A DNA stretch of 64,000 nucleotides from Gordonibacter urolithinfaciens (GTDB taxonomy: Bacteria; Actinomycetota; Coriobacteriia; Coriobacteriales; Eggerthellaceae). The notes beneath the pieces are model-generated. The model was not told where the DNA came from. It saw only the letters and a program-made list of their open reading frames with translations, and did not search any database. Of this stretch, positions 1 through 64,000 are shown piece after piece. The position numbers were made by a program, and so were the translations under genes. Numbering within the stretch: position 1 is the first letter of the stretch; each line of letters starts with the position of its first letter. The stretch lies in contig NZ_LT900217.1 of the NCBI RefSeq assembly GCF_900199375.1, positions 62,001 to 126,000 on the forward strand, read 5' to 3'.

Positions 1-1851
1 CCACAGAAGCGAGAGCAGCGCGTCGCGGGCGGCCTTCTTGAGCTCCTTCTGGCCGCCTCCCTTGCCCAGCTGGCGCTTGAGGGCGTTCTTCACCGTGGTG
101 CGCGCCTCGCGCACGAGGTAGTCGTCGTCGCCTCCCGTGATGCCGTGCATCTCCACCTGCACCTCGCCCACCACGTCCTTGCGCTTGGACGAGATGGCGG
201 CCGCCACCGAGGCGAAGCCCTGCGAGCCGAGCGCGTTGCGCTCGTCGAGCACGTCCTGCGACGTGTCGCCCACCGACAGGCCGTCCACGAACACGATGCC
301 GCTTTGCACGGTCTCGCCGCGCTTCACGCCCCTGCTCGAAAGCTCCAGGCCCTCGCCGTTCTCGCAGATGAACACGTTCTCGGCGGGCACTCCTGTCGCC
401 TCGGCCAGCTTGGCATGGGCGCGCAGGTGCGTGGCCTCGCCGTGCACGGGCATGAACGCGTTCGGCTGCACGATGGACAGCACCAGCTTCAGCTCCTCGG
501 CGCCGGCGTGGCCGGACACGTGCACCATGGCGCGCTTCTTGTCGTAGACGTCGGCGCCTATCTTCGCCAGCGAGTTGATGACGCGGGTGACGGCCTTCTC
601 GTTGCCGGGCACCGGCGTGGCCGAGATGATGACGGTGTCGCCCTGCTCCAGGTCGATGGTCTTGTGCTCGCCGTTCGCGATGCGGGCCAGCGCCGAGAGC
701 GGCTCGCCCTGGCTGCCCGTGCACATGATGACCACCTGCTCGGGCGGGATGCCCTTGAGGTCGTAGGCGTCCACGATGTCCTCGTCGGGGATGTTCAGGT
801 AGCCCAGGCGGCGCGCGATATCGGTGTTCTGGATCATGGAGCGGCCCGTGACCACGACCTTGCGGCCGTTGTCGCGCGCGGCGTCGCAGATCTGCTGCAT
901 GCGGTGGATGTGGCTGGCGAACGAGGCGATGATGACGCGGCCGCGCGCTTGGGAGATGATCTTGCGCAGCTCCTTGCCCACCTCGGCCTCCGAGGGCGTG
1001 AAGCTGGGGTTCTGGGCGTTCGTGGAGTCGCTCATCATAAGGTCGACGCCCGCCTTGGAGAACTTCGCAAGCGCGCCGAAGTCGGTGGTCACGCCGTCGA
1101 TGGGCGTCTGGTCCAGCTTGAAGTCGCCCGTATGCAGCACGTTCCCGGCCGGGCTCTGGAAGAACACGCCCACGGCGCCCGGGATGGAGTGGTTCACGGC
1201 GAAGAACTCGGCCGTGAAGCAGCCGAGCTTCACCTGGTCGCCCGGCTTGATCTCGATGAGCTTGGCGTTCTTGATCTTGTGCTCGGCGAACTTGCCCTCG
1301 ATGAGGCCGAGCGTCATCTTCGTGCCGTAGATGGGCACTTGGCGGTCGAGGTCCTTCATGAGGTACGGCAGCGTGCCGGTGTGGTCCTCGTGGCCGTGCG
1401 TGATGATGATGCCGCGCAGCTTGTCGGCGTTCTCCAGCACGTAGGTGTAGTCGGGCAGGATGAGGTCGATGCCCGGATGATCGTCGTCGGGGAACATGAG
1501 GCCCGCGTCGTCCAGGATCATGTCGCCCTTGCACTCGAACACGGTCATGTTCTTGCCGATGGCGTCGAGGCCGCCGAGCGGGATGATCTTGAGCGTGGCG
1601 TTCGGGTCCTTCTTCGGCGAGTTGAAGTTGGCGCGGCGCGCATTCTGCTGGCCGCCCTGCTTCTGCTGGCCCTGCCCCGCCTTAGAAAGCTGGGGACGGC
1701 GATGCTCGAGCTGCACGTGCTTGTAGGAGCGCGTCTTCTTCTCGGCGCCGCGCGCGGCTCCCTTGGCGCCGTTGCCGTTGCCCCCGCCGCGGCCGTTGCG
1801 GGACTGCTCCTGCGAACGGCGCTCGGAGCGCTGGTTGTTCTGCTGTTCCAT
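1..1851 (-). CDS. rnj: Ribonuclease J (3' end outside window)
   Basis: Metallo-beta-lactamase/beta-CASP ribonuclease of mRNA decay and RNA processing. The first 617 residues are inside the window and the gene runs off the left edge. Residues 1-85 are a low-complexity tail rich in Gln, Asn, Gly, Arg and Lys. The catalytic core starts near TLKIIPLGGLDAIGKN, and the zinc motif HGHEDH lies at about 152-157. RNase J is usually about 550-600 residues, so the N-terminal tail is an addition of the kind seen in actinobacterial RNase E/J enzymes, possibly for RNA or protein contacts (inference). The ATG at 1851 has an AAGG element five bases upstream. It lies downstream of dapA on the same strand, a common RNase J context. 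Confidence 0.93.
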   Translation of the reverse strand, partial: MEQQNNQRSERRSQEQSRNGRGGGNGNGAKGAARGAEKKTRSYKHVQLEHRRPQLSKAGQGQQKQGGQQNARRANFNSPKKDPNATLKIIPLGGLDAIGKNMTVFECKGDMILDDAGLMFPDDDHPGIDLILPDYTYVLENADKLRGIIITHGHEDHTGTLPYLMKDLDRQVPIYGTKMTLGLIEGKFAEHKIKNAKLIEIKPGDQVKLGCFTAEFFAVNHSIPGAVGVFFQSPAGNVLHTGDFKLDQTPIDGVTTDFGALAKFSKAGVDLMMSDSTNAQNPSFTPSEAEVGKELRKIISQARGRVIIASFASHIHRMQQICDAARDNGRKVVVTGRSMIQNTDIARRLGYLNIPDEDIVDAYDLKGIPPEQVVIMCTGSQGEPLSALARIANGEHKTIDLEQGDTVIISATPVPGNEKAVTRVINSLAKIGADVYDKKRAMVHVSGHAGAEELKLVLSIVQPNAFMPVHGEATHLRAHAKLAEATGVPAENVFICENGEGLELSSRGVKRGETVQSGIVFVDGLSVGDTSQDVLDERNALGSQGFASVAAAISSKRKDVVGEVQVEMHGITGGDDDYLVREARTTVKNALKRQLGKGGGQKELKKAARDALLSLLW

Positions 1852-2017
1852 AAGTACCTTGTCTTTCCGGTCTTGCGCGATCGGGTGCGCATAGACGAAG
1901 AGCCGGGATTCCCGGCTTCGCCTCGGCTCCGCTACCGCCGCAGCCGCCCGTTCGGGCGATCCTGCGGGCAGGGCGCTCCGATAGGAGGCGCGCCCGCTCG
2001 TCGCGGTTTGTCTTGCA

Positions 2018-2037
2018 GCGTCGCCCCGGGGCGACGC
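2018..2037 (-). terminator. Perfect 20-nt palindrome behind dapA
   Basis: GCGTCGCCCCGGGGCGACGC is a perfect palindrome about 30 bases past the dapA stop. It could fold as a strong hairpin, but no U-tract follows, so it may be a Rho-assisted terminator or a 3'-end stabiliser. The remaining dapA-rnj spacer has a second imperfect hairpin near 1897-1921. Confidence 0.35.
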
Positions 2038-2066
2038 AACCTTGCGTTGTCAGTTTCGGACGCGCC

Positions 2067-2966
2067 TTACGCGTCCAGCACGCCGACTTCCCTCATGATG
2101 GCGGCCAGGCGCTCGGACTGCTCGGGGGTGGCGTCCACCAGAGGAAGGCGCACGCCTCCCACCGGGAAGCCCAAGAGCTTGAGCGCCTCCTTCACGAGGA
2201 TGGGGTTCGACGTTTCGAACAGGCCCTTCATGAGCGGCATGAGCGCCTCGTTCGCGGCCGCAGCCGCCTCCCAGTCGCCTGCCGCGCACAAGTCCACGAT
2301 CTCCTTCATGCGCCCGGGCGCCACGTTGCCGATGGTGGAGATGACGCCGGCGCCTCCCAGCCTCATGATGTCGTAGGTGGCGGCGTCGTCGCCCGAGTAC
2401 ACGGCGAAGCCTTCCGGCGCGTCTTCGACGATGGCCTTCACCTGGTCCAGCTTCCCCGAAGCCTCCTTGACGGCCACGACGTTGGCGCACTCGTGCGCCA
2501 GGCGCAGCGTGGTCTCGGCCTCCATGTTAACCACGCAGCGGCCCGGGATGTTGTACAGGATGATGGGCAGCTCCACCGCGTTCGCGATGGTGCGGAAGTG
2601 CTGGTAGATACCTTCTTGCGGGGGCTTGTTGTAGTACGGCACCACGCACATGAAGCCGTCGACGCCAAGCTCCGCCACCTCGCGCGCGAAGTCCACCGTG
2701 TCGGCCGTGCAGTTGTCGCCCACGTTCGCGATGACGGGCACGCGGTCGCCCACCGCCTCCACCACGGCGCGGAACAGGTCGATCTTCTGCGGATAGAACA
2801 CGGTCGGGCTCTCCCCCGTCGTGCCGTTGATGATGAGCGAGTCGCTGCCGCCGTCCACGAGGCGCGCGGCGAGAGCCTGGACCTTGTCCACGTCGAGCTC
2901 GCGGTTCTCGTCGAACGGGGTAACCATGGCCGGTATCATGCGGCCGAAACGGGGCTCTTGCGACAT
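2067..2966 (-). CDS. dapA: 4-hydroxy-tetrahydrodipicolinate synthase
   Basis: Condenses pyruvate with aspartate semialdehyde in the lysine/diaminopimelate pathway (cytosolic TIM barrel of the NAL family). Visible: GTTGES at 48-53 (substrate binding), YYNKPPQEG at 111-119, YNIPGR at 138-143 with catalytic Tyr138, and the Schiff-base Lys167 in VVAVKEASG. The 299-residue length is typical. It lies 110 bp downstream of dapB on the same strand, so the two consecutive pathway steps are probably co-transcribed. Confidence 0.97.
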   Translation of the reverse strand: MSQEPRFGRMIPAMVTPFDENRELDVDKVQALAARLVDGGSDSLIINGTTGESPTVFYPQKIDLFRAVVEAVGDRVPVIANVGDNCTADTVDFAREVAELGVDGFMCVVPYYNKPPQEGIYQHFRTIANAVELPIILYNIPGRCVVNMEAETTLRLAHECANVVAVKEASGKLDQVKAIVEDAPEGFAVYSGDDAATYDIMRLGGAGVISTIGNVAPGRMKEIVDLCAAGDWEAAAAANEALMPLMKGLFETSNPILVKEALKLLGFPVGGVRLPLVDATPEQSERLAAIMREVGVLDA

Positions 2967-3076
2967 GCTGACTCCTCATCTCACTGCACGGCGGCGGGCG
3001 GATGGCATCCGCCGCGCCGAACCTTGCCTATCGTACAAACGTTTATTATGCCATGGGCGGAGGCTTGGTACCGCCC

Positions 3077-3844
3077 TCACGCCATGAAGTTCTCCAAACC
3101 TACAATCAGGCCCGACCGCCCGCCCACGCTGCGAATGCCCAGCAGCACGCCCGGCATGTACGACTCGCGGTCCCACGAGTCGTGGCGGATGGAGAGCGTC
3201 TGGCCGAGCGAGCCGAACACGACCTCCTGGCTGGCCACGTAGCCCATGGAGCGCACGGAGTGCACCGGCACGCCTGCCACGAGCGCGCCGCGCGCGCCCT
3301 CGGCGCCCTCGATCTCCGTCTCGCGCCCGGGCGCCTCGCTCGCGCGCCCGCCGCGCGCCGCGGAGATGATCTCGGCCGTGCGCACCGCGGTGCCCGAGGG
3401 GGCGTCCTTCTTGTTGCAGTGGTGGAACTCCATGACCTCGGCCTCCGGGAAGTAGGGCGCCGCGGCCTTCGCGAACTCCATCATGAGCACGGCCCCCGTG
3501 GTGAAGTTCGGTGCGTAAAAGAGGCACGTGCCCGCAGGCGCGAGCGCGGCCAGCTCCTCGAGCGCGGCGTTCGAGAGCCCCGTGGTGCCCACGACGCAAT
3601 CGACGCCCGCCGGCAGCGCCGCGCGCAGGTTGCCCGCCACGACGGAGGGCTGCGTGAAGTCCACGAGCACGTCGAACTCCGCGCCACCGAGCGCCTCGGC
3701 AACGCTGGCGAACACGGGGAACGCCGCGCTTTGCCCATGCGGGTCGATGCCGCAGGCCACCTCCATGTCCGGCGCCGCGCCCACCGCCTCCACGACGGTG
3801 GCGCCCATGCGGCCCGCACACCCCGACACTGCTACTCTGATCAT
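3077..3844 (-). CDS. dapB: 4-hydroxy-tetrahydrodipicolinate reductase
   Basis: NAD(P)H-dependent reductase that acts on the DapA product. The Rossmann loop SGCAGRMG is at 7-14. The catalytic/substrate segment EFHHCNKKDAPSGTA is at about 139-153, with the HH pair at 141-142 and the Lys-Asp-Ala-Pro-Ser-Gly-Thr signature. The 255-residue length is normal. The ATG at 3844 follows an AGGCAGGA ribosome site. First gene of the dapB-dapA group. Confidence 0.97.
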   Translation of the reverse strand: MIRVAVSGCAGRMGATVVEAVGAAPDMEVACGIDPHGQSAAFPVFASVAEALGGAEFDVLVDFTQPSVVAGNLRAALPAGVDCVVGTTGLSNAALEELAALAPAGTCLFYAPNFTTGAVLMMEFAKAAAPYFPEAEVMEFHHCNKKDAPSGTAVRTAEIISAARGGRASEAPGRETEIEGAEGARGALVAGVPVHSVRSMGYVASQEVVFGSLGQTLSIRHDSWDRESYMPGVLLGIRSVGGRSGLIVGLENFMA

Positions 3845-4167
3845 GCGATTCCTGCCTTTCGTTCACGGTCTGGAACATCCTACCACGCGAAGCCGACCGA
3901 AAGGCGCATCGTTACCCCGGCGGCACCGTTTGGCGGACGGCAGGAGGGGATGCTTTTTCCTGTCGGCTTCGTCTTGTCAGCCGGCCGTTGTCGGGCGTTC
4001 GGGAGCGGCCGGACCGGCGCATCCATTCAACCTCGCAGGTTGGCAGGGTGCGCCGGGGCGGCCGCCTCTGCACGCACGGTCCCGGCCGGCTGGTTTGAGG
4101 GAGGGAGATGTCGAGGCGGGGCCGCAAGCCATCGCCATCGCCTGCGGGATGCGTGGGGCTCGCGGCG

Positions 4168-4303
4168 GGACAGGGGGACGGCGGGACAGGGGGACGGTTC
4201 TCTTGTCCCACAGTATCCGGGACCGCAGGACAGGGGCGCAGGACAGAGGGACGGTTCTCTTGTCCCGCAGCATCTGCAGGACAAGAGAACCGTCCCTCTG
4301 TCC
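4168..4303. repeat. REP-like palindromic repeat cluster
   Basis: The dapB-pnp gap (3845-4398) is mostly non-coding. It holds three copies of a 25-base unit (GGACAGRGGGACGG followed by TTCTCTTGTCC): 4184-4208 and 4241-4265 in one orientation, and 4279-4303 inverted. The last two form a perfect 25-bp inverted repeat around a 13-base loop. A partial unit lies at 4168-4181. Such units resemble REP elements mobilised by RAYT transposases (inference; no such gene is in the window). Nothing else recognisable is in this 554-bp gap apart from the pnp terminator. Confidence 0.75.
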
Positions 4304-4364
4304 CTCCTCTCCCTGTCCCTGTCCCTGCGTTCTGGGGCTTTTGATACGGCCCCTGAATAAAGAA

Positions 4365-4388
4365 GGAGGCCGCGTCCCCGCGGCCTCC
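4365..4388 (-). terminator. Intrinsic terminator of pnp
   Basis: A perfect 10-bp GC-rich stem (GGAGGCCGCG/CGCGGCCTCC, loop of four) starts 11 bases past the pnp stop. On the minus strand it is followed by TTCTTT. Confidence 0.8.
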
Positions 4389-4398
4389 CCGTTGTTTG

Positions 4399-6648
4399 CT
4401 AGCCCTCGTGGCGGCGGCGCGGCGTGCGGCCGTTGCCGTTGCCGTTGCCGTTGCGGTTGCTGCGGCCGGGACGGTTGTCCCGCTCGCTGCGCTCGCTGCG
4501 GTCCTCGCGGCGCGGGCGGTCGCTGCGCTCGCGCCGCTCCCCGCCGTTGTTCGCGCCCTCGGGGGCGTCCGGCTTGTCCAGGCGGTCGAGCGAGATCTTG
4601 CCCGTCTTCGGATCCACCTCGAGCACTTCCACCTTCACCACGTCGCCCAGCGTGAGCACGTCCTCCACGGAGGCCACGCGGCCGTTGGCCACGCGGGAGA
4701 TGTGCAGCAGGCCGTCCTTGCCAGGCGTCAGCTTGACGAACGCGCCGAAGTCCTTGATGCCCACGACCTCGCCGTCGAACTGCTCGCCCACCTCGGGCTC
4801 CTTCACGATGCCCAGGATCATGGCCTTCGCGGCCTCGCCGGCCGGGCCCTCGATGGCGGCGATGTGGATGGTGCCGTCCTCCTCGATGTTGATCTGGGCG
4901 CCCGTCTCCTCCTGGATGCCGCGGACTACCTTGCCGCCGCTGCCGATGACGTCGCGGATCTTGTCCACCGGGATGTGGATCGTCTCGATGCGGGGCGCGA
5001 ACTGCGAGAGCTCCTCGCGCGGCGCCTCGATGGTCTCCAGCATGGCGTCCAGGATGTGGGCGCGGCCCTCGCTCGCCTGCGCGAGCGCGCGGGCCAGGAT
5101 CTCGACGGACAGGCCGCGGGCCTTGTTGTCCATCTGCAGGGCCGTGATGCCCTTCTCCGTGCCGCACACCTTGAAGTCCATGTCGCCGAGGAAGTCCTCG
5201 ATGCCCTGGATGTCGGAGAGGATGACCACGTCATCGCCCTCCTTGATGAGACCCATGGCGATGCCGGAGACCGGCGCCTTGATGGGCACGCCGGCGTCCA
5301 TGAGGGCCAGCGTGGACCCGCAGGTGGAGGCCATGGACGAGGAGCCGTTGGACTCCAGCACCTCGGACACCACGCGGATGGCGTAGGGGAACTCGTCCTC
5401 GTCCGGCAGCACCGGCAGAAGCGCGCGCTCCGCCAGCGCCCCGTGGCCGATCTCGCGGCGCTTCGGCGCGCCCATGCGGCCCGCCTCGCCCGTGCAGTAC
5501 GGCGGGAAGTTGTACTGGTGCATGTAGCGCTTGCCCTCGGCGGGGTCGATGGTGTCGAGGCGCTGCCACTCGTTCAGCATGCCGAGCGTCACCACGGACA
5601 GCACCTGGGTCTGGCCGCGCTGGAACAGGCCCGAGCCGTGCACGCGGGGCAGGTAGCCCGGCACGATGTAGAGCGGGCGGATCTCCTCGGGCGTGCGGCC
5701 GTCGGCGCGCTCGCCGGTGGCGATGACCATGGCGCGCATGGCCTTCTTCTCGAGCTTCTTCAGCTCGGCGGCGATGTCGCCCTTCCAGGCGGCGCGCTCC
5801 TCGTCGGAGAACTGCTCGGCCTTGATGCGCTCCTTGAGCTCCTCGACCTTGCCCATGCGCGACAGCTTGTCGGCGTCGTGCAGCGCGGCGGACATCTCGT
5901 CCATGAACGGCGCCACGCGGCTTGCGATGGCCGGGTCGGCCACGTGCACCGGCCACTCGACCGGCTGGATGTTCGCACGGTCGAGGAAGCGCTGCTGCAC
6001 CTCGCAGAACGCGGCGATGGCCTCCTGGCCGAAGGCCATGGCGGCCAGCATGTCCTGCTCGGAGATCTCGTCGGCGCCCGCCTCCACCATGGAGATGTAG
6101 TCGGCCGTGCCGGCGATGGTGAGCTCCAGGTCGGAGTGCTCGGACTCCTCGAACGTCGGGTTCACGATGAACTCGCCCGTCTCGATGTCGCGGCCGATGC
6201 GCACGCAGGCGGCAGGGCCGTCGAAGGGGGCCGCGCCCAGCATGAGGGCGGCGCTCGCGCCCATGACGCAGATGGTGTCGGGCGGGTTCACGCTGTCCAC
6301 CACGAGCGTCGTGCACACCACGTGCACCTCGCGCTTGAAGCCGTCCACGAAGCCGGGGCGGATGGGACGGTCCACCATGCGCGCCGTGAGCGTGCCCTTG
6401 TCCGAGGGGCGCGCCTCGCGCTTCAGGTAGCCGCCCGGGATGCGGCCGACGGCGTACATCTTCTCGATGAAGTCGACCGTGAGCGGGAAGAAGTCGTAGT
6501 CCTTCTCCTGCCCGATGACCGCCGTGACCAGCACGGTGGTGTCGCCCTGCGTGACGACCACGGAACCGGTCGCCTGCTTGGCCAGCTCGCCCGTCTCCAA
6601 GCGGTACTGCTTCCCGTACAGCTCGAAGGATTCGACGATTTTCTCCAT
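4399..6648 (-). CDS. pnp: Polyribonucleotide nucleotidyltransferase (PNPase)
   Basis: Phosphorolytic 3'-5' exoribonuclease. Two RNase PH domains flank a helical linker. A KH domain follows (IGSGGKVVRGI near residue 566) and then an S1 domain (about 616-670, GVGIKDFGAFVKL-type core, here VVGIKDFGAFVKL). The last ~50 residues are a charged Arg/Gly/Asn tail rich in RSDRPRRE and NGNGNGNG stretches, so the protein is 749 residues against about 710 in E. coli. I use the ATG at 6648 (MEKIVESFELYG), the conserved family start. An in-frame upstream ATG at 6693 would add 15 unrelated residues. It lies directly downstream of rpsO, the classical rpsO-pnp pairing. Confidence 0.96.
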   Translation of the reverse strand: MEKIVESFELYGKQYRLETGELAKQATGSVVVTQGDTTVLVTAVIGQEKDYDFFPLTVDFIEKMYAVGRIPGGYLKREARPSDKGTLTARMVDRPIRPGFVDGFKREVHVVCTTLVVDSVNPPDTICVMGASAALMLGAAPFDGPAACVRIGRDIETGEFIVNPTFEESEHSDLELTIAGTADYISMVEAGADEISEQDMLAAMAFGQEAIAAFCEVQQRFLDRANIQPVEWPVHVADPAIASRVAPFMDEMSAALHDADKLSRMGKVEELKERIKAEQFSDEERAAWKGDIAAELKKLEKKAMRAMVIATGERADGRTPEEIRPLYIVPGYLPRVHGSGLFQRGQTQVLSVVTLGMLNEWQRLDTIDPAEGKRYMHQYNFPPYCTGEAGRMGAPKRREIGHGALAERALLPVLPDEDEFPYAIRVVSEVLESNGSSSMASTCGSTLALMDAGVPIKAPVSGIAMGLIKEGDDVVILSDIQGIEDFLGDMDFKVCGTEKGITALQMDNKARGLSVEILARALAQASEGRAHILDAMLETIEAPREELSQFAPRIETIHIPVDKIRDVIGSGGKVVRGIQEETGAQINIEEDGTIHIAAIEGPAGEAAKAMILGIVKEPEVGEQFDGEVVGIKDFGAFVKLTPGKDGLLHISRVANGRVASVEDVLTLGDVVKVEVLEVDPKTGKISLDRLDKPDAPEGANNGGERRERSDRPRREDRSERSERDNRPGRSNRNGNGNGNGRTPRRRHEG

Positions 6649-6888
6649 ATGCACATTTCTTTCTCTTCGCCTTGGACGCCCTAGTGCGGCCAAGCTTCTT
6701 CGGCGCCGTCCGCTCCCTGCGGGCGGGCCGCGAGCAGAAGCGCCCTTGCGCTTCCGACCGCTCTATACAGAAGGAAGCTGCGCGCTTCCGGCTGTCCTTT
6801 CCCCGCCGTCCCCGAAGGACGGCGCCCCTCCGACGCGCGGAGGGCGGCGGGCGGCTTGTCCGGCAGGTCCCCGCCGCCGCCTATGCGC

Positions 6889-6912
6889 GGGAGCCCGCAT
6901 GTGCGGGCTCCC
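6889..6912 (-). terminator. Stem-loop behind rpsO
   Basis: Perfect 11-bp stem GGGAGCCCGCA/TGCGGGCTCCC with a tight loop, 8 bases past the rpsO stop and without a U-tract. In other bacteria a similar rpsO-pnp hairpin can attenuate or be an RNase III site. That role here is inference. Confidence 0.5.
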
Positions 6913-6920
6913 GGTTCGTG

Positions 6921-7208
6921 CTAGATGTTGTCGCGGATGCCGAGCTTCTTGATAAGGGCACGGTATTCCTCGATGTCGCGGTTCTTGACGTACTTCAAGA
7001 GGCCGCGGCGCTTGCCGATGAGCATCATGAGGCCACGCTGCGTGTGCTTGTCCTTCTTGTGCACCTTCAGGTGCTCGGTGAGGTTGCGGATGCGCTCCGT
7101 GAGGATGGCGATCTGCACTTCGGGGCTGCCGGAATCGCCCTCGCCCTTGCCGAACTCCTTGATGAGCTCCGCGGTGCGCTCCTTCGTGATGCTGAGCTTG
7201 TCGGCCAT
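6921..7208 (-). CDS. rpsO: 30S ribosomal protein S15
   Basis: Primary 16S rRNA-binding protein of the small subunit. The 95-residue product has the S15 hallmarks: [17 protein letters not shown] at about 24-40, [15 protein letters not shown], and [11 protein letters not shown]. The ATG at 7208 follows an AAGGAAAGG ribosome site. It is the first gene of rpsO-pnp, with a good promoter about 150 bases upstream. Confidence 0.97.
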
Positions 7209-7359
7209 GGTTCCACCTTTCCTTGGGCGCGCTCGCGCGCCGCCTCGTCATCGCCCCCGCCCGGCCAGGGCGGTTGCGTTCGTTGCGCTCCCCTCTGGGT
7301 GGGCATGCGGTGAGACATGCGGACCAAGCGGAGAGTGCCTGCGTTTTCGCAGCCTGCCT

Positions 7360-7388
7360 ATTGTAGGCGATGCCGGAAGGGCGGGCAA
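7360..7388 (-). promoter_or_regulatory. Promoter for rpsO-pnp
   Basis: On the minus strand TTGCCC (7388-7383) and TACAAT (7365-7360) are spaced by 17 bp, a good housekeeping sigma match. Predicted start near 7353 gives a leader of about 145 nt, long enough for S15 autoregulation (inference). Confidence 0.6.
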
Positions 7389-7448
7389 GCGCCCGTGGCC
7401 CTCACCCACAGGTTGCCCACATTGCGGCCGCCGGCAGGGCCTCGGCCG

Positions 7449-7904
7449 CTACCGCACCAGGTCCAGCTCCATGAACACGTCGGCCAGGGGGTTGTCGTCG
7501 TAGCGGTCGATGTCGCGGAAGCCTAAGCGGCGGTAGAGGCCGATGGCGTTCGCGGACGTGGAGATGGTGTCGAGGCGCATGGCCCGAAAGCCCCGGGAGC
7601 GCGCGAGGCCGATGGCCTGCTCGGCCAGGCGCCGACCCCAGCCGTGCCCTTGCAGGCGCTCGTAAACGAACAGCGTCTTGAGCTCGCACACGTCCTTGGA
7701 AAGCGCCCGCACGCCCACGCAGCCGGCCACGTCGCCGCCGTCCTCGACAAGGCACCAGAAGGCCTCGTAGGCCGCCTCGACGTCGAGCAGGTGAGCATGG
7801 CGCCCCTCCGGGTCGAACGTGCGCCCCGACTCGGGCAGGCAGCGCGCGAGGAAGGCGCGCAGGGGGGCGGCGAGGTCGGGGCGGTAGGGCTCGATGATGG
7901 GCAT
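7449..7904 (-). CDS. GNAT-family N-acetyltransferase
   Basis: A 151-residue acetyl-CoA-dependent acetyltransferase. The acetyl-CoA loop (motif A) is visible as RLQGHGWGRRLAEQAI, and motif B as ANAIGLYRRLGF near the C-terminus. I chose the ATG at 7904 (MPIIEPYRP) because GAGGAG sits just upstream; the longer frame from 7967 lacks a ribosome site. Substrate unknown. Monocistronic by context. Confidence 0.85.
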   Translation of the reverse strand: MPIIEPYRPDLAAPLRAFLARCLPESGRTFDPEGRHAHLLDVEAAYEAFWCLVEDGGDVAGCVGVRALSKDVCELKTLFVYERLQGHGWGRRLAEQAIGLARSRGFRAMRLDTISTSANAIGLYRRLGFRDIDRYDDNPLADVFMELDLVR

Positions 7905-8072
7905 GGGGCTCCTCTCGGTCGGTTGCGTCCCGTGCGGGCGGCGCGGGCACGTGCATAACGCCTTCATGATAGCGGCCCTTTGTTGCCGATCGATTTCAAG
8001 CTGGAATTTCGGGAACGCGCGCTGCGGGCCGCGCCCGGATGCCGCGTGCGGCGGATACGGCGGCCGCCCTCC

Positions 8073-9224
8073 TCACTTCCCCACGCTCGGGCCCTGCGGG
8101 ATCCATACGGTGAACGACGTAAGGCCCGCGTCGCTCGTGGCGTAGATGTCCCCGCCGTGGGCGCGCGCGATCTCGCGCGCGATGGCGAGCCCGAGCCCCG
8201 CGCCGCCCCCGTCCGAGCCGCGTGCGGCGTCGGCGCGGAAGAACTTCTCGAAGATGCGCTCGAGGTGCTCGGGCGACAGCTCGCGGCCGCGGTCGGTCAC
8301 GGTGAGCTCCCACCACACGAAGCCGTCCGGCGCGACCACGAGCCCCGTGCGCACGCGCACCTCGGTGCCCGCATCGGCGTAGGCCACGGCGTTCTTCAGC
8401 ACGTTGTTCAGCACGCGCGCCACCCGCCCCGCGTCGGCGAACACGGGCAGCTCGTCCGGCCCGTCGAACACGAGCGAGAGGGAGCGCCCCTCGGCCAGCG
8501 GGTAGAACTCCTCTATCACCTGGCTCACGAAAAGCGCGCCGTCGAAGCGCGAGCGCTCGATGGGGATGGTCTGCAGGTTGTAGCGCGTGATCTCGAAGAA
8601 CTCGTCGAGCAGCTCCTCCAGGCGGTACGCCTTCGCCAGCGTTATGCCCGTGTAGCGCGCCCGCACGTCCACCGGCAGGTCGGGCGACTCCTCCAGGAGC
8701 GTCAGGTAGCCGATGATGGACGTGAGCGGCGTCTTGATGTCGTGGGCCAGGTACACCACGAGCTCGTTCTTGCGCTCCTCGGCCGCTTTCGCCGCGCGCT
8801 CGCTGCGCTCGCCCTCGGCCTTGATGCCGTTCAGGAACAAGGCCGTGGGCGCGAGCTCGCTCGGCAGCACGACGGGGCCCTCGCGCTTGGCCAGCACGTC
8901 GGTCACGGAGTCGAGCAGCAGGTCGAAGTAGCGCAGGGCCCGGTTGATGCCCGAGCGCACCACCAGCACGATTCCTGCGATGAAGCCTACGGCCACGCAC
9001 ACGAGGAACAGGTTCGCGATGGCCGTATGCACCCAGTAATTCTGGCCCACGAGGTTGTACGCGAGGTTCGACAGGCTCGATCCCAGCGTGTTCATGAAGC
9101 CGAGGAACAGCGCCAGGTACACGACGGCGAACACGACCACGTTCACCAGCGTGCGCCGCAGGACGCTGTTCGAGAGCCGTCTCGTCTGGTCCTGCTTCGC
9201 CTGGCTGAATCCGCTCGCATCCAT
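8073..9224 (-). CDS. VanS-like sensor histidine kinase
   Basis: Membrane sensor kinase of 383 residues. There are two membrane segments (about 27-45 and 67-90) with a short external loop. The phosphoacceptor His161 lies in AHDIKTPLTSI (DHp helix), the N box in VLNNVLKNAVAYA, and the G2 box GGGAGLGLAIAREIARAHGG is intact. The G1 box is atypical: DRGREL replaces the usual DxGxG pattern, as in VanS relatives where this box is also degenerate. It pairs with the response regulator 63 bp upstream. The very short sensor loop suggests an envelope or membrane-embedded cue (inference). Ligand unknown. Confidence 0.9.
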   Translation of the reverse strand: MDASGFSQAKQDQTRRLSNSVLRRTLVNVVVFAVVYLALFLGFMNTLGSSLSNLAYNLVGQNYWVHTAIANLFLVCVAVGFIAGIVLVVRSGINRALRYFDLLLDSVTDVLAKREGPVVLPSELAPTALFLNGIKAEGERSERAAKAAEERKNELVVYLAHDIKTPLTSIIGYLTLLEESPDLPVDVRARYTGITLAKAYRLEELLDEFFEITRYNLQTIPIERSRFDGALFVSQVIEEFYPLAEGRSLSLVFDGPDELPVFADAGRVARVLNNVLKNAVAYADAGTEVRVRTGLVVAPDGFVWWELTVTDRGRELSPEHLERIFEKFFRADAARGSDGGGAGLGLAIAREIARAHGGDIYATSDAGLTSFTVWIPQGPSVGK

Positions 9225-9287
9225 CGCGCGTCCCTTCCCTCACATCCGCCGCACCCGCCGCCGGCCGTCCGTGCGACGCCGATACCG

Positions 9288-9989
9288 CTATCCCAGCTTG
9301 TAGCCCACGCCCCACACCGTCTCGACGAACTCCTGGGAGGAGTCGATGGCGGCCAGCTTCTTGCGCAGGTGGCGTATGTGCACCATGACCGTGTTGTTGG
9401 ACTGGGCGTTCGCCTCCTCGCCCCAGACGGCCTCGAACAGATCGCGCGACGCCACCGGCCGTCCGGCGGCGCGCAGGAGGCACGCGAGGATGGCGAACTC
9501 CTTGGGCGTGAGCGCGAGCGGTTCGCCGTGGAGCGTGGCCGCGTACGCCTCCTCGTCCACCGCCACGCCGCGCGCCTCGAGCAGCTGGGAGCCGGGCGGG
9601 CGGCCGCCCTCTGCCGGCGGCGCGCTGCGGCGCAGGCGGGCTCTCACGCGGGCCAGGAGCTCGCGCGGCTTGAAGGGCTTGACCACGTAATCGTCCGCCC
9701 CCAGCTCGAAGCCCACCACCTTGTCGATCTCCTCGTCCTTGGCGGTGAGGAAGATGATGGGCACCGAGCTCGTGCGCCGAAGCTCGCGGCAGCAGGCGAA
9801 CCCGTCCATGCCCGGCATCATGATGTCCAGGACGACGAGGTCGAACGCCTCGTGCGCGGCCGCGGCCAAAAGGTCGGCGCCCGCGTAGAACGTGCGCACC
9901 TCGAAGCCGCCCTGGGCAAGCAGCTGGGCCACCAGGTCGGCGATGGCCGCCTCGTCGTCGCATACCGCTATGAGCTTCGTCTCCGCCAC
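9288..9989 (-). CDS. OmpR/VanR-family response regulator
   Basis: The 233-residue transcription factor has a receiver domain (acidic CDD at 10-12, phospho-Asp55 in LVVLDIMMPGMDG, Thr82, Lys104 in VVKPF) and a winged-helix DNA-binding domain (about 130-233, ending in the VETVWGVGYKLG signature). The GTG at 9989 follows GAGGAG with proper spacing. The frame is open far upstream, but that part has no receiver homology. Partner of the downstream histidine kinase. A candidate promoter lies at 10114-10142. Confidence 0.93.
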   Translation of the reverse strand: MAETKLIAVCDDEAAIADLVAQLLAQGGFEVRTFYAGADLLAAAAHEAFDLVVLDIMMPGMDGFACCRELRRTSSVPIIFLTAKDEEIDKVVGFELGADDYVVKPFKPRELLARVRARLRRSAPPAEGGRPPGSQLLEARGVAVDEEAYAATLHGEPLALTPKEFAILACLLRAAGRPVASRDLFEAVWGEEANAQSNNTVMVHIRHLRKKLAAIDSSQEFVETVWGVGYKLG

Positions 9990-10113
9990 GCCCCGCTCCT
10001 CGCCGTTCCGCGCCCTCCGGGCGCCGGGCCGCTGCGCGGCCCTCGCTTCTCCTTGCGGCCATTGTATCGGCCCCGCCCCCGCCCACGGTGTAAGGAGGGG
10101 CATTATTAAGGAA

Positions 10114-10142
10114 AACATAAGGGATCCGTAGACGGTTCTCAA
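10114..10142 (-). promoter_or_regulatory. Candidate promoter of the two-component operon
   Basis: Minus-strand TTGAGA and TATGTT are spaced by 17 bp, about 125 bases upstream of the response regulator GTG. This divergent gap also separates it from the C39-like gene. Confidence 0.4.
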
Positions 10143-10202
10143 GGGACGCGGGGGCGCTGCTTGGGGATACTGGGAGGGAGGAACCGAGGAAAGGAAGCAC
10201 CC

Positions 10203-11021
10203 ATGACGTACACGAACTCGTACCGCGCGGCGCATCGGCGGCCGGCGGGCCGCGCGGCGCGCGCCTCCGCCACCGCGCCGATGCCGCCCATAGGACGCAA
10301 CGGAGCGCCCGCGTACTCGCGCACCTCCTACCGCGCACCGGCCCCCTCCGCGGCGCGCAGGCGCCGATCTCTCGCGGCGCGCGCGGCGCTGGCCGTCGCG
10401 CTCGTGGCCGCGCTCGCCGGGGTGGGCTGGTACGCCGTCGGCACGCTCTCGGCCCTCGCTCACGGCGGGGCGGCCGCTGGCACGGGCACGCCGGACGCCC
10501 CGCAGAGCACGCCCCGCAGCGCCTGGCGCGCCGGCGAGGTCCCCGCGCTCTACCAGCGCGACCCCGCCTGGTCGCAGGCCCTCTACGGCGGCGACGCGTT
10601 CGGGGTGACCGGCTGCGGCCCCACGTGCCTGGCCATGGCATACGTGGCGCTCACGGGCAAAAGCGACCTCTCCCCCGCCGACGCCGGCGCGCTGTCCGAG
10701 CGGATAGGGTGCGCCTCCTCGGACGGCACGGCCTGGGACTTCATGACCGAGGGCGCCGCCCAGCTGGGGCTTACCGCAGAAGAGCTGCCCGCCGACGAGC
10801 CATCGGTGCGCCGCGCGCTCGTGGCGGGCCGGCCCGTGATATGCAGCATGGGGCCCGGCGACTTCACCAGCACGGGCCACTTCATCGTGCTCGCGGGGAT
10901 CGACGAGCACGGGCGCCTCGAGATCCGCGACCCGAACAGCCCCGAGCGCACGGCGCAGACCTGGGATTTCGATACGGTGCTACGGCAGTGCCGCAACCTC
11001 TGGGCCTATTCGGCCGCCTGA
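10203..11021 (+). CDS. Membrane-anchored C39-like peptidase domain protein
   Basis: 272 residues. A basic, Ala/Arg/Pro-rich cytoplasmic N-terminus is followed by one membrane helix (ALAVALVAALAGVGWYAVG), then an extracytoplasmic papain-like Peptidase_C39_2 domain. The presumed nucleophile is Cys in VTGCGPTCLAMAY, the His is in STGHFIVLAGI, and DPNS follows. It is a paralogue of the protein at 16959-18104 with the same plan (CGPTCLAM versus CCPTSLAM; GPGDFTSTGHF versus GPGDFTDNGHF). The start at 10203 is set by a GGAAAGGAAG ribosome site. Its 3' end overlaps the convergent TSCPD gene by 16 bases. Substrate unknown; peptidoglycan or peptide cleavage is possible. Confidence 0.8.
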   Translation: MTYTNSYRAAHRRPAGRAARASATAPMPPIGRNGAPAYSRTSYRAPAPSAARRRRSLAARAALAVALVAALAGVGWYAVGTLSALAHGGAAAGTGTPDAPQSTPRSAWRAGEVPALYQRDPAWSQALYGGDAFGVTGCGPTCLAMAYVALTGKSDLSPADAGALSERIGCASSDGTAWDFMTEGAAQLGLTAEELPADEPSVRRALVAGRPVICSMGPGDFTSTGHFIVLAGIDEHGRLEIRDPNSPERTAQTWDFDTVLRQCRNLWAYSAA

Positions 11022-11254
11022 GCGGAGCGCAGCGCGCGCACGAGCTGGTCGGCGCACGACGTGGTGCGGCGGCCGCAGGTATTGCCCTCCAGCAGCGCCG
11101 CCACCTCGTCCACCGCCATGCCGCGGACGAGCTTCGACACGGCCTTGAGGTTGCCGTCGCAGCCGCCGGCGAACTCCACGTGGGACACGCGGTCGCCGTC
11201 CAGCTCGACGCTGATGGCGCGCGAGCAGACGCCGCGCGGGGTGTAGGTATGCAT
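11006..11254 (-). CDS. TSCPD-domain protein (TIGR03905 type)
   Basis: A small 82-residue protein with the YTPRGVCSRAI start, a GGCDGNLKAV core and the Cys-containing TSCADQL element that names the TSCPD fold. The domain also occurs in vitamin-B12-dependent ribonucleotide reductases, where its cysteines may bind metal. The free-standing form has no firmly assigned role. It lies downstream of recO on the same strand (81-bp gap). Confidence 0.85.
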   Translation of the reverse strand: MHTYTPRGVCSRAISVELDGDRVSHVEFAGGCDGNLKAVSKLVRGMAVDEVAALLEGNTCGRRTTSCADQLVRALRSAQAAE

Positions 11255-11335
11255 GGTTCCTTCTCCTTCTTCGCGGGCCGCCGCCTTGCAGCTGCGCGCC
11301 CGGCGGCGGCCCTTGCCGGACGACGCGTTCGCGGT

Positions 11336-12106
11336 TCAGAACAGGCCGCAGGTGAACAGGAAGTTCAGCGACTTCAGGTTCGCGCCCACGTGCTCGTGCG
11401 CCCACTGCTGGCAGAAGCGCAGCACGGCGAACGACGCGGACGGGGGGACGTCGATCTCGGCGATCTCGGCGAACGTCGAGCCCATGAGCGCCCTGCACCA
11501 GGCCACGGTCGCGCCCGGCACGTCCCGGGCTTCCACGGACGGACGGCAGGCGGGACACACGATGCCGCCCTCGCAGAAGGACAGGGGCACCGTCCCCGCT
11601 CCCGCACCGCCCCGGACTTCGGCCCCGCACACGGCGCACGACGACAGGCTCGGCCGCAGCCCCGAGAGCGCGAGCGCCTTCAGCAGGTGCGCCGCGCACA
11701 CGGCCGGGGCCTGCGGCGCCTTGGAGGCGTCGAGCGCGCCGAGCGCCGCCTCGGTGAGCGCGAACAGGCGGGGGTTCGCGAGCCCCTCCTGGGTCACGCG
11801 GTCCAAAAGCTCGGCCATGGGCGCGGCGCAGGCCGCATGCTCCAAGTCGCGGCGCAGGCGCTCATGGGAGGAGGCGATGCGCGCCTCCTTCACGATGTCC
11901 AGGTTGCGGCCCTCCGAGCACAGCAGGTCGACCGAGGAGTACAGCTCCAGCCGCGCGGCGAACGGGCTCGAGGGCTTGCGGGCCCCCTTCGCCACGGCGC
12001 GCGCCTGCGAGCCGTCCTGGGCGAGCAGGGTGACGATAAGGTCGCTCTCCCCCAGCTTCGTCTTGCGCAGCACGATGGCGCGCGCCGTGTACGTCGCGCT
12101 GGCCAT
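11336..12106 (-). CDS. recO: DNA repair protein RecO
   Basis: Recombination mediator of the RecFOR pathway. The N-terminal OB fold begins TYTARAIVLRKTKLGESDLI, and a helical domain follows. A four-Cys zinc element is visible as CAVC and CPAC. 256 residues, typical. The ATG at 12106 is 5 bases past the stop of the upstream PASTA gene, so the two are translationally close. The frame is open much further upstream, but that part only shadows the PASTA gene. Confidence 0.93.
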   Translation of the reverse strand: MASATYTARAIVLRKTKLGESDLIVTLLAQDGSQARAVAKGARKPSSPFAARLELYSSVDLLCSEGRNLDIVKEARIASSHERLRRDLEHAACAAPMAELLDRVTQEGLANPRLFALTEAALGALDASKAPQAPAVCAAHLLKALALSGLRPSLSSCAVCGAEVRGGAGAGTVPLSFCEGGIVCPACRPSVEARDVPGATVAWCRALMGSTFAEIAEIDVPPSASFAVLRFCQQWAHEHVGANLKSLNFLFTCGLF

Positions 12107-12111
12107 CGTGC

Positions 12112-13692
12112 CTAGGAGACGCTCACGACGTTGTCGCTGTCGTCCCAGACGATGGTGCCGCTCTTCTGCTTGGACGAACCGCGCACCGTCTCGCCGTCGA
12201 GCGTGGTCACGGCCGCTGCCGTCACGGTGAACGACGTCTGGTTGTAGCCGGTGTACTTCACGTCGTCGACCGAGACGATCTCGTAGGTCGTGCCGCCCAG
12301 GGAGATCGTGCCGATGCTGGAAAGGTAGTCCTTCGCGGCCGGCACGAGCACGCTCGCGCGCGACATGGCCACGTTCACCGTCACGGAGGAGCCCGATGCC
12401 AGCTTCTCGCCCGCGGCGGGGCTCGTGCCCACCACCGTGCCCTCGGGCACGTCCTCGGTGTAGTAGTACGCCACCTCGGGCACGTAGGAGGCCTCCTCCA
12501 GGGCGGCCTTCGCGGCATCGAGCGGCTGGTTGGCCACGTCGGGCACCGTGAAGGGCACGGCCACCGTCACGGTGATGTCCGTGGAGGCCTTCGCCTTCTC
12601 GCCGGCCTCCGGGGTCACGGACAGCACCGTGCCCTCGGCCGTGTCGGACTTCTCCTCGGCGAACGTCACGCGCGCGAAGTCCTCGGCCTCGAGCAGCTTC
12701 GCCGCCTCGTCGCGCGTCTTGCCCACCACGTCGGGGACGATGCGCGGCACCGCCACGTGGATGACCACCTCGGAGCCCTCCTCGGCGCGCCCGCCGGACC
12801 CGGGATCGGTGAGCAGCACGAGGCCCTCGGTCTCGTCGGACTTCACCTGGGTGGCGCGCACGGTGAAGCCCTTGCCCTCCAGCTGGTAGGTGGCGTCGGC
12901 CTGCGTCATGCCCGCCACGTCGGGGACCACCTTGCCGCCCCAGAGCTCCATCTGGTACGTGATGCCCGCCGCAGCGGCCGCAGCGGCCAGCAGCAGCACG
13001 ATCACGATGGCGACCACGCGGCCGCGGCCGTGCTTCTTCTCGCGCGGGTCGGGTGCGCGGAACTCCTTCTGCTTCGGCGCGGCCTTGCCCTCGACGCGGG
13101 GCATCTCCATCGTGTCGCCCGAGCGCCACGCGGCCGCGGGGGGCGTATAGCTGGAATCCACCAGGCACTCGTCCAAGCCCGAGAGGTCCGCCGTGACCGC
13201 GGCGCTCGGCACAGCTGCCTGCTGACCGCCGTCCGCGGCGGGAGCGTCGTCGATGTCGCCGAAGTCGAACTCGTTGCCGTCCTCGTCCACGTCGACACCC
13301 GCAAGGCCGATGACCGGCAGCTTCGCGGGATCGAGCGGGCCCGAGCCCTGCGCCGTGCGAACGGCCGGGGACGCGAGGGGCTCCGGGTCGCCGGCCGGCC
13401 GCGCAGGGGCCGCTTCTCCGGCACCGGCGTCCGGGCCTTCCGCGGCCCCCGGCCCGTCGTCCTCGGGCGCGCCCGCCTCGCACGCGGGCAACCCCTCCGC
13501 CGCCTTGTCGACAGCGGCAGCATCGTCAACGGGTGCGGCGCCGCCCTCGGCCGCTATCGAGCGCAGCGTGTCGTCGCTCGTCGATGCGGCGGCCACGGCC
13601 GCCATGCGCCCGGTCAGCGGAAACCCGCACTCGTTGCAGAATTTCGCGCCCTCTTTGTTCTCTGATCGGCAGTTCGGACAGATCATGCTCAT
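12112..13692 (-). CDS. Zinc-ribbon, single-pass membrane protein with PASTA repeats
   Basis: 526 residues. The N-terminal zinc ribbon (CPNCRSENKEGAKFCNECG) precedes an acidic, Ala/Pro-rich linker of about 200 residues. One membrane helix follows (VVAIVIVLLLAAAAAAAGI), then at least three PASTA repeats (VPDVAGMTQADA, VPDVVGKTRDEA, VPDVANQPLDAA) outside the cell and a unique C-terminal domain. PASTA repeats bind peptidoglycan or muropeptides in PknB-type kinases and PBPs. Here no kinase or transpeptidase domain is present, so it may be a wall sensor or scaffold (inference). Start at 13692 (ATG AGC ATG) with GAGGGAG upstream. Confidence 0.8.
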   Translation of the reverse strand: MSMICPNCRSENKEGAKFCNECGFPLTGRMAAVAAASTSDDTLRSIAAEGGAAPVDDAAAVDKAAEGLPACEAGAPEDDGPGAAEGPDAGAGEAAPARPAGDPEPLASPAVRTAQGSGPLDPAKLPVIGLAGVDVDEDGNEFDFGDIDDAPAADGGQQAAVPSAAVTADLSGLDECLVDSSYTPPAAAWRSGDTMEMPRVEGKAAPKQKEFRAPDPREKKHGRGRVVAIVIVLLLAAAAAAAGITYQMELWGGKVVPDVAGMTQADATYQLEGKGFTVRATQVKSDETEGLVLLTDPGSGGRAEEGSEVVIHVAVPRIVPDVVGKTRDEAAKLLEAEDFARVTFAEEKSDTAEGTVLSVTPEAGEKAKASTDITVTVAVPFTVPDVANQPLDAAKAALEEASYVPEVAYYYTEDVPEGTVVGTSPAAGEKLASGSSVTVNVAMSRASVLVPAAKDYLSSIGTISLGGTTYEIVSVDDVKYTGYNQTSFTVTAAAVTTLDGETVRGSSKQKSGTIVWDDSDNVVSVS

Positions 13693-13845
13693 GCGTCTCC
13701 CTCGCGAAGTCAACTCCGTTGCGTATTGTAACGGAAAATCAGCGAGCGCGGCAGGGCATCCGGACGATGGCCGGTTTCGCGACAATACCTGCAAGAGGGC
13801 GCCGCGCCGAAGCTGCAGGCAGCCCCCCGCACGGGCTTCGCCTCC

Positions 13846-14763
13846 CTACGCGCCCTCGCCGTAGCCGAAGCGGCGGATCTGGCTCGCGTCGCGGCGCCAG
13901 TTCTTCTTCACTTTAACGGAGAGGTCCAGGTACACGCGGGTGCCCAGCAGCTGCTCCAGGTCGGCGCGCGCCTCGGTGCCGATCTGCTTGATGGCGGCGC
14001 CCTTCTTGCCGATGATGATGCCCTTCTGGCTGTCGCGCTCCACGTAGACCGTGGCGAAGATGCGGTGGAGGTCCTTCTTCTTGTCGTACTCCATCTCGTC
14101 CACGCGCACGCCGATGGCGTGGGGCACCTCGTCGTGGAACGAGCGCAGGATCTTCTCGCGGACGAACTCGGCCACCACCACCTCGATGGGCTGGTCGGTC
14201 TCCATGTCGGCGGGGAACCACGCGGGGCCCTCCGGCAGCAGGTACACGACCTCCTCCACGAAGGCCTCCACGTTTTTGCCCGTGGCCGACGACAGGCCCA
14301 CCATGGCGTCCCACGCACCCAGGGCCTCGGCGGCCTCGCGCTGGGCGGCGATCTGCTTCTCCGTCGCCAGGTCGACCTTCGACAGCACGCAGATCTTCTT
14401 CGAGCGAGCGCGGGAGAGCTGCGCAGCCACCCACTCGTCGCCGCGGCCGATGGGCTGCGAGGCGTCGATGAGCATGGCCACCACGTCCACGTCCTCGAGC
14501 GCCTTGAGCGCCGAGGTGTTCAGCTCCTCGCCGAGGGCGTCGTGGGGCTTGTGCAGGCCCGGCGTGTCCACCAAGATGAGCTGGAAGTCCTCGCGCGTGA
14601 GCACGGCGCGGAAGCGGTGCCGCGTCGTCTGCGCCGTGTCGGACGTGATGGCGATCTTCTTGCCCATGATGGCGTTGATGAGCGTGGACTTGCCGGCGTT
14701 CGGCCTGCCCACGAGTGTGACGAAACCTGACTTGAAGCCCTCGGCGTGCGGTTGGAAATCCAT
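13846..14763 (-). CDS. era: GTPase Era
   Basis: Essential GTPase for 16S rRNA maturation and 30S assembly. P-loop GRPNAGKST, G2 Thr in the TTRHR region, G3 DTPG, and a C-terminal KH domain (IIIGKKGAAIKQIG). The G4 element is SKVD instead of the canonical NKxD, a conservative departure at the guanine-specificity loop. The ATG at 14763 is preferred over 14772 because AAGGA is properly spaced only from the former. 305 residues. Part of the phoH-ybeY-dgkA-era series on this strand. Confidence 0.96.
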   Translation of the reverse strand: MDFQPHAEGFKSGFVTLVGRPNAGKSTLINAIMGKKIAITSDTAQTTRHRFRAVLTREDFQLILVDTPGLHKPHDALGEELNTSALKALEDVDVVAMLIDASQPIGRGDEWVAAQLSRARSKKICVLSKVDLATEKQIAAQREAAEALGAWDAMVGLSSATGKNVEAFVEEVVYLLPEGPAWFPADMETDQPIEVVVAEFVREKILRSFHDEVPHAIGVRVDEMEYDKKKDLHRIFATVYVERDSQKGIIIGKKGAAIKQIGTEARADLEQLLGTRVYLDLSVKVKKNWRRDASQIRRFGYGEGA

Positions 14764-14835
14764 AGCGTGCATCCTTATGATCGATGTTTGGGGCGCCCCC
14801 GGTCACCCGTTCCAGCAAGGGGAAGCGGCCGTTTG

Positions 14836-15330
14836 CTAGCCGAAGAAGAGAGCCCACGCGCGCGGGCCGAACACCACCGCGGCCACGACCAAGGCCACGA
14901 CGGCGAACACGAGCACGGCTCCCGCCCCGCAGTCCTTCGCCCTGCGGGCCAGCTCGTGGTACTCGGGCGACACGAGGTCGACCACGCTCTCGATGGCCGT
15001 GTTCACGCACTCGGCCGCGAACACGGCGGCGATGCAGAGGATCACCGCGGCCCACGAGGCCCCGTCGATGCGCAGTGCGAAGCCCAGCGCCACGGCCAGC
15101 ACGGCTATGCCCAAGTGTATCTTCATGTTGCGCTGCGTGCGCACGGCATAGGCGATGCCGTCCCACGCGCACTTGAACGCGCAGACGAGCGAGAAGCGCG
15201 AGCGGGCGCCCTTGTCCGCGTCGTTGCGCACGAAGCCCTCGCCGCAGCAGGGGGGCTCGTCGCGCGCGTCGCTCCCGCCCCTGTCGGGAACGTCCACGAG
15301 ATCGTCCTCCACCGCCGTTTCCGCAGCCAC
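14836..15330 (-). CDS. dgkA: Diacylglycerol/undecaprenol kinase (DgkA family)
   Basis: 164-residue integral membrane lipid kinase. Three membrane helices; the family signature ECVNTAIESVVDL carries the catalytic Glu and the Asn-Thr-Ala-Ile-Glu block. In Gram-positives the usual substrate is undecaprenol. The N-terminal 40 residues are a hydrophilic extension. The GTG at 15330 has GGGAGG just upstream. It follows ybeY after 20 bp. Confidence 0.9.
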   Translation of the reverse strand: MAAETAVEDDLVDVPDRGGSDARDEPPCCGEGFVRNDADKGARSRFSLVCAFKCAWDGIAYAVRTQRNMKIHLGIAVLAVALGFALRIDGASWAAVILCIAAVFAAECVNTAIESVVDLVSPEYHELARRAKDCGAGAVLVFAVVALVVAAVVFGPRAWALFFG

Positions 15331-15350
15331 GCCGCCTCCCCGCCTCTCCG

Positions 15351-15818
15351 CTACACCGTGCGCTTCGACCACGCCTCGAGGATCTCGGCCTCGCGCTTCT
15401 CCATGACCTCGGCCTCGTCGTCGGCGATGTGGTCGTAGCCGCAGAGGTGCAGCAGGCCGTGCACGAGCAAGAGGCTGATCTCCTCCTCGAACGACGTGCC
15501 GAACTCGCGTGTCTGGCGGGCGGCCACGTCGGGCGCGATGATCACGTCGCCCAGCTCGTAGACGGGGTCCTCGGCCAGGGTCATGGCCGACAGGTCGTCG
15601 TCCACGCCGTCGCATTCGAAGGACAGCACGTCGGTGGGGCCTTCCTTGTGGCGGTACTTCTCGTTGAGCGCGGCGATGGCCTCGTCGGTGACGAAGCTCA
15701 CGGACACCTCCGTGTTGAAGGGCTTGTCCTCGCGAGCGAGCACGAACTGCGCCAGCTCGTGCAGCGGCAGCTTCTCCAGCTCGTCTTTGCGGTAGTCGTA
15801 GTTGATCTGGATGTCCAT
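15351..15818 (-). CDS. ybeY: Endoribonuclease YbeY
   Basis: Zinc-dependent endoribonuclease for 16S 3'-end maturation and ribosome quality control. The metal motif HGLLHLCGYDH (three His) is intact near the C-terminus. 155 residues, normal. It lies 4 bp downstream of phoH and 20 bp upstream of dgkA, the standard gene order. Confidence 0.96.
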   Translation of the reverse strand: MDIQINYDYRKDELEKLPLHELAQFVLAREDKPFNTEVSVSFVTDEAIAALNEKYRHKEGPTDVLSFECDGVDDDLSAMTLAEDPVYELGDVIIAPDVAARQTREFGTSFEEEISLLLVHGLLHLCGYDHIADDEAEVMEKREAEILEAWSKRTV

Positions 15819-15822
15819 GTTG

Positions 15823-16779
15823 CTATGCCTTCCTGGTGGCCTCGTCGTAGGCGGACACGATAGCCGCCACGAGCGAGTGGCGCACCACGTCCTTGCCCGT
15901 AAAGTCGCAGAATGCGATGTCGTCGATGCCCGAGAGGATGCCCCGCACGCCCTTGAGGCCCGAGATGCCGCGCGGCAGGTCGAGCTGGGTCACGTCGCCC
16001 GTCACCACCATCTTCGAGCCGAAGCCCAGGCGCGTGAGGAACATCTTCATCTGCTCGGGCGTGGTGTTCTGCGCCTCGTCGAGGATGATGAAGCTGTCGT
16101 TCAAGGTGCGCCCGCGCATGAACGCGAGCGGGGCGATCTCGATGACGCCGCTCTCGATGAGCTGGGTGGCGCGCTCCATGTCGGTCATGTCGAACAGCGC
16201 GTCGTAGAGCGGGCGGATGTAGGGGTCCACCTTCTCCGTGAGGGTGCCGGGCAGAAAGCCCAGGCTCTCCCCCGCCTCCACCACGGGGCGCGTGAGGATG
16301 ATGCGGCCGACCTCCTTGCGCTTGAGCGCTGCCACGGCCATGGCCATGGCGAGGTAGGTCTTGCCGGTGCCCGCCGGCCCGATGCCGAAGGTGATGGTGT
16401 GCTCGCGGATGGCGTCCACGTAGCGCTTCTGGCCTGCCGTCTTCGGGCGGATGGCCCGTCCGCGGTACGTGAGCAGGATGTCCTCGCGCAGCGCAGCGGG
16501 GCTGAACTCGGCCGTGCGCAGCAGGTCGATGGCGTGGCGCACGTACTCCAGCGTGGGCTCGCCGCCGCCTTCCACGAGCTTGATGAGGTCGGAGAACAAC
16601 GCCGTGAGCGACTGCACCTCGAGCGGGTCGCCCTCGAGCACGATGGTGTCGCCGCGCACGGTGATGCGCGAGGCGAACGCATCCTGCACGACATGGAGTA
16701 TCTCGTCGGCCGGCCCGACGATGAGCGCCATGTTCACGCTCTGCGGGGCCGTGAGGGTGATTTGCGTCTGGTCTGTCAT
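15823..16779 (-). CDS. phoH: PhoH-family ATPase
   Basis: Cytosolic P-loop ATPase of 318 residues, related to the PhoH2 helicase/RNase fold. An N-terminal KH-like region (about 15-60) is followed by Walker A GPAGTGKT at 134-141 and Walker B FIILDEAQNTT at about 230. The ATG at 16779 fits the family start. It has no Shine-Dalgarno and lies six bases after a TACAAT hexamer, so the transcript may be leaderless. First gene of phoH-ybeY-dgkA-era. Confidence 0.94.
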   Translation of the reverse strand: MTDQTQITLTAPQSVNMALIVGPADEILHVVQDAFASRITVRGDTIVLEGDPLEVQSLTALFSDLIKLVEGGGEPTLEYVRHAIDLLRTAEFSPAALREDILLTYRGRAIRPKTAGQKRYVDAIREHTITFGIGPAGTGKTYLAMAMAVAALKRKEVGRIILTRPVVEAGESLGFLPGTLTEKVDPYIRPLYDALFDMTDMERATQLIESGVIEIAPLAFMRGRTLNDSFIILDEAQNTTPEQMKMFLTRLGFGSKMVVTGDVTQLDLPRGISGLKGVRGILSGIDDIAFCDFTGKDVVRHSLVAAIVSAYDEATRKA

Positions 16780-16797
16780 GGGGGCATTGTACCACGT
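16780..16797 (-). promoter_or_regulatory. -10 box giving a possibly leaderless phoH mRNA
   Basis: Minus-strand GGTACAATGCCCCCATG: a consensus-like TACAAT ends six bases before the phoH ATG and no ribosome site is present. The -35 region is poor. Leaderless mRNAs are common in Actinobacteria, which supports this reading. Confidence 0.4.
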
Positions 16798-16958
16798 GCG
16801 GCTGCGACCGGCCTCGATGTCATCGAACCGACAAGGGAATATAGTGCAGGTGCTCAAATGAGCAGCGGCGGGCATGGAAACGTCGCCGAGTGAGCCCGGA
16901 GCGCAAGGCGGGCGGGAGAGGCGGAGAAACGCTTGCAGGCCGTTCGCCGGCGAGCGCG

Positions 16959-18104
16959 TCACGCGAGCCGGTAGGCCCACAGCGCCTTCGTCTGGCCGAG
17001 CACCGCGTCCACGTTCCAGCTCCGGTTCGAGCGATCGGCCGAGTACGGGTCGTTGACGGTAAGGTTTCCCGCGTCGTCGATGCCCGTGACGACGAAGAAG
17101 TGCCCGTTGTCGGTGAAGTCGCCGGGCCCGACGTTGCAGATGAGCACGGCCCCGCCCTCAAGCGCGGCGCGCACGCTGGCCGCGTCGGCAGCGACCTCCT
17201 CGCAGGAGAGGCCGAGCGAAGCCACCTCGCTGACGAGGAACGTCGCGTCGGTGCCGTCGAACTGCGTCTCGTAGCCGCCCTCGCTCGCGCGCCTGCCCAT
17301 GTCGTAGGGCGTGAGGTCGCCCTTACCGGTGAGGCCCTGGTAGACCATGGCGAGCGACGTGGGGCAGCAGCCTGTCAGCGCGAACGCCGTGGAGCTGTAG
17401 ACGGTGGATCCCCAGCGGGCATCCCACTGGTAGAGGCGCGGCACCTCGCCGGAGGCGGGGTCGTCCGTGCCGAGTGCGCTCTCGGCGGGGTAGGCATCGG
17501 GGAACGTGCGCACGAAGGGCAGGGCCTCGGGCTCCGTGGCCGCCAGCTTGAGCAGCTTGTACTGCACGGCCGCCCCGTCGACGGCGTAGGCGTCCGGATG
17601 GGCGGCGATCCATGCGGCGTCGTCGCTCGTCTCGGCCGCCTGGACGAGCCGGGCGGCCAGCTCGTCGCCGAGCACGGCCTTGAGCTCGCCCTCGTCGATG
17701 GGATCGCGCGGCGCCTGCTGCTGGACGGGGGCCTGGTCGGCCTCGTCCGGCACCGGCGCCGCCTCGCCGGCGGCCATGCAGCCGCGGACGCCCGCGACGA
17801 GCGCGATGACGAGCACGACCGCGACGACCGCGATCGCGAGGCGCTTGGGCCCGACGGCGCGCACGAGGTTCGTCGCAGCCTCGGAGAGGGCGAACAGGGG
17901 CTCCGGGCCGTGCGCCTCCCACGAGCGCCGATTCCCCGTTCCGGGACGGCTCGAACGGAGGCGGCCCGAGCTTATCGGCCCATGCGCGTCGGGCGCATCG
18001 GGCGCGACGCGCTCGCCGCGTAAAGCGGGCGCCCCTCCGCGCATGCGGGCCTGGCGCTCCTCGAGCCTCCTGCGCGCCCGCTCGCGCGCCTCGTCATCGG
18101 CCAT
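16959..18104 (-). CDS. Membrane-anchored C39-like peptidase domain protein (paralogue 2)
   Basis: 381 residues. A very basic, coiled-coil-prone N-terminus (EARERARRRLEERQARM) and a Pro/Arg linker precede a membrane helix (AIAVVAVVLVIALVAGVRG). About 130 residues of linker follow, then a C-terminal Peptidase_C39_2-like domain. The active-site region reads ALTGCCPTSLAMVYQG, and the His is in NGHFFVVTGIDD. Compared with the paralogue at 10203-11021, the CGPTC signature is CCPTS and the linker is longer. The ATG at 18104 has GGGAGG five bases upstream. Substrate unknown. Confidence 0.78.
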   Translation of the reverse strand: MADDEARERARRRLEERQARMRGGAPALRGERVAPDAPDAHGPISSGRLRSSRPGTGNRRSWEAHGPEPLFALSEAATNLVRAVGPKRLAIAVVAVVLVIALVAGVRGCMAAGEAAPVPDEADQAPVQQQAPRDPIDEGELKAVLGDELAARLVQAAETSDDAAWIAAHPDAYAVDGAAVQYKLLKLAATEPEALPFVRTFPDAYPAESALGTDDPASGEVPRLYQWDARWGSTVYSSTAFALTGCCPTSLAMVYQGLTGKGDLTPYDMGRRASEGGYETQFDGTDATFLVSEVASLGLSCEEVAADAASVRAALEGGAVLICNVGPGDFTDNGHFFVVTGIDDAGNLTVNDPYSADRSNRSWNVDAVLGQTKALWAYRLA

Positions 18105-18294
18105 CGGCGCCTCCCGTCCTCTCCCGGTCATCCGGGAAACCATATCACACCTGATCCTATGGGGGAAGCTTCCCACACGCACGCCATATGGCAGAATGCG
18201 CGGGCAATGGAGCGGATCGGGGCGTCGGCCCACGCCGGTTCGCAGAGGCCCGTCCGCGTTCGTTTCGGGGAGGGCAAGCACCGCGAATGGTAGG

Positions 18295-18441
18295 AAATCA
18301 CCGAATTCGGAAGTTGAGGGCGACCCGAAGCCGCCGAAGCGGAGGTTGAGCCGGAAAGGAGGAATCGCGACCAGGCACTATGCCGGAAAGCGCTTCCCGA
18401 AGCCATCGAGACGGGGCATAGTTTTCCGAATTCGGTGATTT
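18295..18441. repeat. 147-bp element bounded by an 18-bp perfect inverted repeat
   Basis: AAATCACCGAATTCGGAA (18295-18312) recurs inverted at 18424-18441. Each arm contains the 10-bp palindrome CCGAATTCGG. It occupies the middle of the 444-bp gap between mtaB and the C39-like gene. I see no ORF and no other signal in that gap. It could be a MITE-like element, a long-loop terminator or a protein-binding array. Confidence 0.65.
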
Positions 18442-18548
18442 TATGCCGTTCGAGCGCGCATCCGAGGCGAAAGGCCCGGTCGATCCGGGCACCGGGCGAA
18501 CAGGCAGCGAGCCGATGCCCGAACGAGCCTGCACCGGGAGACGCCGTG

Positions 18549-19880
18549 CTACATCGTCGCCTTCACGAGCGTGCCCAACGGGGCCCCGGCGGGAGCGGGC
18601 AGCTCGAAGTAGCTTTCCGACATGGCCACGCCGCCTTCCTCGACCAGCGCGAGCTCGACGGTTCCCACGCGACGGGCGCGCTCGGACGCGCGCAGCTCGT
18701 CGCCGAGGGCGCGCAGCGCGGCTGCTCGGGCCGCCTTGACCTCGGCAGGCACCTGGTCGGCGCGCGCGGCGGCGGGCGTGCCGGCGCGGCGCGAGTACGG
18801 GAAGGCGTGGATCTTCGCGAAGCGGCAGGCGCGCGCGAGGGCGAGCGTCTCCTGGAACTCGGCATCGGTCTCGCCCGGGAAGCCCGCGATGATGTCGGTG
18901 GACAGCGCCAGCTCGGGCACGGCGGCGTAGAGCCGCTCCACGAGCGCGCGGAACCGCTCCGCGTCGTAGGGGCGCGCCATCTCGCGCAGCACCTTCGAGC
19001 TTCCCGCCTGCAGCGGCAGGTGCAGATGGCGGCAGACGCGCCCGTCGGCGGCGGCGAGGAGGTCGATGAGCGCGTCGTCCACGTCGCGCGGCTCGACGCT
19101 CGAGATGCGGAAGCGCACGGGGAACGCGCCGGGCTCGTGCAGGTCCGCCGTCTCGTCGAGCAGGCGGCGCAGCAGGCCGGCCAGGCGCGTCGCGGACGGG
19201 TCGCGGCGCTCGCCGTCGCAGTACGAGCCCAGGTTGATGCCCGTGAGCACGATCTCGCCCGCGCCCGCCCGCGCGTACGCCGCGCACTCGCGCACGACCT
19301 CGTCGGCGAGGCGGCTCGTCGCCCGGCCGCGCGCCACGTGCACGATGCAGTACGTGCACGCGTTGTCGCACCCGTCCTGCACCTTGACCCCCACCCGGGT
19401 GCGGAACCCGGATCCGATATGCAAAAGGGGAGCCTCGCTCGACGGGGACGCCTCGCGCGGCGCGCCGGAGGGAGAGCCTGCGGGCTCCTCGGTTCGCGCG
19501 GCGGGGGCGTTGGCAGGATCGGCAGGATCGCCGGCGGAGACCTGGGAGGGACGGGCCTCGCACCAGTCCCGTATCGCGTCGGCGAGCTGGGCCTTCCCCA
19601 CCACGGTGACGCGGTGGTCGAGAGCCTCGTAGAACGCCGCGTCGATGGCGGCGGCGCAGCCGGTGACCAGGACGCGGGCGCGATCGTTCGCGCGCAGGGC
19701 GCGGCGCACGGCCTTGCGGGTCTTCTTCTCGGCCTCGCCGGTGACCGTGCACGTGTTGACCACGATGAGGTCGGCTTCCGCTTCGGGCGTCTCCACGCCG
19801 CACGCGGCGAGACGCGCCGCCGCGTCGTCCGACTCGACGCGGTTCACCTTGCACCCCAAGTTGACAACGGCGAAGTTCAT
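18549..19880 (-). CDS. mtaB: tRNA t6A37 methylthiotransferase MtaB
   Basis: Radical-SAM methylthiotransferase that converts t6A37 to ms2t6A37 in tRNA. The N-terminal UPF0004 domain has cysteines 10, 44 and 75. The radical-SAM CxxxCxxC is C171, C175 and C178 (GCDNACTYC). A C-terminal TRAM-like region follows. An acidic/Pro insert of about 40 residues (115-150) sits between the first two domains. 443 residues. The ATG overlaps the rsmE stop (ATGA), so translation is coupled. Confidence 0.93.
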   Translation of the reverse strand: MNFAVVNLGCKVNRVESDDAAARLAACGVETPEAEADLIVVNTCTVTGEAEKKTRKAVRRALRANDRARVLVTGCAAAIDAAFYEALDHRVTVVGKAQLADAIRDWCEARPSQVSAGDPADPANAPAARTEEPAGSPSGAPREASPSSEAPLLHIGSGFRTRVGVKVQDGCDNACTYCIVHVARGRATSRLADEVVRECAAYARAGAGEIVLTGINLGSYCDGERRDPSATRLAGLLRRLLDETADLHEPGAFPVRFRISSVEPRDVDDALIDLLAAADGRVCRHLHLPLQAGSSKVLREMARPYDAERFRALVERLYAAVPELALSTDIIAGFPGETDAEFQETLALARACRFAKIHAFPYSRRAGTPAAARADQVPAEVKAARAAALRALGDELRASERARRVGTVELALVEEGGVAMSESYFELPAPAGAPLGTLVKATM

Positions 19881-20674
19881 CGCGCGCCCGCCCTCGCACG
19901 ACGCTCCAGCTCGTACAGCACGAGCGCGGGCGCCACGATGCCGGCGGTCTCCGTGCGCAGGATGGACGGGCCGAGCGACACGAGCGCGGCGCGGGGGTTG
20001 CAGGCCGAAAGCGCCTCCACCTCGCGCTCGGTCAGACCGCCCTCGGGCCCCACCACCACGACCACGCGAGCGCCCTGCGCCGCCGGGCCGCCGCCGAGCG
20101 CACGGTCGAGCGCGACGTCGAGCCGCGACGCGCTGGGAGCCTCCTCCCAGCACACGAGCACCGCCGCAGCCGTCTCCAGCAGCGCGCACGTCTCCCCCAG
20201 GCCCGCCGGCTCCCGCACCTCGGGCACGGCCGGCTGCCCCGACTGCATGGCCGCGCTCTTCGCGATGGCGCGCCAGCGCTCGGCCTTCGCCGCGCCCTTG
20301 CGGGCGTCGAGCCGCACGATGGAGCGCTCGCATGCCAGGGGCACGAAGGCCGCCACGCCCAGCTCGGTGGCGTGGCGGATCACCGTCTCCATCTTGTCGC
20401 CCTTGGCCAGGCCTTGCACGAGCGTCACCGACGGGCCCGCGTCTGCACGCTCGAAGCGCTGCGCGATGCGCACGACCGGCAGCGCCTCGTCGAACGCGAC
20501 GATCTCGCAGGCGAAGTAGTCCTGCGCCGCGTCCACCACCGCGATGCGCTCGCCCGGCGCCAGCCGAAGCACGCGCGCATGCTTCGCGTCGTCCGCCGCG
20601 AGGCGCAGCGGGAACGACTCGCCAACCTCGTCGGCGAGCACCTGCTCGTCGAGGTAGAAATGTTGAAGGGACAT
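19877..20674 (-). CDS. rsmE: 16S rRNA m3U1498 methyltransferase
   Basis: SPOUT-class methyltransferase for U1498 of 16S rRNA. Visible: an N-terminal PUA-like part (HARVLRLAPGERIAVVD), the GPEGGLTEREVE knot loop and LGPSILRTETAG, the S-adenosylmethionine pocket. 265 residues. It starts 10 bp past the dnaJ stop and overlaps mtaB by 4 bases. Confidence 0.95.
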   Translation of the reverse strand: MSLQHFYLDEQVLADEVGESFPLRLAADDAKHARVLRLAPGERIAVVDAAQDYFACEIVAFDEALPVVRIAQRFERADAGPSVTLVQGLAKGDKMETVIRHATELGVAAFVPLACERSIVRLDARKGAAKAERWRAIAKSAAMQSGQPAVPEVREPAGLGETCALLETAAAVLVCWEEAPSASRLDVALDRALGGGPAAQGARVVVVVGPEGGLTEREVEALSACNPRAALVSLGPSILRTETAGIVAPALVLYELERRARAGAR

Positions 20675-20684
20675 CTCTCGCCCG

Positions 20685-21824
20685 CTAGTTGAAGGCGTCG
20701 CGCAGCTTCTGCAGGGGCGTGCGCTCGTCGGAGACGTCCTCGCCCAGCTCCTCGGCCAGCTGCTCCAACAGCTCGCGCTGCCTCTTCGCGAGCTTCTTGG
20801 GCACCACCACGTTCACGTGCACGAACATGTCGCCGCGCGCGTCGCTGCGGAACTTCGGCATGCCGAAGCCCTTCACGCGCACCACCTGCTCGTTCTGGCA
20901 GCCCTCGGGTATGCGCACCTGCACCTTCTCGCCCTCGAAGATGCCGTCGATCTCGATCTCGGCTCCGAGGGAGGCCTGCACGATGGACACGTTCGCCCGC
21001 GCGTGCAGGTGATCGCCGTCGCGCTCGAAGAACTCGTGCGGCTGGATGCGCACCGTGACGATGAGGTCGCCGGGCGCCGCGCCCTGCATGCCCGCCTCGC
21101 CGAACCCGGACAGGCGCAGCTGCTGCGAGTCGCGGATGCCCACCGGCACCTCCACGGTCACGCGCTGGCGGTCGGGCACGCGGCCCTGGCCCTCGCATTC
21201 CGGACACGGGTTCTCCACCGAGCGGCCCGTGCCGTTGCAGGTCTTGCACGTGGTGGCCGTCTGCATGTCGCCCAAAAACGTATGCTGCACCGAGACCACG
21301 CGGCCCTGGCCGCCGCAGTCCGGACAGGTGATCTCGCGCCCGTCGGGGCCGAGGCCCGTGCCGTCGCAGTCAGGGCACGGCGCCAGGCGGTCGTAGACGA
21401 TCTCCTTCTTGGCGCCTGCGGCCACCTCCTCCAGCGTGACGCGCAGGCCCACGCCCATGTCGCGGCCCTCGCGTCGCTGCTGCTGGCGCCCGCCCGCGGC
21501 CCCGCCGAAGAACGAGCTGAAGATGTCGCCCATGCCGAAGCCGCCGCCGAACAGGTCCTCGAAGTCCACGTAGCCGCCGCCCCCGTAGGGGCTGCCGCCG
21601 CCGGCCGCGCCCGGTATGGTGCCGAAGCGGTCGTACTGGGCGCGCTTGCCGGGGTCGCTCAGCACGTCGTACGCCTCGTTCAGCTCCTTGAACTGGTCCT
21701 CGGCGTCGGGCGCCTTGTTCACGTCGGGGTGAAGCTCGCGCGCGCGGCGTCGGAACGCCTTCTTGATCTCGTCCTCCGTGGCGTTCTTGGAAACGCCCAG
21801 AACCTCGTACAGATCCTTGGCCAT
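20685..21824 (-). CDS. dnaJ: Chaperone DnaJ
   Basis: DnaK co-chaperone, class I. J domain at 1-70 with HPD at 32-34, a Gly/Phe-rich linker (about 75-120), four zinc repeats ([32 protein letters not shown]) and C-terminal substrate domains. 379 residues. It lies 59 bp behind hrcA, so it is probably heat-shock controlled through the CIRCE site upstream of hrcA. Confidence 0.97.
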
Positions 21825-21883
21825 TGCTCTTGCAGTACCTTCCTCGTTTGACGGCGCCCCCTCGTGCGGGCGCCGTGCAAGCC

Positions 21884-22906
21884 CTATACGTCCTGAAGCG
21901 CCGCGCTCGCGATGCGCACCGCCCGCAATACCTTAGAATAGTCCATGCGCGTGGGCCCGATGACGGCCACGACGCCGGCCGACTCCCCGCGCCCGTAGCG
22001 GCTGGCCACCACGGACACGCCCGCCAGCTCCGCCGCATCGTTCTCGCGCCCGATGCGCACGCTGGGCGTGCCGTCGCCCTGCCGCACGGCGTCGTCCAGG
22101 ATATGCAGCATGACCGTGTCGTCCTCGAGCACCTGCATGACGGGCAGCAGTGCCTGCGACTGGCTGAACTCGGGCTTCGTCAGAAGCGAGCTCACGCCAA
22201 GCCGGTGGGCGCGCGACAGCTCGCTCTCCTGCAAACACGACAGCACCTCGTCGAGCGCCATGCGCACGAGCGGGTCGCGGAACGCCTCGGCCATGCCCTG
22301 GCCCAGGCCGTCCTCGATCTGCTGGAGCGACTTGCCCGTGAACACGTCGCCCAGAAACGCCTGCACGCGCGCCAGGTCGTCCGAGCACACCTCCTCGGCG
22401 AACTCCATCTGGCGGTTGAACACCTGGCCGTCCTCGGTGACGAGCACCACGAGCGCGCGGTACGCGTTGAGCGAGATGAGCGAGAGCTGCTTGATGTGCA
22501 GGTTCAGCACCGACGGCGCCAGCACGATGGAGAGGCAGTCGGTGAGACGCGTGAGGGCCGACGACGTCTGCTCCAAGAGCGCGTCGAGCTCGCTCGCGCT
22601 GCGGCGCAGCTCGTCCACGACGGGGCGGTAGCGCTCGTCCTCGCCCGTGAAGTCGGCGGCCAGCAGGTTGTCCACGAACGCGCGGTAGCCATGGTCGGTG
22701 GGGATGCGCCCGGCCGAGGTGTGGGGCTGTGTGATGTAGCCGCCGTCCTCGAGCACCGAAAGCTCGTTGCGCACGGTGGCCGGGCTCACGCCCAGCTGGT
22801 AGCGCTCCGTGAGCGTGCGCGAGCCCACCGGCAGGGCGCGCGCGACGTATTCCTCGATGAGCGCGGCCAGCACCCGCTGCCTGCGATCGGATAGCACGCC
22901 TTCCAC
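21884..22906 (-). CDS. hrcA: Heat-inducible transcription repressor HrcA
   Basis: Winged-helix repressor of class I heat-shock genes; binds CIRCE. The N-terminal HTH reads [28 protein letters not shown] in two parts (the conserved ATVRNE and the SAGRIPT segment). A GAF-like dimer domain and the C-terminal [10 protein letters not shown] signature follow. 340 residues. The operon hrcA-dnaJ-rsmE-mtaB is preceded by a CIRCE-like operator, which implies autoregulation. Confidence 0.96.
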
Positions 22907-22960
22907 CTTCCTCTCTCTCGCCCGTCGGCATTCCCCGAACCCGAACCATAGTAACGCATC

Positions 22961-22990
22961 ATATTAGCAGCCGAAAGCCGAGAGTGCTAA
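22961..22990 (-). promoter_or_regulatory. CIRCE operator and hrcA promoter
   Basis: TTAGCAGCC-N9-GAGTGCTAA (22964-22990) matches the CIRCE consensus TTAGCACTC-N9-GAGTGCTAA with one perfect arm and two mismatches in the other. On the minus strand TTAGCA and TAATAT (22966-22961) lie 18 bp apart, so the repressor site would cover the promoter. Confidence 0.85.
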
Positions 22991-23055
22991 CAACAGCGGG
23001 AAATTATGGAGAAACTTGACGGTTACTGCATAGGAGGAGCGCGTGCACGGATTCC

Positions 23056-24165
23056 CTATGCCAAGTCGAACAGCCTCCCGTAGAGCTCGTTGCCGCAGAG
23101 CCAGCCGCGGTCGGTGGGGCGCCAGCGCCCGCCCGCATGCTCCACGAGGCCCTCCCCTTCCAGTTCCGCGAGCACGGCGGGGGCGCCGGGCAGCAGGACG
23201 GCGGCGGCCTCCACCTGCCCGTCGGACACGCCGCAGGTCATGCGCATGCCCAGCATGAGGTCCTCGGCGGCCATGCCGCGCGCGTCCAGGTCGTCGGTCA
23301 CCTGCCCGTCCTGCACGCGCATGCGGCGCTCCGCGTTCTGGGTCATCGTGGCCGCCGAGCGGCCGAGCCCCAGGTACGGCACGCCCGTCCAGTACGCGAT
23401 GTTGTGGCGGCACGCGAAGCCGGGGCGGGCGTAGCTTGCCACCTCGTAGCGCTCGTAGCCGGCCTCGACCAGCACGCGCGCGGCGATCTCCATGTGCGCG
23501 GCCTCCACGTCGTCGTCGGGCTCTTCCAGCTCGCCGGCGAGCACGGCGGCATCGAAGGGGGTGTGCGCCTCGATGGTCAGCGGGTACACGCTCACATGCG
23601 CCGCACCGAGCGCCGCCGCCTCGCGCACGCTCGCCTCGAAGCTCCCGGCGCTCTGGCCGGGGATGCCGCACATGAGGTCCACGCTCACGTTCTCGAAGCG
23701 CGTATGCGCCGCCTCGATGGCGCGGCGCGCGTCGTCGGCCGAATGGGCGCGCCCGAGCACGGCCAGCACCTCGTCGTCGAAGCTCTGCACACCTATGGAC
23801 AGGCGGTTCACCCCGAGCGCCCACACGTCGCGCACCATGCGCTCCGTCAGGCTCTCGGGGTTCGCCTCCATCGTGCACTCCACCTCGGGCGTGAGGTGCA
23901 TCGACAGCGACAGCGTGTACAGCAGCATGGACAGCCGCGCCAGGCCGATGTGGCTCGGCGTCCCGCCGCCCACGTACACCGTCTCGAGCGCCCCGAGCTC
24001 GCCCTCCTTCGCCTTGCGGCGTAGCTGCAGGCAGAGGTCCTCCACGTACGCGTCGATCTCCGGCGCGTCACCCGGCACCGCAGACGTGGCGAAGTCGCAG
24101 TACCCGCACCGCCTCACGCAGAACGGCAGATGGAGGTACAGGGCGCGATAAGGGTCGTGCGGCAT
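23056..24165 (-). CDS. hemW: HemW-like radical SAM protein (heme chaperone)
   Basis: Radical-SAM protein of the HemN/HemW group with C16, C20 and C23 in FCVRRCGYC. It has no extra N-terminal cysteine region and the short length (369) fits HemW, a heme-transfer protein, rather than coproporphyrinogen dehydrogenase. YVGGGTPS and the C-terminal HemN domain are present. It lies 3 bp downstream of dus on the same strand. Older annotations call this family oxygen-independent coproporphyrinogen oxidase. Confidence 0.9.
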   Translation of the reverse strand: MPHDPYRALYLHLPFCVRRCGYCDFATSAVPGDAPEIDAYVEDLCLQLRRKAKEGELGALETVYVGGGTPSHIGLARLSMLLYTLSLSMHLTPEVECTMEANPESLTERMVRDVWALGVNRLSIGVQSFDDEVLAVLGRAHSADDARRAIEAAHTRFENVSVDLMCGIPGQSAGSFEASVREAAALGAAHVSVYPLTIEAHTPFDAAVLAGELEEPDDDVEAAHMEIAARVLVEAGYERYEVASYARPGFACRHNIAYWTGVPYLGLGRSAATMTQNAERRMRVQDGQVTDDLDARGMAAEDLMLGMRMTCGVSDGQVEAAAVLLPGAPAVLAELEGEGLVEHAGGRWRPTDRGWLCGNELYGRLFDLA

Positions 24166-24168
24166 GGT

Positions 24169-25149
24169 CTAGCCCTCCTGTTCATGCTCGCCCAGCAAGG
24201 CGAGCAGCTCGTCGAACACGCGGTCGAAGTCCTCCACGGACACGCAGGCGTTGATCTTCGCGCGCGCCGCGGCGGCGCCCGGCAGGCCCGCCAGGTACCA
24301 CATGGCGTGCTTGCGCATGCGCACGATATTCTTCCCCTCGCGCCGCGCGAGCAGGCGCGCGTGGCGGCGCGCCATGGCGATGCGCTCGCGGGCATCGGGG
24401 GCCGGCGGCTCGGGCACGCCCTCAAGCGCGGCCTTGGCCTGGGCGAACACCCAGGGGTTGCCCTCGGCGCCGCGGGCGATCATCACCGCGTCGCAGCCGG
24501 TGCGCACCGTGAGCGCCACGGCGTCGGCGCCCGTGCGCACGTCGCCGTTGCCGATGACGGGCACGTCCACGGCCTCCTTCACGCGCGCGACGACGCCCCA
24601 GTCGGCGCTGCCGCGGTAGAGCTGCTCGGCAAAGCGGCCGTGCACCGCGACGGCGCACGCGCCCGCATCCTCCATGCGGCGCGCGAAGTCCGGCGCCGTC
24701 TCCTCGCCCTGGGCCCAGCCGCGGCGGAACTTCACGGTCACGGGATGCGCGACCGCCGCGCGGATCGCCCGCACGATGGAGGCCGCGAGCCCCGGCTCCC
24801 TCATGAGCGCCGAGCCGTCGCCCTTCGACACGATCTTGCGCGCGGGGCATCCCATGTTGACGTCCAGGTACGCCAGCGACTCACCCATCTCCTGCTCGAT
24901 CCAGGCGGCTTGCGCGGCCATGGTGTCGGGCTCGTGGCCGAACAGCTGGACGGCCACCTGGTCCTCGCCGGGCGCGAGGGCAAGCAGATGGCGCGTCTTC
25001 TCGTTGGCGTAGGAGAGCCCCTTCGCCGAGACCATCTCGGTGAAGGCGAGGTCGGCCCCCTGCTCGCGGCAGAGCGCCCGGAACGCCTCGTCGCTCACGC
25101 CCGCCATGGGCGCGAGGAGGAGGCGGTGGTTTTGGAAGAACTCGTGCAT
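24169..25149 (-). CDS. dus: tRNA-dihydrouridine synthase
   Basis: FMN-dependent reductase of uridine in tRNA (DusB-like). LAPMAGVSD at 12-20, catalytic Cys101 in NMGCPARKIV, HGR and GNGDV of the flavin site. 326 residues from the ATG at 25149, which has AAAGGAAG upstream; a GTG 18 bases earlier is less likely. Followed closely by hemW. Confidence 0.93.
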   Translation of the reverse strand: MHEFFQNHRLLLAPMAGVSDEAFRALCREQGADLAFTEMVSAKGLSYANEKTRHLLALAPGEDQVAVQLFGHEPDTMAAQAAWIEQEMGESLAYLDVNMGCPARKIVSKGDGSALMREPGLAASIVRAIRAAVAHPVTVKFRRGWAQGEETAPDFARRMEDAGACAVAVHGRFAEQLYRGSADWGVVARVKEAVDVPVIGNGDVRTGADAVALTVRTGCDAVMIARGAEGNPWVFAQAKAALEGVPEPPAPDARERIAMARRHARLLARREGKNIVRMRKHAMWYLAGLPGAAAARAKINACVSVEDFDRVFDELLALLGEHEQEG

Positions 25150-25188
25150 ATCCTGCTTCCTTTGCACGCGTTTTCGTCACGACAGGTC

Positions 25189-25311
25189 AAAAAACGCGCG
25201 GTTTGGCAATTACGGTCGAGCGGTGAAAAACGCCGACCTGGGATTATAGCGGCAACCCGTGGCGAGCACGCTCCGAAACGCGCTTTCCGATTGCCAAACC
25301 GCGCGTTTTTT
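25189..25311. repeat. 123-bp element bounded by a 22-bp perfect inverted repeat
   Basis: Arms 25189-25210 and 25290-25311 are exact reverse complements: six A's, a CGCGCGG core and TTTGGCAAT inward. The span fills most of the 318-bp gap between nitroreductase and dus; I see no ORF in it. Each arm ends in T6 when read outward, so it could act as a bidirectional terminator with a 79-base loop, or be a MITE-like element like the one at 18295-18441. Confidence 0.7.
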
Positions 25312-25467
25312 GGCAGGAAGGGCGTTCGGGCGCGGCATACTCCCGGCTTCGTCGCCGCGGCCCGAGCGCCCACGTTGGACGCGCGCAGGCGTCGCGAGAA
25401 AGCGCTGCGTGCAGCCTTCCGGCTTCGGCGGCGCAACCCGCCCCGGGCCGGGATGGCAGCCGGCGCG

Positions 25468-25986
25468 CTACGCCCACACCACGTGGCTCTTGCGGTCGTG
25501 CGCCGTTCCCTCGGCGGCGGCGTGGCCGAGGGCGCACACGCCATGCACCTCGGCCGTGGCCGGCACACCGAGCGCGTCGAGCTCCGCGCGCACGGCGGGC
25601 TCGTCGCAGATGCCCTGCAGCTGGTTGATCCACACGCTGCCCAGGCCCAGGCTGTGGGCGGCCAGCATCATGCCCTGCATCGCGCAGCCGTCGTCCTCGC
25701 GGCCGAACGGGGCGCCCTTCTCGTGCGCCACGATCACGATGGCCGCGGGGTCGTACATGTCGTAGGCGTCGCGAGCGAGCGCGACGCGGATTACCTCGGC
25801 TAAGCGCGCGACGCGTTCGCGGTCGTCAACCACCACGAACGTCCACTCCTGGCGGTTCATAGCCGAGGGCGCCCACTGCCCGCACGCGACGATGGCCTCC
25901 AGGTCCTCGCGCGCGACGGGCTCGTCCCGAAACGCGCGCACGGAACGGCGGGACAGGATGTTCTCTATGACCGGGTTCGTTCTCAC
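25468..25986 (-). CDS. Nitroreductase-family FMN oxidoreductase
   Basis: 172-residue flavoprotein of the NfsA/FRP-like superfamily. The start signature SRRSVRAFRDEPVAREDLE binds FMN phosphate, and APSAMNRQEW and HSLGLGSVWINQ are family landmarks. I use the GTG at 25986 because AAGGAGG lies six bases upstream; in-frame ATGs at 26004 and 26034 have no ribosome site. Substrate unknown: nitro compounds, quinones or dehalogenation are all possible. Confidence 0.88.
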   Translation of the reverse strand: MRTNPVIENILSRRSVRAFRDEPVAREDLEAIVACGQWAPSAMNRQEWTFVVVDDRERVARLAEVIRVALARDAYDMYDPAAIVIVAHEKGAPFGREDDGCAMQGMMLAAHSLGLGSVWINQLQGICDEPAVRAELDALGVPATAEVHGVCALGHAAAEGTAHDRKSHVVWA

Positions 25987-26043
25987 CGGGTTCCTCCTTC
26001 TCATGTCGGTTCGAGGACGGCCGGGCGCATGCACGTCCCGGCG

Positions 26044-26238
26044 CTAGGCAGCCAGCAGGTCGATCATGCTGACGCCTGCGAATACCAGCAGCACCACGAC
26101 GCCCGCCACGGCCAGCAGGCAGCCGCAGCCGAGCGCCATTTTCGTGCCGCCCGACGTGGAGGCCCGCACCTGCTCGCGCGCGGCCTTCTTCTCGTCGAAC
26201 GGATCGTCCAACCAGTCGAACTCTTCGTTCTTGCCCAT
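26044..26238 (-). CDS. Small single-pass membrane protein
   Basis: 64 residues. An acidic/basic cytoplasmic half ([19 protein letters not shown]) is followed by one membrane helix ([19 protein letters not shown]). No recognised family. It lies between a nitroreductase and another tiny membrane protein on the same strand. Codon usage matches the neighbourhood, which supports a real gene. Confidence 0.6.
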
Positions 26239-26297
26239 GTTCTCGCACCTATCAGTCGCAAAGCGGGGACGCCGCCCCGAACCACCAATGCCGTTGC

Positions 26298-26516
26298 TCA
26301 GAGAACCCTTGCCAACACGAAGCCTACCAACACAGCAACGGCCGCCAAAGCCACCGAGCCGACTACACGGCGCTTCAGCAAGCCCCAGCCCTCATCGTCC
26401 AAACTGCCCAGGTCGTTGGGGAGCGCCTTGCCCCGCTGCCTGTAAAACAGATGCACCGCGAGCGCAGAAAGGACTGCGATGGCGATGATGCAGATTGCGA
26501 GAACAGCTCGATCCAT
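26298..26516 (-). CDS. Small two-helix membrane protein
   Basis: 72 residues with two membrane helices ([21 protein letters not shown] and [18 protein letters not shown]) joined by a polar loop. No known family. It starts 3 bp past the lepA stop, so it probably rides on the lepA transcript. Confidence 0.6.
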
Positions 26517-26519
26517 AGG

Positions 26520-28325
26520 CTAATCGTCCACCTTCAAAATGGCCATGAACGCCTCCTGCGGCACTTCCACGTTGCCGATGTTCTTCATGCGCTTCTTGCC
26601 GGCCTTCTGCTTCTCCAGGAGCTTGCGCTTGCGGCTGATGTCGCCGCCGTAGCACTTCGCCAGCACATCTTTTCGCTTCGCCTTCACCGTCTCGCGGGCC
26701 AGCACGCGCCCGCCGATGGCGGCCTGGATGGGCACCTCGAACATCTGGCGCGGGATGATGCCGCGCAGCTTCTCCGTGAGCACGCGGCCGCGGTCGTAGG
26801 CCTTGTCCTTGTGGATGATGAACGACAGCGCGTCCACCGGCTTGCCCGACAGCAGGATGTCCAGCTTCACCAGCTTGGAGGGCTTGTAGCCGTCGAAGTC
26901 GTAGTCGAGGCTCGCGTAGCCCTTCGTATTGGACTTCAGCTTGTCGAAGTAGTCCATGATGAGCTCCGACAGCGGGATCTCCCAGATCATCTCCACCGTG
27001 GTGGGCGACAGGTAGTTCATGGTGACGAACGTGCCGCGCCGCGCCGTGGTGAGCTCCATGACCGCGCCCACGTAGTCGGGCGGGATGAGGATCTTCGCCT
27101 TGAGGTAGGGCTCCTCGATGCGCTCGATCTCGCCGGGGTCGGGCATCTCCTGCGGCGAGTGCAGGCTGATCATCTCGCCGCCGGCGCGGTACACGTGGTA
27201 CTCCACGGAGGGCGCGGTGGCCAGCAGGTCCAGGCCGAACTCGCGCTCGAGGCGCTCCTTGATGACCTCCATGTGGAGCAGCCCCAGAAAGCCCACGCGG
27301 AAGCCGAAGCCGAGCGCATGGGACTTCTCCGGCTCCCAGGCGAGCGCCGGGTCGTTGAGCGAGAGCTTCTCCAGCGCCTCCTTGAGCGGCTCGTACTGGT
27401 CGCCGTCGATGGGGAACAGGCCGGTGAACACCATGGGCTTGGCGTCGCGGTAGCCGGGCAGCGGCTCCTCCACGCCGCCGCGCACGGCGGTGATCGTGTC
27501 GCCCACCTTCACCTGGCGCACGTCCTTGAGGCCCGTGACCAGGTAGCCCACCTCGCCCACCGAGAGCTCGGGCATGGCCGTCTCCGCCGGGCGGCGCGCG
27601 CCTACCTCCTCCACGAGCACCTCGGTGCCGGTGGCCATCATAAGCACCTTATCGCCCTTCTTGAGCGAGCCGTCCACCACGCGGATGAGCGCCACCACGC
27701 CGCGGTAGGGGTCGAAGTACGAGTCGAAGATGAGCGCGCGCAGCGGCGCGCCCGGATCGCCCTCGGGCGCGGGGATGTTGTACACCACGGCCTCGAGCAG
27801 ATCGTGCACGCCCGCGCCGGTCTTGCCGGAGGCGAGCACCGCGTCGTCGGCGGGGATGGCGAGGCCCTCCTCTATCTCCTCGCGTACGCGGTCGGGCTCG
27901 GCGGCGGGCAGGTCGATCTTGTTGATGAGCGGGATGATCTCCAGGTTCGCGTTCATGGCCATCATGGCGTTGGCCACCGTCTGCGCCTCGACGCCCTGCG
28001 TGGCGTCCACCACGAGCACGGCGCCCTCGCATGCGGCCAGGCTGCGGCTCACCTCGTAGGTGAAGTCCACGTGGCCCGGCGTGTCGATGAGGTTGAACTG
28101 GTAGGTCTGGCCGTCGTCGGCCGTGTAGTCCACGCGCACGGCCTGGCTCTTGATGGTGATGCCGCGCTCGCGCTCGATGTCCATGGTGTCGAGCAGCTGC
28201 TCCTGCATGTCGCGCTGCGCCACGGTGCCCGTGAGCTCCAGGATGCGGTCCGAGAGCGTGGACTTGCCGTGGTCGATGTGCGCGATGATGGAGAAGTTGC
28301 GGATGAGGTTCGGATCGGTGGTCAT
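26520..28325 (-). CDS. lepA: Elongation factor 4 (LepA)
   Basis: Ribosome-bound translational GTPase of 601 residues. AHIDHGKST (P-loop), [22 protein letters not shown]-like domains and the unique LepA C-terminal domain ending in [11 protein letters not shown]. The ATG at 28325 ([22 protein letters not shown]) matches the family start; the frame opens 20 codons earlier without homology. Confidence 0.97.
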
Positions 28326-28715
28326 AGTAGCTTTCTTCTTCGGGCGGTGCACGGGCGAAAAACGTGTTTTCGGGAATTTCCCCATGAAAACAGGGTCAAC
28401 GTTTGGTATTCTATCGCATTGTGTATCCAGCGATACGTGCGTGCGATGATCTTATCGCCAAATCTGCAGACGTGGCTGCATTACGGATTCGTCCTCGCTG
28501 GTGACCGATTGGTCTGCGAAACAGAGAAATCCCGCCTGTTTCCATCGCATCGCCAACGCCCGCGCCTGGCGCGGGAGGCTCCTCCGGGGCCTTGTTGCGA
28601 GGCAATCGGCCACCTTGCGGCCACGCGGAGGGCATCGCCCGCCCGTATCGCTGGAGGCGCAGCGCGATTCGTATCGCAAGACAAGGCAAACGATTTTTTT
28701 GGAGGAACGAACCAC
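28326..28715. other. 390-bp divergent regulatory gap lepA/rpsT
   Basis: No gene seen. It contains a compound inverted repeat at about 28413-28448 (ATCGCA...TGCGAT enclosing GTATC-CAGC-GATAC). On the minus strand a TAGAAT hexamer near 28410 is a candidate -10 for lepA. A run of seven T's lies just before the rpsT ribosome site. I could not define an rpsT promoter. Confidence 0.4.
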
Positions 28716-29222
28716 ATGGCGAACATCAAAAGCCAGAAGAAGCGCATCATCACCAACGAGAAGTCCCGCATGCGCAACCGCGCGGTGAAGAGCGAGCTCA
28801 AGACCGCGACCCGCCGCGTGAAGGACGCCGTGGCCGCCGGCAACGGCGCCGAGGCCTACGCCGCCGCGCTCGCCGCCTGCCGTCTCATGGACCGTGCCGC
28901 CTCGAAGGGCGTCATCCACAAGAACCAGGCCGCGAACCGCAAGAGCGGCATCATGCTGCTCATCAAGGATGTCGTGACCGACGCCGACCGCGCCGCCTAC
29001 GTGAAGCCGGCCAAGAAGGAGCAGCAGAAGACCGGCTCCAAGAAGGCCGCGGCCAAGGCCGAGCGCCTGGCAGCCATGAAGGCCGCCTCCGACGAGAAGG
29101 CGAAGCGCCGCGAGAAGACGCTGAAGGAAGAGGCCGCCGCCCAGAAGCGCAAGGCCAAGGAAGCCGAGGAGGCCGCCAAGGCCGAGGCCGAGGCCGCCGC
29201 TGCCGAAGAGGCCGCCGAATAG
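28716..29222 (+). CDS. rpsT: 30S ribosomal protein S20 with long charged tail
   Basis: Residues 1-87 are a normal S20 ([18 protein letters not shown], and [18 protein letters not shown]). The protein then continues for about 80 residues of Lys/Ala/Glu-rich sequence ([37 protein letters not shown]) likely to form a long helix or coiled coil. Total 168 residues against the usual 85-90. GGAGG lies 10 bases before the ATG at 28716. The tail has the same GC-rich codon use as the body and ends just before a terminator, so it is not an assembly error. Its role is unknown. Confidence 0.95.
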
Positions 29223-29268
29223 GCTCGATGCACCAGGATCGCCCGCGATCCGTCCGCATATCAAGGAA

Positions 29269-29300
29269 GAGGAAGCTCCCGGTGAAACGGGGGCTTCCTC
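29269..29300 (+). terminator. Terminator of rpsT
   Basis: A 12-bp stem GAGGAAGCTCCC/GGGGGCTTCCTC (one G-T pair) with an 8-base loop, followed by GGTATTT. It lies 46 bases past the rpsT stop in the convergent gap to holA. Confidence 0.65.
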
Positions 29301-29499
29301 GGTATTTGGGGATCGAAATCCCCGGTGCGTTCGCGGATGCGGGGCGGAACGGACGGCGGCCTTTTCCATGGCGCGGCGAAGCAGAGGGCTGGACGTCGGA
29401 TGGCGCGATTCGCGCGCCGCATGCGTCGCGAACCGGCACGGGCGCGCATCGCGAGTCACGCACGCCCTCCGCGCTCTTGAGGGATGCCGCGCGCCTTCC

Positions 29500-30477
29500 C
29501 TACCTCCCCGCCGTTACCTCCAGCACCCAGTCGAGGAAGGCGGCCTGCGCATCCGCGCCGCTCTTCATGGCGCGCTCGGTGTCGCGTGCCGAGACGATGG
29601 CATGGCGCAGCTCGGCGGCGGTGAAGCCGCGGGCCCAGGCGGCGTGGCTCTTGCAGCGCCAGTCGGGCATCTTGAGGGCGGCGGCCACGCCGCGCGGGTT
29701 GCCGCGGTCGGCCAGGGCGCGGGCGCACACGAGCTCGCGCAGGCGCGTCGTGCACATGGCCAGCAGGGCGTGGGGCGACACGGACTCCATGCGTCCCAGC
29801 AAAAGCAAGCACTTGCGGACGTCGCGGGCGGCGAATGCGTCCACGAACTCCCAGGGCTTTACTTCGGCCGTCCGCGCCACCAGCCCCATGATCTCATGCT
29901 CGTTCACCGCATCGGTCCCGCGGTGCGCCAGCGCGATCTTCTTGAGCTCGCTGTCCAGATGGACGGTGTTCTCGCCTACCAGATCCACCAGTGCGCGCGC
30001 AGCCCCCTCCGTGAGCGTGACGCCGTGGCCCACGGCCATGGCCCGCACCGTCTTCGGCAGCTCGTTGCGCTTGAGCGGGGCGCAGTCGATGACGGCCGTC
30101 TTGCCGTGGGCGGCCACGGCCTTGTGCAGGCGCGTGTTCTTCGCCAGCTTCTCGGCAACGAGAGCGAGCACGGTGGACTCGCTCGGCGATGACAGGTACG
30201 ACACGAGGGCCTCGGCGTCCGCCTTCTTCAGCTTGTCGGCCCCGCGCACCTCCACGAGGCGCACGGAGCTGGCGAACGGCACGGTGTTGCAGGCCGCCAC
30301 GATGTCGCCGCCGAGGGCAGTCTCTCCATTGAACTCGTCGGCATTGAACGACAGATCGCCCAGCGCGGCCAGGCGGGCGCGCAGGCGCTTCATCACGGTG
30401 TCGCGCTTGAGCGCGTCCTCCCCCACGATTAGGTAGACGGGCAAAAGCGGCGCTTCTTGTTTCTTGTTCGTCGGCAT
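29500..30477 (-). CDS. holA: DNA polymerase III delta subunit
   Basis: Clamp-loader subunit of 325 residues. N-terminal VYLIVGEDALKRDTVM corresponds to the AAA+ core. FASSVRLVEVRGADKLKK, KKIALAH and the C-terminal collar helices follow. The ATG at 30477 is 10 bp past comEC, the usual comEC-holA order. In-frame ATGs at 30486 and 30540 overlap comEC without homology. Confidence 0.92.
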   Translation of the reverse strand: MPTNKKQEAPLLPVYLIVGEDALKRDTVMKRLRARLAALGDLSFNADEFNGETALGGDIVAACNTVPFASSVRLVEVRGADKLKKADAEALVSYLSSPSESTVLALVAEKLAKNTRLHKAVAAHGKTAVIDCAPLKRNELPKTVRAMAVGHGVTLTEGAARALVDLVGENTVHLDSELKKIALAHRGTDAVNEHEIMGLVARTAEVKPWEFVDAFAARDVRKCLLLLGRMESVSPHALLAMCTTRLRELVCARALADRGNPRGVAAALKMPDWRCKSHAAWARGFTAAELRHAIVSARDTERAMKSGADAQAAFLDWVLEVTAGR

Positions 30478-30487
30478 GCCCCGCATT

Positions 30488-32827
30488 CTACCGCAGCGCC
30501 GCGACCGCGATGCCCTGCGCGGTGGATTTGCATGAAACATCCCCCGCCTCGTCGGTACGCCACACCTGCGCCCCGGCGTCGGCCAACTCCCTCAGCGTCT
30601 TGTCGGCGGGATGGCCGTAGCGGTTCCCCGCCCCCACGCTCACCAGCGCGATGCGCGGGGAGAGCGCGGCTGCCAGCTCCGGCGTGAGCGCGTTCTTCGA
30701 GCCGTGGTGGCCTACCTTGAGCACGTCCACGCGGCCGACGAGGCCCTGCCCCTCCAAAGCGGCCAGCTGCTCGTGCTCCGCGTCGCCGGCGAAGAGCGCC
30801 GTCCAGTCGGGCGCCCCGTCGCCGTCGGCGCCGGCGCGCGCCAGCAGGCACAGGCTGTCGGCGTTGCCGCCCTCGTCGGCGAAGCGGGCGGGCCACACCA
30901 CCTCGAGGTCGAAGGCACCCACGCGCAGGCCGTCGCCCTGCGCGAGCCCCTGGACGGCCCCTTCTCCCACAAGCGTCGCCGCATCGCCGCGCAGGCGAGC
31001 GCAGGCATCGCAGGAGCAGGCGAGCGCATCGGCGGCCACGAGCACGCGATCGACCTGCACCACGCCCTTGAGGGAGGCGAGCGCGCCCATATGGTCGTCG
31101 TCGCCGTGAGTGACCACCACGGCATCCAGGCGGAACACGGCATGTCGCGCGAGCGCCTCGCGCAGAAGGCGCTCCTGGTTGCCCGTGTCAACGAGCACGG
31201 CGGCCCCGCCGCTGCGGACGACGAACGCATCGCCCTGCCCCACATCGAGCATGACGATCTCGTCGCCGGCGAGCCGCGGGACGACGACCACGAACGCGAG
31301 GGCGGCCGCCAGCGCGCCCGCGGCGGCGAGCGCGGCGGCGCGCGGGCTCGGCGCGGGCCAGAGCACCCAGAGCACGGCAGCCAGGACGGCCGCGCCGGCA
31401 AGGGCCGGCACGATGGGCAGGTCGACGGGCACGCTCGCGCAGGGCAGCGACGCACAGGCGCGGGCGGCGGCGCAGAGCGCCTCGGAGGCGAGCGCAGCGA
31501 GCGCCAGCAGGGAGGCGCCGGCCGGCGGCGCGGCCAGGGACGCGACCGCGCCAACGAGCCCGCCGGCGCAGGCGAGCGGAAAGAGGGGCGCCGCCAGCAC
31601 GTTCGCCAGCGGGGAGACGAGCGGCGCCTGCGAGAACAAGGCGGCCGACAGCGGCTGCGCGAGCACGCTCGAGGCGGCCGTGAGCGCGAGGGCCTCGGCA
31701 GCGAAGCGCGGCAGGCGCGGCGCCAGGCGGCCGATCCAGGCGGAGGCGAGCCCCGCGAACAGCACGATGCCCAGCGTGGAGAGCACCGAGAGCGCGAACG
31801 ACGCCGAGAGCGCGGCTGCAGGGCAGGCGGCCACGACGCCGGCGATGCACAGGCCCACAGAGTTCAGGCTGGCCGGACGCCGCCGCGCGAAGAACGACGT
31901 CGTGCCCGCGAGCGTCATGAGCGCCGCGCGAACGGCCGATATCGGCATGGCCGACAGCACGAGGTAGCATCCGAGAAGCGCCGCCTGCACGCCCACGGCC
32001 ACGCCGCGCGGCGCACGCAGCGCTTTGAGCGCGGCGCCGGCGAACGCGCACACCATGACGAGATGGGCGCCCGACACCGCCACGAGATGCGCGAGCCCGG
32101 AGGTCTTGAAGGCGGCGTAGACGTCCCCTTCGTCCAAGGCGCCGCGCGCGCCGCAGACGAGCGCCTGCAGCACGGCGCCGCCGTCGCCGTCCAGACGGCC
32201 GATAGCCTCCAGGGCGCGCGCCCTGACGCCCAGCAGCGCCCCGAACGCATCGTGGCGCTCGACCAGGAAAGCCTGGCGGACGGTCGCGACGGCAGCGATG
32301 CCGCGTTGCCAGCACCAGGCTTCCGAGCGCTCGCCGGGAGCGGCCAGCGACGCATCTGCCTCGAACACGTCGCCGTAGCGCGGCACGTCCGCACCGTCGG
32401 CGAAGCGCAGCCGCACGTCCACCGATCGCCCCGACGCCAGACGCGTGCGCGCGACGCACTGGGCTCCGTAGAGGCCCGCATCCGCATCCTCCACCGCCTC
32501 GAAGCGCAACCGCGCCGGCGCCTCGCCGGCAGCCTCCTGCCAGGCGACATGCAAGGACGCCCCGGCCCCGCAGCCGCACGCGGCTCCGATGAGCACGCCC
32601 AGCAGGGCGCACCGCGCGAGCGTGCCGCGCCTGCAGCGCAGCAGCGCGACGGCGGCAAGCGCCGCAGCTGCGAGCGTCGAGGCGCCCACGGCGACGCACG
32701 CGCCCGCCCCCCAGGACTGCGCGGCGGAGTACACGGCGGCGCAGGACGCCCAAAGGCCCAAGCCGCACGCGAGCACCGGAGGCAGGGCCGGACGCGGGGG
32801 CAGCGGAGGCGCGGGGCGCGGCGACAT
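30488..32827 (-). CDS. comEC: ComEC/Rec2 competence channel protein
   Basis: 779-residue polytopic membrane protein that forms the DNA-uptake channel. A DUF4131-like N-terminus, the Competence domain with many membrane helices (VSGAHLVMVCAFAGAALKAL), and a C-terminal metallo-beta-lactamase domain (VVVTHGDDDHMGAL, KVGHHGSKNA) are all present. It lies 3 bp behind comEA and is followed by holA. No ComEA-type pilus genes are in the window. Confidence 0.93.
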   Translation of the reverse strand: MSPRPAPPLPPRPALPPVLACGLGLWASCAAVYSAAQSWGAGACVAVGASTLAAAALAAVALLRCRRGTLARCALLGVLIGAACGCGAGASLHVAWQEAAGEAPARLRFEAVEDADAGLYGAQCVARTRLASGRSVDVRLRFADGADVPRYGDVFEADASLAAPGERSEAWCWQRGIAAVATVRQAFLVERHDAFGALLGVRARALEAIGRLDGDGGAVLQALVCGARGALDEGDVYAAFKTSGLAHLVAVSGAHLVMVCAFAGAALKALRAPRGVAVGVQAALLGCYLVLSAMPISAVRAALMTLAGTTSFFARRRPASLNSVGLCIAGVVAACPAAALSASFALSVLSTLGIVLFAGLASAWIGRLAPRLPRFAAEALALTAASSVLAQPLSAALFSQAPLVSPLANVLAAPLFPLACAGGLVGAVASLAAPPAGASLLALAALASEALCAAARACASLPCASVPVDLPIVPALAGAAVLAAVLWVLWPAPSPRAAALAAAGALAAALAFVVVVPRLAGDEIVMLDVGQGDAFVVRSGGAAVLVDTGNQERLLREALARHAVFRLDAVVVTHGDDDHMGALASLKGVVQVDRVLVAADALACSCDACARLRGDAATLVGEGAVQGLAQGDGLRVGAFDLEVVWPARFADEGGNADSLCLLARAGADGDGAPDWTALFAGDAEHEQLAALEGQGLVGRVDVLKVGHHGSKNALTPELAAALSPRIALVSVGAGNRYGHPADKTLRELADAGAQVWRTDEAGDVSCKSTAQGIAVAALR

Positions 32828-32830
32828 GGG

Positions 32831-33541
32831 TCAGCCGACACAGATCGCGTCCGCGAGCGCCGCGAACTTCTTGTCGCCGATGCCGGAGACGCGCTTCAGG
32901 TCCTCGACCGTCTTGAAGGGGCCGTTGGCCTCGCGGTCGGCGACGATCTTCTCTGCCGTGGAGGCGCCCACGCCGGGGAGCGTGTCCAGCTGGGCGGCCG
33001 AGGCGGTGTTGATGTTGACCTTCCCGCTCGCGCCGCCGGTCGGAGCGGAGGCGCCCGCGCCCGCCGACACGCCGCCCACCCCCGCCGACGCTGCCTCCTG
33101 CGCGGCGATGTCCGCCTCGCTCGGCACGACCACCTGCTCGCCGTCGGACACGGTGCGCGCCAGATTGAGCGCGTCGCGCGCCGCCCCCTCGGCGAAGCCG
33201 CCCGCGGCCTCCACGGCGTCGAGCACCCGCGCGCCCTCGGCCAGGTCGTACACGCCGGGCGCGGCCACCGCGCCGCCCACGTGCACGCGCAGAGGCGCGG
33301 GAGCGGCCTGCGGAGCGCCCGCTTCGGCCGCAGCATCGGCATCCCCGTCGCCGGCCGCCTGCTCCGCACCGCCCGGCTGCACGACCGCGAAGCCCTCCGA
33401 CGACGCGGCGTCGAGCAGCAGCTTGCCAGCGCAGGCCATGACGACGATGGCCACGGCCGTCACGCCCACCAGCACGGGCAGGCGCGCGCCCGACAGGTGC
33501 AGCCGCGCCCGCCACGACTGCGCGCTCCGCTGGAACGACAT
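32831..33541 (-). CDS. comEA: ComEA-like DNA receptor
   Basis: 236 residues. N-terminal membrane anchor (VGVTAVAIVVMACAGKLLL), SLBB domain (LRVHVGGAVAAPGVYDL) and a C-terminal helix-hairpin-helix (NINTASAAQLDTLPGVG, VSGIGDKKFAALAD) that binds double-stranded DNA. An Ala/Gly-rich linker separates the last two. It heads comEA-comEC-holA. Confidence 0.93.
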   Translation of the reverse strand: MSFQRSAQSWRARLHLSGARLPVLVGVTAVAIVVMACAGKLLLDAASSEGFAVVQPGGAEQAAGDGDADAAAEAGAPQAAPAPLRVHVGGAVAAPGVYDLAEGARVLDAVEAAGGFAEGAARDALNLARTVSDGEQVVVPSEADIAAQEAASAGVGGVSAGAGASAPTGGASGKVNINTASAAQLDTLPGVGASTAEKIVADREANGPFKTVEDLKRVSGIGDKKFAALADAICVG

Positions 33542-33923
33542 GACCCCTCCCTTCCTCGACCGGATGCGAGCAGGAAGGGGCCGCCCGAGTTAGACGGCGG
33601 CGCCCTTCGCCCGCCTTTCGATCATAGCGCCGCGACCTTGCACGGGAACCGTCGGAAGCACCATGCGGGGTTGACGCGGATCTTATGCCGATCCAGCACG
33701 GCAACCGGCAGAAGCTTGCACGTTTCCAACGCAGATGCAGCAAAAAGGAGGGATAAATTCGGAAGGGGTGAAATCGATCGCCTTAGGGCGTCGTCCGGAC
33801 ATGGCAAAGCGGGGCGCCCGGCGCCTGACCGTTCAGAATGCGCGGAAAGGGGATTCCGGAAGGAACCGACGGAAAGCCGTCACCGAAAAGCCACAGCCTC
33901 CTCCTCGATACCCGCCCTCTGCG
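33542..33923. other. 382-bp gap between thiI and comEA
   Basis: No ORF with coding character. Small hairpins only (for example GACGG-AAAG-CCGTC near 33869) and a minus-strand TATGAT near 33622-33627 that could serve comEA. No mobile-element trace recognised. Confidence 0.4.
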
Positions 33924-35183
33924 TCAGGCGCGCGCAGGATCCCCGGTGCCCCCTTGCCTCGCGCCGGCCGCGTCTCGACGGGCCCTCGGCTTGTAGGCGG
34001 GACAGGCGTAGTCGCGCACCTCGGCGGCTTCCACCAGCTCGGCCACCCAGCGCTCCACGGGCAGCGCGGCCTCGGCCTCGCGCACAACCGGGAGCTTCGC
34101 ATGGGTCTCGGGGCTGCGGGGCATGAACAGCGTGCAGCAGTCGGGCGCGTCCTGCGACGATATCTCGTAGGAGCCCAGGCGCTGCGCCTCGCCGATGATC
34201 TCCAGCTTGTCCGTGCCGATGAGCGGGCGGAACACGGGCAGGTCCACCGCGTCGTCCGTGGCGCGGATGTTGTCGAGCGTCTGCGATGCCACCTGCCCCA
34301 GGCTCTCCCCCGTCACGAGCGCCCCGGCGCGCTCACGCGCGGCCAGCGCCTCGGCCACCTTGAACATGAGGCGGCGGTACATGATGACGCGCAGCTCGGG
34401 CGGCACCGTGAGCGCTATCTCGCGCTGGTAGTCGCCGAACGGCACCGTGTAGACGCGCGCGATGCAGCCCGTGCGCTCCAGCACGCGCGCGATGTCGTCC
34501 ACCAAATACTCGCTCGCATCCGAGGTCTGCGGGCGCCCGGAGAAGTGCACGCCGATGCATACCGCGCCGCGACGCGCCAGCTTCCACGTGGCCACCGGCG
34601 AGTCGATGCCGCTCGACAGCAGGCACACCACCTTGCCCGAGCTGCCCACCGGCAGCCCTCCGACGCCCGGCACGGAGCGCGCGTAGACGTACGACGCGTT
34701 CTGCACGACCTCGACCCCCACCGTGACGTCGGGGTTCTTCATGCGCACGCCCTTGTCGGGATACGCCTCGCACAGCGCGCCGCCGATGATCTTGTTCATC
34801 TCCATCGACCCGGTGGCGAAGTCCGTATGGTTGCGCCGCGCCGCCACCTTGAACGTGGAGAACTCGCCCGCCTCCGAGAGCGCGAGCACGGCCGCGCGGG
34901 CCATCTCGTCCAGGTCGCGCTCGCACTTGAAGCCGCTCGACACGCGTGCCACGCCCGGCACGCGCCCCGCGACCTCGGACGCCGCGACGGCCGTGTCCCA
35001 GTCGGTGCCCTCGCGCAGGAACACGCACAGCCTCCCCGAGATGCGATGGATCGTGACCACGGGGAACGGCGCGAGCAGCGCCTCGAGGTTCTTCAGAAGC
35101 CGCGTCTCGAACGAGGCGCGGTTGTGCCCCTTGAGGCCGATCTCGTGGTAGTGGACGAGGATGATGCGTTGGAAGTCAGTCAT
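33924..35183 (-). CDS. thiI: tRNA 4-thiouridine synthase ThiI
   Basis: Sulfur transfer enzyme for tRNA s4U and the thiazole of thiamine. An N-terminal ferredoxin-like plus THUMP domain (about 1-165) is followed by the PP-loop SSGIDS at 190-195 and the C-terminal DAPDCCTLFMP region. It has no rhodanese domain, so it is the short B. subtilis/archaeal form (419 residues), which needs a separate sulfur donor. Confidence 0.95.
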   Translation of the reverse strand: MTDFQRIILVHYHEIGLKGHNRASFETRLLKNLEALLAPFPVVTIHRISGRLCVFLREGTDWDTAVAASEVAGRVPGVARVSSGFKCERDLDEMARAAVLALSEAGEFSTFKVAARRNHTDFATGSMEMNKIIGGALCEAYPDKGVRMKNPDVTVGVEVVQNASYVYARSVPGVGGLPVGSSGKVVCLLSSGIDSPVATWKLARRGAVCIGVHFSGRPQTSDASEYLVDDIARVLERTGCIARVYTVPFGDYQREIALTVPPELRVIMYRRLMFKVAEALAARERAGALVTGESLGQVASQTLDNIRATDDAVDLPVFRPLIGTDKLEIIGEAQRLGSYEISSQDAPDCCTLFMPRSPETHAKLPVVREAEAALPVERWVAELVEAAEVRDYACPAYKPRARRDAAGARQGGTGDPARA

Positions 35184-35303
35184 GGGAGTCCCCCGGGTTC
35201 GCAGGTTCGAACGGTTCGCGCGAGCGCAGACGCCGCGCGTGCAGGTCGCCCGATTCGCGCGAAGCGCGAAAACAAGCGCGCCGGTTGGCGTAGTAAGTCA
35301 GCG

Positions 35304-35405
35304 AAAAGCCCTGAGGTATTCGGAATTGCCGCGTTGCGCGGCCGAGCGTGCTTCCGCACGTGAGGGCAAGCGCAAAAGCGGCAAGGCCGGATGCCTCAGG
35401 GCTTT
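35304..35405. repeat. Long imperfect stem bounded by 12-bp inverted repeat
   Basis: AAAGCCCTGAGG (35305-35316) and CCTCAGGGCTTT (35394-35405) are exact reverse complements. Inside, TTGCCGC/GCGGCAA gives a second pairing. It fills the rpoZ-thiI gap and may be the mihF-gmk-rpoZ terminator, or a third member of the long-palindrome elements at 18295 and 25189. Confidence 0.55.
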
Positions 35406-35447
35406 GCGGCGTCGACGCGTTCCGCCGGCCGGTAGGCCGGCGGAACC

Positions 35448-35708
35448 CTAATGGTTCTTGATGTCGATGGAGTTCGGGTCGTACGAAACTTCGCCGCGGG
35501 CGATCTCGTTGAACGCGAGCGACAGCGGCTTCTTGTCGGCCGCGCGGGCGATCTCGACCGCCGTCTGCAGCTGGATGGCGCGATCGCGCTGGCCGCGCAT
35601 CATGTCGTTGATGTCGTGCGCACGCTTCGAAGCGAGGGCGCACAGCAGGAAGCGGTCGTTGTCGGTCCTGTCCAGCAGTACGTCGATCTTGGGTTCGATG
35701 ATACTCAT
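35448..35708 (-). CDS. rpoZ: RNA polymerase omega subunit
   Basis: 86 residues. DVLLDRTDNDRFLLCALASKRAHDIND is the omega core (ALASKRA), which aids assembly of beta-prime. The ATG at 35708 is 7 bp past gmk. Third gene of mihF-gmk-rpoZ. Confidence 0.95.
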   Translation of the reverse strand: MSIIEPKIDVLLDRTDNDRFLLCALASKRAHDINDMMRGQRDRAIQLQTAVEIARAADKKPLSLAFNEIARGEVSYDPNSIDIKNH

Positions 35709-35715
35709 AGAGCGT

Positions 35716-36288
35716 TTAACCTCGTGCTTTCTCGGCTTGCTCGTTGACGTAGCGCACCAGGGCATCGGTCGCTTCGTCAAGGTTGTCGTTTACCAGCCGC
35801 ATATCATACTCCATTTTGTGCGAAAGCTCCACCTCGGCCGCCTTCATGCGCGCCTCGATCACCTCGTCGCCCTCGGTGCCGCGTCCACGCAGGCGCTCCT
35901 CGAGCACCCGAAGCGACGGCGGCTCGATGAACACGAGACGGGCAGCGGGCATCTTCTCGCGCACCTGGAAGGCGCCCTGCACGTCGATCTCGAGGACGAC
36001 CTGCTCTCCGCAGGCCATGTGCTCCTCGACGGTCGCGCGGGGCGTGCCGTAACGGTTGCCCGCGTAGGTCGCCCATTCCAAGAGCCCGTCGGTGTCCACG
36101 AGATCCTGGAACTCCTCGTCCGACGCGAATTGGTAATGGACGCCGTCCACCTCGCCCTCGCGCGGAGCGCGCGTCGTAACGGAACGCGACACCCAGGCAT
36201 CGGGCACCTCGCGCAACAGACGGGCCACCAGCGTGCCCTTGCCGGCACCTGATGGCCCAGAGATAACGAACAGATTACCGTGTCGCAT
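35716..36288 (-). CDS. gmk: Guanylate kinase
   Basis: 190 residues. P-loop SGPSGAGKGT at 10-19, SRSVTTRAPREGEVDGVHY (GMP binding) and the VVLEIDVQGA segment. Converts GMP to GDP. 7-bp spacers to mihF and rpoZ indicate one operon. Confidence 0.97.
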   Translation of the reverse strand: MRHGNLFVISGPSGAGKGTLVARLLREVPDAWVSRSVTTRAPREGEVDGVHYQFASDEEFQDLVDTDGLLEWATYAGNRYGTPRATVEEHMACGEQVVLEIDVQGAFQVREKMPAARLVFIEPPSLRVLEERLRGRGTEGDEVIEARMKAAEVELSHKMEYDMRLVNDNLDEATDALVRYVNEQAEKARG

Positions 36289-36295
36289 GCAGCGT

Positions 36296-36604
36296 TTAGC
36301 CCAAACGCTCCAGCAAAGCGGTCTGCTGGCGCTCGCCCAAACCGCGCAGGCGGCGGCTCTCGGCGATCTGCAGTTCCTTCATGATCTTCTCGGCTTTGGC
36401 CTTGCCGTAGCCCGGCATGGTCTCGATAAGCGTGGAAACCTTCATGCGGCCGACCACGGGATCGTTCTTCATCTCGAGAACCTTCGCCAAGGTGAGCTTG
36501 CCGCTCTTCAGCTCGTCACGAACCTCGGCGCGCTTGATGCGGGCCGCCTTCGCCTTCTCCAGAGCCGCCTGACGTTCTTCCGGGCTGAGTTGAGGAATAG
36601 CCAT
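36296..36604 (-). CDS. mihF: Actinobacterial integration host factor (mIHF)
   Basis: 102-residue nucleoid protein. An N-terminal helix (LSPEERQAALEKAKAARIKR) is followed by an S13-like helix-two-turn-helix with the VSTLIETMPGYGKAKAEKIM core. Unrelated to HU-type IHF; found in Actinobacteria upstream of gmk, as here. The ATG at 36604 has AAGGAGAG upstream. Confidence 0.94.
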   Translation of the reverse strand: MAIPQLSPEERQAALEKAKAARIKRAEVRDELKSGKLTLAKVLEMKNDPVVGRMKVSTLIETMPGYGKAKAEKIMKELQIAESRRLRGLGERQQTALLERLG

Positions 36605-36641
36605 CGTGTATCTCTCCTTCTTGTTCAAAAGCGATTCCGTG

Positions 36642-36676
36642 ATACTATCACGCCTTTGTCCGTCTTGCCTTGTCAA
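36642..36676 (-). promoter_or_regulatory. Promoter-like region of mihF operon
   Basis: Minus-strand consensus TTGACA (36676-36671) lies 23 bp from TAGTAT (36647-36642), too far for a standard pair; TGATAG gives a 20-bp spacer. The palindrome GTGATACTATCAC overlaps the -10 and could be an operator. Confidence 0.35.
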
Positions 36677-36828
36677 TCGCCGTAATTACAAAAAATTCCC
36701 GCGCGATGCCACACATTGTAGGAGCAGGCCCGTGCACCGGACCCGTTTCGTCGCACAACCGTTACGAACGGTCGCCTGCCGAGGTCGAACGGGGTAAACC
36801 GCTCCCCCGCCATCGTGCGCGAACGGCT

Positions 36829-37554
36829 CTACAGCTCGGCCGCGATGGCCTCGAAGGCGGCCGCCGGATCGTCGGCCTGCGTGATGGGGCGGCCCACCAC
36901 GATATGCGACGCGCCGTTGGCGAAGGCCTCGGCCGGCGTGGCCACGCGGCTCTGGTCGCCCTTCGCGCTGCCTGCAGGGCGCACGCCGGGCGTGACGATG
37001 TAGGCGTCCGGGCCCAGGATCTCGCGCAGGCGCGCTGCCTCCTGCGGCGAGGCCACCACGCCGGAGATGCCGGCGCGCTTGGCCTGCTCGGCGAGCACGA
37101 CCACCTGGTCGGCCATGGCGCGGGAAACGCCCGTCTCGGCCAGCGCCGCGTCGTTCATGCTGGTGAGCACCGTGATGCCGAGGGTGGCCGGCACGTCGTG
37201 GCCGTACTCGGCCGCCGCGCGCTCCGCGCCCTTCTGGGCGGCGGCCATCATGTCCACGCCGCCTACCGTGTGCATGGTGAGCATGTCGGCCCCGCTGCCG
37301 GCTGCGGCGAAGGCGGCGCCCTCCACCTGGTGCGGGATGTCGTGGAACTTGAGGTCGAGGAACACCTTGAAGCCGCGCTCCTTGAGCGCGTAGACGATGG
37401 CCGGGCCGTTCGCGTAGAACAGCGTCATGCCCACCTTCATCCACGTGGCCTTGCCCTGCAGCTGGTCGGCAAGGTCGAAGGCCTCCTCGATGCCGCAGTC
37501 GAGCGCCACGATCACGCGGTCGCGCGCGGGGACCTCCTCGAACGAATTCACCAT
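36829..37554 (-). CDS. pyrF: Orotidine 5'-phosphate decarboxylase
   Basis: Last step of UMP synthesis. VIVALDCG at the first strand, the catalytic DLKFHDIPHQV, and TPGVRPAGSAKGDQ/RVATPAEA phosphate loops. 241 residues from the ATG at 37554, which overlaps the pyrD end by 7 bases and has AGGAG seven bases upstream. Confidence 0.96.
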   Translation of the reverse strand: MVNSFEEVPARDRVIVALDCGIEEAFDLADQLQGKATWMKVGMTLFYANGPAIVYALKERGFKVFLDLKFHDIPHQVEGAAFAAAGSGADMLTMHTVGGVDMMAAAQKGAERAAAEYGHDVPATLGITVLTSMNDAALAETGVSRAMADQVVVLAEQAKRAGISGVVASPQEAARLREILGPDAYIVTPGVRPAGSAKGDQSRVATPAEAFANGASHIVVGRPITQADDPAAAFEAIAAEL

Positions 37555-38498
37555 TCCAACGCTCCTATCAGCTCCTGCACGTCTTCCACGCCGTGCCTCT
37601 CGCAATACTGCGCCATTCCGTCGATGATTTCAACCGTGGCGTGCGGATTCACGAAATTCGCGGTGCCGACGGCCACCGCCGTGGCCCCGGCCAGCATGAA
37701 CTCCACGGCGTCGGTCGCGCACGAGATGCCGCCCATGCCGAGCAGCGGCACGTCCACGGCCTTGTGCACCTCCCACACCATGCGCAGCGCCACGGGCTTG
37801 ACGGCCGGGCCGGAGAGCCCGCCCACGCCGCGCGCGAGCACGGGACGGCGGCGCTCCGCGTCGACGGCCATGCCGAGCAGCGTGTTGATGAGCGAGAGGG
37901 CGTCGGCCCCGGCGGACACGGCCGCGCGGGCGATCTCGGTCACGTCGGTGACGTTGGGCGTGAGCTTCACGATGAGCGGCCGCTTCGTGGCGGCGCGGCA
38001 GCGGGACACGACGGCCTCGACGCTGTCCGTCTGGCAGCCGATGGTCATGCCGCCCGCGTCCACGTTCGGACACGATATGTTCACCTCGTAGGCGTCCACC
38101 GGCGCGTCCTCGAGCGCCTCTATCACCTGCACGTACTCGTCGAAGCTGTGGCCCGACACGTTCACGATCGTCGTCGCGCCGCGCTCGGCGAGCCACGGCA
38201 GGTCGTGCGCTTTCAGGTGCGCGACGCCGGGGTTCTGCAGGCCGATGGAGTTGAGCATGCCCGAGGGCGTCTCGGCGATGCGCGGCGTCGCGTTGCCCTC
38301 CCAGCCGTTCAGGGACACGCCCTTCGTGGTGACCGCGCCCAGGCTGGCCACGTCCACGAAGTCGCCGTACTCGCGCCCGGCGGCGAACGTGCCCGACGCC
38401 ACCGTGACCGGGTTCTTCATCTCCAGGCCGCCCAGGTTCACGGCCATGCGCACGCTTGCGGGGGCCGTCGTGCGCGGACCCGCGCCCATCGTCGCCAT
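37548..38498 (-). CDS. pyrD: Dihydroorotate dehydrogenase, class 1B catalytic subunit
   Basis: FMN enzyme of 316 residues. ASGTFAAGREY, the catalytic Cys143 in EVNISCPNV (Cys rather than Ser marks class 1), and the FMN phosphate loop GMGGISCATDAVEFM. Class 1B uses NAD through PyrK, whose gene ends exactly at the pyrD ATG (TAGATG). Confidence 0.96.
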   Translation of the reverse strand: MATMGAGPRTTAPASVRMAVNLGGLEMKNPVTVASGTFAAGREYGDFVDVASLGAVTTKGVSLNGWEGNATPRIAETPSGMLNSIGLQNPGVAHLKAHDLPWLAERGATTIVNVSGHSFDEYVQVIEALEDAPVDAYEVNISCPNVDAGGMTIGCQTDSVEAVVSRCRAATKRPLIVKLTPNVTDVTEIARAAVSAGADALSLINTLLGMAVDAERRRPVLARGVGGLSGPAVKPVALRMVWEVHKAVDVPLLGMGGISCATDAVEFMLAGATAVAVGTANFVNPHATVEIIDGMAQYCERHGVEDVQELIGALEW

Positions 38499-39308
38499 CT
38501 ACCACACCACCTTCCGCGCATCGAACACCGGGCCGTCGACGCAGGCCCGCTTCTTGCCGTCCACCGTGTCCACCACGCACGACAGGCAGGCTCCGACGCC
38601 GCACGCCATGCGCTTCTCCATCGACGCCTCGCAGGGCACGCCGGCCTCCGCGGCCATGCCGGCCACGATCTTCATGAGGGGCTCGGGGCCGCACACGGCC
38701 AGGTAGCCGTAGGGCTCCCCTGCGGCCGCCGCTTCCGCCAGAGCCTCCTCCACGAGCGAGGTGCAGAAGCCCTCGCGCCCGAAGCTGCCGTCGTCGGTGG
38801 CGCAGCGCGGGGGCTCGTCGAGCAGCGCCTCGTAGCGCGCGCGGCAGGTGAGCGCGGCCTCGGTCTGCGCGCCCAGCACGACGTCGGTGCGCACCCCCGC
38901 GCCGACCAGCTGCTCGCACAGCATGAAGAGCGGGGCCGCACCCACGCCGCCGCCCACGAGCAGAGCGCGGCGGGCGTCCGCGGGCGGCTGCCAGGCGCGC
39001 CCCACCGGGCCGATAAGCTCCGCGCCCGAGAGGTGCTCGGCCCGCTCGGGCTCGATGCGGGTCATGTGGTCGGTGCCGAAGCCCACGGCCTGGTAGAGGA
39101 TCTCGAGCGTTCCCGCGGCCGCGTCGCGCGCGTACACCGAGAACGGGCGGCGCAGGATGTGCGCCTCCATGTTCGGCACCTTCATGTGCACGAACTGCCC
39201 CGGCTCGATGGCCGCCGCGATGTGCGGGGAGGCGAGCTCCATGAGGTATAGGTTGGGGCCGACTTCCCCGTTGGCGAGGATGCGCGCCCGCTCGTTGACG
39301 AGTGCCAC
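38499..39308 (-). CDS. pyrK: Dihydroorotate dehydrogenase electron transfer subunit
   Basis: FAD and [2Fe-2S] subunit that passes electrons to NAD. RPFSVYARD (FAD), LLVGGGVGAAPLFML (NAD) and the C-terminal Cys cluster (MACGVGACLSCVVDT plus a later Cys). 269 residues from the GTG at 39308, which has AAAGG upstream and fits the family N-terminus. The reading frame has no stop between this gene and the P-loop kinase upstream (see 39309-39989), so a 496-residue fusion is formally possible. Confidence 0.92.
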   Translation of the reverse strand: MALVNERARILANGEVGPNLYLMELASPHIAAAIEPGQFVHMKVPNMEAHILRRPFSVYARDAAAGTLEILYQAVGFGTDHMTRIEPERAEHLSGAELIGPVGRAWQPPADARRALLVGGGVGAAPLFMLCEQLVGAGVRTDVVLGAQTEAALTCRARYEALLDEPPRCATDDGSFGREGFCTSLVEEALAEAAAAGEPYGYLAVCGPEPLMKIVAGMAAEAGVPCEASMEKRMACGVGACLSCVVDTVDGKKRACVDGPVFDARKVVW

Positions 39309-39989
39309 GTTATTGCCTTTCGATCCGTCGCCGCCGGCCTGCCGCCTGCGACGCGTCTTCGTCTCTCGGTGGCCGATTGTAGCATCTGCGCGGGCCCGCA
39401 CGCATCTGACAGGCCGAAATGCCAAGGAAAAGACCATGGGTTCCCGGCTCGTTTCGCAGGCTCGGTTCGAAGACGTCGATTCGGCGAGGCAACGGAAAAG
39501 CTGTTCCGACTCGCCGCGGCTCTTCACGACGACCGCTTTTTCCGCATAATCGCGGCAGATCTCCTCAAAACGCTTTCGACGCGATCGCGTGCGACCTTTC
39601 CAAACCAGCCAAAGAACGAACTCCGCGTCGAGCCGCTCAATGCAGCCGTCAGCCATATCGGGGCGAACGCGATGCGCATAGCGGCGGGAGCGACGCCACG
39701 CTTGAAGCAGGCAGGTGCGACGTGGAGAAGCGAAGATCACGATGACGTCCGCCGCCTCTAGCCTACGCGCAAGAGAGAGTCTATGATAAGTCCCATCAAC
39801 GACCCAGGCGTCGTTGGCGTCGAGGAACGCCTCGGCAAGGTTCCGCGCCTCCCCTTTGTCACGCTCCTGCCAATTTGAAGTGTAGAACACCTGGTCGAGA
39901 TGCTGCACCGGAATGCAGAGCGCATCGCCCAGCCTGCGGGCGAACGTGGATTTTCCAGAACCTGCGTATCCGATGACGGCAACCTTCAC
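39309..39989 (-). CDS. P-loop nucleotide kinase-like protein, open into pyrK
   Basis: Adenylate-kinase-like protein of the DNA-topology-modulation/FlaR group. P-loop IGYAGSGKST, HLDQVFYTSNWQERD, WVVDGTYH, a lid with RPDMADG, and GRTRSRRKRFEEI. Family members end near the CLAEST position, roughly 170-180 residues. Here no stop follows: about 50 further codons without homology lead in frame into the pyrK GTG, so the coordinates stop where pyrK begins. Either the stop was lost or a fusion exists. The GTG start at 39989 is the conserved family start. A TACAAT hexamer inside the tail (about 39379-39384) may be the pyrK promoter. Divergent from 40116. Confidence 0.7.
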
Positions 39990-40053
39990 GTTCCGTTCGA
40001 GGCGGTGCCCTTCCCTCTCGTCGGGCGAATCGGCTTGCCAATCTACCATCGGC

Positions 40054-40084
40054 TTGGCCGGATCGCTAAGCCGAGGGGTATACT
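40054..40084 (+). promoter_or_regulatory. Promoter of the 40116-41473 gene pair
   Basis: TTGGCC (40054-40059) and TATACT (40079-40084) with a 19-bp spacer, 32 bases before the ATG. Confidence 0.4.
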
Positions 40085-40115
40085 GCCATCGACAGGCGAC
40101 GCGAGAACGGGAGCG

Positions 40116-40592
40116 ATGATGGAGAAGATGCCGCCTTTGGCGAAGGTATTCGAGGCGTGGAGCGCGCTGGCAGACGGGCGCGTGTCGCTCGACGGCGAGG
40201 ATCGGCGCGCGACGGTGGCCTCGTCGAACGGCGCGAAGGCGTACACGGTGACGTGGAGCGAGGACGGCGGAACCTACTCCTCGAACGACAACGCCACCTA
40301 CTGGCAGGGCTACGCGGGCTACCCCGTCATCGCCGTGCTCATGGCGCAGGGACGGCTGCCCTTCGACAACGATATGGCCGAGGGGTTCGCCCACGTGGAC
40401 TGGACCGAGCTGAACGAGCGGCAAAAGCGCGACTACGCGGCGGCCGTGCGCGAGGTGGTGGATGAGCGCGGCTTGGACGCAGCCCAGGCAGACGCTGCCG
40501 CCCATGAAGTGCTGGACGCGCTCGCGGCGCTGGACGTGACCGTCAAGCGCGGGGCCGCCCGCCCTCCGAGGGCTAAGTCGAAGGAGGCGTGA
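40116..40592 (+). CDS. Conserved-looking hypothetical protein
   Basis: 158 residues, no family recognised. Acidic, no membrane segment. Central YSSNDNATYWQGYAGYPVIA and a helical C-terminal half (AAVREVVDERGLDAAQADAA) end in a basic tail. Two adjacent ATGs (40116, 40119) follow GGGAG. It overlaps the next gene's first GTG by 4 bases, suggesting co-translation with the hydrolase. Confidence 0.65.
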   Translation: MMEKMPPLAKVFEAWSALADGRVSLDGEDRRATVASSNGAKAYTVTWSEDGGTYSSNDNATYWQGYAGYPVIAVLMAQGRLPFDNDMAEGFAHVDWTELNERQKRDYAAAVREVVDERGLDAAQADAAAHEVLDALAALDVTVKRGAARPPRAKSKEA

Positions 40593-40597
40593 GCGCC

Positions 40598-41473
40598 GTG
40601 AAATCCCTCTACAAGAGCGCCGAGGGCAAGCGAGCCGTCCTCGACCTGTACGACGAGCAGCTCTCCCGCATCGGCTGTCCATTCGAGGACGTCTACGTGG
40701 ACACGGCGTTCGGGCGCACGCACGTGGTGGTCACCGGCGACCCGGAGGCGGTCCCGCTGCTCTCGTTCCACGGCGGCAACTCCACGACAGCGCACAACCT
40801 CATCACGTCCCCCCTCCTGCTGCGCGGCGACTTCCGCGTGCTCGCGGTGGACACCATCGGCCACCCCGGCAAAAGCGATGAGACGTGCCTGCCGCCTTCC
40901 GGCTACGCGTACGGCGAATGGGCCGCGCAGGTGATCGACGCCTTGGGGTTCGCGCGCATGCGCTGCATCGGCGGTTCGTTCGGCGCGGGCATCCTGGCGA
41001 AGCTCATGTGCGCCGCACCCGAGAAGGTGGAGCGCGCGGTGCTGTTCGTTCCCTCCGGCATCAAGAACGCGCCGGTGTGGCACTCGATGAGCATGATGGG
41101 GCCAATGGTCATGCATTTGTTCACGCGCCGGGAGGAGTGGTTCGTGAAGACGCTCCTGCCCATGGCCGGCGCGCCCGACGTCATCGACGCCGAGACGCTG
41201 GCTACGGCGAGGGCCACCATCGACCATGCGAAGGTGAAGGCCGGCATGCCCACCGACGTCGACCCCGAGCGCATGGCCGCCTGCACGGCGCCGACGCTCG
41301 TGATGGCGAGCGACGCCGACCGCCTCTTCCCCGCCGCGCGCGTCCTCCCGCAGGCCGAGGCCATCATCCCGAACGTCACGTGCCGCCTCATGAGAGGCCG
41401 CGCCCACATGGGCGCCTTCACCGCCGAGCAGGAGTGCGAGATCGTGGAGTTCCTGAAGGAGGGCGCGCGATGA
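40598..41473 (+). CDS. Alpha/beta hydrolase
   Basis: Alpha/beta-hydrolase fold of 291 residues. Oxyanion FHGGNS, nucleophile Ser in GGSFGAG, acid Asp in ASDADRLFP and His in GRAHMGAF form a complete triad. The GTG at 40598 is preferred because AAGGAGG is ten bases upstream; the GTG at 40589 is only one base from it. Substrate unknown. Confidence 0.85.
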   Translation: MKSLYKSAEGKRAVLDLYDEQLSRIGCPFEDVYVDTAFGRTHVVVTGDPEAVPLLSFHGGNSTTAHNLITSPLLLRGDFRVLAVDTIGHPGKSDETCLPPSGYAYGEWAAQVIDALGFARMRCIGGSFGAGILAKLMCAAPEKVERAVLFVPSGIKNAPVWHSMSMMGPMVMHLFTRREEWFVKTLLPMAGAPDVIDAETLATARATIDHAKVKAGMPTDVDPERMAACTAPTLVMASDADRLFPAARVLPQAEAIIPNVTCRLMRGRAHMGAFTAEQECEIVEFLKEGAR

Positions 41474-41486
41474 AGGCGCGGCCCTG

Positions 41487-42047
41487 CTACATGGGCTTCA
41501 GGTTGCGCTCGAGGCGGTCGAGCATCCAGGCGAGGCGCTTCTCGCGGCCGGCGTCGGTCTTGGCGTCGAAGTACGCGCGCGTGTAGGTGCGCCGCACCGA
41601 CGGCGACATGGCGCGGAAGTTCGAGGCCGCAGGCTCGTGGCCGGCTATGATCGCCTCGAGGGCCGCCGTGTCCTCCTCGGTGACGTCCGGGGCCTTCTTC
41701 GCGTCCCAGCTGCCGTTGCGCTTAGCCGCCTCGATGGCGCGCTTGCCCGCGTCGGCCATGAGGCCGCGCCGCTCGAGCTCGCGCGCAAGCGCTTTGTTCT
41801 TTTCAGACCACACGCTCTTCGCGCGGCGCGGGGCGAAGTACTTGCGGTAGGACGCGTCGTCGATGCGCTGCATGCGCCCGTCGATCCAGCCGAAGCAGAG
41901 CGCCTCCTCCAGCGCCTCGGACGCCTTGAGCGTCTTCGGGCCGCCGGACTTGCCGAACACGAGCCACACGCCGCCGCTCGCCTCGCCGTTATCGCCTAAC
42001 CACGCCCTGAACTCGTCGCGGGTTGAGAACGTCAGCTCGTCGTCCAT
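41487..42047 (-). CDS. YdeI/OmpD-associated family protein
   Basis: 186 residues. Family marks: FRAWLGDN start, GVWLVFGKSGG, EALEEALCFGWIDGRM, YFAPRRAKSVWSEKN and the C-terminal DAKTDAGREKRLAWML. Named after YdeI, linked to bacteriocin/peptide resistance, but the biochemical role is unknown. Convergent with the hydrolase (13-bp gap). Confidence 0.85.
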   Translation of the reverse strand: MDDELTFSTRDEFRAWLGDNGEASGGVWLVFGKSGGPKTLKASEALEEALCFGWIDGRMQRIDDASYRKYFAPRRAKSVWSEKNKALARELERRGLMADAGKRAIEAAKRNGSWDAKKAPDVTEEDTAALEAIIAGHEPAASNFRAMSPSVRRTYTRAYFDAKTDAGREKRLAWMLDRLERNLKPM

Positions 42048-42146
42048 AAGGCGAATCTCCTCGCTCGTCGTGGTGTGGCACGCCTTTCGCTTCAGTATAA
42101 AGGAGGATGCCCGCGCAGGGACGGGAATGCGGAGGATCGCCCGATG

Positions 42147-42470
42147 TCATCCCGCGTCGTGAACGAGCTTCAGACCGACGACGCACGCGATGAGGCCTGC
42201 TATGAGCAGCACCTTCGCCACCGATACGGGCTCGGTTCCCGAGAGCATGCCGTAGACGACCGTGAGCGAGGCGCCGATGCCCACCCAGACGGCGTACGCC
42301 GTGCCCGTGGGCAGCGATTTGACCGCGTACGACAACCCCGCCATGCTCATGACGAGCGCGACGAGGAACACGAGGGACGGGGCGAGTTTGGTGAACCCCT
42401 CCGCCCGTCCGAGCGCGGTGGCCCACACCGCCTCCAAGACGCCCGAAGCCACCAGAACGATCCATGCCAT
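42147..42470 (-). CDS. gdx: SMR-family guanidinium exporter (Gdx/SugE)
   Basis: Four-helix small multidrug resistance protein of 107 residues. Glu13 in GVLEAVWA is the coupling carboxylate, Trp16 follows, and GTAYAVWVGIGA is the third-helix motif of the Gdx subtype. The guanidine-III riboswitch just upstream argues strongly for guanidinium export rather than drug export. AAGGGAG lies 8 bases before the ATG. Confidence 0.92.
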   Translation of the reverse strand: MAWIVLVASGVLEAVWATALGRAEGFTKLAPSLVFLVALVMSMAGLSYAVKSLPTGTAYAVWVGIGASLTVVYGMLSGTEPVSVAKVLLIAGLIACVVGLKLVHDAG

Positions 42471-42496
42471 GAGAAGACTCCCTTCCGTGAAGCAAC

Positions 42497-42537
42497 GCGC
42501 CGTCTTTGCGATCCTGGTACGGCTGCCCTCGTCAGGG
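42497..42537 (-). ncRNA. Guanidine-III riboswitch (ykkC-III)
   Basis: The minus strand reads CCCTGACGAGGGCAGCCGTA then CCAGGATCGCAAAGACGGCGC. This follows the ykkC-III consensus: ACGAGG, GCCGUACC and AAGACGGCGC all in place, with the CCUG/CAGG pairing that forms the pseudoknot scaffold. It ends 26 bases before the gdx ATG, next to its ribosome site, so guanidine would gate translation. A TATGAT hexamer lies immediately upstream. Confidence 0.85.
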
Positions 42538-42756
42538 AATCATATGAAACAATGAGACGAACCAAGTGTAGCAAGCCCCGTCGTCCGCTGCGTATGTCCG
42601 CATTCGAATTCAAATAGTATGCACAAACATATGTTCCCTTATCGTTCGAATCATATTACAATACGTACATAAGTTCTATTGGTGGCTGGAGCGACCTCCT
42701 AACCCTCTCGGGGACAGCCGTGCTTCGACAGGGAGGTGGCGACATGCCCAGCCCTC

Positions 42757-42810
42757 TTGCAATTCGCGTGCCCGTTCCGTATACTGCAGATGGTAGCAAG
42801 GTGCTACCAT
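42757..42810 (+). promoter_or_regulatory. Promoter and palindromic operator of the MqsRA-type pair
   Basis: TTGCAA (42757-42762) and TATACT (42780-42785) with a 17-bp spacer. The operator ATGGTAGCA-AGG-TGCTACCAT (42790-42810) covers the start point and the mqsR-like start codon. Autoregulation by the antitoxin is the norm for this family. The AT-rich stretch 42600-42690 upstream stands out against the GC-rich surroundings. Confidence 0.7.
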
Positions 42811-43138
42811 GAAAGGGAAGGAGCCGCGCCACGACCTCGCAGAGGTGAAACGGTTGGTCCGGGAGGGCCGGTACAGCGCTTCGAAGAAGAGCACGTCCTG
42901 GCTGCGAAACCACGGTTTCAGCCCAATCCTCGCGCGACGCATAATCCTTTCCCTTCAGGAAAAAGAGTTCGTGAAATCGCTCAAGTCGAGACGCGACGAC
43001 GGCTCTTGGGCGGACGTGTATTGCTGCGACTACAATGAAGATGGCGTCTCCGTCTGCTTATACGTGAAGTTCATCGTCGAAGGCGACGTAGCTACCGTCA
43101 TGCTCATGTCGTGCAAGGAATGGGGTTGCGCATGGTAA
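42809..43138 (+). CDS. MqsR-family toxin
   Basis: 109 residues related to the MqsR mRNA interferase (RelE-like fold): LAEVKRLVREGRYSASKKS at the start, the IILSLQEKEFVKSL helix, WADVYCCDYN and a C-terminal VKFIVEGDVATVMLMSCKEW. It precedes its antitoxin gene, the toxin-first order typical for mqsRA. Sequence match is from memory of the family, so the assignment is good but not certain. Confidence 0.75.
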   Translation: MKGKEPRHDLAEVKRLVREGRYSASKKSTSWLRNHGFSPILARRIILSLQEKEFVKSLKSRRDDGSWADVYCCDYNEDGVSVCLYVKFIVEGDVATVMLMSCKEWGCAW

Positions 43139-43560
43139 TGATGACAAAGTGCCCAGTGTGTGGCGGCAAGATCATGGATATCCATGGACCGATCGAGTGG
43201 GACGTCAAAGGCGAGCAGATCGTCGTAGACGATGCCGACTACTGCCTGTGCGCCAGCTGCGGCGAAATCTACCTCGAAGGAGGGATGGATGGCATCATCC
43301 ACCGGCGCGCGGTCGACCAGTACAAGCGCGACAACGGGCTGCTCTCGGGCGACGAGGTGAGGGAGCTCCGGCAGGCCCTGGGACTCTCGCAGGCCAAGTT
43401 CGAGAAGCTCATCGGAGCGGGGCCGAAGACAGTCGTGCGCTGGGAGAGGGGCTCGGTGTTCCAGAACCGCACCGCCGACACGCTCATGCGCGTCGTGCGC
43501 GACTTCCCCGAGGTGGCCGCCTACCTGATGAAGCGCGTAGACGAGCCGCACGCGTCGTGA
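43132..43560 (+). CDS. MqsA-family antitoxin / regulator
   Basis: 142 residues. N-terminal zinc ribbon (CPVCGG and CASCGE) and a C-terminal Xre-type HTH (LRQALGLSQAKFEKLIGAG, TVVRWERG), exactly the MqsA plan. It overlaps the toxin gene by 7 bases (ATG at 43132; 43138 is an alternative). It likely binds the palindrome at 42790-42810. Confidence 0.85.
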   Translation: MVMMTKCPVCGGKIMDIHGPIEWDVKGEQIVVDDADYCLCASCGEIYLEGGMDGIIHRRAVDQYKRDNGLLSGDEVRELRQALGLSQAKFEKLIGAGPKTVVRWERGSVFQNRTADTLMRVVRDFPEVAAYLMKRVDEPHAS

Positions 43561-43577
43561 CGCGCAGGAGCGGCTGC

Positions 43578-44081
43578 TCAGTCGAGCGCCTTCGCATAGC
43601 AGGCCTCGAGCAGGCGCTCGCCCGCGATTTCGACGGCGTTCTCGCGCTCGATCAGCTGGAACCCGCGCTTCTCGTAGAAGGCGCGCGCGGACGCGTTGTC
43701 GGCGAGCACCCAGAGATAGGCGTCCTCGAAGCCCTCGGTTGCGAGCGCCTCGAGCGCCGCACCGAGCAGCTTCGAGCCGATGCCGCGCCCCATGCGCTCC
43801 GGTTGCACGTAGAGCGACACGACCTCGCCCCATCCCGCGAACGCCTCGACGCGGGCGGGCCCGTAGGTGCACACGCCGACTATCTCGCCGCCTTCGCGGG
43901 CGACGAACGTGCGATCGACGCTCTGCTCAAGGCCCAGCTGCCAGAACCCTTCAGACAGCGTGTCGAGAAAGTCCTGCGGCACGATGCCCCAGTAGGCGTG
44001 CCGCCAGCTGCGCACGTACACGCGCGCCACCGCTGCCAGATCATCGTCCGCTGCGAGCCGTTCAACTTCGATGCCGCTCAT
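43578..44081 (-). CDS. GNAT-family N-acetyltransferase
   Basis: 167 residues. Acetyl-CoA loop PERMGRGIGSKLLGAAL at about 95-111, and NASARAFYEKRGF near the C-terminus. GGGAGG precedes the ATG at 44081. Substrate unknown. Confidence 0.88.
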   Translation of the reverse strand: MSGIEVERLAADDDLAAVARVYVRSWRHAYWGIVPQDFLDTLSEGFWQLGLEQSVDRTFVAREGGEIVGVCTYGPARVEAFAGWGEVVSLYVQPERMGRGIGSKLLGAALEALATEGFEDAYLWVLADNASARAFYEKRGFQLIERENAVEIAGERLLEACYAKALD

Positions 44082-44179
44082 TCCCTATCCTCCCGCCTAT
44101 CCGCGCGTCATGCGAGATGGCGCTTTTGGAGCTATAGTAGCATTTGCGAAAAGACATAAGCGGATGAGAGGAGCACGCC

Positions 44180-44905
44180 ATGCGCGACAACGTCTTCGTC
44201 ACCTCGCTCGCCATCGACTGGGCGGACGTTCCCGACAAGGGCGTCTATCCGTTCAACGTGCCGGCCATCGCGAGCCTGCGGGCGCTCGACCTGGGACAGC
44301 CCATCACGTTCTTCTGCGGCGAGAACGGCACGGGCAAGTCGACGCTGCTGGAGGCGATGGGCATCGCCTACGGCCTCAACCCCGAGGGCGGCTCGCGCAA
44401 CTACACGTTCTCCGTGCACGACGGCCATTCTGAGCTCTGCGACCACGTGCGCCTGCTCAAGGGCATCTGCCGGCCGCGCGACAGCTTCCTCGTGCGCTCC
44501 GACACGCTGTTCAATCTCATATCGGAGATGGACGCGCTCGAGGACGACCAACGCTACTTCGGCGGACGGTCGCTGCACGCCCGCTCGCACGGCGAGGGCA
44601 TCCTCGCGCTCGTGTCGCGCCGCTTCGGCGGCGAAGGCTTCTACGTGCTCGACGAGCCCGAGACGGGGCTCTCGCAGCTGGGGCAGGTGGCGCTTCTGGC
44701 CGAGATCGTGCGGCTGGCCAACGCGGGGTCGCAGCTGGTCGTGGCCACGCACTCCCCCATCCTGCTCTCGGCGCCGGGGGCGGTCATCTACCAGTTCGAG
44801 GACGAGGTGCGCCGCGTAAGCCTCGAGCAGACCATGGAATGGGACGCCCTCCACCGCTTCCTGGAAGACCCCGACCGCCTGCTCGCGGAGTTCCTGAACA
44901 GCTAA
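44180..44905 (+). CDS. AAA/ABC-type ATPase, stand-alone
   Basis: 241-residue SMC/RecF-like ATPase. Walker A FCGENGTGKSTL near 45-56, signature-like SHGEG, Walker B FYVLDEPETGLS and switch His in ATHSP. No coiled coil, membrane or nuclease domain. Similar small ATPases occur alone or in defence loci; no partner is seen here. GAGGAG precedes the ATG, and TATAGT at 44133-44138 is a candidate -10. Convergent with mazF-like gene after 3 bp. Confidence 0.85.
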   Translation: MRDNVFVTSLAIDWADVPDKGVYPFNVPAIASLRALDLGQPITFFCGENGTGKSTLLEAMGIAYGLNPEGGSRNYTFSVHDGHSELCDHVRLLKGICRPRDSFLVRSDTLFNLISEMDALEDDQRYFGGRSLHARSHGEGILALVSRRFGGEGFYVLDEPETGLSQLGQVALLAEIVRLANAGSQLVVATHSPILLSAPGAVIYQFEDEVRRVSLEQTMEWDALHRFLEDPDRLLAEFLNS

Positions 44906-44908
44906 GGA

Positions 44909-45241
44909 TTAACGCAGCTCCAGCATTCCCCGAATGGAAGCGAGGATAGAGCGCACGGTTTCATCGTCTGCGCATCCGAAGTACTCGTACCCGCGTTGCC
45001 TTACGTCTATGGTCCGCAACAACTCCACGCAGGCGAAGCCTATTGAGCGCCCTGAGCACTTCGCAGGCAAATGAAGCGGGTACCCGTTGTCCTTGGTGGT
45101 TGTCGGCACGACGGCAACCAGGTTCGCACGCGAATTGAAACCGTAACCGCTCACCACAACAGCTGGACGGATCTTTGCCGGCTCATGGCCGATCGACGGG
45201 TTGAAATCGACCATGATGACATCGCCTTGCTCGAGGATCAC
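44909..45241 (-). CDS. MazF/PemK-family toxin
   Basis: 110-residue endoribonuclease-type toxin: QGDVIMVDFNPSIGHEPAKIRPAVVVSG is the family N-terminus in outline (GDV, PxxGxE, RPxVV), followed by VVPTTT. The GTG at 45241 overlaps the antitoxin stop by 4 bases (GTGA). Frame opens further but without homology. Confidence 0.9.
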   Translation of the reverse strand: MILEQGDVIMVDFNPSIGHEPAKIRPAVVVSGYGFNSRANLVAVVPTTTKDNGYPLHLPAKCSGRSIGFACVELLRTIDVRQRGYEYFGCADDETVRSILASIRGMLELR

Positions 45242-45537
45242 GGAATCACCTCGGCGCCCAAGTCCTTGCCCCAATCGCATTCCCCTGGTTGGTAGTCCCC
45301 CGTGTATCCCGCAAAAAGCTCGTCCATGGAAACATAGGGGATATCTCGATAGGCGCGATGCTCGGCTTCCTCGGGACGAACGAGCATGAACGAGCCGCGC
45401 TCGTCATGTCCGAGGCTCATCGTCAAGCGCGCGCCCACATCGATCCCCATGCGCTCGCACATGTCCTTGGGAATGCGGACGGCACGCGACGTGCCCCAGG
45501 CGCAAAGCTGCGTTACCTTGTCGGCGATCCTTGACAT
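45238..45537 (-). CDS. AbrB/MazE-type antitoxin
   Basis: 99 residues. N-terminal swapped-hairpin DNA-binding domain (QLCAWGTSRAVRIPKDMCERMGI) and an acidic C-terminal tail (PGECDWGKDLGAEVIP) to bind the toxin. Antitoxin-first order with translational coupling. AAAGG precedes the ATG. The palindromic operator lies just upstream. Confidence 0.88.
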   Translation of the reverse strand: MSRIADKVTQLCAWGTSRAVRIPKDMCERMGIDVGARLTMSLGHDERGSFMLVRPEEAEHRAYRDIPYVSMDELFAGYTGDYQPGECDWGKDLGAEVIP

Positions 45538-45552
45538 CCACGCACCTTTCTA

Positions 45553-45574
45553 AAGATATCTTTATAGATATCTT
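45553..45574 (-). promoter_or_regulatory. Operator of the mazEF-like pair
   Basis: AAGATATC-TTTATA-GATATCTT, an 8-bp inverted repeat and itself two copies of the palindrome AGATATCT, 16 bases upstream of the antitoxin ATG. A TATAAA read on the minus strand lies in its centre. Confidence 0.65.
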
Positions 45575-45610
45575 ATCACCGATCGTGCTGTATGGCAAGC
45601 TCCATGCGTG

Positions 45611-45646
45611 GTGCCGGCAGCTGCTGACGAGCGAAGCTGCCGGCAC
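45611..45646 (-). terminator. Hairpin behind carB
   Basis: GTGCCGGCAGC and GCTGCCGGCAC (11 bp) enclose a 14-base loop, 18 bases past the carB stop; no clear U-tract. Confidence 0.5.
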
Positions 45647-45664
45647 TAGGTCATCCGCGTCTCC

Positions 45665-48881
<3,217 letters not shown>

Positions 48882-48889
<8 letters not shown>

Positions 48890-50261
48890 GGGAGCCTCCT
48901 TCCGCCCCCGCCACGGTGGCAGCCTGCTCGCCGAACGTCCAGCCGGCCAGGCGGTCGGCGGCGATATCGATGTCCAGGTAGTCCTCGCGGCCGTCCATCA
49001 GGCGGCCGAAGGCGGTGAACAGGTAGTGCGCGTCTGTGGGCCCGGGCGAGGCCTCGGGATGGTATTGCACGCTGAACGCGGGGATGTCGAGGAAGGCGAC
49101 GCCCTCGGCCGTGCCGTCGTTGAGGTTCACGTGCGTGAGGCGGATGCGGCCGAAGCGCTCGTTGTCCACGACCGGCGCGATGCCGGAGCGCGCCCAGAAG
49201 CGCAGGTCGTCCTCGTGGCCCTTGAAGCCGCCCGAGAGCTCCGGCACGAGCGCGCCCAGGCTGGGGAACAGAAGGCCGAAGCCGTGGTTCTGCGCCGTGA
49301 TCTCCACGCGGCCCGTGAGCAGGTTCATCACGGGATGGTTGCCGCCGCGGTGGCCGAACTTGAGCTTCTCGATCCCGGCGCCGGCGGCCTTCGCGATCAT
49401 CTGGTGCCCAAGGCAGATGCCGAACACGGGCACCTCTCCCAGCAACTTCTCCACCTGGGAGTACGTGCCCTCCACGGCCTCGGGGTCACCGGGGCCGTTC
49501 GACAGGAACACGCCGTCGGGTTCCATGGCCAGCACCTCTTCCGCCGGCGTGTCCCACGGCACGACCGTGAGCTCGTAGCCCGAGCGCACGAGGTTCTGGA
49601 GGATGGAGCGCTTCGCGCCGCAGTCGTAGGCGACCACGCGGTGGCGCGCGGACGCGGCCGGCACGACGGCGAACGCATGGCTCGCGGGCAGGTCGCCCGC
49701 GCCCACGGCGTACGGCTCCGCGCACGACACCGTGGCGGCGAGGTTCTGCCCCACGAGGGGCTCGCTCGCTCGCACCTTCGCCAAGAGGCTCGCCTCGTCC
49801 ACGTCGACGGTCGAGAGCACCGCGCGCTGGGCGCCATGGTCGCGCACGTGGCGCACGAGCGCGCGGGTGTCCACGCCCTCCACGGCCACGACGCCGTGCT
49901 CGCGCAGGTAGTCGGGCAGGCTCTGCGCGCTGCGCCAGTTCGACGGCACCGCGCACATGTCGCGCACCACGAGGCCGCGCAGCGCGGGCTCTCCCGCCTG
50001 GGCGTCATCGGGGTTCACGCCGTAGTTGCCGATCTGCGGATACGTCATGGTGATTATCTGGCCGGCGTAGGACGGGTCGGTTATCACCTCGAGGTAGCCC
50101 TCGAGCGACGTGTTGAAGCAGATCTCGCCGTACACCTCGCCGGGCGCGCCGCACGCCGTGCCGCGGAACACCGCGCCGTCCTCCAGCACGAGCGCCGCCG
50201 GCCGGGGCGCGGGCTTCGACGTTCCCTCCAAGAGCTTGTTCGCTATCTCGCTCAAAATCAT
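48882..50261 (-). CDS. carA: Carbamoyl-phosphate synthase small subunit
   Basis: Glutaminase subunit. N-terminal CPSase_sm domain and a class I amidotransferase with Cys in FGICLGHQ and His in [11 protein letters not shown]. It is 459 residues against about 360-380 normally. The excess is an approximately 40-residue insert between AQNHGF and THVNLNDGT, plus about 20 N-terminal and 30 C-terminal residues. The ATG at 50261 abuts a GGAAGG site; a TTG two codons later would be better spaced. Regulated by the attenuator upstream. Confidence 0.95.
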
Positions 50262-50285
50262 CCTTCCGCTCGGGCAGCATATACG

Positions 50286-50314
50286 AAAAAACGCCTTCGT
50301 CGGGGACAAAGGCG
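50286..50314 (-). terminator. Attenuator terminator of the carAB leader
   Basis: The minus strand carries CGCCTT...AAGGCG (50314-50292) with an 11-base loop followed by TTTTTT, 25 bases before the carA ATG. This is a factor-independent terminator inside the leader. Confidence 0.85.
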
Positions 50315-50341
50315 CACGTTATCCTGGGAAAGCTATGCTGC

Positions 50342-50390
50342 GCACCTTGTCGGTCTCTCCGTACCGCCTTAAAGGTCGAGGATTAGTATA
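50342..50390 (-). promoter_or_regulatory. PyrR-binding (anti-antiterminator) site and carAB -10
   Basis: The leader RNA reads CCTTTAAGGC then GGTACGGAGAGACCGACAAG and G. It matches the PyrR binding loop (CNGAGAG between short pairing arms, ending AAGG). GACAAGGTGCGC can pair with GUGCGCCUUUGUC, the 5' half of the terminator region, as the competing antiterminator. A TATACT (50390-50385) gives a start near 50378. UMP-bound PyrR would favour termination. Confidence 0.78.
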
Positions 50391-50474
50391 CGACTTTTGC
50401 AGGGATTATGAGCGCGATTTGCATTATTTTCGGTGTTTCGGCAAGAAATATGCAGTTTCGCAAAAAGGAAGCAA

Positions 50475-50497
50475 GCGCGGGGCCGCCGGCCCCGCGC
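50475..50497 (-). terminator. Terminator of reductase module 1
   Basis: Perfect 10-bp stem GCGCGGGGCC/GGCCCCGCGC with a 3-base loop. On the minus strand it is followed by TTGCTTCCTTTTTGC. It closes the module 1 ABC-torD operon. Confidence 0.8.
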
Positions 50498-50514
50498 CTG
50501 TTGATCGGCACCTT

Positions 50515-51231
50515 CTAGCATCGGCGACCCGCAGCTGCGCAGAGCACCATTATGCCCCGATCGACCCCACCGCATCCGCGGCCAAAGCGGCCGTGCGGGC
50601 GTAGAGGTCGTCGGCGCCGGCAGCCAGCAGGCGGGCGGCCCTCGGCAGCCAGCAGGCGGGCGGCCCTCGGCAGCCACGCGTTCGCATGCTCGCGGGCGAA
50701 CTGGCGCAGCAGCTCCGACGCGCGCTCGGACGCCGCCGGGTCCTCCCCCGCCGCTTCGGCGGCCGCGCGAGCCAAAAACGCCATGAACGCGAGCTCGGCG
50801 GCCAGCGAGTCGGGGCGCAGGCTGCCCACGGCAGGGCCGAAGCCCGCGAGCGCCCGGTAGTCGAAGCCGACGGCCCGGTAGCACCTCAGCACGTGGTCGG
50901 CCCGGGCGCCCGAGACGGGCGCGTACCGCACACGGCCCTCCTCCTCGGCCGCGCCGCGCACGCTGCACTCGGAGAGCGGCACGTAGAGCGGGCCCGTCGG
51001 CACGAAGAAGCGCTCGCTGTAGCGCTGCCGCAGCGCCTCGTCGGCAACGACGCCGTCGAGGCGGCCGTCGCCAAGCGCCCGCGCCACGCGGGCCACGTCG
51101 TCCACGATCTGCGCGGAGGGCTCGTTCAGGAACGCCTCGGCGCAGGCCTCGGCGACGACGGCGAAGCCTTGCAGCTCTTCGGGCGAGCGCGCCTTCGGAG
51201 CATCCTTCATGATCGGCATCGGGTCAGCCAT
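50515..51231 (-). pseudogene. TorD-like chaperone, module 1, C-terminus frameshifted
   Basis: Cytosolic TorD/DmsD-family chaperone that would load the Mo cofactor and proofread the Tat signal of the catalytic subunit. Residues 1-195 match the module 2 copy almost exactly (PEELQGFAVVAEACAEAF, ERFFVPTGPLYVPLSECSV). A 25-bp tandem duplication (50618-50642 and 50643-50667) shifts the frame, so the last 25 residues (DLYARTAALAADAVGSI in the intact copy) are replaced by an Arg/Gly-rich tail. The N-terminal fold is complete, so partial function is possible. AGGGAGG precedes the ATG at 51231. Confidence 0.85.
50558..51186. repeat. Near-identical torD repeat, copy 1
   Basis: Matches 57685-58288 at all but five bases that I count, apart from one extra 25-bp tandem unit (629 versus 604 bp). 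Identity stops sharply at both ends, within the two torD genes. Confidence 0.9.
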
Positions 51232-51246
51232 ATTCCAGCCGCCTCC

Positions 51247-52107
51247 CTAGGCGAACATCGGCACGGCAGCCATGATGACGGCGTAGCGGAATGCGAAACC
51301 GCCCGTCAGGATGCACACGGCCTCGGCGACGCCAAACCAGCTGGGAGCCGCCTCGCCCTTGCGGGTACGCACGAGGGCCAGGGCAAACGGCGCCGCGAGG
51401 CCCACAGCCACGACCCCGCCCCAGAACACGACGGCATTGCTGCCGGTGAGTAGGTTCGCTACCGACTGGATCGCGTACGGAGCCGCACTGCCCGTCGTAG
51501 CGGACACCACCACCAGAAGCGCCACAAGCGCCACTACCTCGAGCACGGGCAGGACGAGCGCCACCTTGCCCGTCCAAGCAGGCAGCGCCGTGCCGCTCGG
51601 CAGCGTAAAGCGAGCTGCCAGCGCGTAGGCGGCGTAGCCCGTGTAGGCTGCCGACACCACGAACGCCACCGGCAGCACGGCCAGGTTCCACAGCGGGAAC
51701 GCCGGCGCGGTGCTCAGGAGCACGCCCGTGTACAGCGACACGCCCACGCCCAACACGGCCGTCACCACCTCCAGCGCGCGCGGCACGTTGCGCTTCAGCA
51801 CCAGCAGCACGCCACAGACGAACGCACCCACCAAAAACAGGCTGATGAGCACCACGCCCCAGGTCATGACAGACCCGAAGTTGCCCAGCAGGTTGAAGTA
51901 GCGCAGCGGGTTCAACAGACCCCCGCGCGCGTCGACCGCCAAGATGAGCGCGCCGAGCGCCACGGCGACGAACGCCACCGCCACGCCCGCGAGCTTTGCT
52001 TTCCTCGACGCATCATCCCTGCCTGCAGCCAGCACCGCGAACACGAACGTCCACGCGCCCATGCCGGCGAAGAACAAGTCGCAGGCGACTATGCCGTCCC
52101 AAACCAT
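51247..52107 (-). CDS. NrfD/DmsC-like membrane anchor subunit, module 1
   Basis: 286 residues, about eight membrane helices, from MVWDGIVACDLFFAGMGAW. Quinol-interacting anchor of a Mo oxidoreductase (PsrC/NrfD family). NPLRYFNLLGNFGSVMTWGV is the conserved loop region. Its ATG directly follows the subunit B stop (TAAATG). Confidence 0.9.
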   Translation of the reverse strand: MVWDGIVACDLFFAGMGAWTFVFAVLAAGRDDASRKAKLAGVAVAFVAVALGALILAVDARGGLLNPLRYFNLLGNFGSVMTWGVVLISLFLVGAFVCGVLLVLKRNVPRALEVVTAVLGVGVSLYTGVLLSTAPAFPLWNLAVLPVAFVVSAAYTGYAAYALAARFTLPSGTALPAWTGKVALVLPVLEVVALVALLVVVSATTGSAAPYAIQSVANLLTGSNAVVFWGGVVAVGLAAPFALALVRTRKGEAAPSWFGVAEAVCILTGGFAFRYAVIMAAVPMFA

Positions 52108-52737
52108 TTACTGCCTCCCCTCGTAGGGCGTCTTCACGTTGCCGCCCTTATGCACGGCGCTCACGCGCTCCATGCCCATCATCTTGTCCAAGCCCAGGTA
52201 GTGTACCGACGGGTTCATGCCCATATCGGCGAAGAGCACCTGGGCGTCGTCCGCCTCGGCAAGCCGTTTGGATACGTCGCTCTCCGGATCGTTCAAGTCG
52301 CCGAACAGGCGCGCGTGGGTGACGCACGTTCCTGCGCAAGCGGGCAGCAGGCCGTTTGCCGTGCGGTGGTGGCAGAACGTGCACTTGTGCACATCGCCCG
52401 TCTCGTCGTTGGTGTAGCGCACGCCGAAGGGACAGGCGGCCATGCAGTATTTGCAGCCGATGCACTTGCTCACGTCGATCTGCACCGTGCCGTCGTCGGC
52501 AACGTAGCTGGCGCCGGTCGGGCACACGCTCACGCACGCCGGGTTCTCGCAGTGGTTGCACAGCTTGGGCAAATTGGCGCGGCTGATGCGTCCGCCGTCG
52601 TCAACATCCCAGCTCTCCACCCACGTGTTGAATTTGGTGAGGGGTACGTCGTTCTCCTGCTTGCAGGCCACCGCGCACGCATTGCAGCCGATGCAGAGCG
52701 CGAGGTCAACGACCGTGCCCAATCTCTGTTTGCTCAT
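52108..52737 (-). CDS. Four-cluster ferredoxin subunit, module 1
   Basis: 209 residues with four [4Fe-4S] Cys groups: CIGCNACAVACK, CNHCENPACVSVCP, CIGCKYCMAACP and CTFCHHR...CAGTC. Moves electrons between anchor and catalytic subunit (DmsB/PsrB type). AAGGAGG overlaps the end of the catalytic gene. Confidence 0.95.
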   Translation of the reverse strand: MSKQRLGTVVDLALCIGCNACAVACKQENDVPLTKFNTWVESWDVDDGGRISRANLPKLCNHCENPACVSVCPTGASYVADDGTVQIDVSKCIGCKYCMAACPFGVRYTNDETGDVHKCTFCHHRTANGLLPACAGTCVTHARLFGDLNDPESDVSKRLAEADDAQVLFADMGMNPSVHYLGLDKMMGMERVSAVHKGGNVKTPYEGRQ

Positions 52738-52749
52738 GGTAGGTCCTCC

Positions 52750-55700
52750 TTACGCTTTCTCGATCTTGAACATGCCGCCGGAGCGCCCGGGGCACGAGGC
52801 GTCGTTGTCGGCGATGATGCCCATCACGCCGTCCACCGTGACGGTGGGGTCAAGCATCGTGGTGACGAAGGTGCCGGTGGCGATGGCGGGATTGCCCTTC
52901 ACCAGCGTGCCATCCACCTCGACATCCTGGGCGCCGTAGGCTCGGTGCCCGTAGCCAAACGACGAGCTGAACGCGCCCTTCACCTGACCAGCGCGCACCA
53001 TGGCCTCGCCCGTGCTCACATCTCCCAAGGGGTTCGTGATCTTCACCGTGTCGCCGTCGGCAATGCCGAGGGCGGCGGCGTCCTCCTCGTTGATCTCAAC
53101 GTAGTTGTGATCGCACAAATCGCGCATGATGGGGCTGTTCGCCAGCATCGACACCGAGCGGAAACGGGGCTTGTGCTCAGAGGCCGTGAAGGGGAATTCC
53201 TCGGTCGAGAACCGGTCGGTCATGCGCGACAGGTCGCTGAACGTCTGGGGACGGTAGTGCAGCGTGCCGGGCAGACGCTCGCCGGAATAGCAGTTCTTCG
53301 TCAGCGCGCGCTTCTCGCTGTACACGAAGGCACAGTAGTTGTCCTTGTACCACTTGCTACGGCCACCGTCGCCGTAGATATAGGACATGGGCCAGTAGCG
53401 CCCGCCGCGCGAGAGCACGCTCTGCACCTTCGGCCACTCCGCCTCCGACACTGCGGCCGAAAACGCCTCGGGCAGCTCGTCGAGGCCCTGCAGGCGCGCT
53501 TCCTCGGCGGAGAGGTCCTCCACCGGCGTCTCGCCGTAGGCAAGGTTCGCCACCGCTTTCAAGTAATAGTCACACGCGTCGTTGAGCGGCCAGGCGTTGC
53601 CGTCGACATCCTTGATAGCGCCCTCTCCCCAACCGGGCAGCTCGCATGCCTTGGCCACATCTGTGAGGAATGCCTCCCAGCTGGCATGGCGTCCGTCGGC
53701 CAACTCGATGCTCTCAGGCACCTTCACCTGCCAGCGCACCGTGGAGCCGTAGCCGGTGAAGGCGGTGCCCACCTGGGGCACGCCGAAGCTCTCGTACTGG
53801 CTCACATCGGGCACGATGTAGTCGGCGTACTGAGTGCCCTCGCCCACCACCAGGTCGCATGCGATGTGCAGCGGCACGTACTCCGGGTCCTTGAAGCGCT
53901 CGATCACTTCGTCGCGCATGGCACCCGGCGTGGCCTGCAGCACGTTGTTCATCCACGTGGTGAGGATCTTCGCCTGATAGGGATAGCGGTTGACGATAGA
54001 CATGAGCGTCTGTGCGTCGGAAAGCGGCGCGTTGGGATACCAAGGCAGCGCAGGGGTGGGATCCTTCTCGCCGGCCGCCACGCGATTCTTGTACTCGGCC
54101 GTGGTCTCCCACGCCTTACCGGTACGGGAGATGGCGGCGGCGTTCTTGGCCGACACGTCGGGCTTGCCCGCAATGTCGCCCAGCTTGTAGCGGGCGCCGT
54201 TGCCCATGGCCACGGGCGTCATGCTGTACGGCACGTTGCCGCCGGTCATCTGGTTCGATCCGATGAGGGCGCGCAGTGCCACCGTGCCCATGGAGGCGTC
54301 CAAACCGTTGACCGCGATGCAGGAGCCGCCGTTGGCCCAGATGCTCGTCTTCACGCCATGGTCGGTGTACTCGTACGCGATGCGCTCAAGCTCATCTACC
54401 GGGATGCCCGTGATCTCGGCGTACTCGTCCATGGTGTAGGCGCTCACCGTGTCTTTGAGCATGAGGAAGCCCGTGCGCACCTTCACGCCGTTGACCTCGC
54501 CCTCGTACTCGAGCACGCCCGCGGCGCTCTGCGAATGCGCGCTGGGCGCGTTCGTGGCTGCGTCGATGACCACGTACTGCTCGACAGGCTTGCCGGTCTT
54601 ATCCTTGACGTCCGGCACCTCAATGCCGGCGTCCGCCGCGCGCATGAGCTTGCGGAAGTTCGGATGGGACTCGTCCACGATAACCAAGTAGCTGGCGTTC
54701 GTGTGCGACGCGTAGCCACCCGCCACCGCCGCCTCCTGGTTCGGAAACGCGAGGAACTGCGCGTTGTGGCGCTTGTTGTCGATAATGCTGCGCGTGAGGG
54801 CCGAGGCGAACGCGCCGTTCGTGGCCGGCTTGATAGGCACCCAGTTGATGCCGGGAATGGTGGGCGTGACCGCACCGTTTGCAAGCGTGGGATCGATGAC
54901 GTCGATCTTGAGCTTGCCGGCAGCAAGGTTTTTCGTGGTGCGCTTGGCCGAGCTCTGGAAGTTGATGCCACTCGCACCAGGGAAGCCACCGAACCACAGC
55001 GCGTACTCGGCCTCTTCCGGGTCGGGCATCATAGTGTTCACGGCTTCTTGCAGAAGCGATCCGGCCCCGTTGGCACCAGCGCAGCTCGACACGTGGCCGT
55101 ACTGGTTGAGCGTGCCGAACGTGGCGGCAAAGCGGCTGCTGAACGCACCGCGGCCGTCGGCGCGACCGCCGAGCATGACAAGCTGGTTCGACACGGGGCC
55201 GAGGTCGGGCTGTTCGGGGTTCATGGGCGTCTTGGTATCGCAGAGAGCCTTGAAGCCCTCGATGTCGCGATCCTCACCAATCTCGGCGAACAGCTTGCCG
55301 CCCTCCGTAACTTCTTTAATAAGCTGGTCCCAGCCGATGGCCTTCCATTTGCCCTCACCGCGGGCACCGGCGCGCTTGAGCGGCACGGTGATACGGTCGG
55401 GCTGGCTCACGGCGTCGAGCGTGCCGTTGCCGCGGCCGCACACAGTGCCGTGCAGTTGGTTACCCTTGCCGTGTGCGTAGCTCATCGAGCGGTACGCTTC
55501 CTCGAGCGGCTCCTCGTGATTCAAGTACGGATACGCGCACGCAGGGTTGTAAGGGTTGCCACCCACACCCAGCACGCGCCCGGTGGCACGATCGAGCTTC
55601 ACGCGGTTGCCACACGAGCTGTAGCAGCCCACGCAACCCGAGTAGCGCACGATAACGTCCTCATTGACAGCCACGTCGCCGGTCTTGGGATCAACCTTTG

Positions 55701-55857
55701 CCTCGATGGGCTTACCGGTTGCCGGTGCCGGAAACGCGGTGTCTGCCGCGATGGCTGCCGAAGCCTGCGATCCTAGGCCCACGCCTGCGAGCGAGAGCGC
55801 GCCAAGCGCACCCATCGCCCCGACGAACGTGCGTCGATCTATGTTCATTTCCCCCAT
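52750..55857 (-). CDS. Tat-exported molybdopterin reductase catalytic subunit, module 1 (Cys form)
   Basis: 1035 residues. The Tat signal (NIDRRTFVGAMGALGALSLA, Arg8-Arg9) sends the folded enzyme across the membrane. An N-terminal [4Fe-4S] site (C75, C78, C82, C140: CVGCYSSCGN and GTVCGRGNG) precedes the molybdopterin domains. Cys259 in YGHVSSCAGANGAG is at the place of the metal ligand, so it belongs to the Cys-ligated TtrA/PsrA/ArrA-like branch rather than to Ser-type DMSO reductases. The substrate cannot be read from sequence: S-oxides, tetrathionate-like anions or, given the Eggerthella setting, plant or host phenolics dehydroxylated by related enzymes. AGGAGGAGGA precedes the ATG at 55857. 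Confidence 0.93.
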   Translation of the reverse strand: MGEMNIDRRTFVGAMGALGALSLAGVGLGSQASAAIAADTAFPAPATGKPIEAKVDPKTGDVAVNEDVIVRYSGCVGCYSSCGNRVKLDRATGRVLGVGGNPYNPACAYPYLNHEEPLEEAYRSMSYAHGKGNQLHGTVCGRGNGTLDAVSQPDRITVPLKRAGARGEGKWKAIGWDQLIKEVTEGGKLFAEIGEDRDIEGFKALCDTKTPMNPEQPDLGPVSNQLVMLGGRADGRGAFSSRFAATFGTLNQYGHVSSCAGANGAGSLLQEAVNTMMPDPEEAEYALWFGGFPGASGINFQSSAKRTTKNLAAGKLKIDVIDPTLANGAVTPTIPGINWVPIKPATNGAFASALTRSIIDNKRHNAQFLAFPNQEAAVAGGYASHTNASYLVIVDESHPNFRKLMRAADAGIEVPDVKDKTGKPVEQYVVIDAATNAPSAHSQSAAGVLEYEGEVNGVKVRTGFLMLKDTVSAYTMDEYAEITGIPVDELERIAYEYTDHGVKTSIWANGGSCIAVNGLDASMGTVALRALIGSNQMTGGNVPYSMTPVAMGNGARYKLGDIAGKPDVSAKNAAAISRTGKAWETTAEYKNRVAAGEKDPTPALPWYPNAPLSDAQTLMSIVNRYPYQAKILTTWMNNVLQATPGAMRDEVIERFKDPEYVPLHIACDLVVGEGTQYADYIVPDVSQYESFGVPQVGTAFTGYGSTVRWQVKVPESIELADGRHASWEAFLTDVAKACELPGWGEGAIKDVDGNAWPLNDACDYYLKAVANLAYGETPVEDLSAEEARLQGLDELPEAFSAAVSEAEWPKVQSVLSRGGRYWPMSYIYGDGGRSKWYKDNYCAFVYSEKRALTKNCYSGERLPGTLHYRPQTFSDLSRMTDRFSTEEFPFTASEHKPRFRSVSMLANSPIMRDLCDHNYVEINEEDAAALGIADGDTVKITNPLGDVSTGEAMVRAGQVKGAFSSSFGYGHRAYGAQDVEVDGTLVKGNPAIATGTFVTTMLDPTVTVDGVMGIIADNDASCPGRSGGMFKIEKA

Positions 55858-55925
55858 TCTTCCTCCTCCTAAGATATTCGGGGTTTTCCAAGCGCAGATT
55901 CTAGGAGAGCAGAAAAGCGGGCACA

Positions 55926-56011
55926 TCACCTAGTCGAGGGATATTGATGCGGACAAGCCGTGTTTTCTGCCTCACCTGATCGAGTGATATTTACATCGCA
56001 CCTGTTCAGAC
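55926..56011. promoter_or_regulatory. Three-box operator array, module 1
   Basis: Boxes TCACCTAGTCGAGGGAT (55926-55942), TCACCTGATCGAGTGAT (55972-55988) and the half-site GCACCTGTTCAGAC (55998-56011) lie in the divergent gap. Start-to-start spacings are 46 and 26 bp. The same array, with 45 and 27 bp, precedes module 2. Confidence 0.75.
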
Positions 56012-56047
56012 AATCATTACCCTCATTGTCAGACAATGGTTCCCGTC

Positions 56048-56074
56048 AGGGCACCGGGGCCGGTGCCCTATAAT
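56048..56074 (+). promoter_or_regulatory. luxR1 promoter with embedded palindrome
   Basis: TATAAT (56069-56074) lies 17 bases before the ATG. It abuts a perfect palindrome AGGGCACCGG-GG-CCGGTGCCCT (56048-56069) in the spacer region, a likely repressor or activator site, or a start-site hairpin. A GACAAT...ATTGTC pair lies further upstream. Confidence 0.55.
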
Positions 56075-56091
56075 CTTCGCCGGGAGGAAAC

Positions 56092-57606
56092 ATGAGAGAA
56101 TACTGCGTCCGCTACAAATCGCTCTACTTGCGTGAGACCCTCGGTTTCGCGCTCTTTCTCGCTTGGGTGTTCTGCAGCCTGTTCGGCTGCGGCCTGGCGA
56201 GTTACGAGAATTCGCCCGTCGGCGTGACAACCGTGTACAATCTGGAGCACGTGTGGATGGTCAGCGGACTGTTCGAGGCGCTCGGAGGCCTGGCGGGGAT
56301 CGTGGCAGCTCGGTTCCACCCGGCGCCCGACCGGCTGCTGCACGGCCGCACGGTCGGGGTGCTGGCGCTCCTGTGCGCCGTGGCGGGCAACTACGTTACC
56401 ATGGTGGCCTGGGCCGACTTTCCCGGCCTATTCTGGCAGCTCTACCCTGTGGGAGGTGCGCTCACCGGCCTCGCCATCGCACTGTTCGTGGCGCTGTGGG
56501 GCGCACGGCTCGGTTCCTACGACGAGGCGTACACGGAGTTCGCCGTGCCGCTTTCGTTCACGCTCGCCTTCGCGCTGTACTTCGTGCTGCTGCTGACGAA
56601 ACAGGGGCACGAGCCCTTCTTCATAGCGCTTGCCGTCATGATAGCCGCCTCGGCATTCTTCGCGGTGCGCGAGCGCGCGGACTCGGCCGCGCCGGCCTGC
56701 ACGGCGCGGCGGGATGCTCCGTGGACGGACGGGCGGCAGGGTCTGCTCTCGTTCGCAGTGCTCGTGGTGGTGTCGTGGGTGCAGGTGGCCTTCTTCCGCA
56801 TCATCTCCACGCCCGAGCTCACCGGCGACCGCTTCACACACTACCTGCTGCCCTTCTCGTTCGCCTGCGTGCTCTCGCTCGTCATGTTCCTGCTGTGCCT
56901 GAGGATGTCGCGTTACCTGAACATCTCGCTGGCTTACCGCTGGAGTCTGCCGTTGTTCATGCTGAGCTATCTGCCCCTGTTCGCCGACTACGGCAATCCC
57001 GAGCTGCGCATGCTGGCCTACGCCATCAACTTCCTGGGCATGTTCGGCGTGCAGTTCGGCTGCTGGATAGGCATCTGCAAGCACCTGCACCGCTCGAACG
57101 GCGGCGCGCTGCGGCTGTTCGGCACCTATGCGCTGGCCGAGGGGATCGGCATCTTTGCCGGCTGCATCATCGGGCTGTACGTGATGGGATCGATGGACGA
57201 GCACGGCATGATGCAGGTGTCCATCGGGCTCATGGCCGCCGTCATATTCGCTGCTATGGTCACTGGGTTCAATCCCACTTGGGTGTTCAGCCGCCCGAGC
57301 GAGAGGCATGCGACGCAGGGTTCAGACCCCCTTGAGGGCACATCCGGCGCAGGCAGGCCGGACGCGCCGCCCTGCCTGCAAGAAGCTCGGACGCTGCAGG
57401 CGGCCTACGGACTCACGAATCGCGAGACGGACGTAGCCGTGCTGCTGCTGGAAGGCCGCAGCAGGCCGTTCATCCGCGACGAGCTCGTGGTGTCCATCAA
57501 CACGGTGAGCACGCACGTGCGCAGCATCTTCGCGAAGTGCGGCGTGCATTCCCAGCAGGAGCTCATGGTGCTCGCGCGCAATGCCCGCAGCGCCAACGAG
57601 GACTGA
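56092..57606 (+). CDS. Membrane-bound LuxR-family regulator, module 1
   Basis: 504 residues. Residues 1-400 form about 12 membrane helices in an MFS-like pattern (LGFALFLAWVFCSLFGCGL, VPLSFTLAFALYFVLLLTK). A linker and then a C-terminal LuxR HTH (LTNRETDVAVLLLEGRSR, INTVSTHVRSIFAKCGV) follow. In Eggerthella this architecture sits beside Mo-enzyme operons and acts as a substrate-responsive activator (established for catechol dehydroxylases). It is divergent from module 1, which it probably controls. GGGAGG precedes the ATG. Confidence 0.92.
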   Translation: MREYCVRYKSLYLRETLGFALFLAWVFCSLFGCGLASYENSPVGVTTVYNLEHVWMVSGLFEALGGLAGIVAARFHPAPDRLLHGRTVGVLALLCAVAGNYVTMVAWADFPGLFWQLYPVGGALTGLAIALFVALWGARLGSYDEAYTEFAVPLSFTLAFALYFVLLLTKQGHEPFFIALAVMIAASAFFAVRERADSAAPACTARRDAPWTDGRQGLLSFAVLVVVSWVQVAFFRIISTPELTGDRFTHYLLPFSFACVLSLVMFLLCLRMSRYLNISLAYRWSLPLFMLSYLPLFADYGNPELRMLAYAINFLGMFGVQFGCWIGICKHLHRSNGGALRLFGTYALAEGIGIFAGCIIGLYVMGSMDEHGMMQVSIGLMAAVIFAAMVTGFNPTWVFSRPSERHATQGSDPLEGTSGAGRPDAPPCLQEARTLQAAYGLTNRETDVAVLLLEGRSRPFIRDELVVSINTVSTHVRSIFAKCGVHSQQELMVLARNARSANED

Positions 57607-57676
57607 GCTCCCTTCCCCTTGGCTACCTGCCATCACGCGGCGAGCCGCCGGCAGGGATCCTTTCGCGAGGGACGGC

Positions 57677-58309
57677 CTACTCGGCGATCGACCCCACCGC
57701 ATCCGCGGCCAAAGCGGCCGTGCGGGCGTAGAGGTCGTCGTCGCCGGCAGCCAGCAGGCGGGCGGCCCTCGGCAGCCACGCGTTCGCATGCTCGCGGGCG
57801 AACTGGCGCAGCAGCTCCGACGCGCGCTCGGACGCCGCCGGGTCCTCCCCCGCCGCTTCGGCGGCCGCGCGAGCCAAAAACGCCATGAACGCGAGCTCGG
57901 CGGCCAGCGAGTCGGGGCGCAGGCTGCCCACGGCAGGGCCGAAGCCCGCGAGCGCCCGGTAGTCGAAGCCGACGGCCCGGTAGCACTTCAGCACGTGGTC
58001 GGCCTGGGCGCCCGAGACGGGCGCGTACCGCACACGGCCCTCCTCCTCGGCCGCGCCGCGCACGCTGCACTCGGAGAGCGGCACGTAGAGCGGGCTCGTC
58101 GGCACGAAGAAGCGCTCGCTGTAGCGCTGCCGCAGCGCCTCGTCGGCAACGACGCCGTCGAGGCGGCCGTCGCCAAGCGCCCGCGCCACGCGGGCCACGT
58201 CGTCCACGATCTGCGCGGAGGGCTCGTTCAGGAACGCCTCGGCGCAGGCCTCGGCGATGACGGCGAAGCCTTGCAGCTCTTCGGGCGAAAGGGGCGCTGC
58301 ATCGTCCAT
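57677..58309 (-). CDS. TorD-like chaperone, module 2 (intact)
   Basis: 210 residues, all-helical maturation chaperone for the Tat-exported catalytic subunit. ELQGFAVIAEACAEAF, ERFFVPTSPLYVPLSECSV and the intact C-terminal DLYARTAALAADAVGSI. The ATG at 58309 has GGAGG eight bases upstream; the frame extends further without homology. About 99% identical to the module 1 copy over 604 bp although the adjacent C and B genes differ strongly. Confidence 0.9.
   Translation of the reverse strand: MDDAAPLSPEELQGFAVIAEACAEAFLNEPSAQIVDDVARVARALGDGRLDGVVADEALRQRYSERFFVPTSPLYVPLSECSVRGAAEEEGRVRYAPVSGAQADHVLKCYRAVGFDYRALAGFGPAVGSLRPDSLAAELAFMAFLARAAAEAAGEDPAASERASELLRQFAREHANAWLPRAARLLAAGDDDLYARTAALAADAVGSIAE
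57685..58288. repeat. Near-identical torD repeat, copy 2
   Basis: Partner of 50558-51186; see there. No terminal inverted repeats or target duplication are seen, so recombination rather than transposition explains it. Confidence 0.9.
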
Positions 58310-58452
58310 GGGAAGTACCTCCATTGCTCCAATAGGAAAACAAGTCTGTCTGGCGCGGCAGCCGGGCGCCCTCCCGAGCGTCCGGCTGCCGCGCCGGGCA
58401 AGCCAGGCGGGGACGAGGGCCCGCAGACCCCCGTCCCCCAGCATAGCATACG

Positions 58453-59394
58453 CTAGGCGAACACGACTGCCAGCGCCGCCATAATCACCAGGTAGCGCAG
58501 CATGAAGCCGCCCACGAGAACGCCGGCCTCGCCCACGAGGGCGAGCGCCCTGCCCGAGCCCGCCGCCGCGGCGGCGGAGCCGTCAGGGCCGGCGCCCGGC
58601 GCCGCATCGCCGGCGGCCGCGGCTGCCTTCGGCGCCCGGGCGCCGCGGTGCGCCGCGAGCTCCAGCGCGAACGGCAGCACCAGGCCCACTCCCACGAACC
58701 CGAGCCAGAACGGCACGGCGTAGGCGCCGGACACGAGGCTCGCCACCGAGGCGGCGCCGGCGGCGGCGCCCGATCCCGACGTGCCGGCCGTCACGCCCAG
58801 CAGCACCGCCACCAGCACCAGCTCGAGCACCGGCAGGACAAGCCCGGCCTTGGAGAGCAGCGGCAGCGCGCCGGCCTCCTCGGGGGCCGCGATGCGCGTG
58901 GCCAGCAGCACCGCGGCGATGCCCGTCGAGGCGGCCGACACCACGAACAGCACCGGCAGCACGGCCATGTTCCACAGCGGGAACGCGAGGCCCGCGTCGC
59001 CCAGCAGCACGCCGGTGTAGGCGGCCACGCACACGGCCAGCACCATGCCTGCGATGTCGAGCGCCTTCGGGGTGCGCTTCTTCACCAGCAGCAGCACCAA
59101 GTCGACGATGCTCACCGCCAAGAACACGCTCAAGATGATGACGCCCCAGGCCATGACGGAGTTCAGGTTGGACACCAGCATGAAGAAGCGCAGCGGGTTG
59201 GCGAACCCGGCCTTCGCGTCGATCACCAGCACGAGCGTGCCCACGGCCACGGCCACCGGCGCGATGATGAACGCGATCCTCTTCATGCGCGCCGCCGGCT
59301 TCTTCGCCCAGTTCGTGAGCGCGCCTAAGACGAACGCCCCCGCGCCCAAACCGGCCAGGAACAGGTAAATTGCTATGAATGCATCCCAAACCAT
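58453..59394 (-). CDS. NrfD/DmsC-like membrane anchor subunit, module 2
   Basis: 313 residues, about eight membrane helices, MVWDAFIAIYLFLAGLGAGAF start. It aligns with the module 1 anchor (NPLRFFMLVSNLNSVMAWGV) but carries a low-complexity Ala/Pro/Gly insert of about 40 residues (ARAPKAAAAAGDAAPGAGP) before the last helix. Starts 5 bp past subunit B. Confidence 0.9.
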   Translation of the reverse strand: MVWDAFIAIYLFLAGLGAGAFVLGALTNWAKKPAARMKRIAFIIAPVAVAVGTLVLVIDAKAGFANPLRFFMLVSNLNSVMAWGVIILSVFLAVSIVDLVLLLVKKRTPKALDIAGMVLAVCVAAYTGVLLGDAGLAFPLWNMAVLPVLFVVSAASTGIAAVLLATRIAAPEEAGALPLLSKAGLVLPVLELVLVAVLLGVTAGTSGSGAAAGAASVASLVSGAYAVPFWLGFVGVGLVLPFALELAAHRGARAPKAAAAAGDAAPGAGPDGSAAAAAGSGRALALVGEAGVLVGGFMLRYLVIMAALAVVFA

Positions 59395-59399
59395 CTCGA

Positions 59400-60023
59400 T
59401 CACCCCTCGTACGGCTTCATGACGTTGCCGCCGCGGTGGATGGCGGACGCGACCGGCATGGCCTCGGTTTCCTTGAGTCCGATATAGTACAGCGAGGGGT
59501 TGAGCCCCAGATCCTCGTACAGGACGTCGCCGCCGTCCGCCTCGGCCAGGCGCTTCGCGATGTCGCTCTCCGGGTCGTTCAGGTCGCCGAAGGTGCGGGC
59601 GTAGCCCACGCACGTGCCCACGCAGGCCGGCAGCAGGCCGACGCTCGTGCGGTGGTGGCAGAACGTGCACTTCTGCACCTCGCCGGACTCCACCTGGTAG
59701 CGCACCTGGTACGGGCACGCCGCCATGCAGTACTTGCACCCTATGCACTTGTCCTGGTCGATCTGCACCGTGCCGTCCTCAGCGCGGTAGCTCGCGCCCG
59801 TGGGGCACACCCGCACGCAGGGCGCGTCGGCGCAGTGGTTGCACTGCTTGGGAACGTTCGCCCGGGCGATGCGCCCGTCGGGCCGCTCCACGTCGAAGCT
59901 CTCGATCCAGGTGTTGAACGCGCCCAGGGGCACGTCGTTCTCGCGCTTGCAGGCCACGGTGCACGCGTTGCAGCCGATGCACAGGGATAGGTCAATCAGC
60001 ATGCCAAGCTTTCTCTCACTCAT
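59400..60023 (-). CDS. Four-cluster ferredoxin subunit, module 2
   Basis: 207 residues with four [4Fe-4S] groups (CIGCNACTVACK, CNHCADAPCVRVCP, CIGCKYCMAACP, CTFCHHR...CVGTC). Same role as the module 1 subunit, with which it is clearly homologous. The ATG at 60023 follows AAGGGGG. Confidence 0.95.
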   Translation of the reverse strand: MSERKLGMLIDLSLCIGCNACTVACKRENDVPLGAFNTWIESFDVERPDGRIARANVPKQCNHCADAPCVRVCPTGASYRAEDGTVQIDQDKCIGCKYCMAACPYQVRYQVESGEVQKCTFCHHRTSVGLLPACVGTCVGYARTFGDLNDPESDIAKRLAEADGGDVLYEDLGLNPSLYYIGLKETEAMPVASAIHRGGNVMKPYEG

Positions 60024-60038
60024 GATCGCTTACCCCCT

Positions 60039-63000
60039 TCATGCCTTCTCGATTTTGAACATGCCGCCGCAACGGCCGGGCGAGGCCGCGTCGTTCTCCG
60101 CGATGATGCTGATGACGTCGTCGCCGGTGACGCCCGTGACCGTGGGATCGAGCATCTGGTGGATGCGCACGCCCGCGGCGATGGCCGGGTCGCCCTTGGT
60201 GGTTTGGCCGTCCACCTCGATATCCTGGGCGCCGTAGTTCTGGTGCTCGTAGCCGAACGCCAGCGCGAACGCGCCTTTCGTCTGACCCGCGCGCACCATG
60301 GCGATGCCCTCGCTCACGTCGCCGAGCGGCGTGATGGCGCGCACCTTGTCGCCGTCCTTGATGCCCAGCTCGGCCGCGTCCTCACGGTTGAGCTCGATGT
60401 AGTTGTGGCTGCACAGGTCGCGCATGACCGGGCTGTTCGACAGCATGGAGATGGAGCGGAAGCGCGGCTTGTGCTCCGAGGCGCCGAACGGGTACTCCTC
60501 GCGCGAGAAGTGGTCCTCCATGGGAGAGAGGTCGGTGAACGTCTCGGGGTTGTAGCGCAGCGTGCCGGGCAGCTGCTTGCCCGAGTAGCAGTTCTTGTTC
60601 GTCGCGCGTTTCTCGCTGTAGAAATATGCCTGGTTCTCGTCCTTGTACCCGCGGCTGCGACGGCCGTCGGCGTCGTGCACGTAGGACATGGGCCAGTAGC
60701 GCCCGCCGCGCGACAGCACGTTCTGCACCTTGGGCCACTCCTCGTCGGATACGGCTGCCTTGAAGCTGTCGGGCAGCTCGTCGAGGCCCTGGAGCTGCGC
60801 TTCCCGCGCGTCGATGTCGGCCACCGGCTCCTCGGCGTAGGCCAGGTTCGCAACCGCCTTCAGATAGAAGTCGGCGGCGTCGCGCAGCGGCCACGCCTTG
60901 CCGTCCACGTCCTTGATGGCGCCCTCGCCCCATCCGGGCAGGCCGCACGCCTCGGCCACGTCGGCCAGGAAGGTTTCCCAGCTGGCATGGCGGCCGTCGT
61001 CCAGCTTCATGCTCTCCGGCTCCTTCACCTGCCAGCGCACGGTGGTGCCGTAGCCGGTGAACGTGGTGCCCGTAGTGGGCAGGCCGAAGCTCTCGTAGGG
61101 GGTGACGTCGGGCACGATGTAGTCGGCGTACTGGGCGTGCTCGCCTACGAACACGTCGCACACGATATGCAGCGGCAGCACCTCGGGGTCGCACAGGCGC
61201 TCCACGACCTCGTCGCGCATGGCGCCCGGCGTGGCCTGGATCGTGTTGCACATGAAGGAGGTGAGTATCTTAGCCTGGTAGGGATACTTGTTCACGATGG
61301 AGAGCAGCGCTTGGCTGTCAGAGGCCGCGCCGTTGGCGAACCAGGGCATGAGCGGCTTGGGGTCCTTCTCGCCGGCTGCGACCCGGTTCTTGTACTCGTC
61401 GGTCTTCTCCCAGGCCTTCACCGTGCGCGAGATGTAGCACGCGTTCTTCGTGGAGACGTCGGGCTTACCCTCGATGGCGCCCAGCTTGTAGCGCGCTCCG
61501 TTGCCGGCAGTGGTGGGAGCCGGGCTGTTGGGCGCGTTGCCGCCGATCATCTGGTTCGCACCCACGATGGCATGGAGCACCGCGGCGCCCATGACCGTGT
61601 CGATGCCGTTGACCGAGGCGGCCGAGCCGCCCTTGTGGCAGATGCCCACGCGGGTGCCGTGAGAGGTGTACTCCTTGGCAATGCGCTCCAGGTCCTCCAC
61701 GGACACGCCGGTGATCTCGGCGTACTCGTCCATGGTGTACTCGTTCACCGTCTCCGTGAGGAGCGAGAAGCCCGTGCGCACCTTCACGCCGTTCACCTCG
61801 CCCTCGTACTCGAGCGTGCCCTTGCTGCACGCGGAGTGCAGCGCCGGCTGCCCGGTGGCGGCGTCGATGACCACGTACTGCTCGACGGCCTTGCCGTCCT
61901 TGTCCTTCTCCTCGGGCGCATCGATGCCGGCGTCGGCCGCGCGCATGAGCTTGCGGTAGTTCGGATGGTTCTCGTCGACGATGACCAGGTACGTGGCGTT
62001 CGTATAGGCGCCGTATCCGCCCTCGACAGCCGCCTTCTGGGTGGTGAAGGAGATGGCGTCGGCGTTGTAGGTCTTGTCGGCGATGATCTTCTGCACGAGC
62101 GCGGCGCAGAACGCGGCGTTCGTGGCGGGTTTGATGGGTATCCAGTTGATGCCCGGGATGGTGGGCGTCACGGAACCGTTGGCGAGCGTGCAGTCGAGCA
62201 CGTCGATCTTGAGCTTCCCGGCTGCGAGGTTCTTGAGCGTGCGCTTGCCGGAGCTCTGGAAGTTGATCATGCTGCCGCCTGGGAAGGCGCCCAGCCAGAT
62301 TGCGTACTCGGCCTCCTCCGGCTCGGGGGTGAGGCCGTTCTTACCTGCTTGTGCCAGCGAACTCGCTGAATTGGCGACCGCTCAACTGCTGGCGTGCCCG
62401 TAGGCGTTGATCGTGCCGAACGTCGAGGCGAAGCGGCTGGAGAAGTTGCCGCGGCCGTCCGAGCGGCTGCCCAGCATAACCAGCTGGTTGGACACGGGGC
62501 CGAGGCCCGGCTCGTCGGGGTTCATCGGCGTTTTCGTGTCATGCAGCTCTTTGAAGCCCATGATCTCGCGGTCCTCGCCGATCTCGGCGAACAGCTTGCC
62601 GCCCTCCGTGACCTCCTTGATGAGCTGGTCCCAGCCGATGGCCTTCCACTTGCCCTCGCCGCGCTTGCCGGCACGCTTGAGCGGCACGGTGATGCGGTCG
62701 GGCTGGGTATAGCCGTCCAACGTGCCGTTGCCGCGGCCGCATACGGTGCCGCGCAGCTGGTTGCCCTTGCCGTTGGCGTAGCTCAAGGACTGGTACGCCT
62801 CGGTGAGGGGCGCCTCGAAGTCCAGGAACGGGTACGCGTCGGCGGGGTTGTAGGGGTTGCCGCCCACGCCCAGCACGCTGCCCGTCTCGCGGTCGAGCTT
62901 CACGCGGTTGCCGCACGAGCAGTAGCACCCCACGCAGCCCGAATAGCGCACGACCACGTCCTCGTTGACGGTCACGTCCCCGGTCTTCGGGTCGACGCTC

Positions 63001-63155
63001 GCCTCGACGGGCTTGCCCTTGCCCGGCGCCGGGAACGCCGACTCGGCCGCGACGGCCGCGGTCGGCTGGCCGCCGAGCGCGGCGCCGGCTACCGACAGCG
63101 CGCCCAGGGCGCCCATCGCGCCGACGAACGTGCGTCGGTCGATGCTCTTTCCCAT
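60039..63155 (-). CDS. Tat-exported molybdopterin reductase catalytic subunit, module 2 (predicted selenoprotein)
   Basis: Read with one TGA as selenocysteine, the product is 1038 residues, three more than the module 1 paralogue. Tat signal KSIDRRTFVGAMGALGAL, [4Fe-4S] Cys C74, C77, C81 and GTVCGRGNG. At codon 258 (62384-62382) the frame reads YGHASS-TGA-AVANSAS where module 1 has YGHVSSCAGANGAG, so TGA replaces the predicted Mo-ligand Cys. The frame then stays open for about 780 codons to the identical MFKIEKA end. A stem-loop fitting the bacterial SECIS rules follows the TGA. Alternative: a TGC-to-TGA nonsense mutation giving two fragments (62382-63155 and 60039-62381). I favour selenocysteine. 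The ATG at 63155 follows AAGGAGGAGGA. Confidence 0.82.
62353..62384 (-). promoter_or_regulatory. Predicted SECIS element with in-frame UGA
   Basis: From the UGA the RNA reads GCGGUCGCCAAUU, then CAGCG-AGUU-CGCUG and GC. The upper stem is five perfect pairs (or GCCA/UGGC plus GCG/CGC with a U-containing 5' bulge). The apical loop AGUU has G at position two and begins 18 nt after the UGA. The bacterial rule is G in the first two loop bases and 16-37 nt distance. Codons here (AGT, AAT, TCA, AGT, GCA, CAA, GCA, GGT) are unusually AT-ending for this genome. Confidence 0.75.
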
Positions 63156-63227
63156 ACTCTCCTCCTCCTTATGCCAGAGAACGAACACAACAGCCTTCGA
63201 GTCTAGGCGGGAGGGCGGCGCGCTTCA

Positions 63228-63310
63228 TCACCTGATCGAGGCGTTTTGGCGGGACAATCCCGCATAAACCCCTCACCTGATCCAGGTGAAGTTTGCATTT
63301 TACCTGTTCA
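63228..63310. promoter_or_regulatory. Three-box operator array, module 2
   Basis: TCACCTGATCGAGGCGT (63228-63244), the perfect palindrome TCACCTG-ATC-CAGGTGA (63273-63289) and the half-site TTACCTGTTCA (63300-63310). Same order and spacing as in module 1. Confidence 0.78.
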
Positions 63311-63371
63311 TACTCTAGTTAGGTGGAGTGGCAGTCGGTAGGTTGCACGCAGGGCGCAAGCGCACCTATAC

Positions 63372-63377
63372 TATAAT
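63372..63377 (+). promoter_or_regulatory. -10 box of luxR2
   Basis: TATAAT 24 bases before the TTG start of the second LuxR regulator. No good -35 is seen, in line with activator-dependent or weak expression. Confidence 0.45.
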
Positions 63378-63400
63378 CAGCCGCTGGGAGGTGAGGGCGT

Positions 63401-64000
63401 TTGAGAGAGTACTATCGGCGGAACCTTCCGCTGTACCGGCGCGAGACCATCGGCTTCGCGCTTTTTCTGGGATGGGTGTTCTGCACGCTGTTCGGCTGCG
63501 GGCTGGCCACGCACGATGCCGCCATCGACGGCACGCTGACGAACTACAACCTGGAGCGCATCTGGATGGTGAGCGGCCTGTTCGAGGGACTCGGCGGGCT
63601 GGGCGGCATCGTGGCGGCGAGGTTCGTGGCCGATCCTGCGCGGTTCGTGCGGCGGCGCGCCTTCGGGGCCGTGGCTCTTGCATGCGCCGTGGCCGGCAAC
63701 GTGCTCACCTGGCTCGCCTGGACCGACCGCTTCGGCGCCGTGTGGGCATTCCACGTGCCGGGCGGCGCGCTCACGGGCATCGCCGTGGCGCTGTTCGCCA
63801 TGCTGTGGAGCGACCGCCTGGGATCCTATGACGAGGCGCACGTCGAATTCGCCATACCCCTCTCGTTCACGGTGGCCTTCGCGCTGTACTTCGTGTTGCT
63901 GCTGACGAAGCGGGGCTCCATCCCCTTCCTCGTGCTGTTGCTGGCCATGATAGCCCTCTCGTTCTGGCTCGCCTGCCGCCACGGCGGCGAGGGACGCCCT
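63401..64000 (+). CDS. Membrane-bound LuxR-family regulator, module 2 (3' end outside window)
   Basis: First 200 residues of a paralogue of the 56092 regulator: TIGFALFLGWVFCTLFGCGLA, NYNLERIWMVSGLFEGLGGL and IPLSFTVAFALYFVLLLTK align throughout. The start is TTG at 63401, set by alignment with REYCVRY of the paralogue and by GGGAGGTG upstream. Membrane helices continue to the edge; the HTH is expected beyond it. Divergent from module 2, with the shared operator array between them. Confidence 0.88.
   Translation, partial: MREYYRRNLPLYRRETIGFALFLGWVFCTLFGCGLATHDAAIDGTLTNYNLERIWMVSGLFEGLGGLGGIVAARFVADPARFVRRRAFGAVALACAVAGNVLTWLAWTDRFGAVWAFHVPGGALTGIAVALFAMLWSDRLGSYDEAHVEFAIPLSFTVAFALYFVLLLTKRGSIPFLVLLLAMIALSFWLACRHGGEGRP

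Follow-up and report, generated by a model that had tools for sequence, protein, structure and literature searches.

Two related molybdoenzyme modules stand in tandem beside carAB in Gordonibacter urolithinfaciens, within the 64,000 nucleotides analysed here (the window). Each consists of a torD-like chaperone gene, an NrfD-type anchor, an Fe-S subunit, a Tat-exported catalytic subunit and a divergently transcribed LuxR-type regulator, and the two chaperone genes, torD1 and torD2, lie in the same orientation with a spacing of 7.1 kb (Table 1). System-specific chaperones are generally assumed to be matched to one enzyme. Why, then, are these two chaperone genes nearly identical when the enzyme genes beside them are merely homologous, and what does this mean for the matching of chaperone and enzyme?

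Table 1. Features of the two modules (positions in the window).
Feature	Position	Strand	Remarks
torD1, module 1	50515..51231	-	TorD/NarJ-family chaperone gene, 238 codons at present; PF02613 E 6.4e-11; apparently overwritten by torD2 sequence, and frameshifted
Conversion tract in torD1, recipient	50558..51186	-	604 paired bases + 25 inserted; 99.2% identity to 57685-58288
25-bp tandem duplication in torD1	50618..50667	.	two complete copies + partial third reaching 50676; frameshift source
Old torD1 stop codon TAA	50550..50552	-	in torD2 register, outside present reading frame; 50550-50642, minus strand, reads RAARLLAAGADDLYARTAALAADAVGSIGA*
C1, module 1	51247..52107	-	NrfD-type membrane subunit; PF03916 E 1.3e-25
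B1, module 1	52108..52737	-	4Fe-4S subunit; PF13247 E 9.1e-25; TtrB model E 8.4e-61, under that model's cut-off
A1, module 1	52750..55857	-	molybdopterin oxidoreductase, Tat-type signal; TtrA model E 5.3e-174, under cut-off; orthologues 90% aa in two genomes; Cys vs TGA of A2
LuxR1, module 1	56092..57606	+	LuxR-type regulator; GerE domain at 441-495
torD2, module 2	57677..58309	-	intact chaperone gene, probable donor; 210 aa; 94.6% DNA identity to An230 module-2 chaperone gene
Conversion tract in torD2, donor	57685..58288	-	from alignment to torD1
C2, module 2	58453..59391	-	NrfD-type subunit; C1 homologue, 75.7% DNA identity
B2, module 2	59400..60023	-	4Fe-4S subunit; B1 homologue, 75.5% DNA identity
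A2, module 2	60039..63188	-	molybdopterin oxidoreductase; single reading frame; in-frame TGA at 62382-62384 (probable selenocysteine), Cys in A1

A near-identical tract between diverged modules

A sequence-only reading of this DNA had counted five substitutions in 604 paired bases of the torD genes, and alignment reproduces both that count and the outer limits of the tract, at 99.2% identity. The differing sites, given as torD1/torD2, are 51156/58258, 50994/58096, 50903/58005, 50885/57987 and 50614/57741. Across the coding alignment the torD genes are 98.6% identical, whereas their neighbours are, as the same reading held, merely homologous, with DNA identities of 77.3% (A), 75.5% (B) and 75.7% (C). 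Chance similarity of the torD pair is not an issue, because its longest exact run is 208 bases, whereas the A, B and C pairs reach 32, 27 and 18. When the genome was searched with torD1 DNA, there were five matches: the query gene, torD2 and three stretches 34 to 48 bases long. The identity breaks do sit inside coding regions, about 15 codons past the torD1 start and 2 codons ahead of the old torD1 stop. The pair thereby shows two features that mark ectopic conversion: a near-identical paralogue tract with divergent flanks on both sides, and in-register replacement with recipient sequence kept at the edges. That edge sequence in torD1 presumably belongs to the old torD1; it has no close match in Eggerthella sinensis or in genome G105. 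An assembly error or repeat collapse could in principle create such a pair, since repeats of 600 bp are difficult for short reads, but a collapse would yield identical copies, and these show five substitutions, a 25-bp difference in length and unrelated flanks, and come from a genome that is one contig and 99.97% complete, all of which makes this explanation scarcely credible.

The direction of transfer

The carAB neighbourhood of Gordonibacter sp. An230 contains module 2 alone, whose chaperone gene is 94.6% identical to torD2 versus 92.9% to torD1, from which it follows that sequence passed from torD2 into torD1; at all five differing sites An230 has the torD2 base. The earlier proposal of recent sequence transfer between the modules is thus well supported and gains a direction. 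Module 1 is either an insertion in the present lineage or was lost in An230, and the join coincides with a short imperfect repeat (GCAGGTAGCC / GCGGGTCGCC, identified by eye). The module-1 A gene occurs in E. sinensis and G105 (85-86% DNA identity, 90% aa), and the module-1 chaperones of these genomes differ, with 74-76% identity to torD1. Some observations weigh against the transfer. The chaperone evolves fast, its 74-76% being not far below the corresponding figure for C1 (78-79%), and the replaced torD1 gene itself is gone, which leaves the torD2-like sequence to carry the argument. G002, of the same genus and with module 2, has a chaperone only 76% identical to torD2 although its A is 90% identical, and at the five differing sites it has the torD2 base at three, the torD1 base at one and neither at one. 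In favour of the transfer, torD1 matches module 2 at 119 of 153 diagnostic sites and module 1 at 17, and agrees with neither at the remaining 17; 8 of the 17 module-1-base sites are common to torD2, and of the remaining 9, 8 are found at the two ends, where those at the 3' end are affected by the frameshifted tail.

About 70 bases of 3' flank common to torD2 and An230 are missing after torD1, and it is the torD1 side that runs on into the sequence nearer carA; this argues for overwriting of a gene already in place, without duplication of a larger block. Duplication of a torD block during insertion of module 1 was ruled out on the same flank. One might instead imagine that module 1 lost its chaperone and that a copy of torD2 was then inserted beside C1, given that no core of an original torD1 can be recognised any more, but the replacement is in register, with the tract flanked by a different short N-terminus and its own stop codon, and in both genomes with a 90% A1 orthologue a chaperone gene directly follows C1; we consider this sequence of events very improbable. 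A less remote, though still unlikely, alternative is that torD2 DNA of another strain or species was transferred and, by homologous replacement, gave rise to the torD1 tract. The number and order of such modules beside carAB vary between genomes, so modules come and go, and with an outside donor the five differences could be strain differences. Such a near-identical donor is conceivable, but torD2 of the same genome is the nearest sequence found (99.2%); it matches An230 at 5/5 sites and retains its own flank. In a DNA search with torD2 of 138 family genomes (one per species) nothing outside its own genome was nearer than An230, at 95%, and An230 stands at 92.9% to torD1.

Conflicting trees

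The sequence-only reading had proposed comparing torD trees with A-subunit trees, and the two conflict. The A-subunit tree (14 rows) places module 1 with E. sinensis and G105 (100/100), and the AU test rejects a grouping of A1 with A2 (p 2.95e-121). The chaperone tree (14 rows), in contrast, joins TorD1 with TorD2 (97/93), and here the test rejects a TorD1 grouping with the module-1 chaperones of E. sinensis and G105 (AU p 2e-6). An230 is joined to both window chaperones with support of 94/93, slightly under the tree tool's mark. A grouping of C1 with the module-1 C genes is missing from the best tree, yet the AU test does not reject it (p 0.41). Of 25 rows each for A and C and 22 for the chaperone, 14 entered the AU tests in every case. 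The 22 chaperone rows did not include the module-2 chaperone of G. pamelaeae, which is mostly N in the assembly, or those of An230_b and G000_x; for the trees torD1 was trimmed by cutting its tail at residue 188, and in the 14-row chaperone tree its first 15 residues were also left out.

On the strength of the An230 relation, the different chaperones of module-1 relatives and the conflict between A and chaperone trees, we propose, with a probability of roughly 0.88, that torD2 overwrote torD1 in register by ectopic recombination in one chromosome. The event would be recent in this lineage: ectopic homologous recombination, non-reciprocal in kind, would have put about 604 bp of torD2 in place of the corresponding part of torD1, leaving untouched the first ~15 codons and the last two codons plus stop. 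As to mechanism, we infer gene conversion inside one chromosome. torD1 alone would later have gained five amino-acid changes and the 25-bp tandem duplication, which would have swapped the last chaperone helix for an unrelated tail; the duplication is probably later than the conversion. Such an event is ectopic gene conversion, a known process, and is known here from one assembly of one strain of the species.

Converted stretches in A, B and C of the window are unconvincing, with permutation p of 0.03 (A), 0.13 (B) and 0.14 (C) for the best 20-site windows. A module-1-like block in the E. sinensis module 3 B gene was set aside because the reference, the G. pamelaeae module-3 B gene, reads with two stops. 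As regards a possible conversion in LuxR, the 3' end of LuxR1 matches a G. pamelaeae LuxR gene over 133 bases at 93%, in the DNA-binding end, and nine LuxR pairs are 78-96% alike in that part (the fourteenth 100-base block). LuxR1 is probably membrane-bound; an excerpt of PMC9734109 describes a Coriobacteriia LuxR family with membrane helices.

The present state of torD1

The 25-bp tandem duplication was absent from the earlier account. Its units lie at 50618-50642 and 50643-50667, and torD2 has a single unit (57745-57769). The duplication is absent from torD2, An230 and G002, and the G. pamelaeae fragment does not span the site. It shifts the torD1 frame ahead of a conserved D-D-x-Y-A stretch, so that an unrelated tail takes the place of the last 22 residues; the replaced end includes the last helix, confidently predicted in TorD2. 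All five substitutions are on the torD1 side and each alters the amino acid. Five of five non-synonymous changes have a probability of 0.03 under the torD2-An230 mix (17/34) and about 0.2 for random changes (0.73 each), and are therefore weak evidence of decay. Given the duplication with its frameshift and the five altered residues, the chaperone encoded beside A1 is probably damaged; torD1 seems to be in decay and is presumably impaired now. On the coding strand all five changes affect an A, which accounts for 63 of the 603 bases there; the probability for evenly drawn sites is 1.2e-5, a figure computed after the data were seen. Adenine-directed mutagenesis was considered, and one partial reverse-transcriptase domain (40.9 bits) lies ~425 kb away.

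Matching of chaperones and enzymes

Both proteins match PF02613 (TorD1 42.9 and TorD2 42.5 bits; gathering cut-off 22.2), and the genome has 17 such matches in all. They score 24 and 21.5 bits with TIGR03482, the DMSO reductase II chaperone model, against a curated cut-off of 152.3. The predicted TorD2 model (mean pLDDT 71.4) consists mostly of helices, plus two short strands within a stretch where pLDDT is under 50, and its top Foldseek matches are AF0160 and DmsD, though both at E 0.85. For A1 the nearest named model is that of TtrA, NF011567, with 580.6 bits against a curated cut-off of 1750, which places A1 outside its membership.

The in-frame TGA of A2 stands at a Cys position and is kept in relatives, and it probably encodes selenocysteine. 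A single TGA occurs in 21 of 37 A-like matches; among 25 aligned A rows it lies in the same motif in 16, Cys is found there in 4, and 5 did not match the motif searched for. selA, selB and tRNA-Sec are present in the genome, all above cut-off. Neither folding nor Rfam lent support to a SECIS hairpin after the A2 TGA: the 45-nt fold has -10.3 kcal/mol (z 0.00 vs shuffles), and Rfam gave no match.

Could one chaperone serve both A subunits, as the sequence-only reading had suggested? The A1 and A2 Tat signals have one residue different in 20 of IDRRTFVGAMGALGALS[L/V]AG, which makes sharing plausible, but similar Tat signals also occur in relatives where no such conversion is seen. At best, a chaperone serving both A subunits would fit TorD2, which may mature A1 as well, if A1 is still matured. 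The locus is in effect a natural swap that tests the matching: either TorD2 matures both enzymes, with Cys and probably Sec at the same position, or the chaperone of A1 is lost. It also cautions that assigning chaperones to enzymes by neighbourhood alone is risky in gut bacteria with many such genes. As a speculation that we think has a small chance of holding in full, module parts might be exchangeable in Eggerthellaceae, with chaperone and anchor genes swapped by recombination more readily than catalytic ones, one chaperone maturing Sec and Cys enzymes, the surplus copy drifting, and slippage of the 25-bp repeat acting as a reversible torD1 switch.

Comparison with known systems

Among the matches listed, open-access titles and abstract starts on gene conversion with TorD, molybdoenzyme operons, Eggerthella, Gordonibacter or Coriobacteriia gave no account of the torD event. 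One of its closest counterparts is found in the Salmonella tuf genes, where, going by an excerpt of PMC5485169, a few hundred bases are likewise replaced non-reciprocally between paralogues of the same chromosome, inside coding sequence. A conversion length of about 1000 nt was fitted there for strains without mismatch repair (PMC5485169, same excerpt), so the torD tract is within the reported bacterial range. Unlike tuf as that excerpt presents it, the torD operons are only about 75% alike beyond the tract, and the overwritten torD1 is frameshifted, not kept near-identical. Concerted evolution of prokaryote operon copies, amoCAB and others (PMC6053082, in excerpt), likewise leaves in-genome paralogues of enzyme-complex genes nearer to each other than to orthologues, but here a single module gene in a single lineage is involved, A and B retain their own histories, and C1 is ambiguous. 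As in the TorD/DmsD/NarJ chaperones of PMC4464133, likewise taken in excerpt, the chaperone gene adjoins a molybdoenzyme and matches PF02613. Going by its title, that study has chaperone evolution directed by enzyme association; unlike what its excerpt describes, the chaperone beside A1 derives from another enzyme's module.

Results

The host genome is a single contig of 3.29 Mb (17 PF02613 matches) in which carAB is adjoined by two tandem modules on the minus strand. In each, a TorD-like chaperone comes with three subunits: C, an NrfD-type membrane protein; B, a 4Fe-4S subunit; and A, a molybdopterin oxidoreductase that carries a Tat-type signal. One LuxR-type regulator per module lies on the opposite strand. 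Among named models, tetrathionate reductase comes nearest to A1 and B1, although each scores far below that model's cut-off. Judging by GerE domain and gene position, the regulators may be members of a LuxR family with 10-12 helices in Coriobacteriia, as described in an excerpt of PMC9734109. The carA side differs between related genomes, and we view it as a place of module gain and loss: same-genus genome G002 and Gordonibacter sp. An230 carry module 2 alone, G. pamelaeae carries modules 3 and 2, and the window carries modules 1 and 2 (loci L038, L040, L044 and L080).

Alignment of torD1 with torD2 agrees with the sequence-only reading in its count of five substitutions over 604 paired bases and in the tract's end points, and likewise in that the A, B and C genes are merely homologous (77.3%, 75.5% and 75.7% DNA identity). 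It also reveals a 25-bp tandem duplication in torD1 that had gone unmentioned. A DNA search of the host genome for long matches to torD1 returned only torD1 and torD2.

In An230, module 2 is the sole module beside carAB, and its A, B and C genes have identities of 95.3%, 95.7% and 89.5% to their module-2 counterparts in the window; its chaperone gene is closer to torD2 (94.6%) than to torD1 (92.9%). A1 has orthologues in Eggerthella sinensis and the related genome G105 at 85-86% DNA identity, whereas the module-1 chaperone genes of these two are only 74-76% identical to torD1. The comparison of torD and A-subunit trees that the sequence-only reading had suggested gives a conflict: in the A tree (14 rows) module 1 of the window groups with E. 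sinensis and G105 with full support and an A1+A2 grouping is rejected, while in the chaperone tree (14 rows) TorD1 groups with TorD2 and its placement with the E. sinensis and G105 module-1 chaperones is rejected. Of 153 diagnostic sites in torD1, 119 carry the module-2 base, 17 the module-1 base and 17 neither. Eight of the 17 module-1 bases are common to torD2, and the other nine lie at the two ends (eight) or inside (one). The module-1 base dominates in module 1 A (458/633), B (113/144) and C (185/276). Together these identities, trees and sites bear out the transfer between modules proposed earlier and give its direction, from torD2 to torD1. Among 138 genomes of the family, 12 have a match to torD2 DNA at E 1e-20 or better, and outside the host genome nothing is closer to torD2 than An230 (95%). 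A chaperone gene from G. pamelaeae 7-10-1-b (G003) is matched letter for letter in NC_021021.1.

A torD copy might instead have been inserted, but torD1 seems to keep its own ends in register. It begins MADPMPIMKDAPKAR where TorD2 has MDDAAPL, with SPEELQ next in both; the other end is common up to VGSI, followed by AE and a stop in TorD2 and by GA and TAA in torD1 when read in the same register. Beyond the stop, torD2 matches about 70 bases of the An230 flank and torD1 none of it, sequence nearer carA continuing on the torD1 side. We reject insertion on these grounds; the pattern, like that of gene conversion, is one of in-register overwriting of an existing gene, whereby the torD2 stretch would have replaced the matching torD1 stretch.

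An230 agrees with torD2 at each of the five differing sites. G002 does so at three; of its other two, one matches torD1 and one matches neither copy. Read in the torD2 frame, every torD1 change is non-synonymous, and each falls at an A of the coding strand, which became G in four cases and C in one. The duplication shifts the frame, so that TorD1 lacks the last 22 residues of TorD2, including a D-D-x-Y-A-like stretch, and ends in an unrelated 42-residue tail. Being absent from torD2 and An230, the duplication would be later than the conversion. Near the end, 20 of 22 chaperones have an acidic residue and then [LF][YF]; TorD1 and the G087a chaperone are the two that do not. The latter is likewise out of frame directly ahead of the conserved D-D-x-Y-A stretch, which may be an assembly error.

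Coordinates of features (window positions unless a locus of a relative is named)
Feature	Position	Strand	Remark
torD1	50515-51231	-	chaperone gene of module 1
torD2	57677-58309	-	chaperone gene of module 2
torD1 duplication	50618-50667		25-bp tandem
torD1 changes	50614-51156		five sites
A2	60039-63188	-	oxidoreductase of module 2
A2 TGA	62382-62384		in frame
Conflicting NrfD-type C genes	L083:7143-8042 and L087:4470-5321		G053a/G101
Conflicting NrfD-type C genes	L076:5292-6167 and L040:12951-13829		module 3, E. sinensis / G. pamelaeae
G105 A gene	L079:10102-13200		module 3
G087a chaperone	L090:6169-6705	-	out of frame

At a position occupied by Cys in A1, which we take to be the molybdenum ligand from related enzymes, A2 has a TGA in frame. 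Of 37 A-like matches, 21 contain a single TGA; among 25 rows checked, 16 have TGA in the same motif and four have Cys there, and the other five fell outside the motif search, with a TGA at a comparable residue number in four of them. The TGA is common to many relatives, and selA, selB and tRNA-Sec lie together in this genome, 28 kb beyond the window, which makes A2 a probable selenocysteine enzyme. Folding and Rfam supported no SECIS for this TGA.

Discussion

We consider the torD1/torD2 tract a well-supported case of gene conversion, a known process, seen here in a single assembly of one strain. What adds interest is that the overwritten copy is frameshifted and that the conversion links Sec-type and Cys-type enzymes. 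AlphaFold models built from the same five sequences, in shallow alignments, both point to damage in TorD1: the pLDDT of TorD2 averages 71.4, with block means of 86 and 93 in its last helix (192-209), and that of TorD1 averages 52.8, with residues 187-238 below 50 and lower scores in the shared part too. A fold search gave weak top matches (AF0160 and DmsD, both E 0.85). TorD1 may retain partial function, because the Pfam domain ends before the frameshift and scores equally in both proteins. A1 and A2 differ at one residue in 20 across their twin-arginine and hydrophobic stretches, which makes one chaperone for both, as the sequence-only reading had inferred, at most plausible; since relatives have similar signals, this likeness is no product of conversion. 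Simple sharing would be countered by the tie between chaperone and enzyme reported in an excerpt of PMC4464133.

Swapping of module parts may extend beyond this strain, with signs that come partly from draft genomes. The A genes of relatives G053a and G101 are 92% identical; their C genes are of different types and their grouping is rejected (AU p 1e-54, both long rows). In module 3, E. sinensis and G. pamelaeae likewise have C genes at odds with their A genes (AU p 1e-5). These conflicts suggest repeated exchange of the membrane subunit. Another small conversion has perhaps occurred in the G105 module-3 A gene, where aligned columns 599-673 have module-1 bases at 11 of 20 diagnostic sites, a count reached in 0 of 5000 shuffles. 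As for the torD tract, its length is ordinary for bacteria: in Salmonella strains lacking mismatch repair, a conversion tract of about 1000 nt was fitted for the tuf genes, according to an excerpt of PMC5485169.
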